Below are positions 1 through 53,543 of a stretch of DNA of 53,543 nucleotides, in pieces. The stretch's first letter is position 1, and the number at the start of each line of letters is the position of its first letter. The notes under the pieces are model-generated. The model did no database searches, was not told the DNA's origin, and was given only the letters and a program-made list of their open reading frames with translations. This stretch comes from Ruminococcus sp. (GTDB taxonomy: Bacteria > Bacillota > Clostridia > Oscillospirales > Ruminococcaceae). The position numbers and the translations under genes are program-made. Location: positions 1 through 53,543 of the forward strand of contig JAFYFU010000118.1 in the NCBI GenBank assembly GCA_017543595.1, given 5' to 3'.

Positions 1-433
1 AAACGGAACATATTTGATTAAATATTTTAATTAATTGGTTTTCCTGTAACATTACATCATAAAATTCCTGATAATATTTAGGATTATTTTTTTTAATAGT
101 TTCGATATCATTAACTTCAATATTGTAACAACATATTTCTTTGCTGTAAAATTGAAATATATCGGCACAACCGTCACATGAACCGTTGTCAATAATTTTA
201 TCAAGAGAAGATATAGTTTCTTTGTTATTTTCAATAATCAGCCCGATTTTCTTAGTCAATTGCTTGTCAACTTTAAAAATCAGCAATTTTTTTAAATCTT
301 CAAATCCAATATAATCTTCATATTTGGCTGTTCCGTCACAGAACAGAGAGAACGAGAAACCTGAATCTTCATCATCTGATATGTCTGTGTTGGCTATTGA
401 CGAATATTTGAACAGAACTTTTTTATCTGCCAT
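1..433 (-). CDS. Hypothetical protein, 3' end outside window
   Basis: An open frame runs on the minus strand from an ATG at 433 to the window edge (144 codons visible, no stop), so the C-terminus is missing. It begins MADKKVLFKYSS and is acidic and soluble-looking, with no signal peptide or membrane segment. A CDGC pair followed about 16 residues later by adjacent cysteines (ICCYN) is visible. The ATG lies 2 bases after the asnS stop, so the two are very probably co-transcribed and the gene is a passenger under the asnS T-box. I do not recognise the family. Its composition (many Asp, Ile, Lys) fits a small cytoplasmic protein; no function is proposed. Confidence 0.7.
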   Translation of the reverse strand, partial: MADKKVLFKYSSIANTDISDDEDSGFSFSLFCDGTAKYEDYIGFEDLKKLLIFKVDKQLTKKIGLIIENNKETISSLDKIIDNGSCDGCADIFQFYSKEICCYNIEVNDIETIKKNNPKYYQEFYDVMLQENQLIKIFNQICSV

Positions 434-435
434 TA

Positions 436-1806
436 TTATCTTATGGAACCAACTGTTCTGGGGAAGAGTATAACGTCACGGATATTAGCCATACCTGTCG
501 TGTACATGATAAGACGTTCAAAGCCGAGACCGAAACCGCCGTGAGGAACACTTCCGTATTTTCTCAAATCGAGATAATCCGAATAGAGGTCAAGATTCAT
601 GTTTCTTTCGTTCATAGCGGCAATAAGCTTGTCATAATCAGCCTCACGTTCGCTTCCGCCGATAATTTCGCCGACACCCGGAACAAGCAAATCAACAGCG
701 GCAACAGTTTTTCCGTCAGGATTCTGTTTCATGTAGAAAGATTTAATTTCCTTGGGATAATCAGTTACGAAAACAGCTTTTTTGAAAACTTTTTCGGAGA
801 TGTATCTTTCGTGTTCCGTCTGCAAATCGCAGCCCCATTCAACGGGATATACGAAATTTTCGCCTGATTCCTGCAAAAGCTTTATAGCTTCCGTATAGGT
901 AACTCTGCCGAACTCATGGGAGATAAGTTCTTCAAGTCTTGCTTTCAGACCCTTTTCAAAATGAGCGTCAAAGAAATTAATCTCATCGGGGCAGGTTTCG
1001 AGGAGTTTTCCGATAACATATTTAAGCATATCCTCGGCGATTTCAATAACGTCATCTAATTCCGCAAAGGCTACCTCGGGTTCGATGTGCCAGAACTCCG
1101 CAAGGTGTTTGGGAGTGTTGCTGTTTTCGGCACGGAATGACGGTCCGAAAGTATAAATCTTACCCATAGCCGTTGCAGCCATTTCGCCTTCAAGCTGACC
1201 CGAAACGGAAAGACCTGCTTTTCTGCCGAAGAAATCATTTGCATAATATTCTTCTTCGTTTTTGTATTCCTTGTCATAGCCTATTGTTGTGACCTGAAAC
1301 ATTTCGCCCGCACCTTCGCAGTCGCTTCCTGTTATGAGGGGAGTATTTATATATACGTAGTTGTTTTTCTGGAAATACTCATGAAGTGCAGCCGCAAGAA
1401 CGGAACGTACTCTCCATACTGCATTGAAAGTATTGCTTCTGCTTCTGAGATGAGGAATAGACCTCATAAATTCAAGGGTATGACCTTTCTTTTGAAGGGG
1501 ATAATCAGTGGGGCAGTCGCCGAGAATCTGAATATCTGCGGGGAGGGCGTTTATTTCCTTTGTGTTGTTTCTTCCCTCAACGATTTTGCCCGTAACTTTA
1601 AGGGACATACCCACACGGGGTTCTTTGTATTCCTGTTCGCCTTTATCAACGACAATCTGGATATTTTTGAGGGAAGTGCCGTCATTGAGTTCAATGAAAG
1701 CAACGCTTTTTGAATTTCTTGAAGTTCTGACCCAGCCGCAGACCGTAACGGACTGACCGATATATTTGTCAGATGAAATAATTTCCTTGATATCTGTGTG
1801 TTTCAT
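436..1806 (-). CDS. asnS: Asparaginyl-tRNA synthetase
   Basis: Charges tRNA-Asn with asparagine in the cytoplasm. The 456-residue product has the N-terminal OB-fold anticodon-binding domain (GWVRTSRNSKS near residue 25) followed by a class II catalytic core: motif 2 around FRAENSNTPKHLAEFW and motif 3 around GFGLGFERLIM close to the end. Length is normal for the family. The ATG at 1806 is chosen because AAAGGCAG lies 9 bases upstream and the family starts here (MKHTDIKE). The open frame continues further upstream, but that part is the untranslated T-box leader. The gene is the first of an operon with the hypothetical gene ending at the window edge, and is controlled by the Asn T-box. Confidence 0.97.
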   Translation of the reverse strand: MKHTDIKEIISSDKYIGQSVTVCGWVRTSRNSKSVAFIELNDGTSLKNIQIVVDKGEQEYKEPRVGMSLKVTGKIVEGRNNTKEINALPADIQILGDCPTDYPLQKKGHTLEFMRSIPHLRSRSNTFNAVWRVRSVLAAALHEYFQKNNYVYINTPLITGSDCEGAGEMFQVTTIGYDKEYKNEEEYYANDFFGRKAGLSVSGQLEGEMAATAMGKIYTFGPSFRAENSNTPKHLAEFWHIEPEVAFAELDDVIEIAEDMLKYVIGKLLETCPDEINFFDAHFEKGLKARLEELISHEFGRVTYTEAIKLLQESGENFVYPVEWGCDLQTEHERYISEKVFKKAVFVTDYPKEIKSFYMKQNPDGKTVAAVDLLVPGVGEIIGGSEREADYDKLIAAMNERNMNLDLYSDYLDLRKYGSVPHGGFGLGFERLIMYTTGMANIRDVILFPRTVGSIR

Positions 1807-1842
1807 AAAAAATCTGCCTTTCTGTTTTCTGGTAATAAATAC

Positions 1843-2099
1843 AAAAACTCCCGTCCTGAGATACAGGACGGGAGATAAATTCACCCGTGGTGCCACCTGA
1901 ATTACCGCAAAAGCGACCACTTTTGTCCGCTGTAACGTGCGGTCACGGCATCGCCTACTCGTATAAAAATACTTTCAGTCTGCTGCTCGGAAGTGTTATT
2001 CGCAGTGGCTCTGTTGCACGGCTCACACCGATACCGCACTCTCTGGGAACGAAATCCGCTGTTACTTCTCTCCGTCATAGCATTTGTTCATGTGATTAT
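1843..2099 (-). promoter_or_regulatory. T-box leader RNA of asnS (tRNA-Asn sensing)
   Basis: On the minus strand the leader carries the T-box core (TTCAGGTGGCACCACGGGTG, 1882-1901) followed by an intrinsic terminator. Stem I begins near 2065 with a GAGA kink-turn-like motif and an AGTA segment; on its 3' side the specifier loop reads GAATAACAC. AAC (1995-1997) would be the Asn specifier codon, matching the downstream asnS. By family knowledge, uncharged tRNA-Asn pairs with the specifier and T-box bulge, stabilises the antiterminator and switches the gene on. The 5' end is inferred from the promoter at 2106-2134. Confidence 0.95.
1848..1874 (-). terminator. T-box terminator hairpin
   Basis: An 11-bp perfect stem (CTCCCGTCCTG with CAGGACGGGAG, 5-base loop) is followed on the minus strand by TTTTTG. 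It lies between the T-box core and the asnS ribosome site, so it is the regulated terminator competing with the antiterminator. Confidence 0.93.
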
Positions 2100-2105
2100 G
2101 TTTGC

Positions 2106-2134
2106 ATTATATCATACTGTTTTTGATTTGTCAA
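2106..2134 (-). promoter_or_regulatory. Sigma-A promoter of asnS
   Basis: Minus strand TTGACA (2134-2129), 17-base spacer, TATAAT (2111-2106): perfect consensus in both boxes. Confidence 0.92.
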
Positions 2135-2161
2135 GGGGTTTTTGAAAAAAATATAAAAAAT

Positions 2162-2998
2162 TCAGTTTATGACTTTTATATAAAAATAATTACATTCTTT
2201 TTCGGGGGATTTGCTGTTTATGTTTACGATATCGTTTTTGTTGTCACGGTAGAGCGAGAACCATTTATTGTTTTTCTGCGATATTATGCAGTAATTCTTT
2301 CCCGATTTATATATCTTGAAACATTCCCAGAGGAGTAAATTTTCTGCATTGGCAAGGAGAATATCGCCGTCATTTGCTGAGAGCCATTTGTCATTTGCAC
2401 AGAGAAAACCTATATAACCGTCCTCTGTTGCCCTGACACGGAGATATTCCCAGCTGTCGGCTTTTTTTACTGTACAGGAAACGGGTGCGTTTTCTTCTTC
2501 TATATTCACGGAGAAAAATTTATTGTTATGGATTGATTTAAGGGCAATTGTTTTGTCACGGAAAAGGCTTGAAACTTCTATGAGGGGAACGCTGAACTCC
2601 GAAAAATCGTGCATATAAATTTCATCGGGGTAGTTTTCGGCAAAATTTTTTATTATATTGTCAAGAAGAAAACGACAGCCCTTTGCATCAGAGAGCGACA
2701 CAGCCGAATTATGTGCGGCATTGTTTCCGAAATCCTTTATCAGATTAAATAAGTTTGTGCATGATTTTGAGCAGTTTCCGTTTCTGTCAATAGTGCTTAT
2801 GGAACGGCTGAGTTTCGGGGTTGTAAGTTTTTCGTTTGTTCCCATTGCCTGCTCCCAAAGCCCCATATCTATAAGCATGGTATTCACCATATGCTCAATG
2901 ACCGAACGCATGAGAAAAACGGCAGGCGAGGCATATTCGTTTTCAAGGAGGAGGTCAACGGCTTTCAGCCTGTCATAAATGCTTTCATATTTATTCAC
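2162..2998 (-). CDS. HEPN/DUF4145-like protein with fascin-like beta-trefoil C-terminus
   Basis: A 278-residue soluble protein of two parts. Residues 1 to about 145 are helical, with an R/H-rich start (SPAVFLMRSVIEHM) and a GNNAAHN motif as in DUF4145/HEPN-type helical domains. Residues about 150-278 show three similar blocks (NKFFSV, NDKWLSAND, NNKWFSLYRD), each followed by a hydrophobic/aromatic strand pattern (WEYLRV, WECFKIY, NYFYIK), resembling the repeats of fascin-like beta-trefoils. Start: a GTG at 2998 is 9 bases after AAAGGA; the ATG at 3007 touches that ribosome site and cannot use it. The gene stands alone with its own promoter. Family assignments are from pattern recognition only and no function is known. 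Confidence 0.75.
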   Translation of the reverse strand: MNKYESIYDRLKAVDLLLENEYASPAVFLMRSVIEHMVNTMLIDMGLWEQAMGTNEKLTTPKLSRSISTIDRNGNCSKSCTNLFNLIKDFGNNAAHNSAVSLSDAKGCRFLLDNIIKNFAENYPDEIYMHDFSEFSVPLIEVSSLFRDKTIALKSIHNNKFFSVNIEEENAPVSCTVKKADSWEYLRVRATEDGYIGFLCANDKWLSANDGDILLANAENLLLWECFKIYKSGKNYCIISQKNNKWFSLYRDNKNDIVNINSKSPEKECNYFYIKVIN

Positions 2999-3031
2999 AG
3001 AAATCATTCCTTTCACAAATACATTACTGAC

Positions 3032-3060
3032 ATCATACCATATTTTTTAACTGCGGTCAA
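3032..3060 (-). promoter_or_regulatory. Promoter of the HEPN/fascin-like gene
   Basis: Minus strand TTGACC (3060-3055), 17-base spacer, TATGAT (3037-3032), about 30 bases before the GTG start. It is divergent from the secA promoter, the two -35 boxes being about 30 bases apart. Confidence 0.8.
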
Positions 3061-3090
3061 GCGGTTTGAAGAAAATTTTTCAGGCGGGTA

Positions 3091-3119
3091 TTGACAAAAA
3101 TAAATATTTGTTGTAAAAT
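3091..3119 (+). promoter_or_regulatory. Promoter of secA
   Basis: TTGACA (3091-3096), 17-base spacer, TAAAAT (3114-3119). Confidence 0.85.
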
Positions 3120-3160
3120 AAATGATATGTATAAAAAATTGTAAAGGCGGTTACAGACAA

Positions 3161-5914
3161 ATGGGTTTATTTAAAAGTGTTTTCGGCGCAAATGCCTACT
3201 CCAACAGGGAGCTTAAAAGAATCGAACCAATAAAGGAAAAAGTTCTCAAACTTGAAGAATCTTATTCAAAGCTTTCGGACACGGAACTTAAAGCCAAGAC
3301 AAATGAGTTCAAATCAAGACTTGCAGCAGGTGAGACTCTTGACGATATTCTCCCCGAAGCTCTTGCAACTGTAAGGGAAGGCGCATGGAGAGTCCTTGAA
3401 AAAAAGCCTTATCCCGTGCAGATTATCGGCGCAATAGTTCTTCATCAGGGACGTATTGCCGAAATGAGAACAGGTGAAGGTAAAACCCTTGTTGCCTGTA
3501 TTTCGGCGTATTCAAATGCTCTTTCGGGCAAGGGCGTTCATGTCGTTACCGTAAACGACTACCTTGCAAAAACTCAGGCGGAAGAAATGGGAAAAGTTCT
3601 CCGCTGGCTTGGACTTACGGTAGGCTGTATTCTCCACGGTCTCAACAACGACCAGAGAAGGGCTGCATATAACTGTGACGTTACATATGCGACAAACAAC
3701 GAACTCGGATTTGACTATCTCCGTGACAATATGGTAACTCATAAGGAAGAACGTGTTCAGAGAGAGCCTAATTTTGCGATTGTCGATGAGGTTGACTCAA
3801 TTCTCATAGACGAGGCAAGAACTCCGCTTATCATTTCGGGACGTGGCGACAAGTCAACTGACCTCTATGTTATTGCCGACCGTTTCGCAAAAACTCTCAC
3901 TCCCACGACAGTCGTTGAAATGGACGACAAAGCCGACCAGGACGCCATAAACGAAACGGCAGACTATATCATTGACGAAAAGGCTAAAACTGCCACAATC
4001 ACCCAGCGAGGCGTTAAAAAGGCTGAGGAGGCGTTCAGGGTTGAAAACCTCATGGACCCCGAAAATATGACGCTCCTGCACCATATAAATCAGGCACTCA
4101 AAGCAAACGGTGTCATGAGAAACGAAGTTGACTATGTTGTAAAAGACGGTGAAATCATCATAGTTGACGAGTTCACGGGACGTTTAATGCTCGGACGTAG
4201 ATTCAATGACGGTCTTCATCAGGCTATCGAAGCAAAAGAAGGCGTTAAAATCAAGAGCGAGTCAAAGACCCTTGCCACTATCACTTTCCAGAACTTCTTC
4301 CGTCTTTACAATAAACTTTCGGGTATGACGGGTACTGCCATGACCGAAGAAGACGAATTTAAGGAAATCTATAAACTTGACGTTATCGCAATCCCGACAA
4401 ACAGACCCGTTATCCGTATTGACCACAATGACCAGGTATACAGTACGGAAAAGGGCAAATATGCCGCTATTATCGAGCAGATTATAAAATGTCACGAAAA
4501 AGGACAGCCCATACTTGTCGGTACGGTATCTATCGAAAAATCGGAACTTCTTTCCGCTATGCTCAAAAGGCGTGGCATAAAGCATGAAGTCCTCAACGCA
4601 AAGCATCACGCAAAGGAAGCCGAAATTGTCGCTCAGGCAGGAAAACTCGGTGCGGTTACAATCGCTACCAATATGGCAGGACGTGGTACTGATATCATGC
4701 TTGGCGGTAATGCTGAATTTCTCGCACGTGCGGAACTCCGCAAGAGGGAAATCCCCGAAGAAATCATAACCGAGGCTATCGGTTTTGCAGATACCACCAA
4801 TGAGGAAGTTATCGAGGCAAGAAAACTCTACCGTCAGCTTTACGATAAATTCAATGCCGAAGTAAAGGAAAAAGCCGTTGCAGTAAGAGAAGCAGGCGGT
4901 CTGTATATCCTTGGTACGGAAAGACATGAATCAAGACGTATCGACAACCAGCTCCGTGGTCGTTCGGGTCGTCAGGGTGACGAGGGCGAAAGCTGTTTCT
5001 TCCTTTCTGTCGAAGATGACCTCATGCGTATATTTGCGGGCGACAGGCTTGAAAATATGATGAAAGTCCTCAATGTTGAGGAAACTATGCCTATCGAGAG
5101 CAAAACCCTTACAAAGATTATTGAATCCTCACAGAAGAAAGTCGAGGGCAGAAATTTCAGCATAAGAAAGAACGTCCTCAACTATGATGATGTTATGAAT
5201 ACTCAGCGTGAGATTATATACAAACAGCGTTCGCAGGTTCTTGACGGCGAGGATTTGCACGAGAGCATACTCAAAATGATGGAGGATTTGATAACCAATA
5301 CCGTAAATACTTACCTTGCAGATGAGGACGCAAAGGACGAATGGAATCTTGTCGGTCTGAAAGAATATTTCAACGGCTGGCTTACCACTCCCGAAGACCT
5401 TGATTTTGACGATGAGGAACTCGCAAAAGTCACAAAGGCTGAAATTATCAATGCCCTCAATGAAAAGTGCGGTGAACTCTATCAGGCTAAGGAAGAAGAA
5501 TACGGAAAGGATATTATCCGTGAACTTGAAAGAGTTGTCCTCCTGCGTACCGTTGATACAAAGTGGATGAACCATATTGACGATATGGAAGAACTCAAAA
5601 AGGGTATCGGTCTGCGTTCATATGGTCAAAGAAACCCCGTTATCGAGTACAGATACGAAGGCTTTGAGATGTTTGACGCAATGGTTGATTCTATCCGTGA
5701 GGATACAGTCCGTGCGCTCCTGACCGTTAAGCTTCAAAAGAATCAAGCTCCCGAACGTGAGCAGGTTGCAAAGCCCGATGCTCCCAATGCAGGAGCAGGT
5801 GACGGAAGTTTCTCAGAAGAAATCCGTTCAAAGAAAATCGGCGACAATGACCCCTGTCCCTGCGGAAGCGGTAAAAAATATAAGAAATGCTGTAAGCTGA
5901 AAGAAGAAAAATAA
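3161..5914 (+). CDS. secA: Preprotein translocase ATPase SecA
   Basis: Motor that drives unfolded secretory proteins through SecYEG at the membrane. The 917-residue product has the nucleotide-binding Walker A (MRTGEGKT, about residues 102-109), the [13 protein letters not shown] Walker B region, the preprotein cross-linking and helical scaffold regions, the second helicase domain ([17 protein letters not shown]) and a C-terminal SEC-C zinc motif ([13 protein letters not shown]) used for SecB/ribosome/lipid contacts. The ATG at 3161 is preceded by AAAGGCGG at a 10-base spacing; an in-frame ATG further up at 3122-3127 would add 13 residues without a ribosome site. Monocistronic: own promoter and a terminator right after the stop. 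Confidence 0.98.
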
Positions 5915-5924
5915 TTTTTAAGAT

Positions 5925-5950
5925 ATAAGGGGCAGTTCGCTGTCCCTTAT
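5925..5950 (+). terminator. Terminator after secA
   Basis: An 11-bp stem (ATAAGGGGCAG with CTGTCCCTTAT, one G-U pair) closed by a TTCG tetraloop starts 10 bases after the stop. The following T run is weak. Confidence 0.75.
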
Positions 5951-5959
5951 TTACTGAAA

Positions 5960-6078
5960 AGCGCAAATTTGACGATTTTAAATAAGAGGAAAATTTGCGC
6001 CTTGTCATGAGAGTGAACGAAACGTAGTGAAGTGAACGAAATGACAAGCCTAAAAGCGCAAATTTGACGATTTTAAAT
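5960..6078 (+). repeat. Family-1 hairpin repeat: truncated copy (5960-5983) plus full copy (5984-6078)
   Basis: The full unit runs from AAGAGGAAAATTT to GACGATTTTAAAT. Outer arms AAATTTGCGC/GCGCAAATTT and inner arms CTTGTCAT/ATGACAAG enclose a loop rich in GTGAACGAA. The last 24 bases of a further unit lie immediately upstream, so this was a tandem pair. The repeat lies between secA and the methyltransferase gene. Confidence 0.92.
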
Positions 6079-6101
6079 AGGGGGCTCCCCCCATTCTAAA
6101 T
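6079..6101 (+). repeat. Family-2 repeat, internally deleted remnant
   Basis: AGGGGGCT is joined directly to CCCCCCATTCTAAAT. These are the two ends of the longer element at 11201-11306, fused with the middle missing. As at 11306/11307, it abuts the TTTTAAAT end of a family-1 unit. Confidence 0.7.
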
Positions 6102-6113
6102 ATAGGAGATAAT

Positions 6114-6881
6114 ATGCCATACAGTGTGTTTGCAAGATATTATGACGAACTTACCGCAAATATAAATTATAAGAAGCGTGCGGAATATTTTCATGAGATA
6201 ATTAAGAGGTTTAACGTTACGGACAATAATATTCTCCTTGACCTCGCCTGCGGTACGGGGAGCATATCTTTTGAAATGTCGGAACTCGGATATGATGTCA
6301 TAGGTGTCGATAATTCGGACGAAATGCTCGGAATCGCCCTTGATAAAAAATTTGACAATAATCTGAATGTTCAGTTTCTCTGTCAGGATATGAGGAGTTT
6401 TGAAATGTTCGGAACGATAGGAGTAACTCTATGCGTGCTTGACAGCCTGAATCACCTCGGAAGCATTGATGATGTCAGAAAAGTTTTTGAACGGACTGCA
6501 CTTTTTGCAGAACCTGACGGGCTTTTTATTTTTGATATGAATACCGAATACAAGCATAAAAATATACTTTCGCAAAATATTTTCATTTACGAAACGGAAA
6601 ACGTTTACTGCGTATGGGAAAATGAACTGAATGAAGAAAGCCTTGAAGTGAAAATAAACCTTGAATTTTTTGAGCGTGAGGAGAACGGGCTTTATTCAAG
6701 AAGTTCGGAAAGCTTTTCTGAAAGGGCTTACAGCCGAGAGAGCATAGAAAGAATCCTGAAAGATACGGGTTTTGAACTGCTTGCGGAATACGGTGACGAC
6801 AGCTTTGAAAATCCGAAAGAGGACACCCAGAGAATTATATATGTCGCAAGGAATAAAAATACCCACCAGCTTTTAAGTTAA
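6114..6881 (+). CDS. Class I SAM-dependent methyltransferase
   Basis: A 255-residue cytoplasmic protein with the SAM-binding motif I (LLDLACGTGSISFEM, about residues 42-56), acidic motif II at the end of the second strand (VIGVDNSDEML) and a downstream CQDMRSF segment typical of the fold. The start (YSVFARYYDEL) resembles small-molecule/ubiE-like stand-alone methyltransferases; the substrate cannot be told. ATAGGAG lies 7 bases before the ATG. It lies between two family-1 repeats, and no clear promoter of its own was seen. Confidence 0.88.
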   Translation: MPYSVFARYYDELTANINYKKRAEYFHEIIKRFNVTDNNILLDLACGTGSISFEMSELGYDVIGVDNSDEMLGIALDKKFDNNLNVQFLCQDMRSFEMFGTIGVTLCVLDSLNHLGSIDDVRKVFERTALFAEPDGLFIFDMNTEYKHKNILSQNIFIYETENVYCVWENELNEESLEVKINLEFFEREENGLYSRSSESFSERAYSRESIERILKDTGFELLAEYGDDSFENPKEDTQRIIYVARNKNTHQLLS

Positions 6882-6911
6882 TTAGGAATTAGAAATTCGG
6901 AATTAGGAATT

Positions 6912-7007
6912 AAGAGGAAAATTTGCGCCTTGTCATGAGAGTGAACGAAACGTAGTGCAGTGAACGAAATGACAAGCCTAAAAAGCGCAAATTTGACGAT
7001 TTTAAAT
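6912..7007 (+). repeat. Family-1 hairpin repeat, full copy
   Basis: A 96-bp unit nearly identical to 5984-6078 (inner stem CTTGTCAT/ATGACAAG). It is preceded by an AT-rich tract repeating AATTAGGAATT (about 6889-6911) that also precedes the copy at 8591. The unit ends at TTTTAAAT, immediately before the AGGAG ribosome site of hslO. Confidence 0.92.
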
Positions 7008-7022
7008 AGGAGTTTAAATTTT

Positions 7023-7907
7023 ATGGGAAATTTATATAGGGCTATTTCTGCGGACGGTTCAGCTTTTGCCGCAGTAATTGACGCAAAGGATATGGTTTCG
7101 CAAATTGAGAAAATTCACGAAACATCGGCAGTCGTTACGGCTGCGCTCGGCAGGCTTTCAATTGCCGCCTCTCTCATGGGATATATGCTGAAAGGAGAGG
7201 ACGACAGCCTTACTCTCAGAATAGACGCTGACGGTCAGACGGGTCAGCTTGTCGCAGTTTCCGACAGCAGGGGAAACGTAAAATCTTCCGTAAATAATCC
7301 GGTTGTCGAAATTCCGCTCAACAGCAAGGGAAAGCTTGACGTTTCGGGTGCAGTCGGAAAGAACGGCACTTTGTCGGTAGTAAAAGATATGGGTATGCGT
7401 GAACCTTATGTCGGTGTCATTCCCCTTGTTTCGGGAGAAATAGCCGAAGATGTCGCAAATTATTATGCAACGAGCGAACAGATACCGACAGTCTGCGCTC
7501 TCGGAGTGCTTGTCAATGAGGATTTAAGCGTAAAGTCAGCAGGCGGATTCCTTGTGCAGTTACTGCCATTTGCGGACGAAAAATGCATAGATATCATTGA
7601 AAAGAATGTTCAAAATATGCGCCCCGTTTCGGCACTTCTCGCAGAGGGTACAACCCCGGAACAGATAGCGGATATGCTCCTTGACGGTCTTGCACCCAAT
7701 GAACTTGACAGGGCAAATCCCGTCTATAAATGCGATTGCAGCCGTCAGAGAACCGAAAAAGTTTTAATCAGCATAGGCAGAAAAGAATTATTGTCTATTG
7801 CGGACGAGGGAAAAGATACGGAAGTCTCCTGCCATTTCTGCGGAAAGAAATATATTTTCAAGCCCGATGAAATCAGACGGCTTGCGGGGGAATGTTCAGA
7901 TGAATAA
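7023..7907 (+). CDS. hslO: Redox-regulated chaperone Hsp33
   Basis: Cytosolic holdase chaperone activated by oxidation. 294 residues: the N-terminal substrate-binding domain (GNLYRAISADGSAFAAV; GYMLKGEDD) and a C-terminal zinc switch with CDC near residue 241 and CHFC near residue 274, the four cysteines that bind zinc when reduced. The ATG at 7023 has AGGAG 10 bases upstream; the longer open frame upstream is translated repeat sequence and is rejected. The stop overlaps the start of the lipoprotein gene by 8 bases, so the two are translationally coupled. Confidence 0.96.
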   Translation: MGNLYRAISADGSAFAAVIDAKDMVSQIEKIHETSAVVTAALGRLSIAASLMGYMLKGEDDSLTLRIDADGQTGQLVAVSDSRGNVKSSVNNPVVEIPLNSKGKLDVSGAVGKNGTLSVVKDMGMREPYVGVIPLVSGEIAEDVANYYATSEQIPTVCALGVLVNEDLSVKSAGGFLVQLLPFADEKCIDIIEKNVQNMRPVSALLAEGTTPEQIADMLLDGLAPNELDRANPVYKCDCSRQRTEKVLISIGRKELLSIADEGKDTEVSCHFCGKKYIFKPDEIRRLAGECSDE

Positions 7908-8559
7908 AAAAATATTTGTCCCGTTTCTTCTTTTGGCTGTTCTGACATCATGCGCCGCAAGAGGTACAGGGGGCAGGGGAATCGTAACCGATGATTTTAT
8001 ATTCATAACGACAGAACCGATTCAGGCGGAAGTGCTTGCAGATGAAAATATCGTTGAACCTGCGGAGGAAGTCTCCGGACCCGAAGAAGCAAAACTTAAT
8101 TTTGAAGTCAAAGAAACTGCTTTGCAGATATATTTCGGAGATAAGAAAACTCAGGATATAGAACTCGGATTTACTCCGAATAAGGACGATATAGCCGTAG
8201 CAGATTATGATTTTGACGGCGATGACGATATTTTCGTGCCGTATGACATGAAAATAACCGATATGGGCTTATATTACTGCTACGACAAGGAAAAGAATTT
8301 ATTCGCTCCGTCAGACCATTTGAATTATATAGGTCATTTAATGAAAGTAACTGACGACAAAACTCTCGTTGAGGAACTTATCGACAATGACGACTACTAT
8401 GACCAGACGGTTGAGTTCATATGGGAGAACGGCGCAATAAAGCAGAATAAAAGAAAAGTAAGATATGTTTCAACCGTTGACGGGAAACTCTATGAGGAAA
8501 CCTATGAGTATGACGAAAAAGGTCAGGAATATTTTTCGGGAGTGGAAGTCATAGAATAA
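7900..8559 (+). CDS. Secreted lipoprotein with Ca-loop-like motif
   Basis: 219 residues with a lipoprotein signal: a hydrophobic segment (IFVPFLLLAVLTSC) with the lipobox cysteine at residue 18, so it should be anchored to the outer face of the membrane. A low-complexity acidic linker (about 35-65) leads to a domain containing DYDFDGDDDIF, like the calcium-binding loops of FG-GAP/VCBS-type repeats. The ATG at 7900 is inside the hslO stop region (ATGAATAA) with a GGGGGAA stretch before it. Function unknown. Confidence 0.85.
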   Translation: MNKKIFVPFLLLAVLTSCAARGTGGRGIVTDDFIFITTEPIQAEVLADENIVEPAEEVSGPEEAKLNFEVKETALQIYFGDKKTQDIELGFTPNKDDIAVADYDFDGDDDIFVPYDMKITDMGLYYCYDKEKNLFAPSDHLNYIGHLMKVTDDKTLVEELIDNDDYYDQTVEFIWENGAIKQNKRKVRYVSTVDGKLYEETYEYDEKGQEYFSGVEVIE

Positions 8560-8590
8560 ATTCGGAATGCGAAATTCGGAATTAGGAATT

Positions 8591-8782
8591 AAGAGGAAAA
8601 TTTCGCCCTTGCCGTATGAACGAACGTAATGTAATGAAGTGAGTGAGTAGGCAAGCCTCGAAAGGCGAAATTTGACGATTTTAAATAAGAGGAAAATTTC
8701 GCCCTTGCCGTATGAACGAACGTAATGTAATGAAGTGAGTGAGTAGGCAAGCCTCGAAAGGCGAAATTTGACGATTTTAAAT
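8591..8782 (+). repeat. Family-1 hairpin repeat, two identical tandem copies (8591-8686, 8687-8782)
   Basis: Two directly adjacent 96-bp copies with no difference between them. Outer arms AAATTTCGCC/GGCGAAATTT and inner arms CTTGCC/GGCAAG: the inner stem differs from the 5984 and 6912 copies yet still pairs. The second copy ends 1 base before the TGAGG ribosome site of hflX. Confidence 0.96.
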
Positions 8783-8791
8783 GAGGTATTT

Positions 8792-10039
8792 ATGTACGAG
8801 AACAAAACAGAAGATTTACCCGTAAAGGCTGTTCTTGTCTGTGTCGATACGGGAGAATTTGATTCGGAGATTTCAATAGCGGAACTTTCCGAACTCGCAA
8901 AGACTGCAAATGCAGAACCGGTTGCGGAAGTTATCCAGAAAAGACCGACATTCGATTCAGCCGTCTGCATGGGCATGGGCAGACTTGAAGAACTTAAAGA
9001 AGAAATAGAAATTCTTGAAGCAGAACTTGTTATATTTGACCATGAACTGACGGGAGTTCAGGTAAGGAATATAGAAAATATTTTAAATGTCAGGGTCATA
9101 GACCGCACAACTCTCATACTTGATATTTTTGCGCAGAGAGCAAGAACCAAAGAAGGAAAATTGCAGGTCGAACTCGCCCAGCAGAAATATAGGCTTCCCC
9201 GTCTTATCGGCTTGGGTACATCTCTTTCAAGGCTCGGAGGCGGTATCGGCACGAGAGGACCCGGTGAGACAAAACTCGAAACCGACAGGCGACATATCCG
9301 CAGAAGAATCGAATATCTTGAAGATGAACTCGGACAGCTTAAAAAGCAGAGGAACTTTTCCCGCTCCCGAAGAAAAAAGGACGGCGTACTCTGTGCCGCA
9401 ATTGTCGGATATACCAATGTGGGGAAATCAACCCTTTTAAATGCCCTTACGGACGCAGGAGTGCTTGCGGAAAATAAGCTTTTTGCAACTCTCGATATAA
9501 CTTCCCGTGCAATAGAACTCCCTGACGGACGGAGCGTAATGCTTATAGATACGGTTGGACTTATCCGCAGACTTCCGCATAATTTGGTTGAGGCTTTCAA
9601 GTCTACCCTCGAAGAAGCCGCCAATGCAGATATAATTTTAAATGTTCAGGATTTGTCCTCTCCCGAATGTGCGGAGCAGGCAAAAGTCACCGAAAAGCTT
9701 TTATCTGAACTCGGCTGTGACGGAATCCCAAAAATAAACGTTATGAATAAATCCGACAAGGCACTTGACCCCGATATTTTATTTGAAGATGACAATACTG
9801 TCATAATAAGCGCAAAGCATTATTCGGGATTTGACAGACTTCTTGAATGTATCATGAAGAATCTCCCCGAAACCGCAAGGAGAATGAAGCTTATGATTCC
9901 CTATGAGAATACTGCCTTTATCGCAAAAATAAGACAGCAGGGCAAAGTCTTTTCGGAAGAATATACCGAAACGGGGACGCTTATAGATTCTCTTGTCGAT
10001 GTAAAGTTAATAAAAGAAGCGGAAAATTATATTATTTGA
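8792..10039 (+). CDS. hflX: Ribosome-associated GTPase HflX
   Basis: GTPase that binds and splits stalled 70S ribosomes. 415 residues: the HflX N-terminal domain (ELTGVQVRNIE; RTKEGKLQVELAQ), a glycine-rich linker (GIGTRGPGETKLE) and a Ras-like G domain with G1 GYTNVGKST (about 206-214), G3 DTVG and G4 NKSD. The ATG at 8792 follows GAGG at 5-6 bases; an in-frame TTG at 8768 inside the repeat lacks a ribosome site. The 3' end overlaps the convergent yqfD by 8 bases. Confidence 0.96.
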   Translation: MYENKTEDLPVKAVLVCVDTGEFDSEISIAELSELAKTANAEPVAEVIQKRPTFDSAVCMGMGRLEELKEEIEILEAELVIFDHELTGVQVRNIENILNVRVIDRTTLILDIFAQRARTKEGKLQVELAQQKYRLPRLIGLGTSLSRLGGGIGTRGPGETKLETDRRHIRRRIEYLEDELGQLKKQRNFSRSRRKKDGVLCAAIVGYTNVGKSTLLNALTDAGVLAENKLFATLDITSRAIELPDGRSVMLIDTVGLIRRLPHNLVEAFKSTLEEAANADIILNVQDLSSPECAEQAKVTEKLLSELGCDGIPKINVMNKSDKALDPDILFEDDNTVIISAKHYSGFDRLLECIMKNLPETARRMKLMIPYENTAFIAKIRQQGKVFSEEYTETGTLIDSLVDVKLIKEAENYII

Positions 10040-11186
10040 CATAAATTTCATTTTCACGACAGATATCGCCTTTTAGAGTGTATTCAACATTGTATGTTAT
10101 ACATTCGGGGGTGATATCTTTTTTTATATTTCTTTCAAGTATTTCCATATCGGAAGTAAAATTCTTTTCATAGAGATAAATTTTTTCTTTTATGATATTT
10201 TCAGCCTGCTCGGAAGTTATTGAAACTTCCGCAAAATCGGTTTCGGATATTCTTTTCTCATAAATCCCGACAGGGAGATATTTTCCGAAAAATTTAAAAT
10301 ATTTTATATTTTCCTCGGATTCAAAGCTTTTATAATCATTTCCGCCCGAAAGGGGAATTTTGATACCGAAAAAATCAAGACTGCGGAGAGTTTTATTGTT
10401 CCCCGTAAAGATTTTTCTTTTTTCGGAGAGATTTTCCGAAAAGCTTATATTTTCTTTATATATTCCTGTTATTTCTCCCATGGCATGATGAAAGACAATA
10501 TGACCCGTATCGTCACTTGTTACACCGCTTATGAGCATATCGCCCTCAAAGACGTAATCCCCGACTTTTTTCATGAGCATACCGTCACAGACGGAAGTAT
10601 AAGTTATTTGGGCGGTCTTGTCTGCGACAATATTGCAGGGCAGACGTTCGTTAATCATTTCGGGCTTTTCGACAGTCTCGGTTATCTGAACGACAAGGCG
10701 GTTTCCCGTATAGCGCATACCGACCCATGAAATCCCGTCAACCGTGAACATTAATTTATTTTCGCATTTGATAAAATTTATATCCCTTACGGGAGTGCCT
10801 TTTCTGATATTCATGCTTTCAAGGGCAGATAAAATTGTCTTGTCGCTGACTCTGGAATTTCCCTCTATTTCGATAGTAACGACAACCTGAGAGAAATAAA
10901 CCACGGCAAAGAAGATAATAATTATTCCCATGATTAATCCGAAACGCCTTTTATATTTTGAAATATTTTTTTCAACCGAGGGATATTCATTTATCTTTAA
11001 ATTAATATTATATTCATCGGCGAGAGCCTTTATTTTTTTCAAATCTTTTTTAAATGCGCTTGCATAGAATATATTATTTTTGCAGAACTGCCCGAAGCAA
11101 TTTATATTTCCTTTATGGATTCCATTTATAAAATCATATATATTTCCGCCGTCCGCACTTATCCGAAAATATCTTTTAATCCGCAA
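10032..11186 (-). CDS. yqfD: Sporulation protein YqfD family
   Basis: 384-residue membrane protein. The N-terminal soluble part is followed by one membrane segment (GIIIIFFAVVYFSQVVV, about 85-105) and a large external domain beginning IEIEGNSRVSD, a FtsQ/POTRA-like pattern typical of YqfD. In Bacillus it is needed in the mother cell around engulfment. Start choice: AAGGAGG is followed by TTG at 11192 with no spacing and by a second in-frame TTG at 11186 with a 7-base spacing, so the TTG at 11186 is preferred. It lies downstream of yqfC on the same strand, but repeats separate the two by about 218 bases. Confidence 0.9.
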   Translation of the reverse strand: MRIKRYFRISADGGNIYDFINGIHKGNINCFGQFCKNNIFYASAFKKDLKKIKALADEYNINLKINEYPSVEKNISKYKRRFGLIMGIIIIFFAVVYFSQVVVTIEIEGNSRVSDKTILSALESMNIRKGTPVRDINFIKCENKLMFTVDGISWVGMRYTGNRLVVQITETVEKPEMINERLPCNIVADKTAQITYTSVCDGMLMKKVGDYVFEGDMLISGVTSDDTGHIVFHHAMGEITGIYKENISFSENLSEKRKIFTGNNKTLRSLDFFGIKIPLSGGNDYKSFESEENIKYFKFFGKYLPVGIYEKRISETDFAEVSITSEQAENIIKEKIYLYEKNFTSDMEILERNIKKDITPECITYNVEYTLKGDICRENEIYVK

Positions 11187-11200
11187 ATCCAAACCTCCTT

Positions 11201-11306
11201 ATTTAGAATGGGGGAAGCCGCCCTTTGGTGCTTGACCTTTCGTTCACTCCGCTTTGCTCCGTTCACTCTCAGGTCAAGGGGCGGCTTTATCCCCCCAAGC
11301 CCCCCT
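11201..11306 (-). repeat. Family-2 hairpin repeat, full copy
   Basis: Read on the minus strand it starts AGGGGGGCTTGGGGGG and ends CCCCCATTCTAAAT. Outer arms AAGCCGCCC/GGGCGGCTT and inner arms CTTGACCT/AGGTCAAG enclose a GTGAACG-rich loop, the same plan as family 1. It ends next to the AAGGAGG of yqfD. Confidence 0.85.
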
Positions 11307-11402
11307 ATTTAAAATCGTCAAATTTCGCCTTTTGAGGCTTGCCTATTCACTCACTTCATTACATTACGTTCGTTCATACGGCAAGGGCGAAATTTTCCTC
11401 TT
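11307..11402 (-). repeat. Family-1 hairpin repeat, inverted copy
   Basis: A 96-bp unit matching the 8591 copies with a few substitutions, on the minus strand and therefore in the direction of yqfC-yqfD transcription. It separates yqfC from yqfD. Confidence 0.94.
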
Positions 11403-11404
11403 AA

Positions 11405-11641
11405 TTAACTTTCAAGTTCTATGCTTGAAATTCTGCCCCTGATTATAAGGCTGTCTGTTTTGAAATCATAGGCTTTAAGGTCATTCCCCCAGATATTTAT
11501 ATGCAGACAGCCTGAAACAAGCCTTATGAAAACTTCATTATATTCTTCTATTCTCTTGCAGTTTTCTATAATAATTTCTTTGTTACCGTTTATTGATATT
11601 TCCGAATCAAGATAAAATTTTTCATTGAATTTTTCGTGCAT
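11405..11641 (-). CDS. yqfC: YqfC/YabP family sporulation protein
   Basis: 78 residues, mostly beta-rich, with the YabP/YqfC pattern (SEISINGNKEIIIENCKRI; VSGCLHINIWGNDL; DSLIIRGRISSIE). In Bacillus and Clostridium the gene sits directly upstream of yqfD in the mother-cell regulon; the same order is kept here with a repeat insertion between. The ATG has GGGGAG 9 bases upstream. A GATATAT / CATAATTA pair 15 bases apart lies about 35 bases upstream and vaguely resembles a sigma-E promoter, but this is weak. Confidence 0.82.
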   Translation of the reverse strand: MHEKFNEKFYLDSEISINGNKEIIIENCKRIEEYNEVFIRLVSGCLHINIWGNDLKAYDFKTDSLIIRGRISSIELES

Positions 11642-11707
11642 TTGATATTTCTCCCCTGAATATAAATTAATTATGCATTAATATAATATGATATATCGGG
11701 TGATGAT

Positions 11708-12763
11708 ATGAAATCTTTTATTAAAATTTTTCTTTTGGTTATATTTGCATTTTTCTGCCTCACGGAAACTCAGACCGTAAAGGGAAATATAAATAATTCA
11801 GTAATTCGCTGTCTTGAAACGGTAATACCCTCTCTTTATGCCATGATGATAATATCCTCTCTGCTGACGAAAAGCGGACTGATTTCAAGAATATCGGGAT
11901 ATACGGGAATATTTCCGCCCGTCTTTTTATTTTCCGCATTTGCAGGCTATCCTGTCGGGATAAAAATACTCTGTGACGAGTACCAAAAGGGAAGTATTTC
12001 CAAAAAGCAGGCTGAATTTATGTCGGGGCTTTGTTACGGTGCAGGGAGTGCCTTTATAAACGGCTGCATTGCGGGGAAACTCTACGGGCAGGGAAACACG
12101 GGAAACATAATACTTATATCAACGGTTTCCGCAAATATAATTCTTTCAATTCCGATTATATTTTTTATCAAAAAAGCAAAAGTTAAAAATAATTCCGAAA
12201 TAAATATATCTTTTAATCTTCTCAATAACTGCATAACCGAAAGCGGAAAGTCAATGGCTGTCATATGCATGAGCATAGTTTCTTTTTCGGTCATTACGGC
12301 ATTTCTGAAATCCACGGGGATAATTTCAGTTACAGGGGATTTTATTTCGGAAATAATCGGCAGGGACAGAAATATATGCGAAAGCATGATATATACTTTA
12401 ATTGATATAACAAATGCGGAGAATCTCCCCAAAGGGGAATATTTGCTTTTGCCGTTTCTTTGCTTTGTAACGTCATTCGGCGGACTATGCGTAATATTCC
12501 AGTTAAAGGCACTGACAAACGGAAAAATCTCTCTCCTGCCCGTCATTTGTCTGAGGCTTTTAAGCGGAGTTCTGAGCGGAATAATCTGCCGTCTGATAAT
12601 GCCTTTCATGATTTGCGGAGAAGCCGTATATGTATCGGTGAATATGGGTATTCATAAGGCGGAATCCCCTGTGCCGTCAGTAATGCTGATACTTATGACA
12701 TTCTTTATATTTAAAGACAATAAATATAACAGGGGGGCTTGGGGGGAATCAGCCGCCCCTTGA
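11708..12763 (+). CDS. ylbJ: YlbJ (SpoVV) family membrane protein
   Basis: 351 residues, about eight hydrophobic segments, with the hallmark SAFAGYPVGIKI motif (about residues 75-86) and the NGCIAG/GYP-like re-entrant pattern of nucleoside-gate proteins. Bacillus YlbJ/SpoVV brings dipicolinate into the forespore. It is divergent from yqfC across 66 bases. The last 12 or so codons (from about 12731) and the stop codon are family-2 repeat sequence (GAWGESAAP), so the natural C-terminus has been replaced or extended by the repeat. The ATG has a weak GGTGAT ribosome site. Confidence 0.82.
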   Translation: MKSFIKIFLLVIFAFFCLTETQTVKGNINNSVIRCLETVIPSLYAMMIISSLLTKSGLISRISGYTGIFPPVFLFSAFAGYPVGIKILCDEYQKGSISKKQAEFMSGLCYGAGSAFINGCIAGKLYGQGNTGNIILISTVSANIILSIPIIFFIKKAKVKNNSEINISFNLLNNCITESGKSMAVICMSIVSFSVITAFLKSTGIISVTGDFISEIIGRDRNICESMIYTLIDITNAENLPKGEYLLLPFLCFVTSFGGLCVIFQLKALTNGKISLLPVICLRLLSGVLSGIICRLIMPFMICGEAVYVSVNMGIHKAESPVPSVMLILMTFFIFKDNKYNRGAWGESAAP

Positions 12764-12780
12764 CCTGAAAGTGAACGGAG
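12731..12780 (+). repeat. Family-2 repeat, truncated, overlapping the ylbJ 3' end
   Basis: Begins AGGGGGGCTTGGGGGG as at 11306, continues through AGCCGCCCCTTGACCTG and stops in the loop at GTGAACGGAGCA, where a family-1 unit takes over. Confidence 0.85.
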
Positions 12781-12783
12781 CAT

Positions 12784-12877
12784 GAGGAAAATTTGCGCCT
12801 TGTGCTGAGAATGAACGCAGCGCAGCGGAGTGAATGAAAGCACAAGCCTGAAAAGCGCAAATTTGACGATTTTAAAT
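12784..12877 (+). repeat. Family-1 hairpin repeat, third stem variant
   Basis: Outer arms AAATTTGCGC/GCGCAAATTT as in the 5984 copy, but inner arms CTTGTGCT/AGCACAAG: both sides changed together. It lies between ylbJ and the hydG-operon promoter. Confidence 0.92.
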
Positions 12878-12913
12878 AGTTATGCTCTACTAACAAAATT
12901 AATATTATTCCGC

Positions 12914-12943
12914 TTGACTTGAAACATGAAGATATGATATAAT
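12914..12943 (+). promoter_or_regulatory. Promoter of the TM1266-hydG operon
   Basis: TTGACT (12914-12919), 18-base spacer, TATAAT (12938-12943). Transcription should start near 12950, exactly at the first strand of the leader's long-range stem. Confidence 0.82.
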
Positions 12944-12948
12944 TAAAG

Positions 12949-13068
12949 ACACGGGCAGTCGGATTGTATTCGGCTATCGGTTCTTTGTAATGTATAGTTA
13001 TCGGTTCGGAATTTCCTGTTCCGAATCGTCTTAGAGCTGTCTGTCCGTGCGTACGGGCAGATTTTTTT
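12949..13068 (+). promoter_or_regulatory. Candidate riboswitch/attenuator leader of the hydG operon
   Basis: The 5' strand CACGGGCAG (12950-12958) can pair over 9 bp with CTGTCCGTG (13041-13049), closing a multibranch domain that holds a 10-bp hairpin (13002-13011 with 13019-13028) and a weaker one (12972-12977 with 12994-12999). The same CTGTCCGT is also the left arm of a terminator with ACGGGCAG at 13053-13060, an exact second copy of 12951-12958. The two folds exclude each other, the usual layout of a metabolite-controlled terminator in which the closed domain allows read-through. I do not recognise it as any known riboswitch class; the ligand is unknown. Confidence 0.7.
13041..13068 (+). 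terminator. Regulated terminator in the hydG leader
   Basis: CTGTCCGT/ACGGGCAG, 8 bp with one G-U pair, GCGT loop, followed by a seven-T run. It ends 25 bases before the start codon of the first gene. Confidence 0.85.
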
Positions 13069-13092
13069 ATTTATTGACAAAGAGGATTTATT

Positions 13093-13341
13093 ATGAATGA
13101 AGAAAGAATTGCTGTAATTGCAATAGTCGTTGACGAAATTTCTGCGGTCAGCGAAGTGAATAATATACTGCATGAATACAGCGATATGATAATAGGGCGC
13201 ATGGGTATTCCTTACAGGGAACGGGGAGTATCCGTAATTTCCGTTGCGGTTGACGCAGTACCCGACAAAATAAGCTGTTTAACAGGCAGGCTCGGACGGA
13301 TAGCGGGTATTTCCGTAAAGGCTGCCATATCAAAGAAATGA
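13093..13341 (+). CDS. TM1266-family iron-only hydrogenase system regulator
   Basis: 82 residues forming one ACT/NikR-like ferredoxin fold: strand-helix-strand RIAVIAIVVDE, a mid-segment MIIGRMGIPYRERGVSVISVAV and GRLGRIAGISVKAAIS. Proteins of this family are found next to [FeFe]-hydrogenase maturation genes and are annotated as putative regulators; there is no DNA-binding domain here, so the mechanism is unknown. GAGGA precedes the ATG at 7 bases. hydG follows after 10 bases, so the two are an operon under the leader RNA. Confidence 0.88.
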   Translation: MNEERIAVIAIVVDEISAVSEVNNILHEYSDMIIGRMGIPYRERGVSVISVAVDAVPDKISCLTGRLGRIAGISVKAAISKK

Positions 13342-13351
13342 GGTAAAATTT

Positions 13352-14803
13352 ATGTATGATGTGAAATCTCTCAAAGCAGAGGAATTTATCAATGATGAGG
13401 AAATCCTCGAAACGCTGAAATATGCGGACGAAAACAAAAGCAACAGGGAACTTGTTGAGCAGATTCTCGAAAAGGCTAAACCGAGAAAAACAGGCAGAGG
13501 CGTTGAATGTGCAGGACTTTCCCACCGTGAGGCAAGCGTTCTCCTCGCCTGCGATATTCCCGAAATGACAGAGAAAATATACTCCCTTGCAAGAGAAATA
13601 AAAGAAGCTTTCTACGGCGACAGAATTGTTATGTTCGCACCGCTTTATCTTTCCAACTACTGCGTAAATAAATGCGTATACTGTCCGTATCATATGCAGA
13701 ACAAGGAAATCCCCAGAAAGAAACTCACTCAGGAAGAAGTTAAGGCGGAAGTTATCGCTTTGCAGGATATGGGTCACAAGAGACTTGCCATTGAAGCAGG
13801 TGAAGACCCCGTGAACAATCCCATTGAGTATATCCTCGAATGTATCAATACTATCTATTCAATCAAGCACAAGAACGGTGCTATAAGACGAGTAAATGTC
13901 AATATCGCCGCAACAACCGTTGAGAATTACAAGAAACTCCATGACGCAGGCATAGGAACTTATATTCTCTTTCAGGAGACTTACCACAAGGACAGCTATG
14001 AAGTTCTTCACCCCGCAGGACCAAAGCATAATTATGCTTACCATACAGAGGCTATGGACAGAGCTATGGAGGGCGGTATTGATGATGTCGGTCTCGGAGT
14101 GCTTTTCGGTCTTGACAAGTACAGATACGAATTTGCGGGACTTCTCATGCACGCAGAACACCTTGAAGCCGTTCACGGCGTAGGACCTCACACAATAAGC
14201 GTTCCCAGACTTAAAAAAGCATCTGATATTGACCCCACACAGTTTGACAACGGCATTGATGACGATATTTTCGCAAAGATAGTCGCTTGCATAAGAATTG
14301 CCGTTCCCTATACGGGCATGATTATTTCCACAAGAGAAAGCGAAGAATGTCGAAATAAAGTTCTCGGTCTCGGAGTTTCGCAGATTTCAGGCGGTTCAAG
14401 AACTTCTGTCGGAGGATATGCAGGATATTCCGCCGATGAAAGACCCCACGACACCGAACAGTTTGACGTTTCAGACCAGAGAAGCCTTGACGAAGTTGTC
14501 AAATGGCTCATGGAAGGCGGTTATATCCCGTCATTCTGTACAGCCTGCTACCGTGAGGGAAGAACAGGCGACAGATTTATGGCATTGTGCAAAGTCGGTC
14601 AGATTCAGAACTGCTGTCACCCCAATGCACTTATGACCTTGCAGGAATTTTTAACAGACTATGCCTCCCCCGAAACAAAGAAAATCGGCGAGGAACTCAT
14701 AGCAAGAGAAATTCTCAACGTTCCCGATGAAAAACGCCGTCAGAGAGCAATTGATTACCTCAACGAAATAAAACAGGGCGGTAAGAGAGATTTCCGTTTT
14801 TGA
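13352..14803 (+). CDS. hydG: [FeFe]-hydrogenase maturation radical SAM enzyme HydG
   Basis: Tyrosine lyase that makes the CO and CN ligands of the H-cluster. 483 residues with the radical-SAM cysteines CVNKCVYC (CX3CX2C, about residues 104-111) binding the first 4Fe-4S, the ThiH-like TIM barrel (LAIEAGEDP) and the C-terminal CTAC...CC set (CX2CX22C) that binds the auxiliary Fe-S cluster carrying the dangler iron. Length is normal. GAGG precedes the ATG. HydE and HydF are not in this window. Its product would be used by the hydrogenase encoded at 33427-37600. Confidence 0.96.
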   Translation: MYDVKSLKAEEFINDEEILETLKYADENKSNRELVEQILEKAKPRKTGRGVECAGLSHREASVLLACDIPEMTEKIYSLAREIKEAFYGDRIVMFAPLYLSNYCVNKCVYCPYHMQNKEIPRKKLTQEEVKAEVIALQDMGHKRLAIEAGEDPVNNPIEYILECINTIYSIKHKNGAIRRVNVNIAATTVENYKKLHDAGIGTYILFQETYHKDSYEVLHPAGPKHNYAYHTEAMDRAMEGGIDDVGLGVLFGLDKYRYEFAGLLMHAEHLEAVHGVGPHTISVPRLKKASDIDPTQFDNGIDDDIFAKIVACIRIAVPYTGMIISTRESEECRNKVLGLGVSQISGGSRTSVGGYAGYSADERPHDTEQFDVSDQRSLDEVVKWLMEGGYIPSFCTACYREGRTGDRFMALCKVGQIQNCCHPNALMTLQEFLTDYASPETKKIGEELIAREILNVPDEKRRQRAIDYLNEIKQGGKRDFRF

Positions 14804-14841
14804 TTGTTTTGTGAAAGTTTCGTGCTTGTTTCGTGCTTTCC

Positions 14842-14870
14842 TTGACAAATTGATTCTCTTGTGATAGAAT
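14842..14870 (+). promoter_or_regulatory. Promoter of the 47-residue gene
   Basis: TTGACA (14842-14847), 17-base spacer, TAGAAT (14865-14870). Confidence 0.85.
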
Positions 14871-14918
14871 GTCATTAAGCATTGATATGCTGATAGAAAT
14901 ATACAGGAGGACAATGAA

Positions 14919-15062
14919 ATGTTTTATGATTTAATCGCTGTCGCAGCAGATTCACCCGTTACAGGAGACAATTTCCCGATAAAGATAATTATTATCGTCG
15001 CAGTAGTCGCTGCCGCAGTTGCAGGAGGCACAGCAATATTTACAAAGAAAAAAGATAAATAA
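14919..15062 (+). CDS. 47-residue membrane miniprotein resembling a sortase sorting signal
   Basis: A complete small gene: own promoter, AGGAGG 8 bases before the ATG and a strong terminator 9 bases after the stop. The product has a ten-residue lead (MFYDLIAVAA), an SPVTGD motif (residues 12-17), a hydrophobic span (IKIIIIVAVVAAAVAGGTAIF) and a basic tail (KKKDK). This is the tripartite build of a C-terminal cell-wall sorting signal ([NS]PxTGD type) with no passenger domain. By analogy it would sit in the membrane with the TG motif outside, but processing by a sortase is inference. A decayed gene end is less likely given the intact expression signals. Confidence 0.8.
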   Translation: MFYDLIAVAADSPVTGDNFPIKIIIIVAVVAAAVAGGTAIFTKKKDK

Positions 15063-15071
15063 TAATACTTA

Positions 15072-15104
15072 TATCCCTGTAATTTGTACGGGGATATTTT
15101 TTTT
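15072..15104 (+). terminator. Terminator of the 47-residue gene
   Basis: A 10-bp stem (TATCCCTGTA with TACGGGGATA, one G-T pair) and 5-base loop, followed by eight T residues. Confidence 0.93.
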
Positions 15105-15160
15105 ATGCAGATTATATAAAATATATTTTTTTAAATTCTTTCATTTGTGAAAAAATATTC

Positions 15161-15190
15161 TTGACATATAATGACAAAATATGTTATAAT
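15161..15190 (+). promoter_or_regulatory. Promoter of rpsB-tsf
   Basis: TTGACA (15161-15166), 18-base spacer, TATAAT (15185-15190). Confidence 0.9.
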
Positions 15191-15196
15191 ATTCAG

Positions 15197-15296
15197 GCAA
15201 TTCGCACGTTCGGTTTTTACGGGTTGGTGTGCTTTTCGGCATTGTCCGTAAGTCAAGCCGTGCGGAGGACTATATTAACCAATTTTTAAGGAGGAC
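15197..15296 (+). promoter_or_regulatory. Structured 5' leader of rpsB
   Basis: Nested pairings are visible: CGCACG (15203-15208) with CGTGCG (15259-15264), and inside it TTACGG (15217-15222) with CCGTAA (15246-15251). The ribosome site AAGGAGG follows at 15290-15296. A structured leader before rpsB fits feedback control by free S2, as known for many ribosomal protein operons; direct evidence is only the pairing. Confidence 0.55.
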
Positions 15297-15303
15297 TGCA
15301 AAA

Positions 15304-16059
15304 ATGGCAGTAGTTTCAATGAAACAGCTTCTCGAAGCCGGTGTTCACTTCGGACACCAGACAAGACGCTGGAACCCCAAAATGGCACCCTATATCTTCA
15401 CAGAAAGAAACGGTATCTACATTATCGACCTTCAAAAGACAGTTAAGAAGCTCGAAGATGCTTATATGTTTGTAAGAGATATTTCCGCAAACGGCGGAGA
15501 GGTTCTCTTTGTAGGTACTAAAAAGCAGGCAGGAGATTCCGTTAAGGAAGAAGCTACCCGTGCAGGCGCACACTACGTAAACGCAAGATGGCTCGGCGGT
15601 ATGCTCACAAACTTCAAAACTATCCAGACAAGAATCAGAAGACTCGAACAGCTCCACGCTATGGAAGAAGACGGTACTTTCGCACTTCTCCCCAAGAAGG
15701 AAGTTGTTAAGCTCAACCTCGAAATTGAGAAACTTGAAAAATTCCTCGGCGGTATCAAGACAATGAAGAAACTCCCCGCAGTTCTCTTTATCGTTGACCC
15801 CAGAAAAGAAAAAATCGCTGTTGCAGAAGCAAAGAAGCTCAATATCCCGATTGTTGCTATCGTTGATACAAACTGCGACCCCGATGAAGTTGATTACGTT
15901 ATCCCCGGAAACGATGACGCTATCCGTGCCGTAAAGCTTATCGCAGGCACAATAGCCAACGCTATCCTCGAAGGCAGACAGGGCGCAGACGCTGAAATCA
16001 CAGAAGCTCCCGAAACTGAGGAAGTTTCCGAAGAAGAAGTTCAGGCTGACGCTGAATAA
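15304..16059 (+). CDS. rpsB: 30S ribosomal protein S2
   Basis: 251 residues. Begins [27 protein letters not shown], the standard S2 N-terminus, with the VGTKKQA and [21 protein letters not shown] blocks and an acidic Glu-rich tail. The ATG at 15304 follows AAGGAGG at 7 bases; the open frame upstream is the leader. First gene of rpsB-tsf; codon use is strongly biased, as expected for high expression. Confidence 0.98.
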
Positions 16060-16078
16060 TCATAAATCACGAATTAAA

Positions 16079-16112
16079 GGGCTGCTGTCAGGTTCGGCAG
16101 CAGTCCGTTTTA
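16079..16112 (+). terminator. Attenuating hairpin between rpsB and tsf
   Basis: An 11-bp stem (GGGCTGCTGTC with GGCAGCAGTCC, G-U pairs included) and 6-base loop, followed by GTTTTA. The short T run suggests partial termination, setting the S2:EF-Ts ratio. Confidence 0.6.
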
Positions 16113-16139
16113 TAATATAATTAACAGGAGGTAATTACA

Positions 16140-17060
16140 ATGGGTAAGGTATCCGTTGCAGAAATTAAAGAACTCATGAAGTCCACAGGTGTTGGTATGA
16201 TGGACTGCAAAAAGGCTCTCGAAGCCAATGACGGCGATATGGACAAGGCTATCGAATTTCTCAGAGAAAAAGGTCTTGCAACTCAGGCTAAAAAGAGCGG
16301 CAGAGCAGCCGCAGAGGGTATCGTTTCCGCTGTCGTAAACGGCAATACAGGCGTTCTCCTCGAAGTAAACACAGAAACAGACTTTGCCGCTAACACAGAC
16401 GATATCAAGAACTTTGTAAGCGGTGTTGCAAATACTATCATTGAACAGAACCCCGCAGACGTTGAGGCTCTCAAAGCTATGACAATCAGCGGCGGCACAA
16501 GCACAGTAGGCGAAGTTCTCACTGAACTCGCAGGTATGAAGATAAGAGAAAATATCGTTATCAGACGTTTCGTAAGATTTGAGGGTACTCTCGCTTCCTA
16601 TATCCACAACGGCGGCAGCATCGGCGTTATGGTTAAGCTTGACACAGACCTTTCCGCAGAGCAGGTTGCAAACATCGGTAAAGACGTTGCTATGCAGTCC
16701 GCAGCTCTCAACGCTCCCTATGTAAGACGTGAGGACGTTCCCGCAGAAGTTATCGAAAAGGAAAAGGAAATCATGCTCGCTCAGATGTCCGAAGACCCCA
16801 AAATGGCAAGCAAGCCCGAACAGGTTCGTATCAAAATCGTTGAGGGTAAGGTTGGCAAGTATTACAGCGAAAACTGCCTCCTCGAACAGGCTTTCGTAAA
16901 GGACGACAAACTCACTGTTCAGCAGTATGTTGATGCAGAAGCTAAGAAGCTCGGTGGTTCTATCAAGGTTGTTGATGTTATCCGTTATGAGCGTGGCGAA
17001 GGTGTTGAAAAGAAAGAGGATAACCTCGCTGACGAAGTTGCCAATATGATAAAGAAATAA
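16140..17060 (+). CDS. tsf: Elongation factor Ts
   Basis: Nucleotide exchange factor for EF-Tu. 306 residues: N-terminal UBA-like domain (VAEIKELMKSTGVGMMDCKKAL), the TDFAAN signature that contacts EF-Tu (about residue 80) and the dimerisation core and C-terminal segment. AGGAGG lies 8 bases before the ATG. It follows rpsB in the usual order, but pyrH and frr, which often come next, are absent; a secreted dockerin gene follows instead. Confidence 0.98.
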   Translation: MGKVSVAEIKELMKSTGVGMMDCKKALEANDGDMDKAIEFLREKGLATQAKKSGRAAAEGIVSAVVNGNTGVLLEVNTETDFAANTDDIKNFVSGVANTIIEQNPADVEALKAMTISGGTSTVGEVLTELAGMKIRENIVIRRFVRFEGTLASYIHNGGSIGVMVKLDTDLSAEQVANIGKDVAMQSAALNAPYVRREDVPAEVIEKEKEIMLAQMSEDPKMASKPEQVRIKIVEGKVGKYYSENCLLEQAFVKDDKLTVQQYVDAEAKKLGGSIKVVDVIRYERGEGVEKKEDNLADEVANMIKK

Positions 17061-17086
17061 TTAAAACATTGGGAGGAGTTTGTAAA

Positions 17087-18089
17087 ATGATTAAAAAAAT
17101 GGGGGGTAGCAGCTTTTGTTGCCTCAGTGCTTGTAGTAGCTTGCTTACCTTTTAACAGCCTTTCGGCAAATGCCGCTGATACCGATGCCACAGGTAACAC
17201 AAAGAATACAGCAATAGAAATTACCTTTGACGAAGTTGTAACAGGTGATATGTCAGGTCAAGGCTATGACAGCGATTCTGACTGGTACCGTTTTACACTG
17301 AAAGAACCAAGTAAGGTCAATATCAATTGCGGCATTAGCGGAGGAATGTACTCATCAGTACAGATAATTGATGCACGAAATAATTCTGCTCTTTATTCAA
17401 AAAGTGCAAGCCGTTCCGGAGTTGATGAAACATATTACCTTACAACAGGTGATTATTACATTAATTTTCAGGATTCACACGGTGAAGCATTTGACTATGA
17501 CATCAAGGTAACAGCTGAACCTTGTGGTTACAGTTTTGAAAGCGGTACAGCAAACAATTCAGTTACTGATGCACTTTCAGTTGATTTTGATACAAAGTAC
17601 AATGCACAGCTTTCACAGAATGATGGCATTGACTACTACACTTTCACTCTCCCGAAAGATGCAAGAATAACATTTGACTTTGTTTCAGAAGTCGGTGCGG
17701 CTGACTGGGCTCTCTATAATAATCAGGACGAACTCATAAAGGACGGCACATACACAAGAATAAACGAAAATGACGGAAGAATATCAAAGAAAAATTCCCT
17801 CATTCTTGAATCAGGAAAGTATACCGTTTCTGTTGCAAAAAACAGTAACTCGAAAACCTATGGTGCATATACTTTCAGTTTCGACTACCTCGAAAATTAC
17901 GGTGATTCGTCCGCAAACGGAATAATCTCATTTGGCGATATAACAAAGGACGGTGCTGTTGACCCGACAGATGCCTCAATAATTCTTTGTTTCTATGCTT
18001 ACCGTTCAACAAACGGCAATGCAGAAACCTCAGAAGCAGACCTCAACAAATGGGTTGCTGCCAGATTGGGCATATCCGAAGAATTTTAA
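17087..18089 (+). pseudogene. Secreted PPC-like/dockerin protein with a frameshift in the signal peptide
   Basis: GGGAGGAG precedes an ATG at 17087, but that frame stops after 22 codons. The frame is broken at an A7 run (17093-17099) followed after one T by a G6 run (17101-17106). Removing one base from either run gives a proper signal peptide (MIKK... AFVASVLVVACLPFNSLSANAA) joined to the long frame open from 17127 to 18089. The mature part has two bacterial pre-peptidase C-terminal-like beta domains (SDWYRFTLKEPSKV; IDYYTFTLPKDARI) and one dockerin calcium repeat (GDITKDGAVDPTDASIIL). It may be phase-variable, a true pseudogene or a sequencing error. A GTG at 17127 could start a shortened signal. 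Confidence 0.85.
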
Positions 18090-18110
18090 TTAAATAAACT
18101 GATTTTTTTG

Positions 18111-18140
18111 AGAACCGCAGGCTTATGCGGTTCTTTTTTT
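18111..18140 (+). terminator. Terminator after the PPC/dockerin gene
   Basis: A 9-bp perfect stem (AGAACCGCA with TGCGGTTCT), 6-base loop and T run. Confidence 0.93.
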
Positions 18141-18160
18141 GTGAATTTTTTGTAAAACAC

Positions 18161-18189
18161 TTGCAGTATATTCCGAAATATGTTATAAT
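18161..18189 (+). promoter_or_regulatory. Promoter of the moxR operon
   Basis: TTGCAG (18161-18166), 17-base spacer, TATAAT (18184-18189). Confidence 0.82.
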
Positions 18190-18224
18190 AGCTGTAATTG
18201 AATAAATTTAATGAGGTAAAATCT

Positions 18225-19163
18225 ATGAACAGCAATATTAACAGGCTTGCCGAATCTGTCGGAAAAGTTATTGTCGGAAAAGACGACACAATTATTAAAT
18301 TAATTGCGTCCCTGCTTTGTGAGGGTCATGTCCTCCTCGAAGATGTCCCCGGAGTCGGAAAAACTCAGCTTATTACAGCACTTTCACGCTCAATAGGCGG
18401 AAAATTCAACAGAATACAGCTTACCCCCGATGTTATGCCCTCGGATATAGCGGGATTTACAATGCTTGACCAGAAAACAGGAGAATTTGTATACCGTGAC
18501 GGTGCGGTCATATGTAATTTTCTGCTTGCGGACGAAATAAACCGTGCCTCCCCGAAAGTGCAGTCCGCACTTCTCGAAGCTATGGAGGAAAGACAGATTT
18601 CGCTTGACGGAGTAACTCACCCCCTGCCAAAGCCTTTTCTTGTAATGGCGACACAGAATCCCGTTGAAACTTACGGAACTTTCCACCTTCCCGAAGCGCA
18701 GATGGACAGATTTTTCATGAAGCTTTCAATGGGCTATCCCACCGCTGAGGAAGAAGTCAGAATCCTCGAAAGAACAGAACTCCACAACCCCATTGAAAAT
18801 ATAGAAAATTCCGTTATGACCGACAGGGATATCATAAATTTGCAGGAAGATGTCAGAAAAGTCCGTGTCACCGAACAAGTCAAAAATTATATTGTCGGCA
18901 TTGTAAATTCAACACGAAATGACAGAAATGTTACGCTCGGAATAAGCCCAAGAGGAAGTATTGCCCTTTATAAAGCCTCAAAAGCCTTTGCATTTATCTA
19001 TGAAAGAGAGTATGTAACCCCTGATGATGTGAAAACAGCCGCCGTTTCAGTGCTTGCACACAGGATTATTCTCTCTCCGCAGGGAAAAAGTCAGTTCGGC
19101 ACTCCCGAGGAATATGTAAGGCATATAATATCGGAATTTCCTGTTCCGTCTATGGGAAAATAA
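18225..19163 (+). CDS. MoxR-family AAA+ ATPase
   Basis: 312-residue cytoplasmic ATPase: Walker A LLEDVPGVGKTQ (about residues 37-48), Walker B LLADEINRASPKVQSALLEAMEE, sensor 1 MATQNP and the C-terminal lid helices. MoxR proteins act as chaperone-like partners of neighbouring DUF58 and von Willebrand-type proteins. The ATG at 18225 has GAGGT 8 bases upstream. It heads an operon with the DUF58, transglutaminase and C39-like genes, with gaps of 1-3 bases. Confidence 0.95.
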   Translation: MNSNINRLAESVGKVIVGKDDTIIKLIASLLCEGHVLLEDVPGVGKTQLITALSRSIGGKFNRIQLTPDVMPSDIAGFTMLDQKTGEFVYRDGAVICNFLLADEINRASPKVQSALLEAMEERQISLDGVTHPLPKPFLVMATQNPVETYGTFHLPEAQMDRFFMKLSMGYPTAEEEVRILERTELHNPIENIENSVMTDRDIINLQEDVRKVRVTEQVKNYIVGIVNSTRNDRNVTLGISPRGSIALYKASKAFAFIYEREYVTPDDVKTAAVSVLAHRIILSPQGKSQFGTPEEYVRHIISEFPVPSMGK

Positions 19164-19164
19164 T

Positions 19165-20382
19165 ATGAAAAATAAAAAAACAAAAAAATCCGAAAAACTG
19201 ATAGGAAATGTCTTTTCAGGCGGAATAAAAAGCATTTTTGCAATAGCCGCCGTTGCATTTTTGTTATATATTTTTACGTTCTACATAGACGGCGAAATGG
19301 GTATGATTCTTGTGGCTTTCATGGCGTTTGCGCCGATAGTTTCCCTTGCCGTTTCACTGTACGCAAGAAACCGAATAAAAATATCTTTTAACTGCGATGC
19401 ATACGTCAAAAAGGGAAGTAATCTCAAAGTTACGGTAAAAGCCGAAAAAACAGGATTTTTTCCGCTTGCAATTGTTGAACTTAAACTCAAAGTCTCGGAG
19501 GTCTTTCAGGAGGACAGCAAAATTTACAGGTTCTCCATGATTGGAGAGGACAAAAAAACTTTTGAACTTGAATATAAAGCCGAAACGGGAGGAAACGGCG
19601 AAATATCCGTTGAAAAAGTCTATTCCTGCGGATTTCTCGGATTTTTCAAGTTTGAAGCAAAAAATAATTTTCAGCCCGTAAGCATTGGCGTTATCCCAGA
19701 AATCCCCGAAATAAAAACTTCCTCGCAGTTTTTCAGGAATATCGCAGATGTAGTTTTGACAAGCGATGAAGAAGAGGACAACGACACTATGATGCTTTTC
19801 TCATCAAATACTACCGCAGGATATGAACACAGGGAATATGTCGAGGGCGACCCGTTAAAGCGCATAAACTGGAAATTATCCACAAAAAAAGATAAACTCA
19901 TGGTAAGGCTTGACGAGGCGGCAGCCTCAGCACAGCCCCTGATTATTTTTGACCTTTTCAGAAAGGGCGATTCCGACCCGAAAGATGTAATTTCAGATGA
20001 GGAAAAACTTATACAGTCGGTTTTCGGTCTGCTTTCGGCACTCGTCAGACAGGGCATAGCCTGCACATTTATATATTACGGTGCGGACGGTGAGATTTTC
20101 AGCGAAAATATCGACAACCCCGACTATCCTGCACAGCTTTTGCTGAAAGTCCTTGCAGTTAAAGTCAAGCCTGACAGAAGAATAGATACAGACAAGCTTG
20201 ATGATTCAATTTGCGCCTGCATAATTGCATCTACCGATTTCGGAGAGGGAATTTCAGCCATAACAAAAAATATTGAAAGTCCCGATAATGTCAGCCTTAT
20301 GGGTATTTCCGCAGAACAGGAAAATTTAACAAATTTCCCCATGTGGTATCTTGACGGCGACAATAATTTCAAAATGGTGTGA
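19165..20382 (+). CDS. DUF58 domain membrane protein
   Basis: 405 residues: a basic start (KNKKTKKSEK), two adjacent membrane spans (about residues 18-60), a beta-sandwich region and the DUF58 signature YVEGDPLKRINWKLSTKKDKLMVR (about 226-250) followed by a vWA-like fold. The ATG lies 1 base after the moxR stop. MoxR-DUF58-transglutaminase is a conserved trio; its exact role is unsettled. Confidence 0.92.
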   Translation: MKNKKTKKSEKLIGNVFSGGIKSIFAIAAVAFLLYIFTFYIDGEMGMILVAFMAFAPIVSLAVSLYARNRIKISFNCDAYVKKGSNLKVTVKAEKTGFFPLAIVELKLKVSEVFQEDSKIYRFSMIGEDKKTFELEYKAETGGNGEISVEKVYSCGFLGFFKFEAKNNFQPVSIGVIPEIPEIKTSSQFFRNIADVVLTSDEEEDNDTMMLFSSNTTAGYEHREYVEGDPLKRINWKLSTKKDKLMVRLDEAAASAQPLIIFDLFRKGDSDPKDVISDEEKLIQSVFGLLSALVRQGIACTFIYYGADGEIFSENIDNPDYPAQLLLKVLAVKVKPDRRIDTDKLDDSICACIIASTDFGEGISAITKNIESPDNVSLMGISAEQENLTNFPMWYLDGDNNFKMV

Positions 20383-20385
20383 AAT

Positions 20386-22656
20386 ATGAAAAAGAATTTA
20401 AAAGAATTTTTTCTCAGAACTTTGTCAGACCCTATATTAATATATACGACAGTTGTCATGATGTCAATAATGTATCACTACGGCGCAGCCATGACACCTG
20501 TTTACGGAATACTGACATATATAACCTGCTGGGGATTTTTCAGGCTGTTTGAGTATATGCAGAAACACAATGTCATAGGCGGAGCAGTTTACATGATATT
20601 ATTTATGGGTGTAGGCAGACTTTCAGGCTACTGTATTCAGGCAGGACAGGAAACATATCCGCTTTCATGGGGAGTATGGTTTCTCACACCGCAGGACGCA
20701 CTTGATTACAGTTTCTGGTATACTTTTGCATTGTTTCTGCTTTTTGATATGTTCATGGCATCTGTAATATATTACTTTACAAGAGTAAGATACAGAATAC
20801 TTATGAATTTTGTGATATTTATAATTCCCTTTGCGATATACGGCAAGGAATACGAAAAAATGCCGACATATTTCATAATAGCTATGGCACTCGGCTATAT
20901 ACTCATAATGGTATATATGCGTTCGCTGAACGAAAACGAAAAGATTAAAATAGTAAACAAAACAGATACGTGGCGTTCGGTTGCAGTATTTGCCGTAATA
21001 TTTGCGGTCATAGCCTCTACCATGCCGAAACCCGAAATAGAAGCCGACAGAACTGTTATTGAAACGCTTATCAATGCGGATAAATTCACCGACAGACTTG
21101 TTGCCATGCTTAACGTTTTCCGTGACGATACGGACGGCAGTCAGTTCAGAAGTACCGCAAGCGATATCCCCGTGTATTATGTTTCCGCAGACGAACCCCT
21201 CAGACTTAAAACCCTGACATATACAAACTATGATTATTCAAATGACAAATGGTCGGCAGGGAAACTTGACGAAAAGGACGAAACAATCACTCCCGATATG
21301 CCCCTCGGAATCAAAGGCAACGGCATATATGCGGAGGCTGTCCTTGCGGCTGCATCTTTTGATAAAAGTTTTGCGGAGAAATATAATATAAATACTGATA
21401 CTCAGCTTAAAATCCCGAAATCCAAAAAAGTTAAAATATATTCGGCGGTACAAAGCGGAAAATATGCCCCCGTTCCGCAGTCCTCATATGTAATTTCAAA
21501 AACTTCATATGTCGGAAGAATTGCCCTTACCGCTACGGGATTGATTAAAGCAAATGACGGAAATTTCATGCAGACAAATACTTTTGACTATGAATATTAT
21601 CCCGAAACTTTTTTCACGGACGATACAAACAAGAGTTTTGTTCATTCCCTCGAACGTGATGATTACAGCGAAATGACATCTCAGGCGGAAGATATTCTTG
21701 CAGATGAATATATAAATATTCTTGATAATGATTCCGAAAATGACGAATACAGGGAGTATATTTGGAAGCTTCTGTCTGAACTTCAATTCACCGAAAGATA
21801 TTATGAAGATTATCAGAATGAATATCTTGACTACGGCAGCAACGAAAAAATTAAAAAACTTGCGGAGGAAATAACCGCAGACTGCGATACGGAATATAAA
21901 AAAGCAGAGAGACTGCGCTGGTATTTCTATGACAATAATTATAACTATGATATGACATTTAATACCAACGGAAAAAATGCGGAGGATTTTATATTTGACA
22001 CAAAGACGGGCGTTTGCTATGAATACGCAACAGCTATGGTTCTCATGGCGAGAAGTATAGGTATTCCCGCAAGGTACTGCGAAGGATTCAATATGCAGAC
22101 GGAATTTAAATCGCAGAACGCAAGAACTAACGGCTATGATATAGATTATGTCGTTACCGCACAGAACGGACACGGTTTCCCCGAATTATACCTCAGGGGC
22201 TACGGCTGGCTTTCCTTTGAACCTACAATGTCGGACGCTCTCAACGAAGAAGAAAGCACGGCATCGGGAAATCTTTCAAGGGCGGGAATGTATATACTTT
22301 TCCTGTCGCTTGTTACGCTCTTGGGAATACTGCTTTACCCCTCTGTTTCACATAAGATATTTATGATGAGAAATGTTAAGCGTGAACCGAATAAAGCCGT
22401 ATATATGACAATTCACAGGCTTTGCCGTCTTTATGACATCAGTGAGGGAAATACTGCCCGTGATGCCCTTGAAATTATAAAAAATTTCTCAGGTGCGGAC
22501 ATTTCCGAAACCGTATCAATGTTTGAAAGAGCCGAATACGGCGGAGAAATTCTTGACGAAAATTGCAGACAGAAATCAACAGAAGAATATTTAAACGCTT
22601 ACAATGCCCTTAAACAGGCAAAAAAAGAAAAGCGTAAAACTAAAAAACGGAGGTAA
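20386..22656 (+). CDS. Membrane transglutaminase-like protein (TgpA type)
   Basis: 756 residues: about six N-terminal membrane spans (residues 15-215), a large external region with a transglutaminase-like fold, one more span (about 640-660) and a C-terminal cytoplasmic domain. The catalytic signature is visible: Cys in TGVCYEYATAMVLMARSIG, the following PARYCEGF, His in NGHGFPELYL and acidic residue in LSFEPTM. The ATG lies 3 bases after the DUF58 stop. Such proteins act on extracellular peptides or proteins; the substrate here is unknown. The C39-like gene starts 1 base after its stop. Confidence 0.93.
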   Translation: MKKNLKEFFLRTLSDPILIYTTVVMMSIMYHYGAAMTPVYGILTYITCWGFFRLFEYMQKHNVIGGAVYMILFMGVGRLSGYCIQAGQETYPLSWGVWFLTPQDALDYSFWYTFALFLLFDMFMASVIYYFTRVRYRILMNFVIFIIPFAIYGKEYEKMPTYFIIAMALGYILIMVYMRSLNENEKIKIVNKTDTWRSVAVFAVIFAVIASTMPKPEIEADRTVIETLINADKFTDRLVAMLNVFRDDTDGSQFRSTASDIPVYYVSADEPLRLKTLTYTNYDYSNDKWSAGKLDEKDETITPDMPLGIKGNGIYAEAVLAAASFDKSFAEKYNINTDTQLKIPKSKKVKIYSAVQSGKYAPVPQSSYVISKTSYVGRIALTATGLIKANDGNFMQTNTFDYEYYPETFFTDDTNKSFVHSLERDDYSEMTSQAEDILADEYINILDNDSENDEYREYIWKLLSELQFTERYYEDYQNEYLDYGSNEKIKKLAEEITADCDTEYKKAERLRWYFYDNNYNYDMTFNTNGKNAEDFIFDTKTGVCYEYATAMVLMARSIGIPARYCEGFNMQTEFKSQNARTNGYDIDYVVTAQNGHGFPELYLRGYGWLSFEPTMSDALNEEESTASGNLSRAGMYILFLSLVTLLGILLYPSVSHKIFMMRNVKREPNKAVYMTIHRLCRLYDISEGNTARDALEIIKNFSGADISETVSMFERAEYGGEILDENCRQKSTEEYLNAYNALKQAKKEKRKTKKRR

Positions 22657-22657
22657 A

Positions 22658-24202
22658 ATGCCAATGCATTTTTCAAAAAAATTTTTGTGTGCCGTAATTT
22701 CATGCCTTATGATTTTCGGAGTGTTCACTGGTTCGTTCGGCAGTTTTTCGGGAAATACAATCACGGCAAGCGCAGATGAATCGGAAGAAACCGAAGAACC
22801 TGAACAGACTCCACCGAAAGAGGATTATCACCAATGGAAACAGTTCGACAGCCGTTGGGGAAATATGAGCCTCGGCGGAGGAGTATACAACACCATGACC
22901 GCAATAGGCTGTCTTGTCGGTTCAATATGCATAGCGGCAGTTGACTGCGGTGCGGTAACTACGGATAATTTCAATCCGACAATTTTCATAAACAAAATGA
23001 ACTCGGTCGGCGGATTCGGTTCATACGGCGAATTACTCAGCTATAAGCAGGTTGCACAGCTTATCCCCGGATTTGAAGTTATCAACAATTACGGCTTTAA
23101 ATCATCAACAAAAGAGGGAAAAGCCGCTGAGATGAAATACTGGATTGACCAAGGATATTATATAATATGCCATGCAAAATATTATATGGACCAGAACGGT
23201 TACTGGCAGTCGCATTTTGTCTATATAGAAGATGTAGACGGCGAATATGTTAAAATGAATGACCCGGGTTCATGGAGTGAGGATATGTTCGGTACTTACT
23301 GGTATAAATTCGCTGCGGATTACCTTGTAATTAAAGGACCAAATTCACCGACTTCTTACAGCGAACCGCCTGCGTCCTATGAACCTGAACTTGCCCTTGA
23401 TTTGCTCTATTATCCGAACAAAACAGTATATAAATTAGGCGAACCCCTTAATCTTTCGGGCGGTGTCGGAATCGTTACGGGAATCAATCCCAACAGCGGT
23501 TATTACTGGATTCTCCATGCGGAAAATATGGGAAATGCCCACAGTTTCGCAACTTATACCTCCGAATTTGACAGCTCAAAGGCAGGATATTACAATATAT
23601 ATTTCTGTGCGGAACTTTACGGGCTGGAAGCATGGCAGTCGATAGAAGTAGTCGTTCTTGACGAAAACGGAAACTATCCGCCAAGGGAAGAAGAAACAGA
23701 AGAAACAACTCAGTCTGACGAAAATGCAGAGGAAGATACTCCTGTTACTTCCACAAGAAAAACCGAAAATTCAGAGGAAACAACAACTACTGCCGCAGAT
23801 GAATATTATTTCTCAGGCGAGGGAGATTTGGACGCTTATTCAGACCCCAATGAAACGGAAAATCCCGTTGCATCTATTCCGAACGGATATGTTTTCAAGG
23901 TTTTCGATATATATGAAAATTACGGAAAATTATACCTTGACGGAAATGAAGTATGGGTAGATACGGAAGTTCTCAAAAGGGCGCAAAATTCGGAATCATA
24001 CGAAAAAGGCGATATAAACAATGACGGAGTTGTTGACATCTGCGACCTGTCACTTCTCAATGATTATCTTGATGCTTTGAAAAATGCTCCCGAAGGTCTT
24101 TCGCTTTTGAGTGAGACTGAACTTAATGCCGCCGATATAAATTCAGACGGAGTAATCGACAGCAAGGACGTTATCTCGTTTATCAGTGAGATTTGCATAT
24201 AA
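22658..24202 (+). CDS. Secreted C39-like peptidase with C-terminal dockerin
   Basis: 514 residues. A signal peptide (KKFLCAVISCLMIFGVF, cleavage near ITASA-DE) is followed by a C39-like papain-fold domain: DSRWGNMSL, Cys in AIGCLVGSICIA, His in WQSHFVYIED and MNDPGS. After a beta region and a Thr/Glu-rich linker (about 345-390) comes an SH3-like stretch (VWVDTEVL) and a two-repeat dockerin (GDINNDGVVDICDLSLL; ADINSDGVIDSKDVISF). Two ATGs fit: 22658, 4 bases after GGAGG, and 22664 at 10 bases. It is last in the moxR operon. Dockerins bind cohesins, so it may be attached to a cellulosome-like scaffold. Confidence 0.9.
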   Translation: MPMHFSKKFLCAVISCLMIFGVFTGSFGSFSGNTITASADESEETEEPEQTPPKEDYHQWKQFDSRWGNMSLGGGVYNTMTAIGCLVGSICIAAVDCGAVTTDNFNPTIFINKMNSVGGFGSYGELLSYKQVAQLIPGFEVINNYGFKSSTKEGKAAEMKYWIDQGYYIICHAKYYMDQNGYWQSHFVYIEDVDGEYVKMNDPGSWSEDMFGTYWYKFAADYLVIKGPNSPTSYSEPPASYEPELALDLLYYPNKTVYKLGEPLNLSGGVGIVTGINPNSGYYWILHAENMGNAHSFATYTSEFDSSKAGYYNIYFCAELYGLEAWQSIEVVVLDENGNYPPREEETEETTQSDENAEEDTPVTSTRKTENSEETTTTAADEYYFSGEGDLDAYSDPNETENPVASIPNGYVFKVFDIYENYGKLYLDGNEVWVDTEVLKRAQNSESYEKGDINNDGVVDICDLSLLNDYLDALKNAPEGLSLLSETELNAADINSDGVIDSKDVISFISEICI

Positions 24203-24217
24203 GAAAGGAAATTATTT

Positions 24218-25183
24218 ATGGACTGGATTGAAGTTAATATTTACACCACAACAGAGGGAATTGAAATTGTCTGCGCCAAACTCATGGATATAGGCGTAAA
24301 GGGTTTTGCCATAAAAGATGCAGAGGATTTCAAGGAGTTTCTCGAAAACAAAAACGGTCAATGGGATTATATTGATGATGATTTAATGGGGCTTTCCGAA
24401 TGTGAAACCTGCATAACCGTTTATCTCCCGAAAAATGAACAGGGTACGGAAATGTTCATTGACACGAAAAATATGCTTAAAGAATTGAAAAATTCCGATA
24501 CTGACGGCATTTACGGCAGACTTGAAGCCAAAACCAATGAAATCAATGAGGAGGACTGGGCGAACAACTGGAAACAGTATTTCAAGCCCGTCAAAATCGG
24601 CGAAAAACTTTTAATAAAACCCTCGTGGGAGGAGTACAATGCAGATGATGACAGGATTATCCTTGAAATAGACCCTGCATCAAGTTTCGGCACAGGTCAG
24701 CACCACACAACAAGGCTTTGCCTTGAACTCCTCGAAAAATGCATTAGCAAGGGCGACAAAATACTTGATATGGGCTGCGGAAGCGGTATTCTCTCGATAG
24801 GGGCAATTCTTCTCGGTGCGGCTGATGCCGTTGCTGTCGATATAGAGGAAAATGCCGCAAAAACGGCTCTCGAAAATGCAGGGAAAAACAATATCCCGCA
24901 GGAAAAATATCATACATATTTCGGAAATATTCTGACCGATGAAAAGCTTGCAGATGAAATAGACGGAAAATATGACGTAATTACCGCAAATATTGTTGCA
25001 GATGTTCTTATCGCCATGAAAGATTATTTTTCAAGATATCTCAAAGACGGCGGTACGCTCATAATTTCGGGCATAATCGAAGAAAGGGCAGATGAAGTTA
25101 TTTCAGCCGTAAAATCGGCAGGATTTACTCAGCAGGCTGTAAACAACAAGGAGGGCTGGACGGCTGTCCGGTTCACAAAATAA
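24218..25183 (+). CDS. prmA: Ribosomal protein L11 methyltransferase
   Basis: Trimethylates L11 using SAM. 321 residues: an N-terminal recognition domain with the WANNWKQYFKP segment (about residues 110-121), and a Rossmann methyltransferase domain with DPASSFGTGQHHTT and motif I LDMGCGSGILSIGA, then the NPPY-equivalent TANIVADVL. AAAGGA precedes the ATG at about 8 bases. It lies 15 bases after the C39/dockerin gene and may be read from the same transcript. Confidence 0.96.
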   Translation: MDWIEVNIYTTTEGIEIVCAKLMDIGVKGFAIKDAEDFKEFLENKNGQWDYIDDDLMGLSECETCITVYLPKNEQGTEMFIDTKNMLKELKNSDTDGIYGRLEAKTNEINEEDWANNWKQYFKPVKIGEKLLIKPSWEEYNADDDRIILEIDPASSFGTGQHHTTRLCLELLEKCISKGDKILDMGCGSGILSIGAILLGAADAVAVDIEENAAKTALENAGKNNIPQEKYHTYFGNILTDEKLADEIDGKYDVITANIVADVLIAMKDYFSRYLKDGGTLIISGIIEERADEVISAVKSAGFTQQAVNNKEGWTAVRFTK

Positions 25184-25206
25184 TATCCCGTTTTATTGGA
25201 TATTAT
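25180..25206 (+). terminator. Weak hairpin after prmA
   Basis: A 9-bp perfect stem (ATAATATCC with GGATATTAT) overlaps the prmA stop codon. There is no T run after it, so it may protect the mRNA end rather than terminate. Confidence 0.4.
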
Positions 25207-25236
25207 CACAAATTAAAACTATATCGGCTATTCCGC

Positions 25237-25265
25237 TTGACAAATTATGATAAATATGTTATTAT
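25237..25265 (+). promoter_or_regulatory. Promoter of the unknown 386-residue gene
   Basis: TTGACA (25237-25242), 17-base spacer, TATTAT (25260-25265). The leader contains a hairpin TGTATCTT/AAGATACA (25282-25289 with 25301-25308) before the AAGGAG ribosome site. Confidence 0.82.
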
Positions 25266-25354
25266 GTTAGTATCACAGCTCTGTATCTTATGCTTAAAAA
25301 AAGATACATTAAGCCGAAAAACCGATAAAATATTTTACAAGGAGATTGATAACA

Positions 25355-26515
25355 GTGGCTTTATTTGGTAAAAAGAAAAATCAGGCTAACGAAGAAAAAA
25401 ACGAGGAAAAATCTGTTGACCTCAAAGACGTTGTTCTTGAACTGCTCAACCAGAAACTCAACGGTCATATCTATGACGGCTGTATCATTATGAGAGGCGG
25501 TTACACAATAGAGGTTTCCCTCGGCAGACGTGAGGAAAAAGAGGGTATACAGCTCATTCAGTTCATTTTCGTTGTGAGAAATGACGACTTTGACGAACCC
25601 CTTATCGACCCCATTGACGCTCAGGGTCAGACAGAGGAAGATGCCGCTAAAATGGCTTCCGAAATCTTCTACGGAAGTGTATGGCACCCCATTGACCAGG
25701 CTTCACAGAAGAAAAACCCCATTCAGGTTTCCGTAAATTATCTCATGCAGCACTACGATTTTGATATGTACTGCCAGTCGGTTGTGAGAATAGGCGTTCC
25801 CGAAACAAAAAAGCCTACCGTTCTCCTCAACTACATCAAATCGGAAATTCCCAAGTACCTTGGTTCAAAAAAATACTACTGGATAAGAATATACCTCGCA
25901 AAACTCAGAGAAAGACGCATAATTGAAATCCGTGTAAACGGTTCTGTATGCAACCAGCTTTCAAAATACTTTGAGCCTTACCTCGATTCATGGGAGGAAT
26001 CCGACAAGTTTATCTGCGAAAAACAGTATGGTTTCTTCGTTCAGCATGAGGACGACAAATGCCCCTTCAAAAAGGAAGTCGTTACAGAAGCTGCCAAGGC
26101 TGCCATTGAAATGATGGTTAAAATCAAGAACCGTGATGACTATGCGGCTATGGCTGCAAAGCTTGAAGAAATGACGGGAAACAAGAGCGTTGCTGCCGAA
26201 GTAAGAATCTTTATCCCCGAAATATTAGCAAAACTCACTCTCGGATACCACGAGGGCGACAGCCTTTTCGTTATGCAGGACGATTCAAGCATAGAGATTA
26301 AGAAAACCCAGCTCCGTTCGTATTTCTATATACAGCAGGTTATCCTTGAATACCTCGCTACAAGACCTCCCAAGGAGGACGTTCAGCAAATCGTTGTAAA
26401 CAGCGTTGCTTTCAGAGAACTCAAAAAAGCCAAGGAAGAAGGTCACGAACCCAAGGATTTGTTCGTTCCCGGCACTTCTTTCAAGATTGGCGTTGAAAAC
26501 TATAAGGTCTGGTAA
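25355..26515 (+). CDS. Unknown soluble protein with high-expression codon use
   Basis: 386 residues, no signal peptide or membrane span, starting VALFGKKKNQANEE and mixed alpha/beta throughout (MRGGYTIEVSLGRREEKEG; YYWIRIYLAKLRERRIIEIRVNG; VENYKVW at the end). I do not recognise a domain. GTG at 25355 is chosen: AAGGAG is 10 bases upstream, while the TTG at 25346 lies 1 base after it. Codon choice (CTC, AAC, CCC, CGT) resembles that of rpsB and tsf, and it has its own strong promoter and terminator, so it is probably an abundant housekeeping or stress protein. Confidence 0.85.
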   Translation: MALFGKKKNQANEEKNEEKSVDLKDVVLELLNQKLNGHIYDGCIIMRGGYTIEVSLGRREEKEGIQLIQFIFVVRNDDFDEPLIDPIDAQGQTEEDAAKMASEIFYGSVWHPIDQASQKKNPIQVSVNYLMQHYDFDMYCQSVVRIGVPETKKPTVLLNYIKSEIPKYLGSKKYYWIRIYLAKLRERRIIEIRVNGSVCNQLSKYFEPYLDSWEESDKFICEKQYGFFVQHEDDKCPFKKEVVTEAAKAAIEMMVKIKNRDDYAAMAAKLEEMTGNKSVAAEVRIFIPEILAKLTLGYHEGDSLFVMQDDSSIEIKKTQLRSYFYIQQVILEYLATRPPKEDVQQIVVNSVAFRELKKAKEEGHEPKDLFVPGTSFKIGVENYKVW

Positions 26516-26530
26516 TTTGTGATTTTATGC

Positions 26531-26562
26531 CGTTCTGCCTGCAAAGGCGGAACGTGCTTTTT
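26531..26562 (+). terminator. Terminator after the unknown gene
   Basis: A 9-bp stem (CGTTCTGCC with GGCGGAACG), 6-base loop, then TGCTTTTT. Confidence 0.88.
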
Positions 26563-26602
26563 ATATCATAATTATATAAATATAAAAAATTTCTCAAATC
26601 CC

Positions 26603-26631
26603 TTGACAAATAAATTATAATGTGTTAGAAT
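26603..26631 (+). promoter_or_regulatory. Promoter of rplU-prp-rpmA
   Basis: TTGACA (26603-26608), 17-base spacer, TAGAAT (26626-26631). Confidence 0.88.
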
Positions 26632-26637
26632 ATTATT

Positions 26638-26712
26638 GCCGCTTGTGAACAGGCTTTAAGTCATGATGTGCGCCTGTCACAGCGAGTTTTATGGAAAAGG
26701 CAGGTGCCGAAA
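26638..26712 (+). promoter_or_regulatory. L21-type leader RNA
   Basis: The 75-base leader holds a hairpin ACAGGC/GCCTGT (around 26649 and 26671) and the GGCAGGTGCCG segment just before the start codon, matching the general plan of Firmicutes L21 leaders. Feedback by L21 is the expected role. Confidence 0.65.
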
Positions 26713-27024
26713 ATGTACGCAGTTATCGAAACAGGCGGAAAGCAGTATCAGGTAAATGAGGGAGATATCATCTTCATCGAAAAGCTTGCTGTTGAAGCTG
26801 ACCAGACAGTTACTTTCGACAAGGTTGTTGCTCTCGGTGCAGAGGACGGTATCAAGGTTGGTACTCCCTATGTTGACGGAGCAGCTGTTGAGGCTAAGGT
26901 TCTCAAAAACGGAAAGGCTAAGAAAATCACTGTTTTCACTTACAAGCCCAAGAAAGGCGAAAAGAGAAAGCAGGGTCACAGACAGCCTTACACTCAGGTA
27001 AAAATCGAAGCTATCAAGGCTTAA
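26713..27024 (+). CDS. rplU: 50S ribosomal protein L21
   Basis: 103 residues starting [14 protein letters not shown], with the conserved VGTPYV and C-terminal [20 protein letters not shown] block that binds 23S rRNA. The longer open frame upstream is the leader. First of rplU-prp-rpmA. Confidence 0.98.
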
Positions 27025-27033
27025 TCGTGCGCT

Positions 27034-27345
27034 ATGATTCGTGCGGAATTTTTTGAGAAGAACAGGGAAATTATCGGTTTCCGTGTGAAAGACCATTCGG
27101 GTTATGCCGAAAGCGGTGAGGATATCGTCTGTGCCGCTGTTTCATCGGCTGTCCAGCTTACCGCAAATCTTCTCGAAGCTATGGGCTTTGAACCCGATGT
27201 AAAACTCGGCGAAAATGTCGTTGAATGTACGCTCCCGTCATGCGGGGATTTGCAGTCAACAGTCCTCGGACAGTTTAAGATTCACCTTGAATCGGTTCAG
27301 GAAGAATTTCCCGAAAACATTAATATCACTATTTCGGAGGTGTAA
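27034..27345 (+). CDS. prp: Ribosomal-processing cysteine protease Prp
   Basis: 103 residues between rplU and rpmA. The catalytic dyad is visible as His21 ([11 protein letters not shown]) and Cys33 (DIVCAAVS), the family positions. Prp removes the N-terminal extension of L27. The substrate site is present in the next gene, so the pair is functional by sequence. Confidence 0.95.
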
Positions 27346-27347
27346 GT

Positions 27348-27629
27348 ATGTTAAAGATTAGTATTCAGTTTTTCGCTCATAAAAAGGGTGTTGGTTCTAC
27401 TAAGAACGGACGTGATTCCGAATCCAAGAGACTCGGTGTCAAGAGAGCTGACGGTCAGTTCGTAAAGGCAGGCAATATTCTCGTTCGTCAGAGAGGTACT
27501 CACATTCACCCCGGTGAGGGCGTAGGTATCGGTTCAGACGATACATTATTCGCAACTGTAAGCGGAAAGGTTAAATTTGAACGCTACGGTCGTGACCGCA
27601 AAAAGGTTTCTGTATACACAGAGCAGTAA
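27348..27629 (+). CDS. rpmA: 50S ribosomal protein L27 (Prp-processed form)
   Basis: 93 residues. The first nine (MLKISIQFF) are the Firmicutes extension, with cleavage expected between Phe9 and Ala10 to expose [15 protein letters not shown], the tail that reaches the peptidyl-transferase centre. The start overlaps the prp stop region (2 bases apart). Confidence 0.97.
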
Positions 27630-27669
27630 TTGCGGCTCAGTGCTGCTAATAAAGGCAGTCAAGGTTATT

Positions 27670-29000
<1,331 letters not shown>

Positions 29001-29001
29001 T

Positions 29002-29415
29002 ATGGATTTTCTCACAAAACGTGAGGCATCGGCTTACAGTCCGCTTGCCCTTGCATTTCTCGGCGACAGCGTTTACGATACGCTTGTAAGAGAGTATCTC
29101 CTTAAAAAATCAAATATGCCCGCAGGAAAACTGCACGCCGAAAAAATTAAATTCGTCTGCGCTGAATTTCAGTCGGAGATGTATTCTGCTATCGAAAATA
29201 TTTTAACCGAAAACGAACACGCAGTTCTTAAAAGAGGCAGAAATGCCACGGGAAACACTGTTCCCAAACACGCTGATACAGTCACTTACAGACGGGCAAC
29301 CGCTGTTGAGTGCCTTTTCGGATATCTCTATCTCACGGGCGAAAACAACAGAATAAAAGAACTGTTCAATATCATTACAGAAAATATAAAGGGGGAAACC
29401 GATGAACAACAATAA
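29002..29415 (+). CDS. mrnC: Mini-ribonuclease III
   Basis: Matures 23S rRNA ends. 137 residues: an RNase III catalytic domain without a double-stranded RNA-binding domain. The acidic signature ALAFLGDSVYDTLVREYLL and the late ECLFGYLYL helix carry the expected Asp and Glu. ATG at 29002 is the conservative start; a TTG at 28984, 7 bases after GAAGGA and inside obgE, is possible and would add six residues. Confidence 0.95.
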   Translation: MDFLTKREASAYSPLALAFLGDSVYDTLVREYLLKKSNMPAGKLHAEKIKFVCAEFQSEMYSAIENILTENEHAVLKRGRNATGNTVPKHADTVTYRRATAVECLFGYLYLTGENNRIKELFNIITENIKGETDEQQ

Positions 29416-29581
29416 TAAAAATTTGGGTGAGTTTATCACAGCTTTCGGCACAGGCTTTGCAATCGGATTTATTTCGGGCGCACTTGTGACCGCAATTATA
29501 GACTACTATGACGAGAAGAAGAAAAACCTTGCAAGAATAAAAAGAGATTCTGATGAGAATTACATCACATCAGGAGATTGA
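29402..29581 (+). CDS. Small single-span membrane protein
   Basis: 59 residues, overlapping the mrnC end by 14 bases. GGGGG precedes the ATG at 7 bases. An Asn-rich start (NNNNKNLGEF) leads to one membrane span with small residues (FGTGFAIGFISGALVTAII, about 15-33) and a charged tail (DYYDEKKKNLARIKRDSDE). The Gly-x3-Gly pattern and charged tail resemble YtxH-like small proteins, but the match is loose. It sits between mrnC and yebC and is co-transcribed. Confidence 0.75.
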   Translation: MNNNNKNLGEFITAFGTGFAIGFISGALVTAIIDYYDEKKKNLARIKRDSDENYITSGD

Positions 29582-29596
29582 TAATGGAGGAAGAAT

Positions 29597-30328
29597 ATGT
29601 CAGGTCATTCAAAATGGAACAATATCAAACGTAAGAAAGAAGCTACCGATGCCGTAAAAGGTAAAATTTTCACCAAAATCGGCAGAGAAATTACTGTTGT
29701 TGTAAGAGAGGGCGGTCCTGACCCGAACAATAACAGCAAACTCCGTGACCTTATCGCAAAGGCTAAGGCTAATAACGTCCCCAACGACAATATCGAAAGA
29801 GTCATCAAGAAAGCCGCAGGCGGTGAGGATAAGAACAACTACGAAAATATCACCTATGAGGGATACGGTCCTAACGGTGTTGCCGTTATCGTTGAGTGCC
29901 TTACCGACAACAGAAACAGAACAGCAGGCGATGTCCGCCATTATTTCGACAAGTTCGGCGGTAATCTCGGCACTATCGGCTGTGTATCGTTCATGTTCAC
30001 AAGAAAGGGTATCATTATCCTTGAAAATACAGGTCTTGACGAAGATAAAGTCATGGACGATGTATTCGAGTGCGGCGGAGATGATTTCGATATAAACGAG
30101 GAAACTGTTGAAATTGAGTGCGCTCCCGAAGATGTTCACGCTCTCCGTGAGGGTCTTACAGAAAAGGGCTATAACGTAATTTCTGCGGAAGTTGAGCAGA
30201 TTCCCGCAAATTACACAACTCTCACAGATGAGGACCAGATTAAGAAAATGAATCTTCTCCTTGAACACCTTGAAGATAATGACGATGTTCAGAATGTTTA
30301 TCACAACTGGGAAATGCCCGAAGAATGA
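29597..30328 (+). CDS. yebC: YebC/PmpR family regulator
   Basis: 243 residues starting SGHSKWNNIKRKKEATDAVKG, the family signature, with the central VPNDNIERVIKKA helix, TYEGYGPNGVA and the acidic C-terminal domain. YebC proteins act as transcription regulators, and some aid translation of proline runs. GGAGG lies 8 bases before the ATG. It overlaps the next gene by 4 bases (ATGA). Confidence 0.95.
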   Translation: MSGHSKWNNIKRKKEATDAVKGKIFTKIGREITVVVREGGPDPNNNSKLRDLIAKAKANNVPNDNIERVIKKAAGGEDKNNYENITYEGYGPNGVAVIVECLTDNRNRTAGDVRHYFDKFGGNLGTIGCVSFMFTRKGIIILENTGLDEDKVMDDVFECGGDDFDINEETVEIECAPEDVHALREGLTEKGYNVISAEVEQIPANYTTLTDEDQIKKMNLLLEHLEDNDDVQNVYHNWEMPEE

Positions 30329-30822
30329 TAAATATTAAAAAAGTTAAGTATTATCCCGAATTGCGAAAAGTTGCCGAACTTGCAAATGAAATATGGCACG
30401 AATGTTTCACTGAGATAATATCTTTGGGTCAGATTGATTATATGATTGAAAAATTTCAGTCGCTTGATTCAATGACAAATCAGATTGAAAATCAGAACTA
30501 TATGTACATTGCGGTTTATGATGATGACGATTTGTGCGGATATATGGCTGTAAAGCCTGAAAATGACGAAAGATTTTTCCTCAGCAAATTCTATCTCCGA
30601 AATGACAAAAGGGGAAAAGGCACAGCCTCCGAAATGATGAGATATGTTTTTGATATGGCTGAAAAAGCAGGCAAAAAATCCGTATATCTCACAGTGAACA
30701 AGCATAACAGCCACGCAATTTCGGTCTATAAAAAATTCGGGTATGAAATAATTGATTCCGTTGTCACGGATATAGGCAGCGGATACGTCATGGACGATTA
30801 TATTTTTTCATATACTTTGTAA
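30325..30822 (+). CDS. GNAT-family N-acetyltransferase
   Basis: 165 residues with the acetyl-CoA-binding motif A (FYLRNDKRGKGTASEMMRY, about 91-109) and motif B (LTVNKHNSHAISVYKKFGY). The start overlaps the yebC stop. Substrate unknown. Confidence 0.9.
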   Translation: MINIKKVKYYPELRKVAELANEIWHECFTEIISLGQIDYMIEKFQSLDSMTNQIENQNYMYIAVYDDDDLCGYMAVKPENDERFFLSKFYLRNDKRGKGTASEMMRYVFDMAEKAGKKSVYLTVNKHNSHAISVYKKFGYEIIDSVVTDIGSGYVMDDYIFSYTL

Positions 30823-30878
30823 TATGTTAAAAGTTCCGTAAATATACTCATAGTAGGAATCTCAAAAGGAGGAATACA

Positions 30879-31424
30879 ATGAGTACAGCGGAACTTTTTT
30901 TGCTTTCGGCAGGGCTTTCGGCTGATGCGTTTTCGGTGTCGGTTTGCAGGGGAACGGGACGCATAAATTTTGGAAAAGCACTGGTCACAGCCCTTTATTT
31001 CGGCTTGTTTCAGGCTTTAATGCCTGTTACTGGGTATTTTTTCGGGGATATTTTCGGGAAATATATAACGCCTTTCAGCCATTGGGCGGCATTTATTCTT
31101 CTGGGATTCATAGGCGGAAAAATGATTTTCGAGGCTTTCGGCGAAAGAGAAAGCGACACAGACAGCGATACAAAAGAATTATTTGTCCTTGCGATTGCGA
31201 CAAGCATTGACGCATTTGCTGTCGGGATAGTTTTTTCGGCACAGGAAATTCAGCTTATGCGTTCGGTTTTTATAATTGGCATGGTTACATTTGTTATATC
31301 TTTTGTCGGTGTGTACATAGGGAATATTTTCGGCAGTAAATACGGAAAAAAAGCAGAAATTTCAGGCGGAGCAATTTTAATGCTTATCGGTCTGAAACTC
31401 CTGCTTGCGGGATTAAATCATTGA
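30879..31424 (+). CDS. mntP: Manganese efflux pump MntP family
   Basis: 181 residues, six membrane spans in two related halves: SAGLSADAFSVSVCRG near the start and ATSIDAFAVGIVFSA in the middle, each with the Asp-Ala-Phe motif that lines the metal path. AGGAGG precedes the ATG. No yybP-type manganese riboswitch is seen in the 56 bases before it. The stop overlaps ligA (convergent) by 7 bases. Confidence 0.93.
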   Translation: MSTAELFLLSAGLSADAFSVSVCRGTGRINFGKALVTALYFGLFQALMPVTGYFFGDIFGKYITPFSHWAAFILLGFIGGKMIFEAFGERESDTDSDTKELFVLAIATSIDAFAVGIVFSAQEIQLMRSVFIIGMVTFVISFVGVYIGNIFGSKYGKKAEISGGAILMLIGLKLLLAGLNH

Positions 31425-33370
31425 TTTTCGGTTAATTTTTTGAAATCTTCCTCTGTGAGAATCGGAATATTTAATTCTTTTGCTTTTTTATTTTTCGAGG
31501 AATTTGAAGTTGAATCGTTGTTTATTAAATAATCCGTCTTTGAAGAAACTGCGGAGGCGCATTTTCCGCCGTTCGCCTCAATGAAATTTTTAAGTTCGTT
31601 GCGGTTTTTCCAGATATTCACAGAACCCGTTATCACGAAAGTTTTTCCTGCTATGGGTGAATCCGAGGGGATTTCTTCGGGAGCGGATATATTTAATTCT
31701 TTTATTAAATTGTGGTATTCATTTAATTTTTCTTCATCGGAAAAATATTTTATATATTCCTCCGCAAGAATTTCGCCTATGCCGTCAATGGCTGTAAGCT
31801 GGGACATATCGAGTTTTTCAAGCATATCCGCAGACGGATATTCCGCACAGATAAGCCTTGATGCAGACCTGCCTATATTCGGGATTCCGAGGGAATAAAG
31901 CACGCTGATTAAGTCGGTATTCCTTGAATTTTCGACAGCCTCATGAATTTTTTCATATGACCTCTTGCCGAAACCGTCAAGGGAGATTATTTTATCTTTG
32001 TAATTGTCAAGGTGATAGAAATCTTTAAATTCTTTAATAAAGCCTTCCAAAACAAGCGTTTCAATGGTAGCCGTTGACATACCGATAATATTCATCGCAT
32101 CACGCTGTACGAAATGTTCAAATTTTCCCGTGTGTTTTGCGGGGCAGTCCTTATTCACGCAGACAAGGGTCTGTATGCCGTCAGGGGAGGTGTTTATCTG
32201 TGCAGTTCCTCCGCATACAGGGCAATTTTCGGGGATAACCAGAGAATCCGAACAGCTTTTGTTTTCGAGAATCTGCGGAATTATCATATTCGCCTTGAAA
32301 ATCGAAACTGTATCGCCTATGCCGAGTTTAAGCTGTTTAACAATGCTGACATTGTGAACGGAAGCCCTTGAAACGGTAGTTCCTTCGAGTTCAACGGGGT
32401 CAAAAACGGCTATGGGGTTCAGGAGTCCCGTTCTGCTTGCAGACCATTCAACCTCACGGAGAATACTGTCAGCCGTTTCGTCACGCCACTTGAAAGCAAT
32501 AGCATTTCTTGGGGCATGGGAAGTCTGTCCGAGGCTTGCGCCGTAGCTTATATCATCAAAAACAAGGACAAGCCCGTCCGAGGGAAATTCATTTTCGGGG
32601 ATAGTATTTTCAAATTCTTTAACAATATCGGATATATTATTTTTGTCGGTTTTCTTTCCGTAAACGGTCTGGAAACCGATATTTTTAAGCCATTCAAGGC
32701 GGTTTGCGAAAGAATTTTCCTCACAGCCGTCCGCAGAGACAAGATTAAATGCAAAGAAATTTATATTTCTGTCGGCAGTAATTTTTGAATCGAGATTTCT
32801 TACAGTTCCGACACATAAATTTCTTGGGTTTTTATACTTTGCACCCTCGTCTGTTTCGGCATTTATACGCTCAAAATCCTTGTATTTCATGAGAGATTCG
32901 CCACGGACAACAAGTTTTCCCGTGAACGGGATTTTTGCGGGGATTCCTCTGATATGACGGGCATTTTGCGTTATGTCCTCGCCTGTTTCGCCGTTTCCAC
33001 GGGTGACAGCCTGAACAAGCACACCGTTTTCATAGGTTAAAACGAGCGTTAAACCGTCAAGTTTCCAGCTTATAAAGGCAGTATTTTCGCCGAGCCATTC
33101 TTTTAATTCGTCAATATTTTTAGTTTTTTCAAGGGAAAGCATTTTTGATTCATGCTTGATTTTTTTGAGTGCAGATGCGACCTCATAGCCGACTTTCTGT
33201 GTACGGCTTCCGCTGAGAATGATTCCCGTTTCATTTTCGAGGGAAACAAGCTCATCATAAAGCTTATCATATTCGGCATCGGACATTTTCTCAACACCCG
33301 TGTTGTAATAAGCGTCTGCGGCAGATGAGAGTATCTCATTGAGTTCGCTCATTCTTTTAATTTTATCCAT
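31418..33370 (-). CDS. ligA: NAD-dependent DNA ligase
   Basis: Seals nicks during replication and repair. 650 residues: Ia domain (YYNTGVEKMSDAEYDKLYDEL), adenylation domain with catalytic Lys103 in SWKLDG, OB fold, zinc finger (CPVCGG... CVNKDCPAK), helix-hairpin-helix repeats (GFGKRSYEKI; GIPNIGRS) and a C-terminal BRCT domain (GKTFVITGSVNIWKNR). GAGG is 7 bases before the ATG. It lies directly downstream of the hydrogenase operon's terminator with no separate promoter seen in the short gap, so it may depend on read-through. Confidence 0.96.
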   Translation of the reverse strand: MDKIKRMSELNEILSSAADAYYNTGVEKMSDAEYDKLYDELVSLENETGIILSGSRTQKVGYEVASALKKIKHESKMLSLEKTKNIDELKEWLGENTAFISWKLDGLTLVLTYENGVLVQAVTRGNGETGEDITQNARHIRGIPAKIPFTGKLVVRGESLMKYKDFERINAETDEGAKYKNPRNLCVGTVRNLDSKITADRNINFFAFNLVSADGCEENSFANRLEWLKNIGFQTVYGKKTDKNNISDIVKEFENTIPENEFPSDGLVLVFDDISYGASLGQTSHAPRNAIAFKWRDETADSILREVEWSASRTGLLNPIAVFDPVELEGTTVSRASVHNVSIVKQLKLGIGDTVSIFKANMIIPQILENKSCSDSLVIPENCPVCGGTAQINTSPDGIQTLVCVNKDCPAKHTGKFEHFVQRDAMNIIGMSTATIETLVLEGFIKEFKDFYHLDNYKDKIISLDGFGKRSYEKIHEAVENSRNTDLISVLYSLGIPNIGRSASRLICAEYPSADMLEKLDMSQLTAIDGIGEILAEEYIKYFSDEEKLNEYHNLIKELNISAPEEIPSDSPIAGKTFVITGSVNIWKNRNELKNFIEANGGKCASAVSSKTDYLINNDSTSNSSKNKKAKELNIPILTEEDFKKLTENQ

Positions 33371-33391
33371 ATATACCTCTTTTTATAAAAA

Positions 33392-33415
33392 CACCCCCGA
33401 TTTTCATCGGGAGTG
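33392..33415 (-). terminator. Terminator of the hydrogenase operon
   Basis: Minus strand stem CACTCCCGAT/ATCGGGGGTG with one mismatch and a 4-base loop, followed by TTTTTAT. It lies 11 bases after the hydA stop and just before the ligA ribosome site. On the plus strand it is followed by a T7 run and could also work in that direction. Confidence 0.85.
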
Positions 33416-33426
33416 CTTTTTTTATA

Positions 33427-35169
33427 TTAGTTTACGCTTCTCTTAACATAAGATGTGTGGAGAACCTCATGAGCCTTGTGACTGCCGGGCTTTTCAAAGA
33501 ATGTATCATAAACTTCCTTGATAGCGGGGTTGTTGTGGGATTGTCTGAGGGGCATTGATTTGTCGAGGTTGTAGAGAACCTTTGCACGTTCTTCTCTGAT
33601 GTCAACAAAGTTTCTGATACCCATGGGAACCTGAGGCTGACCGCCGCCGTTTACACAGCCGCCGGGACAAGCCATGATTTCAATGAACTGATAATCTGCT
33701 TCGCCACGCTGAACCTTTTCGAGAACTTCTCTTGCATTTGAGAGACCGCTTGCAACGCATACCTTAACATCGAGGTCGCCAACCTTGTAAGTAGCTTCCT
33801 TGATACCTGATGTACCTCTTACTTCGGGGAGGTCAGTAACAGTTTCGCCTGTGAGAGTATGAACCGCTGTACGGAGAGCAGCCTCCATAACACCGCCTGT
33901 TGCACCGAAGATAACGCCTGCGCCTGTTGAAATTCCGAGCGGGTCGTCAAATTTCTCATCGGGGAGAGCATTGAAGTTTATACCTGCACGTTCAATCATT
34001 CTGCCGAGTTCACGGGTTGTAAGTGAATAATCAACATCGGGAACGCCTGCGGCACTCTGGTCGGGTCTGCCGATTTCAAATTTCTTTGCTGTACAGGGCA
34101 TGATAGAAACCATTACGATATTCTTGGGGTCGATACCCATTTTTTCAGCCCAGTATGTCTTAGCTGTTGCACCGAACATCTGCTGAGGAGACTTGCAGGT
34201 TGAAAGGTGGGGGAGCATATCGGGGAAGTAATGCTCACAGAATTTAACCCAGCCGGGTGAGCATGATGTAATCATCGGGAGAACTCCGCCGTTCTGTACA
34301 CGCTCAATAAATTCGTTTGCTTCTTCCATGATTGTGAGGTCGGCAGCGAAATCTGTGTCGAATACCTTGTCAAAGCCGAGTCTGCGGAGAGCAGCAACCA
34401 TTTTGCCTTCAACGTCAGTACCGATGGGAAGTCCGAATGCTTCGCCGAGACCTGCTCTTACTGCGGGAGCTGTCTGAACGAGAACAGTCTTTTCGGGGTC
34501 TGCGATAGCTGCGAGAACGTCCTTGATGTAGTCCTTTTCGGAAATAGCACCAACGGGACATACAGCGATACACTGTCCGCATGATACACAGCTTGTCTCA
34601 CCGAGACCCATGTCAAATGCAGATCCGATATATGTCTTGAATCCACGCTCATTAGCACCGATAACGCCTATACCCTGAGTTTTTCCGCAGACTGCAACGC
34701 AGCGGCGGCAAAGGATACACTTGTTGTTGTCACGGTACATATGTGCAGCGGAATCATCTATTTCATACTGATTGTTTACGCCGTCATAAACCGAGCCGTC
34801 CTCAATACCGTAGTCCTTGCAGAGCTTTTGAAGTTCGCAGTTTCCGCTTCTTACGCATGAGAGGCACTTTCTGTCATGAGTTGAGAGAATGAGTTCGAGA
34901 GTTCTCTTTCTTGACTCAATTACCTTGGGGGAGTTTGTGAGAATTTCCATGTTGTTTGAGCAGGGATAAACACAGCCTGCAACAAGGCGGAAACCTCTGC
35001 CTTCGTTTACTTCCGTAACGCAGATACGGCAAGCACCGATTTCGTTTATTTCTTTCATATAGCAAAGTGTGGGAATTTCAAAGCCCGCAGCGTGAGCAGC
35101 TTCAAGAACTGTGCTGCCCTTGGGCACGGAAATCTCAACACCATTAACTTTAACTGTGATATTTTCCAT
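33427..35169 (-). CDS. hydA: NADH-linked [FeFe] hydrogenase catalytic subunit
   Basis: 580 residues: an N-terminal 2Fe-2S domain (AHAAGFEIPTLCYMKEINEIGACRIC region), a His-Cys3 4Fe-4S site (DRKCLSCVRSGNCELQKLC), two 4Fe-4S ferredoxin repeats (CILCRRCVAVC; CVSCGQCIAVC) and the H-cluster motifs TSCSPGW, MPCTAKK and MACPGGCVNGGG. It makes or uses H2 at the H-cluster. With HydB and HydC it forms the soluble trimeric, possibly electron-bifurcating, enzyme that couples NADH and ferredoxin to H2. GGAGG precedes the ATG. Confidence 0.96.
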   Translation of the reverse strand: MENITVKVNGVEISVPKGSTVLEAAHAAGFEIPTLCYMKEINEIGACRICVTEVNEGRGFRLVAGCVYPCSNNMEILTNSPKVIESRKRTLELILSTHDRKCLSCVRSGNCELQKLCKDYGIEDGSVYDGVNNQYEIDDSAAHMYRDNNKCILCRRCVAVCGKTQGIGVIGANERGFKTYIGSAFDMGLGETSCVSCGQCIAVCPVGAISEKDYIKDVLAAIADPEKTVLVQTAPAVRAGLGEAFGLPIGTDVEGKMVAALRRLGFDKVFDTDFAADLTIMEEANEFIERVQNGGVLPMITSCSPGWVKFCEHYFPDMLPHLSTCKSPQQMFGATAKTYWAEKMGIDPKNIVMVSIMPCTAKKFEIGRPDQSAAGVPDVDYSLTTRELGRMIERAGINFNALPDEKFDDPLGISTGAGVIFGATGGVMEAALRTAVHTLTGETVTDLPEVRGTSGIKEATYKVGDLDVKVCVASGLSNAREVLEKVQRGEADYQFIEIMACPGGCVNGGGQPQVPMGIRNFVDIREERAKVLYNLDKSMPLRQSHNNPAIKEVYDTFFEKPGSHKAHEVLHTSYVKRSVN

Positions 35170-35184
35170 TGATAATTCCTCCGC

Positions 35185-37086
35185 TTACTTCTTGATGATT
35201 GCCTTAAACTTACAGGTTGCGATACAAGCACCGCACTTTACGCACTTATCCTTGTCGATTTCATATGCAGGCTTTTTCTTGCCGGGTGCAGTGTAGTCTG
35301 TAACAGTGATAGCGTTTGCGGGACACTGTTTAGCGCACATACCGCAGCCAAAGCACTTGTCTTTCTCAATCTCAAAGCTGAGAAGGTCTTTACATACGCC
35401 TGCGGGACATTTCTTATCGACAACGTGAGCGATATACTCATTTCTGAAACATTTGAGTGTTGAAAGTACGGGGTTGGGAGCTGTCTGTCCGAGACCGCAG
35501 AGGGAGTTGGATTTAACGTGATATGCGAGTTCTTCGAGCTTGTCGAGGTCTTCGAGAGTTCCCTTGCCCTTTGTGATTTTGTCGAGTATCTCCCACATTC
35601 TCTTTGTACCGATACGGCAGGGAGTACATTTACCGCATGACTCGTCAACAGTAAATTCAAGGAAGAACTTAGCGATATCAACCATACAGTTATCTTCGTC
35701 CATAACGATAAGTCCGCCTGAACCCATCATAGAACCGATGCTTATAAGGTTGTCATAGTCAATCGGAATATCAAAATGTTCAGCAGGAATATAGCCGCCC
35801 GAGGGACCGCCTGTCTGAGCAGCCTTGAATTTCTTTCCGTTGGGGATACCGCCGCCGATTTCTTCGATAACTTCACGGAGAGTTGTACCCATGGGAATTT
35901 CAACAAGACCTGTGTTCTTTATCTTACCGCCGAGAGCAAATACCTTTGTACCCTTTGATTTTTCAGTACCCATTGATGCGAACCACTGTGCGCCGTTGAG
36001 GATAATCTGGGGGATATTTGCGTATGTTTCAACGTTGTTGAGGATAGTGGGCTTCTGGAAAAGACCTTTTTCTGCGGGGAAAGGCGGACGGGGACGGGGT
36101 TCGCCGCGGTTGCCTTCGATAGATGTCATGAGGGCAGTTTCCTCACCGCAAACGAATGCGCCTGCGCCGAGACGGAGGTCAATGTCAAAGTCAAAGCCTG
36201 TTCCGAAAATATCCTTGCCGAGCATACCTGCTTCACGAGCCTGTTTTATTGCGATATTAAGACGTTCAACGGCTATAGGATATTCTGCACGGACATATAT
36301 GTAACCCTGTTTTGCACCGATAGCATAACCTGCAATAGTCATGGCTTCGAGAACAACATGGGGGTTACCTTCGAGAACGGAACGGTCCATAAATGCACCC
36401 GGGTCGCCCTCGTCAGCGTTACAGCAGACATATTTCATATCGGCATCGGGAACGATGTTTCTTGCGAGTTTCCACTTCATACCTGTGGGGAATCCGCCGC
36501 CGCCACGTCCACGGAGACCTGAATCGAGAATTGTCTGGATAACGTCTTCGGGTTTCATTTCTGTGAGAACTTTTCCGAGAGCCTTGTATCCGTCTCTGCC
36601 TATGTATTCATCTATATTTTCGGGATTGATAACGCCGCAATTTCTGAGTGCAACACGGTGCTGCTTCTTATAGAAAGCAGTATCATCGAGAGCCTTTATG
36701 TTGTCGCCGTCAACAGTTTCTTCATAGAGAAATTCCTTTACGGGATTTCCGCCGAGGAGGTGTTCCTCAACGATTCTGGGGATTTCTTCAACATCAACAC
36801 GTGAATAGAATGAACCCTCGGGATATACAATCATGATAGGTCCTCTTTCGCAGAGACCGAAACAGCCTGTCTTGACTATCTGTACCTTGTCGGTGAGATT
36901 TTTTGCCGCAAGTTCTTCTTCGAGCTTTGCGATTATTTTGGGAGAACCTGAAGAAGTACAGCCTGTACCGCCACAGACAAGAACGTGCTTTTCGTATTTT
37001 GAAGAAGCGTTGCTGCCGTGGGTTCTGAGAGCGACTTCACCCTCCATTGATTCTCTGACAATCTTGAGTTCTTCAAGAGTCTTCAT
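35185..37086 (-). CDS. hydB: Hydrogenase flavoprotein subunit (NuoF-like)
   Basis: 633 residues: N-terminal thioredoxin-like 2Fe-2S domain (CGGTGCTSSGSPKI; GCFGLCERGP), the NADH/FMN-binding core (RGRGGGGFPTGMKW; CNADEGDPGAFMDR; GAGAFVCGEETAL), SLBB, the 4Fe-4S motif SCGKCTPCRIG and two C-terminal ferredoxin repeats (CFGCGMCAKQCP; CVKCGACIATC). It handles electron exchange with NAD(H). AGGAGG precedes the ATG; gaps to hydC and hydA are 19 and 15 bases. Confidence 0.95.
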   Translation of the reverse strand: MKTLEELKIVRESMEGEVALRTHGSNASSKYEKHVLVCGGTGCTSSGSPKIIAKLEEELAAKNLTDKVQIVKTGCFGLCERGPIMIVYPEGSFYSRVDVEEIPRIVEEHLLGGNPVKEFLYEETVDGDNIKALDDTAFYKKQHRVALRNCGVINPENIDEYIGRDGYKALGKVLTEMKPEDVIQTILDSGLRGRGGGGFPTGMKWKLARNIVPDADMKYVCCNADEGDPGAFMDRSVLEGNPHVVLEAMTIAGYAIGAKQGYIYVRAEYPIAVERLNIAIKQAREAGMLGKDIFGTGFDFDIDLRLGAGAFVCGEETALMTSIEGNRGEPRPRPPFPAEKGLFQKPTILNNVETYANIPQIILNGAQWFASMGTEKSKGTKVFALGGKIKNTGLVEIPMGTTLREVIEEIGGGIPNGKKFKAAQTGGPSGGYIPAEHFDIPIDYDNLISIGSMMGSGGLIVMDEDNCMVDIAKFFLEFTVDESCGKCTPCRIGTKRMWEILDKITKGKGTLEDLDKLEELAYHVKSNSLCGLGQTAPNPVLSTLKCFRNEYIAHVVDKKCPAGVCKDLLSFEIEKDKCFGCGMCAKQCPANAITVTDYTAPGKKKPAYEIDKDKCVKCGACIATCKFKAIIKK

Positions 37087-37105
37087 AAGTCAACCTCCTA
37101 TATTA

Positions 37106-37600
37106 TTAAGCGTATTTGGAAATAATTTTGTCAACGTCATCAACGGTAAGACGACCGTAAACGTCTTCATTTACCGTGAGGACGGGAGCAAGTCCGCAGG
37201 CACCTATGCAGCGGCAGGCTTCGAGTGAGAATTTACCGTCGGGAGTACATTCGCCTCCTGCGATACCGAGTTTTTCCTGAAGCTTGTCGTAGATATCGCC
37301 TGAGCCTTTAACATAGCAGGCAGTACCAAGACAGACCGAGATAGTATATTCGCCCTTGGGATAGAGTGAGAACTGAGCATAGAAAGTAACTACGCCGTAG
37401 ATTTTCTCAAGGGGAATACCTGTGTTGTCGGAAATTATCTTCTGAACCTCAATGGGCAGATAGCCGTAAATTTCCTGAGCTTTCTGGAGTATCGGCATTA
37501 AAGCACCCTGACTGTCCTTTTTCTCCTTGATAATTTCGAGGAGCTGTGCTTCCTGTTCGGGAGTACCCTTGAAAGGAACTGTAGACTTTGATGAATTCAT
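37106..37600 (-). CDS. hydC: Hydrogenase 2Fe-2S subunit (NuoE-like)
   Basis: 164 residues: helical start, then a thioredoxin-like 2Fe-2S fold with four cysteines in VCLGTACYVKGS and CRCIGACGLAP. First gene of hydC-hydB-hydA; AAGGAGG is 9 bases before the ATG. The leader is about 170 bases from the promoter at 37780-37807. Confidence 0.95.
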   Translation of the reverse strand: MNSSKSTVPFKGTPEQEAQLLEIIKEKKDSQGALMPILQKAQEIYGYLPIEVQKIISDNTGIPLEKIYGVVTFYAQFSLYPKGEYTISVCLGTACYVKGSGDIYDKLQEKLGIAGGECTPDGKFSLEACRCIGACGLAPVLTVNEDVYGRLTVDDVDKIISKYA

Positions 37601-37741
37601 TTAATATGAACCTCCTTTTATATTGTATGTCCATAGCTGATGCCGTTGCGGCACATATCGCATATCACATATCTTAATGTATTATAACATATATTCAAAA
37701 AAATTTCTATCGTTATTTTAACTGAATCGGATATTTTTTAA

Positions 37742-37758
37742 TTGTATACATTACACAA
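37742..37758 (-). promoter_or_regulatory. Candidate operator of the hydrogenase operon
   Basis: Minus strand TTGTGTAATGTATACAA: a 7-3-7 dyad with one mismatch, 15-30 bases downstream of the predicted start of transcription. TTGT...ACAA ends recall the NADH sensor Rex, but the site is one base shorter than the usual Rex box, so the assignment is tentative. Confidence 0.35.
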
Positions 37759-37779
37759 AATTTTATGTTAATAATGATT

Positions 37780-37807
37780 AGTATAAACTAACACTTACAA
37801 ATGTCAA
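37780..37807 (-). promoter_or_regulatory. Promoter of hydC-hydB-hydA
   Basis: Minus strand TTGACA (37807-37802), 16-base spacer, TATACT (37785-37780). The 302 bases between hydC and the next gene hold this promoter, the leader with the candidate operator, a small TGCCG/CGGCA hairpin near 37640, and the neighbour's terminator; no gene was seen. Confidence 0.75.
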
Positions 37808-37847
37808 GTTTTTGGGGATTTTTCTGCATTTTATTTGTAAAAACAAA

Positions 37848-37881
37848 AAGCGGAAATGCCGTTTTAAGGGCATCTCCGCTT
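37848..37881 (-). terminator. Terminator after the InlB-repeat/dockerin gene
   Basis: Minus strand 13-bp stem (AAGCGGAGATGCC with GGCATTTCCGCTT, one G-T pair), 8-base loop, then TTTGTTTTT. Confidence 0.93.
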
Positions 37882-37902
37882 GAAAAAATTTCAACTTTTA
37901 TA

Positions 37903-39207
37903 TTATTTAAATTCGGTTATAATACCAGCATCAAACAATTGTATTTCAGCGGCATCTTTTCCCGTAACGCCTGAATTGCCGTCAACATCAGCATTTATGA
38001 GTGCAACGGAGTCAAGAGGGTACACTTCGGCATTTGCGAGATATTGAAGTATTGCAACGGCATCTGAAATACTCACATCTCCGTCAAGGTTTGCATCGCC
38101 TTTAAGTATTGCAGGTTCTTGTGATTCGGGTATTTCCTCAGTCCATACGGCTTCAAGGCTTATTCCGAGACCCGGGGCTGCGCCGGGGATAATGAAATCT
38201 TCACCGACTTCATAAACTTTGTCCTCAAATTTCCAGCCCGCAATCCTGTAACCGTCCCTGTCCAAATCGGGACACTGAACGGCTGTATCCGTATCGCCTT
38301 TGAGTTTAACATTGTCAATGCCCTTAACGCCCGATTTGAAAACGACAGTATAATTTTTGGGTGTCCATACGGCTGTGAATGTCACATCAACGCTCGGAAC
38401 TTCAACGGTTGCACCGGGGGCATAGATTTTTTCGTCATAGTCGGAAAGCCAGCCTGTGAGGTTGAAACCGTTTCTTGAAAATCTGTCGGCTGCGGCGAGT
38501 TCCGTTGAAGAATATTCATTTTTCGGGAAAGTATGGGAAGTATTTCCGTTAAGTCTGTCAACATCTCCCGCATAGAAAGTAAAATTTATTCTTTTGAACC
38601 ATTGGGGAGTGAGAACTATATCCTCATCGGGCATAATGATTCTCTGGTTATAATCTATTTTCAGGTCACCCAAGAACCAGCCTCTTGAATAAGCGTTGTC
38701 GAGAATTATAGATGTCATATCGGGGGATACGACCTGTCCTGCGACTGCCTTGAAATCCTTTAACCATTCGGGTCTTTCGATTGGTTCGCCCTCAAAATCG
38801 GTAACATATGTTATTGTGTGGCGGACAGCCTCTTTTGCAGATGATGACCATACGGGTTCAAGGGTTACTGCCGCACCTGATGCAAGAACATCATCGGGTA
38901 CAAGGAAAACGTCACCCTTCTGATATGCATAAACATTGTCATATGTCCAGCCGTTGAAATGGTATCCCTCTCTTGAAAGACTGCCTTCGGGAATGGAGAT
39001 ATAGGTTGCATTTTCAACGGGCTTGAAAAGTTCGGGGTCTGTCTGAGAACCAAATTCAACGCCCTCCTGTGTCGTGTCAAAAGAAATCGTAACGCCGGCG
39101 GGTGTTGTACCTGTAATTTCATCTTCCGCAGAAGCAGTCACAGCAGATGATGATACGGCAATAAGTACCGCAGACAGAAAAGCGGCGGATTTTTGTAATT
39201 TTTTCAT
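37903..39207 (-). CDS. Secreted InlB-type repeat protein with dockerin
   Basis: 434 residues. Signal peptide (KKLQKSAAFLSAVLIAVSSS, cleavage near TASAED), then four or five InlB/Listeria-Bacteroides (Flg_new) type beta-grasp repeats, each with the REGYHFNGWTYD / RNGFNLTGWLSD / RDGYRIAGWKFE pattern and a following Val-Pro-Thr-Phe strand, and a two-repeat dockerin at the C-terminus (GDANLDGDVSISDAVAILQ; ADVDGNSGVTGKDAAEI). It is probably displayed on a cohesin scaffold as a binding or structural module; no catalytic domain is visible. GGGAGGG precedes the ATG. It follows the DUF4250 gene after 24 bases. Confidence 0.9.
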   Translation of the reverse strand: MKKLQKSAAFLSAVLIAVSSSAVTASAEDEITGTTPAGVTISFDTTQEGVEFGSQTDPELFKPVENATYISIPEGSLSREGYHFNGWTYDNVYAYQKGDVFLVPDDVLASGAAVTLEPVWSSSAKEAVRHTITYVTDFEGEPIERPEWLKDFKAVAGQVVSPDMTSIILDNAYSRGWFLGDLKIDYNQRIIMPDEDIVLTPQWFKRINFTFYAGDVDRLNGNTSHTFPKNEYSSTELAAADRFSRNGFNLTGWLSDYDEKIYAPGATVEVPSVDVTFTAVWTPKNYTVVFKSGVKGIDNVKLKGDTDTAVQCPDLDRDGYRIAGWKFEDKVYEVGEDFIIPGAAPGLGISLEAVWTEEIPESQEPAILKGDANLDGDVSISDAVAILQYLANAEVYPLDSVALINADVDGNSGVTGKDAAEIQLFDAGIITEFK

Positions 39208-39231
39208 TTTTCCCTCCCGTCCGACACAAGG

Positions 39232-39408
39232 TCAGACAAAACAATTTTTTTCTTTATTGTACCTGTAATTTATCAGAGAGAGTTTTTTCTCTATATCCTC
39301 TCTGGAAATACACATACTCCTGCAAAGTTCTTCAAGATTCGGGTATTCGTCCCTGAGCTTTGTGTTTACGTAACTGAGAAGAATTGCGGGGTCTTTCGGA
39401 ATATTCAT
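39232..39408 (-). CDS. DUF4250 family small protein
   Basis: 58 residues, a complete small gene with AAAGGAG 9 bases before the ATG. The sequence (MNIPKDPAILLSYVNTKLRD, then EYPNLEELCRSM, ending YNKEKNCFV) matches the DUF4250 pattern common in Clostridia: a short N-terminal strand, two helices with an HTH-like spacing and a Tyr-rich end. Function unknown. It is first in a two-gene unit with the InlB-repeat/dockerin gene. Confidence 0.9.
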   Translation of the reverse strand: MNIPKDPAILLSYVNTKLRDEYPNLEELCRSMCISREDIEKKLSLINYRYNKEKNCFV

Positions 39409-39455
39409 TATGTCATGCTCCTTTCGCAGATAAGGCTGTATACAACTTTAAAATA

Positions 39456-39484
39456 AATATACAGTAATTATTTCTTTTTGTCAA
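39456..39484 (-). promoter_or_regulatory. Promoter of DUF4250 and InlB-repeat genes
   Basis: Minus strand TTGACA (39484-39479), 17-base spacer, TATATT (39461-39456). Confidence 0.85.
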
Positions 39485-39643
39485 TAGAATACAAAGAATA
39501 CCGTAAATTAATTTTTTGTTAATAAGTATTATGATATTATTTATTATCGGCTTTATTATGGTTTATCAGTAAACAAAATGCTGATTTTCGTTATTTTTAA
39601 TGAAATTCAGAAAAAATTTCTTGTATTTTGTCTGAATAACTAA
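39485..39643. other. AT-rich intergenic spacer without a gene
   Basis: Between two divergent promoters. Very AT-rich with T runs; no open frame with a ribosome site, no clear hairpin with a T run and no repeat-family copy. Confidence 0.6.
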
Positions 39644-39672
39644 TTGACAATCTTAATGTGTTATGATAAAAT
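39644..39672 (+). promoter_or_regulatory. Promoter of the L,D-transpeptidase gene
   Basis: TTGACA (39644-39649), 17-base spacer, TAAAAT (39667-39672). A leader of about 105 bases follows with no recognised motif. Confidence 0.85.
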
Positions 39673-39785
39673 AGTGAGGTAGAATATTATTGTCAGGCGG
39701 TATAAAGGCAGACAGGCACTTTTCACGGATATGCCCCGAATGACTCAGAATGGAAACAAGACGATAACTGAAAGGAAGTATTTTA

Positions 39786-41681
39786 ATGGGCAAAGAAAAT
39801 CCTACTGCACCAACAGAAAACAAGACAAGCAAAAAGGATATATACAAACAGATAAAATTATCGCTCGAAGCCGAAAACAAGACAGATACAGATGAAAGCG
39901 TAAAGAACGCAGGTCAGCAGAGCGCACAGGCTGCCGCCTATGCCGCTTCCGCTCTCGGAGGTTCAAAAAAATCAAAGGCTGATACAAAGAAAGAAAAGCC
40001 TGCCGAAAAACAAAACAAACCCGCAGAAGAAAACAAGCCCCCTCAGCAGGAAGACGTTTCCGCAGAAACTCAGAAAGACAATGAGGAAAAAGCCCGTCAG
40101 GCTGAAAAAGCCGCAGCAGAAATTTCAGCTCAGGCTCAGAAAGCTTCCGCCAAAAGAAATACACCCAAGATAGACGATATCCCCGAATACCGCCCGCCTG
40201 AAACGGCTGAAAGAAAAAGAGTCAAGCACAAGGGAAATTCCGCCGCCGCCGCCAAAAGCAGCGCAGGAACAACAGTCGCACTCGTTGCATTTTCCGTACT
40301 CGTTGTTTTCGCACTCGTCTATACGATTATCGCTTTTTCGTACAGAAATAAATTCCTCCCGAATACCTACGTCAACGGCGTGAATATTTCCGGAATGACC
40401 ACCGAGGAAGCAGAAAAGGCAATAATTGAAAATGTCGCAAACGATGAGATAACTTTTGTTGAGCAGGACGGCGAAAAAGTTACTTTCACGGGCGACCAGT
40501 ACGAAAGCACATACAAGCTCCCCGGAGGTTCGCTTGACGATGCAGCCGCAGAAAACCGTGCTTTATGGCTCGGAAAACTTATCAAGGAAACAGACTACAA
40601 TGTATCTTTGGAGCATACATACTCCGATGATGCAATAAAAGAAATCGTTTCTGCATATGACTGGGGCTATGTCGCTCCAAAAAATGCGGAAATAATTTCC
40701 GATGAATCGGGAAAGTTTTCGATTCAGCCCGAAGACAACGGAAATTCAGTAAAAACAGACGTTCTCGGAGAATATGCCGTTGAACAGATGAAAAGCGGTA
40801 TAAACGAAATCGTAATGACGGATTCAAACTGCTACGAAAAAGCTAAAATTACTTCCGAGGACCTTGTAAGTACTCTTGACCTCTACAACAGAATCGGAAA
40901 TATCAGCATAACCTTTGAAATGACAAACCGTGAGGAAATTTTCGACCCCGTAGGCACTGAAAATATCGATTACAAAACTATTGCCGACTGGCTCACAATC
41001 GTTGATGACAAGGTTGTTGTTGACAGTCAGAAGGCACAGCAGTGGGTAAGAGAAAATATCGCACAGAAATATGACACATACGTTGAGGGCTATACAAGAC
41101 AGTTCACAACAACAATGGACGGAACTATCGAACTTCCCCTCGGATATACAGGCATTTACGGCTGGGCAACAGACGTTGAGGCTACCGCAGACAAACTCAT
41201 TCAGCTCATCATGGCAGGCGAATCCTGTTCGACAGAACCCGTTTACTCTCAGGAAGGTTTCCGTATGCACAGCGAAGCTGAGGGCTATTCCTACACAAAG
41301 AAAACCTATATCGAAGTAAGCCTCAGCCGTCAGCACCTCTGGTATTATGTTGACGGAGACCTGTTCCTTGAATCAGATGTAGTTACGGGTATGTCATGGG
41401 ACCCCGAAAGACAGACACCTCCCGGAATGTTCCGTGTATGGAGCGTAGAGGCAAATGTTATACTCGGAACTTATGCAATTCAGGGCTATGAGTGTCCCGT
41501 TGACTTCTGGATGCCCATTGACTATACGGGTATCGGTCTGCATGACCTCTATCACGCATCTTACGGCGGAAATGTCCGTGACTGGGAAGGTTCACACGGC
41601 TGTATAAATCTCCCGTGGGATACTGCATCGGCAATTTACAATCAATGCGTAGTAGGAACTCCCGTGGTAATTACTCCTTGA
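39786..41681 (+). CDS. L,D-transpeptidase with peptidoglycan-binding domains
   Basis: Cross-links peptidoglycan in a 3-3 manner or attaches proteins to it. 631 residues: a long charged cytoplasmic N-terminus rich in Ala, Lys and Gln (about 1-155), one membrane span (TTVALVAFSVLVVFALVYTI, about 160-185), PG_binding_4-type domains (VNGVNISGMTTEEAEKAI), and a YkuD domain with GIGLHDLYHASYG and the catalytic SHGCINLPWDTA near the C-terminus. Orientation is type II with the enzyme outside. AAGGAAG precedes the ATG at 7 bases. Monocistronic. Confidence 0.95.
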   Translation: MGKENPTAPTENKTSKKDIYKQIKLSLEAENKTDTDESVKNAGQQSAQAAAYAASALGGSKKSKADTKKEKPAEKQNKPAEENKPPQQEDVSAETQKDNEEKARQAEKAAAEISAQAQKASAKRNTPKIDDIPEYRPPETAERKRVKHKGNSAAAAKSSAGTTVALVAFSVLVVFALVYTIIAFSYRNKFLPNTYVNGVNISGMTTEEAEKAIIENVANDEITFVEQDGEKVTFTGDQYESTYKLPGGSLDDAAAENRALWLGKLIKETDYNVSLEHTYSDDAIKEIVSAYDWGYVAPKNAEIISDESGKFSIQPEDNGNSVKTDVLGEYAVEQMKSGINEIVMTDSNCYEKAKITSEDLVSTLDLYNRIGNISITFEMTNREEIFDPVGTENIDYKTIADWLTIVDDKVVVDSQKAQQWVRENIAQKYDTYVEGYTRQFTTTMDGTIELPLGYTGIYGWATDVEATADKLIQLIMAGESCSTEPVYSQEGFRMHSEAEGYSYTKKTYIEVSLSRQHLWYYVDGDLFLESDVVTGMSWDPERQTPPGMFRVWSVEANVILGTYAIQGYECPVDFWMPIDYTGIGLHDLYHASYGGNVRDWEGSHGCINLPWDTASAIYNQCVVGTPVVITP

Positions 41682-41691
41682 TGACAATTCA

Positions 41692-41721
41692 AAAGCTGCA
41701 CTGAAATGTGCAGCTTTTTTT
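41692..41721 (+). terminator. Terminator after the L,D-transpeptidase gene
   Basis: A 10-bp perfect stem (AAAGCTGCAC with GTGCAGCTTT), 6-base loop, T run. Confidence 0.94.
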
Positions 41722-41767
41722 ATGGGATAATATTTGATTTATTCTGTAAAAAAATAACTGTAACGTA

Positions 41768-41796
41768 TTGACGAAAGGCAAGAAATATTATATAAT
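41768..41796 (+). promoter_or_regulatory. Promoter of rpe and the Rnf-like genes
   Basis: TTGACG (41768-41773), 17-base spacer, TATAAT (41791-41796). Confidence 0.85.
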
Positions 41797-41859
41797 TAAA
41801 GTGTGTGAGATTTTATATGTGTTCGGCAGTGAGATGCTGTCGGAAGAAAGAGTGATAAT

Positions 41860-42516
41860 ATGAAAAATTTTGTTTCGGCATCGGTTCTCAGTGCCGATAT
41901 GCTTAATCTGAGAGATGAAATATCAAAAATCAAAAATGCAGGGGTTGATATGCTCCATTTTGATGTTATGGACGGAGTTTTTGTTCCGAATATAACCTAC
42001 GGTCTGCCCGTCCTTGAACAGGTCAGAAAAGAAACAGATATAATCCTTGATGTTCACCTCATGATTATTGACCCGATAAAATATGTAAAACGTTTTGCCG
42101 AATGTGGTGCTGATATTATATCTTTTCATCTTGAAAGCCAAAGCAATACAATGGATACCATAAAGGCAATAAAATCCGCAGGCGCAAAGGCTGCCCTTGC
42201 AGTAAAACCGAATACCCCCATAGAAAATGCCTTTGAATATCTGCCTTATCTCGACATGATTCTTGTGATGACCGTTGAACCGGGATTCGGCGGACAGGGA
42301 TTTATTCCCGAAACCGTTGAAAAAGTCAAAATCATAAAAGATAAAATAATTTCCCTCGGACTTGATATTGATGTTCAGGTTGACGGCGGAATAAACGACA
42401 AAACAGCGGAAATTGTAAAGTCTGCGGGTGCAAATGTACTTGTTTCGGGAAGCTGGCTCTTTAAATCCGAAAATATGGCGGAAGCTGTAAAAAAGTTGAA
42501 GAAAGCTGAGGAATAA
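41860..42516 (+). CDS. rpe: Ribulose-phosphate 3-epimerase
   Basis: Interconverts ribulose-5-P and xylulose-5-P. 218 residues, TIM barrel: SVLSADMLNL start, metal-site HFDVMDGVFVPN (about 33-44), LDVHLMI, TVEPGFGGQGF and the VDGGI phosphate-binding end. First in an operon: its stop shares one base with the ATG of the RnfD-like gene. Confidence 0.96.
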   Translation: MKNFVSASVLSADMLNLRDEISKIKNAGVDMLHFDVMDGVFVPNITYGLPVLEQVRKETDIILDVHLMIIDPIKYVKRFAECGADIISFHLESQSNTMDTIKAIKSAGAKAALAVKPNTPIENAFEYLPYLDMILVMTVEPGFGGQGFIPETVEKVKIIKDKIISLGLDIDVQVDGGINDKTAEIVKSAGANVLVSGSWLFKSENMAEAVKKLKKAEE

Positions 42517-43469
42517 TGGACAATACAAAGATTAAAAGCCATGTATGGCTTGACCTTGCGGTAACATTGTTCGGACTTTCCGTTGTTTCATATTTTTACT
42601 ACGGAGAGAGATTTCTTTTGCTTTCGGGAGTATGTCTGGGAGTTTCCTGTACAGCGGAGATAATATGCTCAAAGCTTATGCACAAAAAATTCGATGATTT
42701 TCATTTCATATCCGATGCGATGATGATATCGCTTATGCTGCCTGCTGTTTTCAGCCTGAAAATTGCGGGATTAGCCTGTATTTTTGCAGTAATTGTCACG
42801 AAGAATATTTTCGGCGGAAAAGACAATATGATATTTTCTCCTGCGGCGGCGGCATATGTTTTCATGCTTACTTCATGGAAAGACAATCTGCTGAAATATC
42901 CCGAACCGAATACGAAATATCAGGCGGGCGAAAAAATTACGGACCTTGTATATTCCGCAAGTCACAACTTCAACATGGAGGGTAAAACAGATATAAGTGA
43001 CTTTGACCTCATGCTCGGAAATTTCAGCGGTGCATCGGGAACAGTAATAATACCTGTTCTTGTTGTTTCGGCAGTTGTGCTTATTTTAAGGCGTGACATA
43101 TCCGCAGGCGCATTTTTCGGAACTGTTGCGGGAACTGTTTTAATGGCATTTATAATCCCCGCAACCGATGATATCATTCAGTCCGCAAAATACAGCCTTT
43201 GCATGAATATGACGCTGTTTTCCGCAATATACATAGTATCAGACAGGAGAACAGCCCCCGAAAAGGATTACTACGCATTTTTCTACGGACTTTTCATAGC
43301 CGTAATATCATATATACTTATAATCACAACGGCACAGGAAAACGCAATTGTTATTGTTTCGGTAATATTCACCCCTGTTGCTCTCGGCATTAAAAACCTC
43401 GAAAATAAAATCAGACTTGCAGGCGAAAATGACGGAAATCTGAGAGGGGAGGCTGAAAGCATTGAATAA
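42516..43469 (+). CDS. RnfD/NqrB-like membrane protein
   Basis: 317 residues, about nine or ten membrane spans. RnfD-like landmarks: the DAMMISLMLPA span, KNIFGGKDNMIFSPAAAAYVF (about 96-116; compare GGLGKNIFNPAA in RnfD) and LMLGNFSGASGTV (about 166-177), where Thr176 may correspond to the FMN-linked threonine, although the motif is one residue shorter than usual. In Rnf/Nqr complexes this subunit carries covalent FMN and riboflavin in the membrane. It overlaps rpe and the RnfE-like gene. Confidence 0.82.
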   Translation: MDNTKIKSHVWLDLAVTLFGLSVVSYFYYGERFLLLSGVCLGVSCTAEIICSKLMHKKFDDFHFISDAMMISLMLPAVFSLKIAGLACIFAVIVTKNIFGGKDNMIFSPAAAAYVFMLTSWKDNLLKYPEPNTKYQAGEKITDLVYSASHNFNMEGKTDISDFDLMLGNFSGASGTVIIPVLVVSAVVLILRRDISAGAFFGTVAGTVLMAFIIPATDDIIQSAKYSLCMNMTLFSAIYIVSDRRTAPEKDYYAFFYGLFIAVISYILIITTAQENAIVIVSVIFTPVALGIKNLENKIRLAGENDGNLRGEAESIE

Positions 43470-44082
43470 GGACAAATTTTCCGTGTTTGACGGTCTCTGG
43501 AAAGACAATACGATTCTTTCGGCATTAATGGTAATATCCCCCGTGATAGTCTGCGGAAACACTCTCAGAAATGCACTGGCGATAATATATGCATTTTCGG
43601 CAATAACGCTTTTTTCCGTTGTAATCGCATCATTTGTCCCGAAAAATCTGCCTTATACAATAAGAACGATAATAAATGCCGCTATTGCATCACTTGTATA
43701 TATTCCCGTAAAACATATGGCTGTGGGATTTTTCCCTGATGTGATTCCGAGGACGGGAATATATTTCCCTCTGCTTGCGGTAAATTCAATTATAATTCTT
43801 CATACGGAGTCAAAATTTTTCAAGATGAAAAAGCCTGAGATGATTGGTTCGCTTGTTTTCTATATACTGGGATTTGATTTGATAATGCTGATTATTTCGG
43901 TTATAAGGGAAATATTCGGTCACGGAACTTTGAATGAAAATGTTATAAATATTAATTTTATAAGCGGATTGAGTGAGCCTTTCGGCGGATTTGTACTTCT
44001 CGGACTTTTATGCGGTCTTTACAGGAAAATGCGTTCGGGAAACAGAATATCGGGAGGGGATAAAAATGTTTCTGATAACTGA
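43462..44082 (+). CDS. RnfE-like membrane protein lacking Fe-S cysteines
   Basis: 206 residues, six membrane spans. The start FDGLWKDNTILSALMVISPVIV aligns by eye with RnfE [21 protein letters not shown], but the cysteine is Ser26. GIYFPLLAVNSIIIL aligns with GIFIPLIVTNCIVVG, and that cysteine is Ser109. IREIFGHGTL matches the RnfE REIIGNGTL block. In canonical Rnf those cysteines hold the membrane 2Fe-2S cluster. Start: TTG at 43462 with GGGGAGG 9 bases upstream, overlapping the RnfD-like stop by 8 bases. Confidence 0.8.
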   Translation: MNKDKFSVFDGLWKDNTILSALMVISPVIVCGNTLRNALAIIYAFSAITLFSVVIASFVPKNLPYTIRTIINAAIASLVYIPVKHMAVGFFPDVIPRTGIYFPLLAVNSIIILHTESKFFKMKKPEMIGSLVFYILGFDLIMLIISVIREIFGHGTLNENVININFISGLSEPFGGFVLLGLLCGLYRKMRSGNRISGGDKNVSDN

Positions 44083-44620
44083 ACTTATCGCCTTTCTCTG
44101 CGGAAATCTCATACTTAATCAGGCACTCGGCATAAGTACAATGTTCACAGCCGCAAAGGACAGGAAAAATTTAATCGGCACGGCTGCGGTGATAACAATA
44201 TTCACAACATTTGCCTCGGCATTTGCCTGTTTTATTGATTTGATTTTTCCGCAGACGGATATAAGACTTTTGCTGTATGTTGTTGCAGTCGGAATAATAT
44301 ATATCGGGCTTCTTTTCGGTCTGAAAAAATTCAGCGGAAAAAATTTTGTGAAGTACAGGAAATATATTCATATATCCGCTTTCAACTGCGCTGTAATGGG
44401 AACTGTTTTCACGATTGGCGGAACGGCTGAAAATGCAGGATTTTTCAGGTATATTTCGGCAGGCATTGAGGCGGGGGCAGGATTTGTCCTTGCATCGCTT
44501 ATTCTCACAGCCGCATACAAAAGGCTTGATTCAGAAAAAGTTCCGCCGTCATTCAGGGGATTCCCCGCAATGCTTGTCTATCTGGGCATTATATCAATGG
44601 CACTGTATGCGCTTAAATAA
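44066..44620 (+). CDS. RnfA-like membrane protein lacking one Fe-S cysteine
   Basis: 184 residues, six spans. The N-terminus (LIAFLCGNLILNQALGISTMF) aligns with RnfA (VLVNNFVLVKFLGLCPFMG); the cluster cysteine is Ser24. The second site is kept as Cys108 (HISAFNCAVMGTVF, compare TTNCAVLGVAL). The end VPPSFRGFPAMLVYLGIISMAL matches the RnfA C-terminus. GGGAGGGG is 6 bases before the ATG; it overlaps the RnfE-like gene by 17 bases. Confidence 0.82.
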   Translation: MFLITELIAFLCGNLILNQALGISTMFTAAKDRKNLIGTAAVITIFTTFASAFACFIDLIFPQTDIRLLLYVVAVGIIYIGLLFGLKKFSGKNFVKYRKYIHISAFNCAVMGTVFTIGGTAENAGFFRYISAGIEAGAGFVLASLILTAAYKRLDSEKVPPSFRGFPAMLVYLGIISMALYALK

Positions 44621-44632
44621 CAGGAGAGAGAA

Positions 44633-45907
44633 ATGAAACGCAGAAAGTACAAAGGAAGGAAAATTTACAAAACAAAAGAAAAAAATTACTATGACAAAAG
44701 TTTCGGCGGAAAATTTTTTTCGCTTCTCCTTACACTTATACTTCTCGGAGGAGTTGCATTTATAGGTTACAGTTTCGCAGAACCCATGCTTAATTTCAGC
44801 AAAAAGGCAGGCGATACAGTAAGCGAAAATCTTAACAGTATCGTCCCCGAAACTACCGTATCAACCGAAACCGTCACAACACAGACAACGTCAACAACTA
44901 CTTCAACGACAACTGCTTCAAAAACCACAGCGACAACAACTTCCGCAACAACGGCGGATACAGAATTTCAGTCATGGGAAACAACGGCTGTAACAAAAAA
45001 GACAGGCGATTACAGGGCATCGACCGTCCCCGTTTCGGCTATGAGAAGTCTTGAAAGCCTTGATTCGGCATTATTTTCGATTCCTTCTGTTGAAGATATA
45101 GAATATATCGAAATACCGCTGAAAATAAGCGGAGGAGTTATCTGTTACAACTGTACTTCTCAGGAGGCAAGAAGTTCAAATGCAATAGTTTCCACGCTTG
45201 AAATAAGGGATATAATTTCAACAATCAAAAATCACGGCTATAAGCCTGCGGCAGTTGTAAGCACTTTTGATGATGCAATTCTGCCATTGAGGTTTGCGTC
45301 CTGCGGATATACTTTCCGTGATGATTCATTGTGGCTTGACAAGAACAATCAGCCCCATTCGTCACCTTTTTCAGATGCGGCACTTGCCTATAACAGCTAT
45401 GTTATTCAGGAGGCAGCGGCGGCAGGCTTTGAGAAAATAATCTGCACGGATTTTGAAATTCCCGAATTTTCGCAGGAGGAACTCAAAAACCTTGATTCAA
45501 AGTTCGGAAATGATTCCGAAAGATGTACCGCACTTGTTTCGGCATTTTCGTTTTTCAGGGAACACTCTGCGGATTTCAAGGCGGAAATATTCCCGCAGTT
45601 CAATGCGGAGGATATTCTTTTAAGCAGAGATGAGATGTTTTTCTCAAAGAAATTAAACACAGACAAAATAGCGGTAAATATCGACATCGACAGCATAAGC
45701 GGCACTATCTCCGACAGAACGGGTATTTATGAATTCAGCGGTACACCTGCCGATATGACGGAAAAAATGCTCGGTCTTATAAAAGGAGAACTCAAAGGCA
45801 AAAAAGTTACGGTAAGAATAACGGGAACGGACTGCGACTGGTATTCACTCTACGAGGCAGGTCAGAAAGCGGCTGAACTTGGTTTCGGTTCGTTCGTAAT
45901 TGGTTAA
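44633..45907 (+). CDS. Membrane-anchored extracellular protein, possible GH-like barrel
   Basis: 424 residues: basic cytoplasmic start (KRRKYKGRKIYKTKEK), one span (FSLLLTLILLGGVAFIGYSF, about 29-48), a Thr/Ser-rich linker (about 75-110, nearly all Thr, Ser and Ala) and a C-terminal alpha/beta domain from about 140 (SGGVICYNCTSQEARSS; KPAAVVSTFDDAIL; GFEKIICTDFEIPEF; KVTVRITGTDCDWYSL). The strand-helix alternation with acidic strand ends suggests a glycoside-hydrolase-like TIM barrel, at low confidence. GGAGAG precedes the ATG, 12 bases after the RnfA-like stop, so it belongs to the same operon. Confidence 0.75.
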   Translation: MKRRKYKGRKIYKTKEKNYYDKSFGGKFFSLLLTLILLGGVAFIGYSFAEPMLNFSKKAGDTVSENLNSIVPETTVSTETVTTQTTSTTTSTTTASKTTATTTSATTADTEFQSWETTAVTKKTGDYRASTVPVSAMRSLESLDSALFSIPSVEDIEYIEIPLKISGGVICYNCTSQEARSSNAIVSTLEIRDIISTIKNHGYKPAAVVSTFDDAILPLRFASCGYTFRDDSLWLDKNNQPHSSPFSDAALAYNSYVIQEAAAAGFEKIICTDFEIPEFSQEELKNLDSKFGNDSERCTALVSAFSFFREHSADFKAEIFPQFNAEDILLSRDEMFFSKKLNTDKIAVNIDIDSISGTISDRTGIYEFSGTPADMTEKMLGLIKGELKGKKVTVRITGTDCDWYSLYEAGQKAAELGFGSFVIG

Positions 45908-45941
45908 ATATATCCGATTTTTCGGAGAACGGAGTTATAAA

Positions 45942-46901
45942 ATGGCAGAAAATTTTAAAGTTTCTTTAAAGAAAGTAATTGACGAGTTCAAACTCGAAAC
46001 TATCTATATTCACAAGGACGCAAAGGATATAATGATAGACGAAAATGATGTAAACAGACCGGGTTTGCAGCTTATGGGATTCTATGAGTATTTCAATCCC
46101 GAACGCATACAGATTATAGGAAAAATGGAATTTGCATATCTTTCAACAATTGACGAGAAAACAAGAAAAGAAAGATTACAGCTTCTCTTTGCACAGAGAC
46201 TTCCCGCCCTTATAATCACAAGGGAACTCCCGTATTTTTCGGAAATGCTCGAACTTGCAAAGGAATATGAAGTACCGCTTCTCAGGAGCAAGGAAAGCAC
46301 TTCAAACTTCATGTCGGGACTTATAGCGTTCCTCAACCTTAACCTTGCACCGAGAGTTACCCGTCACGGCGTACTTATCGAAATATACGGCGAAGGAGTT
46401 TTCATCACGGGTGAAAGCGGTGTAGGTAAAAGCGAAACTGCAATCGAGCTTGTAAAGAGAGGTCACCGCCTTGTCGCAGATGATGCCGTTGAAATCAGAA
46501 AGGTTTCCAACATAAGCCTTGTGGGAAGCTCTCCCGACAATATCCGCCATTTCCTTGAACTGAGAGGTATAGGAATTATCAATGCAAGGCGACTTTTCGG
46601 TATCGGTGCTGTTAAGATGACGGAAAAACTTGACCTCGTTGTTGAACTTGAACAGTGGAACTCCGAAAAGGTTTACGACAGAATGGGTGTTGATACGGAA
46701 TATGTTACTCTCCTCGGAGTTAAAGTTCCCGCACTGACCATTCCCGTAAAGCCGGGTCGAAATCTTGCCGTAATCCTTGAAGTTGCGGCTATGAACAACA
46801 GGCAGAAGAAAATGGGCTACAATGCCGCCGCCGAACTTCTTCACCGTCTGGGAATGGAATCAGACCCGAAAGAAACGGTAAGAGACTATGAGGCTTTCTG
46901 A
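45942..46901 (+). CDS. hprK: HPr kinase/phosphorylase
   Basis: Phosphorylates HPr on serine for carbon catabolite control. 319 residues: the N-terminal MurF-like domain, P-loop GESGVGKSETAIEL (about 157), VADDAVEI and the family signature LELRGIGIINARRLFG. The ATG at 45942 has GGAG at 7 bases; an upstream in-frame start inside the previous gene is rejected. It begins 34 bases after the preceding stop. Confidence 0.96.
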   Translation: MAENFKVSLKKVIDEFKLETIYIHKDAKDIMIDENDVNRPGLQLMGFYEYFNPERIQIIGKMEFAYLSTIDEKTRKERLQLLFAQRLPALIITRELPYFSEMLELAKEYEVPLLRSKESTSNFMSGLIAFLNLNLAPRVTRHGVLIEIYGEGVFITGESGVGKSETAIELVKRGHRLVADDAVEIRKVSNISLVGSSPDNIRHFLELRGIGIINARRLFGIGAVKMTEKLDLVVELEQWNSEKVYDRMGVDTEYVTLLGVKVPALTIPVKPGRNLAVILEVAAMNNRQKKMGYNAAAELLHRLGMESDPKETVRDYEAF

Positions 46902-46936
46902 TATCATTGTATTTATATAAACAGGGGGAAACAGAA

Positions 46937-47842
46937 GTGATAGATTTAAATGAACTGACAGAACTTTGCGACAGGCTCGGCTGCCGCATTACACCCGAAT
47001 GTCCTTTAAGCGAATATATAACATTCAGATTCGGCGGTCCGTGCCGTGCATTGATAAGTGTAAATTCCGTGCAGTCGGTATCCGAACTTGTAAAATATCT
47101 CAGCGGAAATTCCATAAAATACGGCATTATCGGACGTGGAAGCAATATTATTGCGGCAGATGAAGGCTTTGACGGAATCATACTTCTTTTCGGAAGTGAT
47201 TTTGCGAACATTGAAGTCAGGGACGATATTATAAAATGCGATTCGGGTGCTTTGCTCATGTCAGCCTGCGCCCATGCCCAGAGGGCAGGGCTTTCGGGAA
47301 TGGAAAATCTTTTCGGAATCCCCGGAACTGTCGGCGGTGCATTGTATATGAACGCAGGTGCATACGGCAGCGAAATGAAAGATATTGTCGTATCTGCCGA
47401 ATATGTCGATAAAAACGGCGAAATAAAAACAGTCGGCTCGGAGAAAATGAACCTTTCTTACAGGTACAGCATATTCTTTGAAACGGGAAGCATTATAACT
47501 TCCGTGACAATGCGTCTTAAAAAGGGCGAACCCGACAAAATCAAAGAGGCTATGACAGAGTGTATGCACAAGAGAAGCTCAAAACAGCCCCTTGAATATC
47601 CGAGCGCAGGCAGTACATTCAAAAGACCGGAGGGCAGTTATGCCTCTCTGCTTATAGAACAGTGCGGTCTTAAAGGTCTTTCCTGCGGCGGTGCAATGGT
47701 GAGCGAAAAACATTCGGGCTTTGTCATAAACAAGGGCTGTGCCACCTGTGCGGACGTTCTTGAACTTTGCGGAAAGGTACAGCAGATAGTAAAGGAAAAA
47801 ACAGGTTATCAGCTTGAACTTGAACCTGTTATACTCAAATAA
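46937..47842 (+). CDS. murB: UDP-N-acetylenolpyruvoylglucosamine reductase
   Basis: Makes UDP-MurNAc for peptidoglycan. 301 residues, MurB type II: FRFGGPCRALI, FAD-binding GRGSNIIAAD, GIPGTVGGALYMNAGAYGSE, and the SAGSTFKRP serine near residue 230. GTG at 46937 is chosen: GGGGG is 8 bases upstream, whereas the earlier in-frame TTG at 46907 has no ribosome site. Confidence 0.95.
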   Translation: MIDLNELTELCDRLGCRITPECPLSEYITFRFGGPCRALISVNSVQSVSELVKYLSGNSIKYGIIGRGSNIIAADEGFDGIILLFGSDFANIEVRDDIIKCDSGALLMSACAHAQRAGLSGMENLFGIPGTVGGALYMNAGAYGSEMKDIVVSAEYVDKNGEIKTVGSEKMNLSYRYSIFFETGSIITSVTMRLKKGEPDKIKEAMTECMHKRSSKQPLEYPSAGSTFKRPEGSYASLLIEQCGLKGLSCGGAMVSEKHSGFVINKGCATCADVLELCGKVQQIVKEKTGYQLELEPVILK

Positions 47843-47856
47843 TCATGGAGGAAAGT

Positions 47857-48732
47857 ATGCAGGTTTTGATTGTTACGGGAATGTCAGGTTCGGGAAAATC
47901 AAGCGTAATGGACGTTATGGAGGATATAGGCTATTACTGTATAGACAATATACCGCCTGCGCTTATAGGAAAATTCGTTGACCTGTGCAGGAAATCCGAA
48001 ACCAATATAAGCAAAATCGCAGTTGCAGTTGACATAAGAACGGGCGATATGTTTGCGGAAATATTCCATTCGTGGCAGATTCTCAAAGATGACGGTGATG
48101 TTGACGTAAAAGTTCTTTTTATTGAGGCAAATGACGAAGTGCTTATAAAGCGTTACAAGGAGACAAGAAGAAAACACCCCCTTGATGAAAAATTCAACGG
48201 AAATTTGCATGAGGCTATAAAGTACGAATGGAGACAGCTTTCACAGCTCAGGGAAATTGCGGACTATTATATCGAAACTTCCCAGCTTTCGGCATCTCAG
48301 CTTAAAGAGGAAGTCAAGTCGATTTTCCTTGCGAGAAATTCCGATTCAATGATTGTAAAAGTTATGTCGTTCGGCTATAAGTACGGCGTATCAACGGAAT
48401 CAGACCTTGTATTTGATGTCAGATGTCTGCCGAATCCCTATTATGTTGACGCACTCCGCTACCGTACAGGCTGTGAAAACTGCGTGAGGGATTATGTCAT
48501 GAGCTTTGAACAGTCAAAAATACTTTTTGAAAAGCTTGTCGATTTGATAGACTATCTCATACCGCTTTATGTCAGCGAGGGAAAGAGTCAGCTTGTCATA
48601 GCTTTCGGCTGTACGGGCGGAAAACACCGTTCAATAACTTTTGCGGAACTTATGGCTGAACATCTTACGGCAAACAATTACAAGGTGCAGAAATATCACC
48701 GTGATATAACAAAAGACAAAAAATTTACATAA
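47857..48732 (+). CDS. rapZ: RapZ/YvcJ nucleotide-binding protein
   Basis: 291 residues: Walker A GMSGSGKSS near the start, DIRTGDMF, and the C-terminal domain with DVRCLPNPYY and GCTGGKHRSITF. In E. coli RapZ steers GlmS mRNA decay; in Firmicutes YvcJ binds nucleotides and UDP-GlcNAc-type signals. The ATG at 47857 follows GGAGG at 5 bases; an ATG at 47845 lies upstream of that ribosome site. The hprK-murB-rapZ-whiA order is common in Clostridia. Confidence 0.95.
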   Translation: MQVLIVTGMSGSGKSSVMDVMEDIGYYCIDNIPPALIGKFVDLCRKSETNISKIAVAVDIRTGDMFAEIFHSWQILKDDGDVDVKVLFIEANDEVLIKRYKETRRKHPLDEKFNGNLHEAIKYEWRQLSQLREIADYYIETSQLSASQLKEEVKSIFLARNSDSMIVKVMSFGYKYGVSTESDLVFDVRCLPNPYYVDALRYRTGCENCVRDYVMSFEQSKILFEKLVDLIDYLIPLYVSEGKSQLVIAFGCTGGKHRSITFAELMAEHLTANNYKVQKYHRDITKDKKFT

Positions 48733-48775
48733 GTAAGGGGGACTTTGCTGTTTTTTTCCGGCGGAGTCCCTTTAC
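48733..48775 (+). other. Hairpin between rapZ and whiA
   Basis: GTAAGGGGGACT pairs with AGTCCCTTTAC (one bulge) around a 20-base loop containing T7. No T run follows the stem, so it may tune whiA-dnaE expression or protect the mRNA rather than terminate. Confidence 0.5.
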
Positions 48776-48792
48776 ATTCAGGAGTTGGTTAA

Positions 48793-49701
48793 ATGTCATT
48801 TTCAGGCGATGCAAGAAGGGAAATATGCTCATATATCAATGACAAGGATAAAAAATTTGCCTGTCTTTACGGTATGCTTTTGTTTTGCAGGAAACTTTCC
48901 CGTGAAAAAATATCATTCCAGACGGAAAGCAGAACTTCTGCGGAAACTTTTTCCGTGCTTTTCGGGAGTGTCATACACAGAAATATAAACTTTACGGACA
49001 AAAAGCGCAAAAATGATTCAACGCTTTACAGCTTTGACATATGCGACAGTGATATAATAAATGAGGTTTTCAGGGTATATCATTTTACGGAAAACGAAAG
49101 AACTATCAACTGCGAAATGATTTCAACAAGCAGTCTCGGAATTTTCACGGCGGGAGTATTTCTTGCCTGCGGAAGCGTGAACGACCCGAATAAGGAATAT
49201 CACCTTGAATTTATATCCCCGTGCGAATCCCTTGCAAATGAACTTGTTTCACTTCTGAAAGACATAGGCGCAAACGCAAAAACCGCAGTCCGCAGAAATC
49301 AGTATGTAGTCTATCTCAAAGACAGCGAATCAATAGAAGATACTCTCACATTCATAGGTGCGCCACAGTGTACACTTGAAATAATGAATGTCAAAATATA
49401 TAAAGATGTCAGAAACAAGGCAAACAGAATAGCAAACTGCGACACCGCAAACATTGACAAAGTAATAAATGCCGCCATAAAACAGACGGAAGATATAAAG
49501 CTTATAATAAGCACAAACGGTCTTGAAAGCCTTAATGACGAACTGCGTGAAGTTGCACTTCTGCGCCTTGAAAATGAGGATATGAGCCTTAAAGACATAG
49601 GCGAAAATCTTTCCGAACCAATAAGCCGTTCGGGAGTGAATCACAGATTCAAAAAAATCGCAAAGATAGCTGATGATATAAGAAAAGGGGTGACAAGTTG
49701 A
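48793..49701 (+). CDS. whiA: DNA-binding protein WhiA
   Basis: 302 residues: LAGLIDADG-homing-endonuclease-like N-terminal domain (SFSGDARREICSYI; FTAGVFLACGSVNDPNKEYHLEF) and a C-terminal helix-turn-helix (LREVALLRLENEDMSLKDIGE; PISRSGVNHRFKKI). WhiA influences cell division and chromosome segregation in Firmicutes. CAGGAG precedes the ATG at 8 bases. Its TGA overlaps the TTG of dnaE (TTGA). Confidence 0.95.
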   Translation: MSFSGDARREICSYINDKDKKFACLYGMLLFCRKLSREKISFQTESRTSAETFSVLFGSVIHRNINFTDKKRKNDSTLYSFDICDSDIINEVFRVYHFTENERTINCEMISTSSLGIFTAGVFLACGSVNDPNKEYHLEFISPCESLANELVSLLKDIGANAKTAVRRNQYVVYLKDSESIEDTLTFIGAPQCTLEIMNVKIYKDVRNKANRIANCDTANIDKVINAAIKQTEDIKLIISTNGLESLNDELREVALLRLENEDMSLKDIGENLSEPISRSGVNHRFKKIAKIADDIRKGVTS

Positions 49702-52700
49702 CGGGAAATGAATTTGTACATCTTCATCTTCATACGGAATACAGCCTGCTTGACGGGGCTTGCCGTATAAAGGATTTGATAAAACATATAAAATCAATAG
49801 GACAGAATGCAGTTGCAATAACCGACCACGGAAATATGTACGGTGCTGTTGAATTTTGGAACGAGGCGGTAAATGCAGGAATAAAGCCGATAATCGGCTG
49901 TGAAGTATATGTTGCTCCGAGGACAAGGCACGACAGGGAACACGTACTCGACAAAAAACCTTATCATCTCATATTGCTCTGCGAAACTTATGAGGGATAT
50001 AAAAATCTTGTTAAACTTGTAACGCTTTCCAATACGGAAGGCTTTTACGGCAAGCCGAGAGTTGATATAGAACTGCTGAAAAAATACCATAATGGGATTA
50101 TCTGTCTTTCAGCCTGTCTTTTCGGGGAAATCGCAAGGCTTCTGCTTAATAACGAATATGAACAGGCAAAGAAAAAAGCCTTGCAGTACAGGGATATTTT
50201 CGGGGAGAACAATTATTTTCTCGAAATCCAGAATCATAATATAGCTGATGAAAAAAGGCTTATTCCGCTGATTTGCAGGCTTTCGGACGAAACGGGTATT
50301 CCGCTCACCGCAACAAACGACTGCCATTACATAAATAAAAAAGATTCCGAAACGCAGAAAATTTTAATGTGTATTCAGACAGGGAAAAAATTAAGTGACC
50401 CCGATGCACTGTCTTTTGAGACAGATGAATTTTATGTAAAATCAGCCGAAGAAATGTATTATCTTTTCGGAAACAGACGGGACGCTCTTGAAAATACCGT
50501 AAAAATTGCCGAAAGATGCAATGTGAAATTTAATTTCGGAAATATAATGCTCCCTGAATTTAAAGCGGATAATATTAAAAATAATGACTTGTATTTCCGT
50601 GAACTCTGCATAAAAGGTATGCATAAAAGATACGGTTCAAATCCCGATGAGAAAATCATAAAACGCCTTGAATATGAATTGTCTGTAATAATTTCCATGA
50701 AATTCACGGATTATTTTCTTATAGTGTGGGATTTTATAAGATACGCAAGGGAAAATGATATCCCCGTAGGACCGGGCAGAGGTTCGGGTGCGGGAAGCAT
50801 ATGTGCCTATTGCATAGGCATAACGGGAATTGACCCCATGAAATATAATCTTCTCTTTGAAAGATTTCTCAACCCCGAAAGAATAAGTATGCCTGATTTT
50901 GATGTGGATTTCTGCATAGAGGGCAGACAGAAAGTTAAAGACTATGTTTCACGAAAATACGGCTCGGACAGAGTTGCGGGGATAATTGCCTTTGATACTC
51001 TCAAAGCAAGGGCAGCCGTCAGAGATGTCGGCAGGGTTATGGAAATACCGTACAGTCTTTGCGACAAGGTTGCAAAGCTTATTGACCCAAGATACAGCCT
51101 TGAAACTGCACTGAAGGACTCTGCGGAACTTAATCTTTTATATAATTCCGAAAGAGATGTAAAACGCCTGATAGACAATGCTTTACTGCTTGAAGGTATG
51201 CCCCGTCACACTTCAATGCACGCCGCAGGAGTGGTTATATCCGCTGTCCCTTTGAGTGATATAGTGCCGTTGCAGAAAAGCGATGAAAATATCATAACTC
51301 AGTATACTATGAATCATCTTGAAAAATTAGGGCTTCTGAAAATGGATTTTCTCGGACTGCGGAATCTGACAATAATAAGGGATACCGTAAGGGAGATAAA
51401 AAATTTTGACATAAATAAAATTCCCATTGATGACAAGGAAGTTTATAAAATGCTTTCTCAGGGCGATACGTCAGGGGTTTTCCAGATGGAAAGCGCAGGC
51501 ATGACGCAGAAATTAATTGATATGTCTCCCGAAAGAATCGAGGATTTGACAGCGGTTCTTGCATTGTACAGACCAGGACCAATGAAATCCATACCGATTT
51601 ACATTGAAAATAAAAAAGACCCGTCCAAAATAAAATATGCTCACCCGATGTTGAAAGATATACTTTCCGATACATACGGGATAATGGTCTATCAGGAGCA
51701 GGTAATGGAAATCTGCCGAAAACTCGCAGGTTATACCTACGGTCATGCCGATAAGGTCAGAAAAGCGATGTCAAAGAAAAAAATTGACGAAATGCTCAAA
51801 GAGAGAGATTCTTTTGTTTCGGGGGCAGTATCAAACGGTATTCCCCGAAAGACTGCCGAAAATATTTTTTCGGAAATGGAAAGCTTTGCATCATATGCCT
51901 TTAATAAATCCCATGCTGCGGCATATGCTTATCTTGCATATCAGACGGCATATCTTAAATATCATTACCGAGGGGAATATATGTCTGCGCTTATGTCGTC
52001 CGTAATGTCATCTGCGGAAAAGCTTTCGGAATATATAAGCGACTGCCGAAATCATAATATAAATGTAATTCCTCCCGATATAAATATAAGCAGAAAAGGA
52101 TTTTCTTACAGGGACGGCAAAATGTATTTCGGACTTCTTGCCGTTAAAAATGTCGGAAAGGGTCTTTCGGAAAAAATTATATCCGAAAGGGAAAAGAACG
52201 GAAACTTTAAAAATTTGCAGGATTTCTGCGAGAGAATGAACGGCAGGGAATTAAATAAAAAAGCCCTTGAATATCTGATTTATGCGGGGGCATTTGACAA
52301 TATGGGACTTAACCGCCGTCAGATGTCTGAAAATTATGAAAAATTAATGGATATGGCTGATTCCGAAAGCAGGGGAATCATTGACGGGCAGATGAATCTT
52401 TTCGGTGCGGAAGAATCCTCGGATATGGATTTTAAAATTCCGTTCAGACCCGAATTTGAACCGAAAAGGCTTTATGCCCTTGAAAAAGAGGCGACAGGGG
52501 TATATCTTACGGGGAATCCTCTTTCGGAATACGAATACTTGGCTGATTTGCTCAAAACGGTTAAAATAAATAATTTAGCGGATAAATTCAATGACGGGGA
52601 CAACTGCCGTCTTATGTGCATTGTTCAGGAGAAAAAAGAACATATTACAAAAAAGGGCGAAAGAATGTGTTTCCTTACGCTTACGGACGGCACGGGAGAA

Positions 52701-53090
52701 CTTGATGCCGTTATGTTTCCCGATATTTATGCGGTCTGCGGTCGGAAAATCCATGAGGACGGCATAATATTCTTAAAGGGCAGAATATCGCTCAAAGATG
52801 AGGATATAAGCGCAGTATGCAGTTTCGTTTCCGAAGAAAACGAATTTGAACGCATGACGGAAAATTTAAGGCTTTGCATAGCAACCCGTTCGGACGATTT
52901 GAGAATAAACGGGATTATCCCCGATTTATGCAGGAGATATCACGGAAATACCGAAATATGCTGTTATTTCAGGGATACAAGAAAAACCGTAAGATTCAGG
53001 GAAAAACAATGCGTTAAGGTTTCACCCGAACTTTACGGCAGACTTTCGGAAATTTTCGGAAGTGAAAATATAGGTTTCACAGGTGTCTGA
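49698..53090 (+). CDS. dnaE: DNA polymerase III alpha subunit DnaE
   Basis: 1130 residues: PHP domain (HLHLHTEYSLLDG; ITDHGNMYG), polymerase core with PGRGSGAGS and catalytic PDFDVDF (about 398-404), tandem HhH, and a C-terminal OB fold (EKKEHITKKGERMCFLTLTD). Gram-positive DnaE extends primers alongside PolC. Start is TTG at 49698 with AGGGG 7-8 bases upstream; no in-frame ATG fits, since the PHP motif begins only seven residues later. Translationally coupled to whiA. Confidence 0.96.
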   Translation: MTGNEFVHLHLHTEYSLLDGACRIKDLIKHIKSIGQNAVAITDHGNMYGAVEFWNEAVNAGIKPIIGCEVYVAPRTRHDREHVLDKKPYHLILLCETYEGYKNLVKLVTLSNTEGFYGKPRVDIELLKKYHNGIICLSACLFGEIARLLLNNEYEQAKKKALQYRDIFGENNYFLEIQNHNIADEKRLIPLICRLSDETGIPLTATNDCHYINKKDSETQKILMCIQTGKKLSDPDALSFETDEFYVKSAEEMYYLFGNRRDALENTVKIAERCNVKFNFGNIMLPEFKADNIKNNDLYFRELCIKGMHKRYGSNPDEKIIKRLEYELSVIISMKFTDYFLIVWDFIRYARENDIPVGPGRGSGAGSICAYCIGITGIDPMKYNLLFERFLNPERISMPDFDVDFCIEGRQKVKDYVSRKYGSDRVAGIIAFDTLKARAAVRDVGRVMEIPYSLCDKVAKLIDPRYSLETALKDSAELNLLYNSERDVKRLIDNALLLEGMPRHTSMHAAGVVISAVPLSDIVPLQKSDENIITQYTMNHLEKLGLLKMDFLGLRNLTIIRDTVREIKNFDINKIPIDDKEVYKMLSQGDTSGVFQMESAGMTQKLIDMSPERIEDLTAVLALYRPGPMKSIPIYIENKKDPSKIKYAHPMLKDILSDTYGIMVYQEQVMEICRKLAGYTYGHADKVRKAMSKKKIDEMLKERDSFVSGAVSNGIPRKTAENIFSEMESFASYAFNKSHAAAYAYLAYQTAYLKYHYRGEYMSALMSSVMSSAEKLSEYISDCRNHNINVIPPDINISRKGFSYRDGKMYFGLLAVKNVGKGLSEKIISEREKNGNFKNLQDFCERMNGRELNKKALEYLIYAGAFDNMGLNRRQMSENYEKLMDMADSESRGIIDGQMNLFGAEESSDMDFKIPFRPEFEPKRLYALEKEATGVYLTGNPLSEYEYLADLLKTVKINNLADKFNDGDNCRLMCIVQEKKEHITKKGERMCFLTLTDGTGELDAVMFPDIYAVCGRKIHEDGIIFLKGRISLKDEDISAVCSFVSEENEFERMTENLRLCIATRSDDLRINGIIPDLCRRYHGNTEICCYFRDTRKTVRFREKQCVKVSPELYGRLSEIFGSENIGFTGV

Positions 53091-53132
53091 CAATGTATTT
53101 ATGTGTTAAAAGGAAATTTTTTTGTAAACCCC

Positions 53133-53161
53133 TTGACAATATTTAATCAAAGTAGTAAAAT
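53133..53161 (+). promoter_or_regulatory. Promoter of pfkA
   Basis: TTGACA (53133-53138), 17-base spacer, TAAAAT (53156-53161). Confidence 0.87.
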
Positions 53162-53198
53162 ATACTTGTATGGAATTTAAGCTGTATAAAGCACATAA

Positions 53199-53543
<345 letters not shown>

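Follow-up and report, generated by a model that had tools for sequence, protein, structure and literature searches.

What controls the hydrogenase maturation genes of this Ruminococcus sp., and what kind of RNA precedes them? In the window (the whole 53,543-nucleotide stretch of DNA that was analysed), the gene for a TM1266 family protein and hydG follow a structured leader that ends in a terminator (Table 1), and the original prediction took this leader for a new riboswitch-like attenuator controlling TM1266-hydG. We give an even chance to the reading that it belongs to a double-hairpin leader family, so far uncatalogued, by which [FeFe]-hydrogenase maturation genes are attenuated, working as an OFF attenuator whose factor is most likely TM1266. 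The TM1266 family (PF21699, TIGR03959) is named as a putative regulator of the iron-only hydrogenase system, and PDB 2nzc is titled hypothetical protein. The portions of the literature that were searched hold no RNA partner or mechanism for TM1266, no leader of this kind (a 2017 survey of 224 RNA motifs lay outside that search) and no account of how anaerobes set the levels of their H-cluster assembly enzymes; the word 'hydrogenase' is absent from the main texts of PMC11109978 and PMC8632094. A Clostridia-wide leader RNA family with defined pairs, tied to TM1266, would open the level control of these enzymes to direct tests; it could also assign a function to TM1266, and it would offer a lever on fermentative hydrogen output in rumen and gut.

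The leader in the window

Table 1. Features of the leader and of the genes behind it, in positions of the window.
Feature	Position	Strand	Basis
Promoter-like site, TTGACT - 18 - TATAAT	12914..12943	+	Consensus scan, 11/12 matches
Leader RNA (P1, P2, linker, terminator)	12950..13068	+	Covariance model R1
Hairpin P1	12951..12980	+	R1 alignment; helix covaries in relatives
Hairpin P2, divergent in window species	13002..13028	+	Fold, alignment to R1 and A2
Intrinsic terminator GTCTGTCCGT-gcgt-ACGGGCAGAT + T7	13039..13068	+	Terminator scan, fold
TM1266 family protein, 82 aa	13093..13341	+	TIGR03959; PF21699; relative of PDB 2nzc
hydG, 483 aa	13352..14803	+	TIGR03955

That the leader stands before hydrogenase maturation genes was confirmed by the identification of TM1266 (TIGR03959) and hydG (TIGR03955). 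Within it, CTGTCCGT (13041-13048) is complementary to ACGGGCAG at either 12951-12958 or 13053-13060, forming 8 pairs, one of them G.U; the letters, coordinates and pairings originally given for these two copies were all correct. The proposed terminator formed by the second copy was likewise borne out, with a stem at 13039-13062 and the T7 run at 13062-13068, and the promoter-like site places the transcript start near 12950, in agreement with a predicted start at the first copy. The claim that ACGGGCAG occurs exactly twice is true inside the leader but not window-wide, where it has four copies on the + strand and seven on both strands, compared with a shuffle mean of 0.66.

The RNA is more stably folded than shuffled versions of itself, both as a whole (12950-13068, z -4.29) and up to 13049 (12950-13049, z -4.59), and in either case 0/200 shuffles equalled it. 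When the transcript is folded as it grows, the pair 12954-13045 has a probability of 1.0 at 13049, 0.995 at 13056 and 0.001 at 13062, by which point the terminator has displaced the pairing of the first ACGGGCAG copy with 13041-13048. At equilibrium the terminator reaches -41.1 kcal/mol, compared with -36.1 kcal/mol when the antiterminator is forced. The multibranch domain of about 100 nt, originally thought to be closed by the first copy, is one possible fold but not the conserved one: in relatives, the strand matching this copy is the 5' side of hairpin P1. In the window, P1 is composed of ACGGGCAG as 5' strand, GGATTGTATTC as loop side and CTATCGG as 3' strand, and in P2 all positions are paired, without a G.G mismatch, as judged from the fold and the R1 alignment.

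No known class was found for the internal sequence, nor had the original prediction matched it to one: a search of the window leader against Rfam 15 gave no family at or above the gathering cut-off. Five further Ruminococcus loci gave below-cut-off matches only, 16 class loci (i.e. loci from the class Clostridia) gave only a 5S rRNA beside one of them (L258), and four of these 16, rescanned at E<=0.5, gave no match. The sole Rfam family reaching its gathering score in the window is an ordinary T-box leader (1861-2087, - strand, 113.5 bits), which precedes an asparaginyl-tRNA synthetase-like gene at 436-1920. Two other stretches can be mentioned here: a long leader with inverted stretches at 15195-15290, before an rpsB-like gene, is a possible ribosomal-protein leader without an Rfam match, and the intergenic stretch directly before the promoter (12763-12880) has inverted ends, AATTTGCGC ... 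GCGCAAATT, and is a possible small repeat element.

Relatives in Ruminococcus and across the class

TM1266 is present in 103 of the 125 genomes of the genus, and the stretches upstream of these loci (relatives include R. flavefaciens FD-1, SAb67 and YAD2003) have a structured leader in common. Alignment A1, which contains the cores of 35 Ruminococcus leaders, has a structure of two hairpins with one unpaired G.G position each; 91.9% of its cells are paired, 13 of its 23 pairs have changed on both sides, and its covariation score is 0.457, compared with 0.091-0.162 when the partner is slid by 1 to 3 columns. The larger alignment A2, whose 95 leaders were fitted to the model and are hence biased towards it, scores 0.507 (0.052-0.135 when slid).

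Covariance model R1, from whose training set the window is absent, finds the window leader at 12950-13038 with 26.1 bits and an E-value of 1.5e-4, E-values of these models being rough by the tool's own statement; the runner-up place in the window has 12.9 bits. At E<=0.1, R1 matches 99 of the 125 genus genomes, and of 98 matches kept, one per genome, 97 lie upstream of TM1266 on the same strand, the 98th (G037) being on a split contig. A covariance-model search, the kind of check originally proposed, shows that the leader is not a one-off, since 97/125 Ruminococcus genomes have it at most 1.1 kb upstream of TM1266: within 320 nt in 70 of the 97, and at 875-1041 nt in the remaining 27. In all four distant loci that were read (L007, L009, L024 and L027), a lipase-like open frame lies between leader and TM1266; an NCBIfam search of the one in L007 (626-1501) returned no name. 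By plain blastn of the leader against 297 family genomes, only the window itself and short matches, taken as chance, were found, which indicates that the RNA conserves structure and not sequence.

Secondary R1 places, 16 further and weaker matches in 13 genus genomes, reach 31.3 bits at best; no hydrogenase gene or like leader was seen at the five of the 16 that were read, nor at the lone match of G016. In two loci (L200, G016:C60; L201, G024:C62), a lone P1-like hairpin (ATAGGATTTATTCTAT) with an R1 score of about 28 bits recurs directly before a permease-like gene, and G030 and G037 have R1 matches of the same length as this hairpin. Among family genomes of other genera, 15 have R1 matches at E<=0.01; six of these precede TM1266, including the five best (L167, L168, L171, L172, L173 and L179), and the remaining nine (E 0.001-0.01), with no TM1266 in the fetched locus, were taken as chance. 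Covariance model R2, run on 345 genomes of the order, matched the window's genome and G201, besides three further genomes (E 0.006-0.009) taken as chance, and in a class sample of 341 genomes it matched the window's genome only. Among 80 named TM1266 loci it found, at E<=0.01, the 18 nearest, many of them genomes already in the earlier sets, together with L252 and L228, and it missed three loci titled Ruminococcus (L233, L242 and L245).

The Ruminococcus-type leader is ordered as P1, P2, each usually with a G.G mismatch, and terminator; a simple script recovered a terminator in 102 of 104 leaders. In A2, G occupies the two mismatch positions of P1 in 86 and 91 of the 95 rows, and those of P2 in 86 and 88; P1 conserves a GGATTTATTC loop side, and P2 conserves TTTTCGG ... 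TATCGGA. The window leader has the GGATTTATTC-type loop side and CGG/CGG mismatch of P1, and a terminator before the TM1266 operon, and its P2 is fully paired, lacking the G.G mismatch. It is a divergent Ruminococcus member, in which P1 and the terminator are retained and P2 is altered.

Across the class, leaders read by eye reveal a second, related design, CTGAC-stem-RA ... RA-stem-GAAGG followed by a terminator, in which 4 pairs separate two 2x2 purine loops. Model R3 was built from A5, an alignment of 18 hand-trimmed class-wide leaders with 92.7% of positions paired and a covariation score of 0.783 (0.074-0.176 when slid). The held-out set consisted of 90 TM1266 regions from a class-wide sample, 30 of them with about 3 kb around the gene and 60 with the upstream 280-520 nt only. 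At E<=0.1, R3 gave 33 matches in 30 of these loci and no match in the other 60; all matches are on the strand of the gene, 31 upstream of TM1266 and two between hydE and hydG. In 27 of 51 leaders, a hairpin within the 75 nt ahead of P2 equals or exceeds the top 5% of mononucleotide shuffles in stability, and in several (L291, L304, L251 and L254) it has the same loop pattern, so the class-wide motif can occur in tandem. The class-wide hairpin also precedes TM1266 outside Clostridia, in Loigolactobacillus rennini (L232, 2374-2413; an R3 training row).

The two designs meet in L252, which combines a Ruminococcus-type P1 (R2, 30.3 bits) with a class-wide P2 (R3, 32.4 bits) and which L172 resembles by eye. 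On 28 Ruminococcus-type sources R3 matched this bridge only, with L172 and L228 among the 27 missed, and the window leader gives no match to R3, the model of a hairpin with CTGA / GAAGG strands and two 2x2 purine loops. Common descent of the two designs, resting on few bridges, is likely but short of proof.

The antiterminator strand and the genes that carry the RNA

The strand acting as antiterminator was sought by comparing the pairing of four leader strands with their own terminator arm to that with the arms of other leaders. In the full Ruminococcus-type set (n=94), the 3' strand of P2 is the only one of the four that beats chance (-9.10, compared with -8.14, sd 0.18, when permuted; 0/2000). 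The closing stem of the original prediction, considered as a shared antiterminator (P15, the 5' strand of P1), was rejected, as its own pairing of -8.32 equals the permuted -8.35 (p 0.57). The refuting condition set by the original prediction thus gives a split result: fold and terminator are conserved, whereas covariation lends no support to the 12950/13049 stem, which on these data is a local feature at best. When the Ruminococcus leaders are thinned to 71, 40 and 25, the P2 3' strand has p <1/3000, 0.084 and 0.095; at 40 and 25 the P2 5' strand is slightly better (p 0.036 and 0.028), so that the Ruminococcus data favour P2 without firmly singling out one of its strands.

For the class-wide leaders, pairing between the P2 3' strand and the terminator arm of the same leader scores -9.27, compared with -7.62 (sd 0.31) when permuted (0/5000), and the 5' strand is not beyond chance (p 0.26). 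The 3' strand holds in the 27 held-out leaders alone (p 0.008) and on thinning to 37, 19 and 14 leaders (p <1/5000, 0.012 and 0.028), the 5' strand also falling below 0.05 at 14 (p 0.018). The P2 3' strand thus matches the terminator arm of its leader beyond chance, firmly so class-wide and more weakly in Ruminococcus without close relatives. In the window, the complementarity between this strand and the terminator arm looks poor by eye, and the 5' strand of P1 may serve as antiterminator in its place.

The RNA is found at more genes than those first proposed. Among 20 class genomes picked for a leader match, 19 were matched by R3 at E<=0.3, the best place being the TM1266 leader in 17; in G1003 it was a hydG site, and in G1019 it lay elsewhere than at TM1266; two Ruminococcus genomes gave no match (G000) and one other place (G008). 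A further 40 genomes, of which 20 lack TM1266 and 20 have it but had contributed no R3 leader to the collection, gave 14 matches. The three best stand before hydF (G859), before hydG (G838) and before hydG over its ribosome site (G996), and a weaker one covers the hydF ribosome site (G830); these are the four loci at hyd genes (L404, L405, L406 and L411), and the other 10 (E 0.004-0.22), without a hyd gene and in several cases coding-like by eye, were taken as noise. In G838, a genome 97% complete in which no TM1266 was found, the hairpin precedes hydG; three of the 20 TM1266-negative genomes have hydG and one of the three has the RNA, the other two loci (L418 and L420) giving no R3 match. Among the named loci, further R3 matches lie directly after TM1266 and before hydF in L246 (E 0.0013) and, in other loci, before hydG (L273, E 0.018; L267, at E 3.8 only).

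The hairpin is also found between TM1266 and a NifH-like gene (stretch 2501-3638 of L244, E 0.014) and between TM1266 and a BtuC/FecCD permease gene (stretch 2501-4183 of L265, E 0.034); the neighbour of TM1266 in these two loci is not a hydrogenase gene.

The RNA belongs to the H-cluster maturation genes, with TM1266 as its most constant neighbour in a collection in which most loci were found via TM1266. What had been described as control of TM1266-hydG stands insofar as an attenuator-type leader is there, but the range is wider, including TM1266-hydE, hydF, hydG and internal copies over ribosome sites.

Mechanism, binder and known systems

From the covarying hairpins, the terminator, the location at TM1266, hydE, hydF or hydG and the complementarity of the P2 3' strand to the terminator 5' arm, all of them computed, we infer the following model. 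When P2 is unbound, its 3' strand would pair with the terminator arm and transcription would continue; a factor holding P2 closed would free the arm, allowing terminator formation and so shutting the operon off. Where an internal copy precedes hydG or hydF, this hairpin would cover the ribosome site. Terminator and covered ribosome site would both be OFF with the hairpin held closed, which fits feedback repression. As a guess from gene order, TM1266 itself, possibly ligand-bound, is the likeliest candidate for this factor. In its full form, the proposal is that TM1266, a small protein conserved alongside [FeFe] hydrogenases, acts in attenuation by binding RNA: it would recognise tandem purine-loop hairpins and, throughout Clostridia, repress its own gene together with hydE, hydF and hydG. 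This is tentative, and we place it somewhat short of even; if true, it would amount to a dedicated RNA-based control of H-cluster assembly. TM1266 is suggested as binder by its place beside the RNA even at loci whose following gene has no hydrogenase role, and by the tandem sites, which suit an oligomeric protein; the RNA before hydG in G838, without detectable TM1266, argues against it as the only binder.

A small-molecule aptamer is almost as likely as a site for TM1266. The metabolite- or metal-controlled switch of the original prediction is a candidate only: tandem like hairpins adjoining TM1266 would suit an operator bound by protein no less than an aptamer. The riboswitch explanation, possible and itself tentative, holds that each hairpin acts as a small aptamer whose ligand is some metabolite or ion involved in H-cluster assembly (named candidates are tyrosine, SAM, p-cresol, iron and an Fe-CO/CN product), that binding to P2 leads to termination or a hidden ribosome site, and that TM1266 is merely in the regulon. 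The G838 locus would be expected on this explanation, as would the control of several genes of one pathway through both terminator and ribosome-site outputs and the conserved unpaired purines and G.G, but the RNA adjoins TM1266 also at the NifH-like and permease loci, the few conserved bases sit in symmetric internal loops, and no ligand is known. That some other RNA-binding protein uses the RNA as its operator, or that a general protein binds it at a k-turn-like site, is improbable: several genes are under control, and some leaders have tandem hairpins with like purine loops, but no other gene was seen to keep company with the RNA, and the A5 loops are 2x2 and not a 3-nt bulge. A constitutive terminator behind a stable but unregulated leader is very improbable, for although the terminator wins at equilibrium in the window, P1 and P2 covary, unpaired bases are conserved, the antiterminator complementarity is present and internal copies cover ribosome sites.

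Whichever factor binds, an attenuator leader is a known kind of control; the RNA family itself is apparently uncatalogued, in no Rfam entry found. A kink-turn has a 3-nt bulge beside tandem sheared G.A, and the loops of A5 are symmetric, 2x2. The mini-ykkC (guanidine-II) riboswitch is a small leader with tandem small hairpins, as is the present one, but it has ACGR tetraloops, in place of which the present leader has conserved internal loops, and it gave no Rfam match. ANTAR antiterminators share with it two similar hairpins ahead of a terminator, with hexaloops carrying A1 and G4 in both; in the present leader the loops are variable (by eye in A1, the P1 loop side is GATTTATT and the P2 loops vary, without the ANTAR hexaloop), the internal loops are conserved, and P2 is apart from the terminator. 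In PyrR-type attenuation, the leader belongs to an operon encoding its own RNA-binding regulator and sets an antiterminator against a terminator. The PyrR model (RF00515) matches weakly over the leader (16.9 bits, compared with a gathering score of 54), and the present leader differs in its loops, its genes and its tandem hairpins, but shares with this system the layout of an operon with its own putative regulator, antiterminator against terminator.
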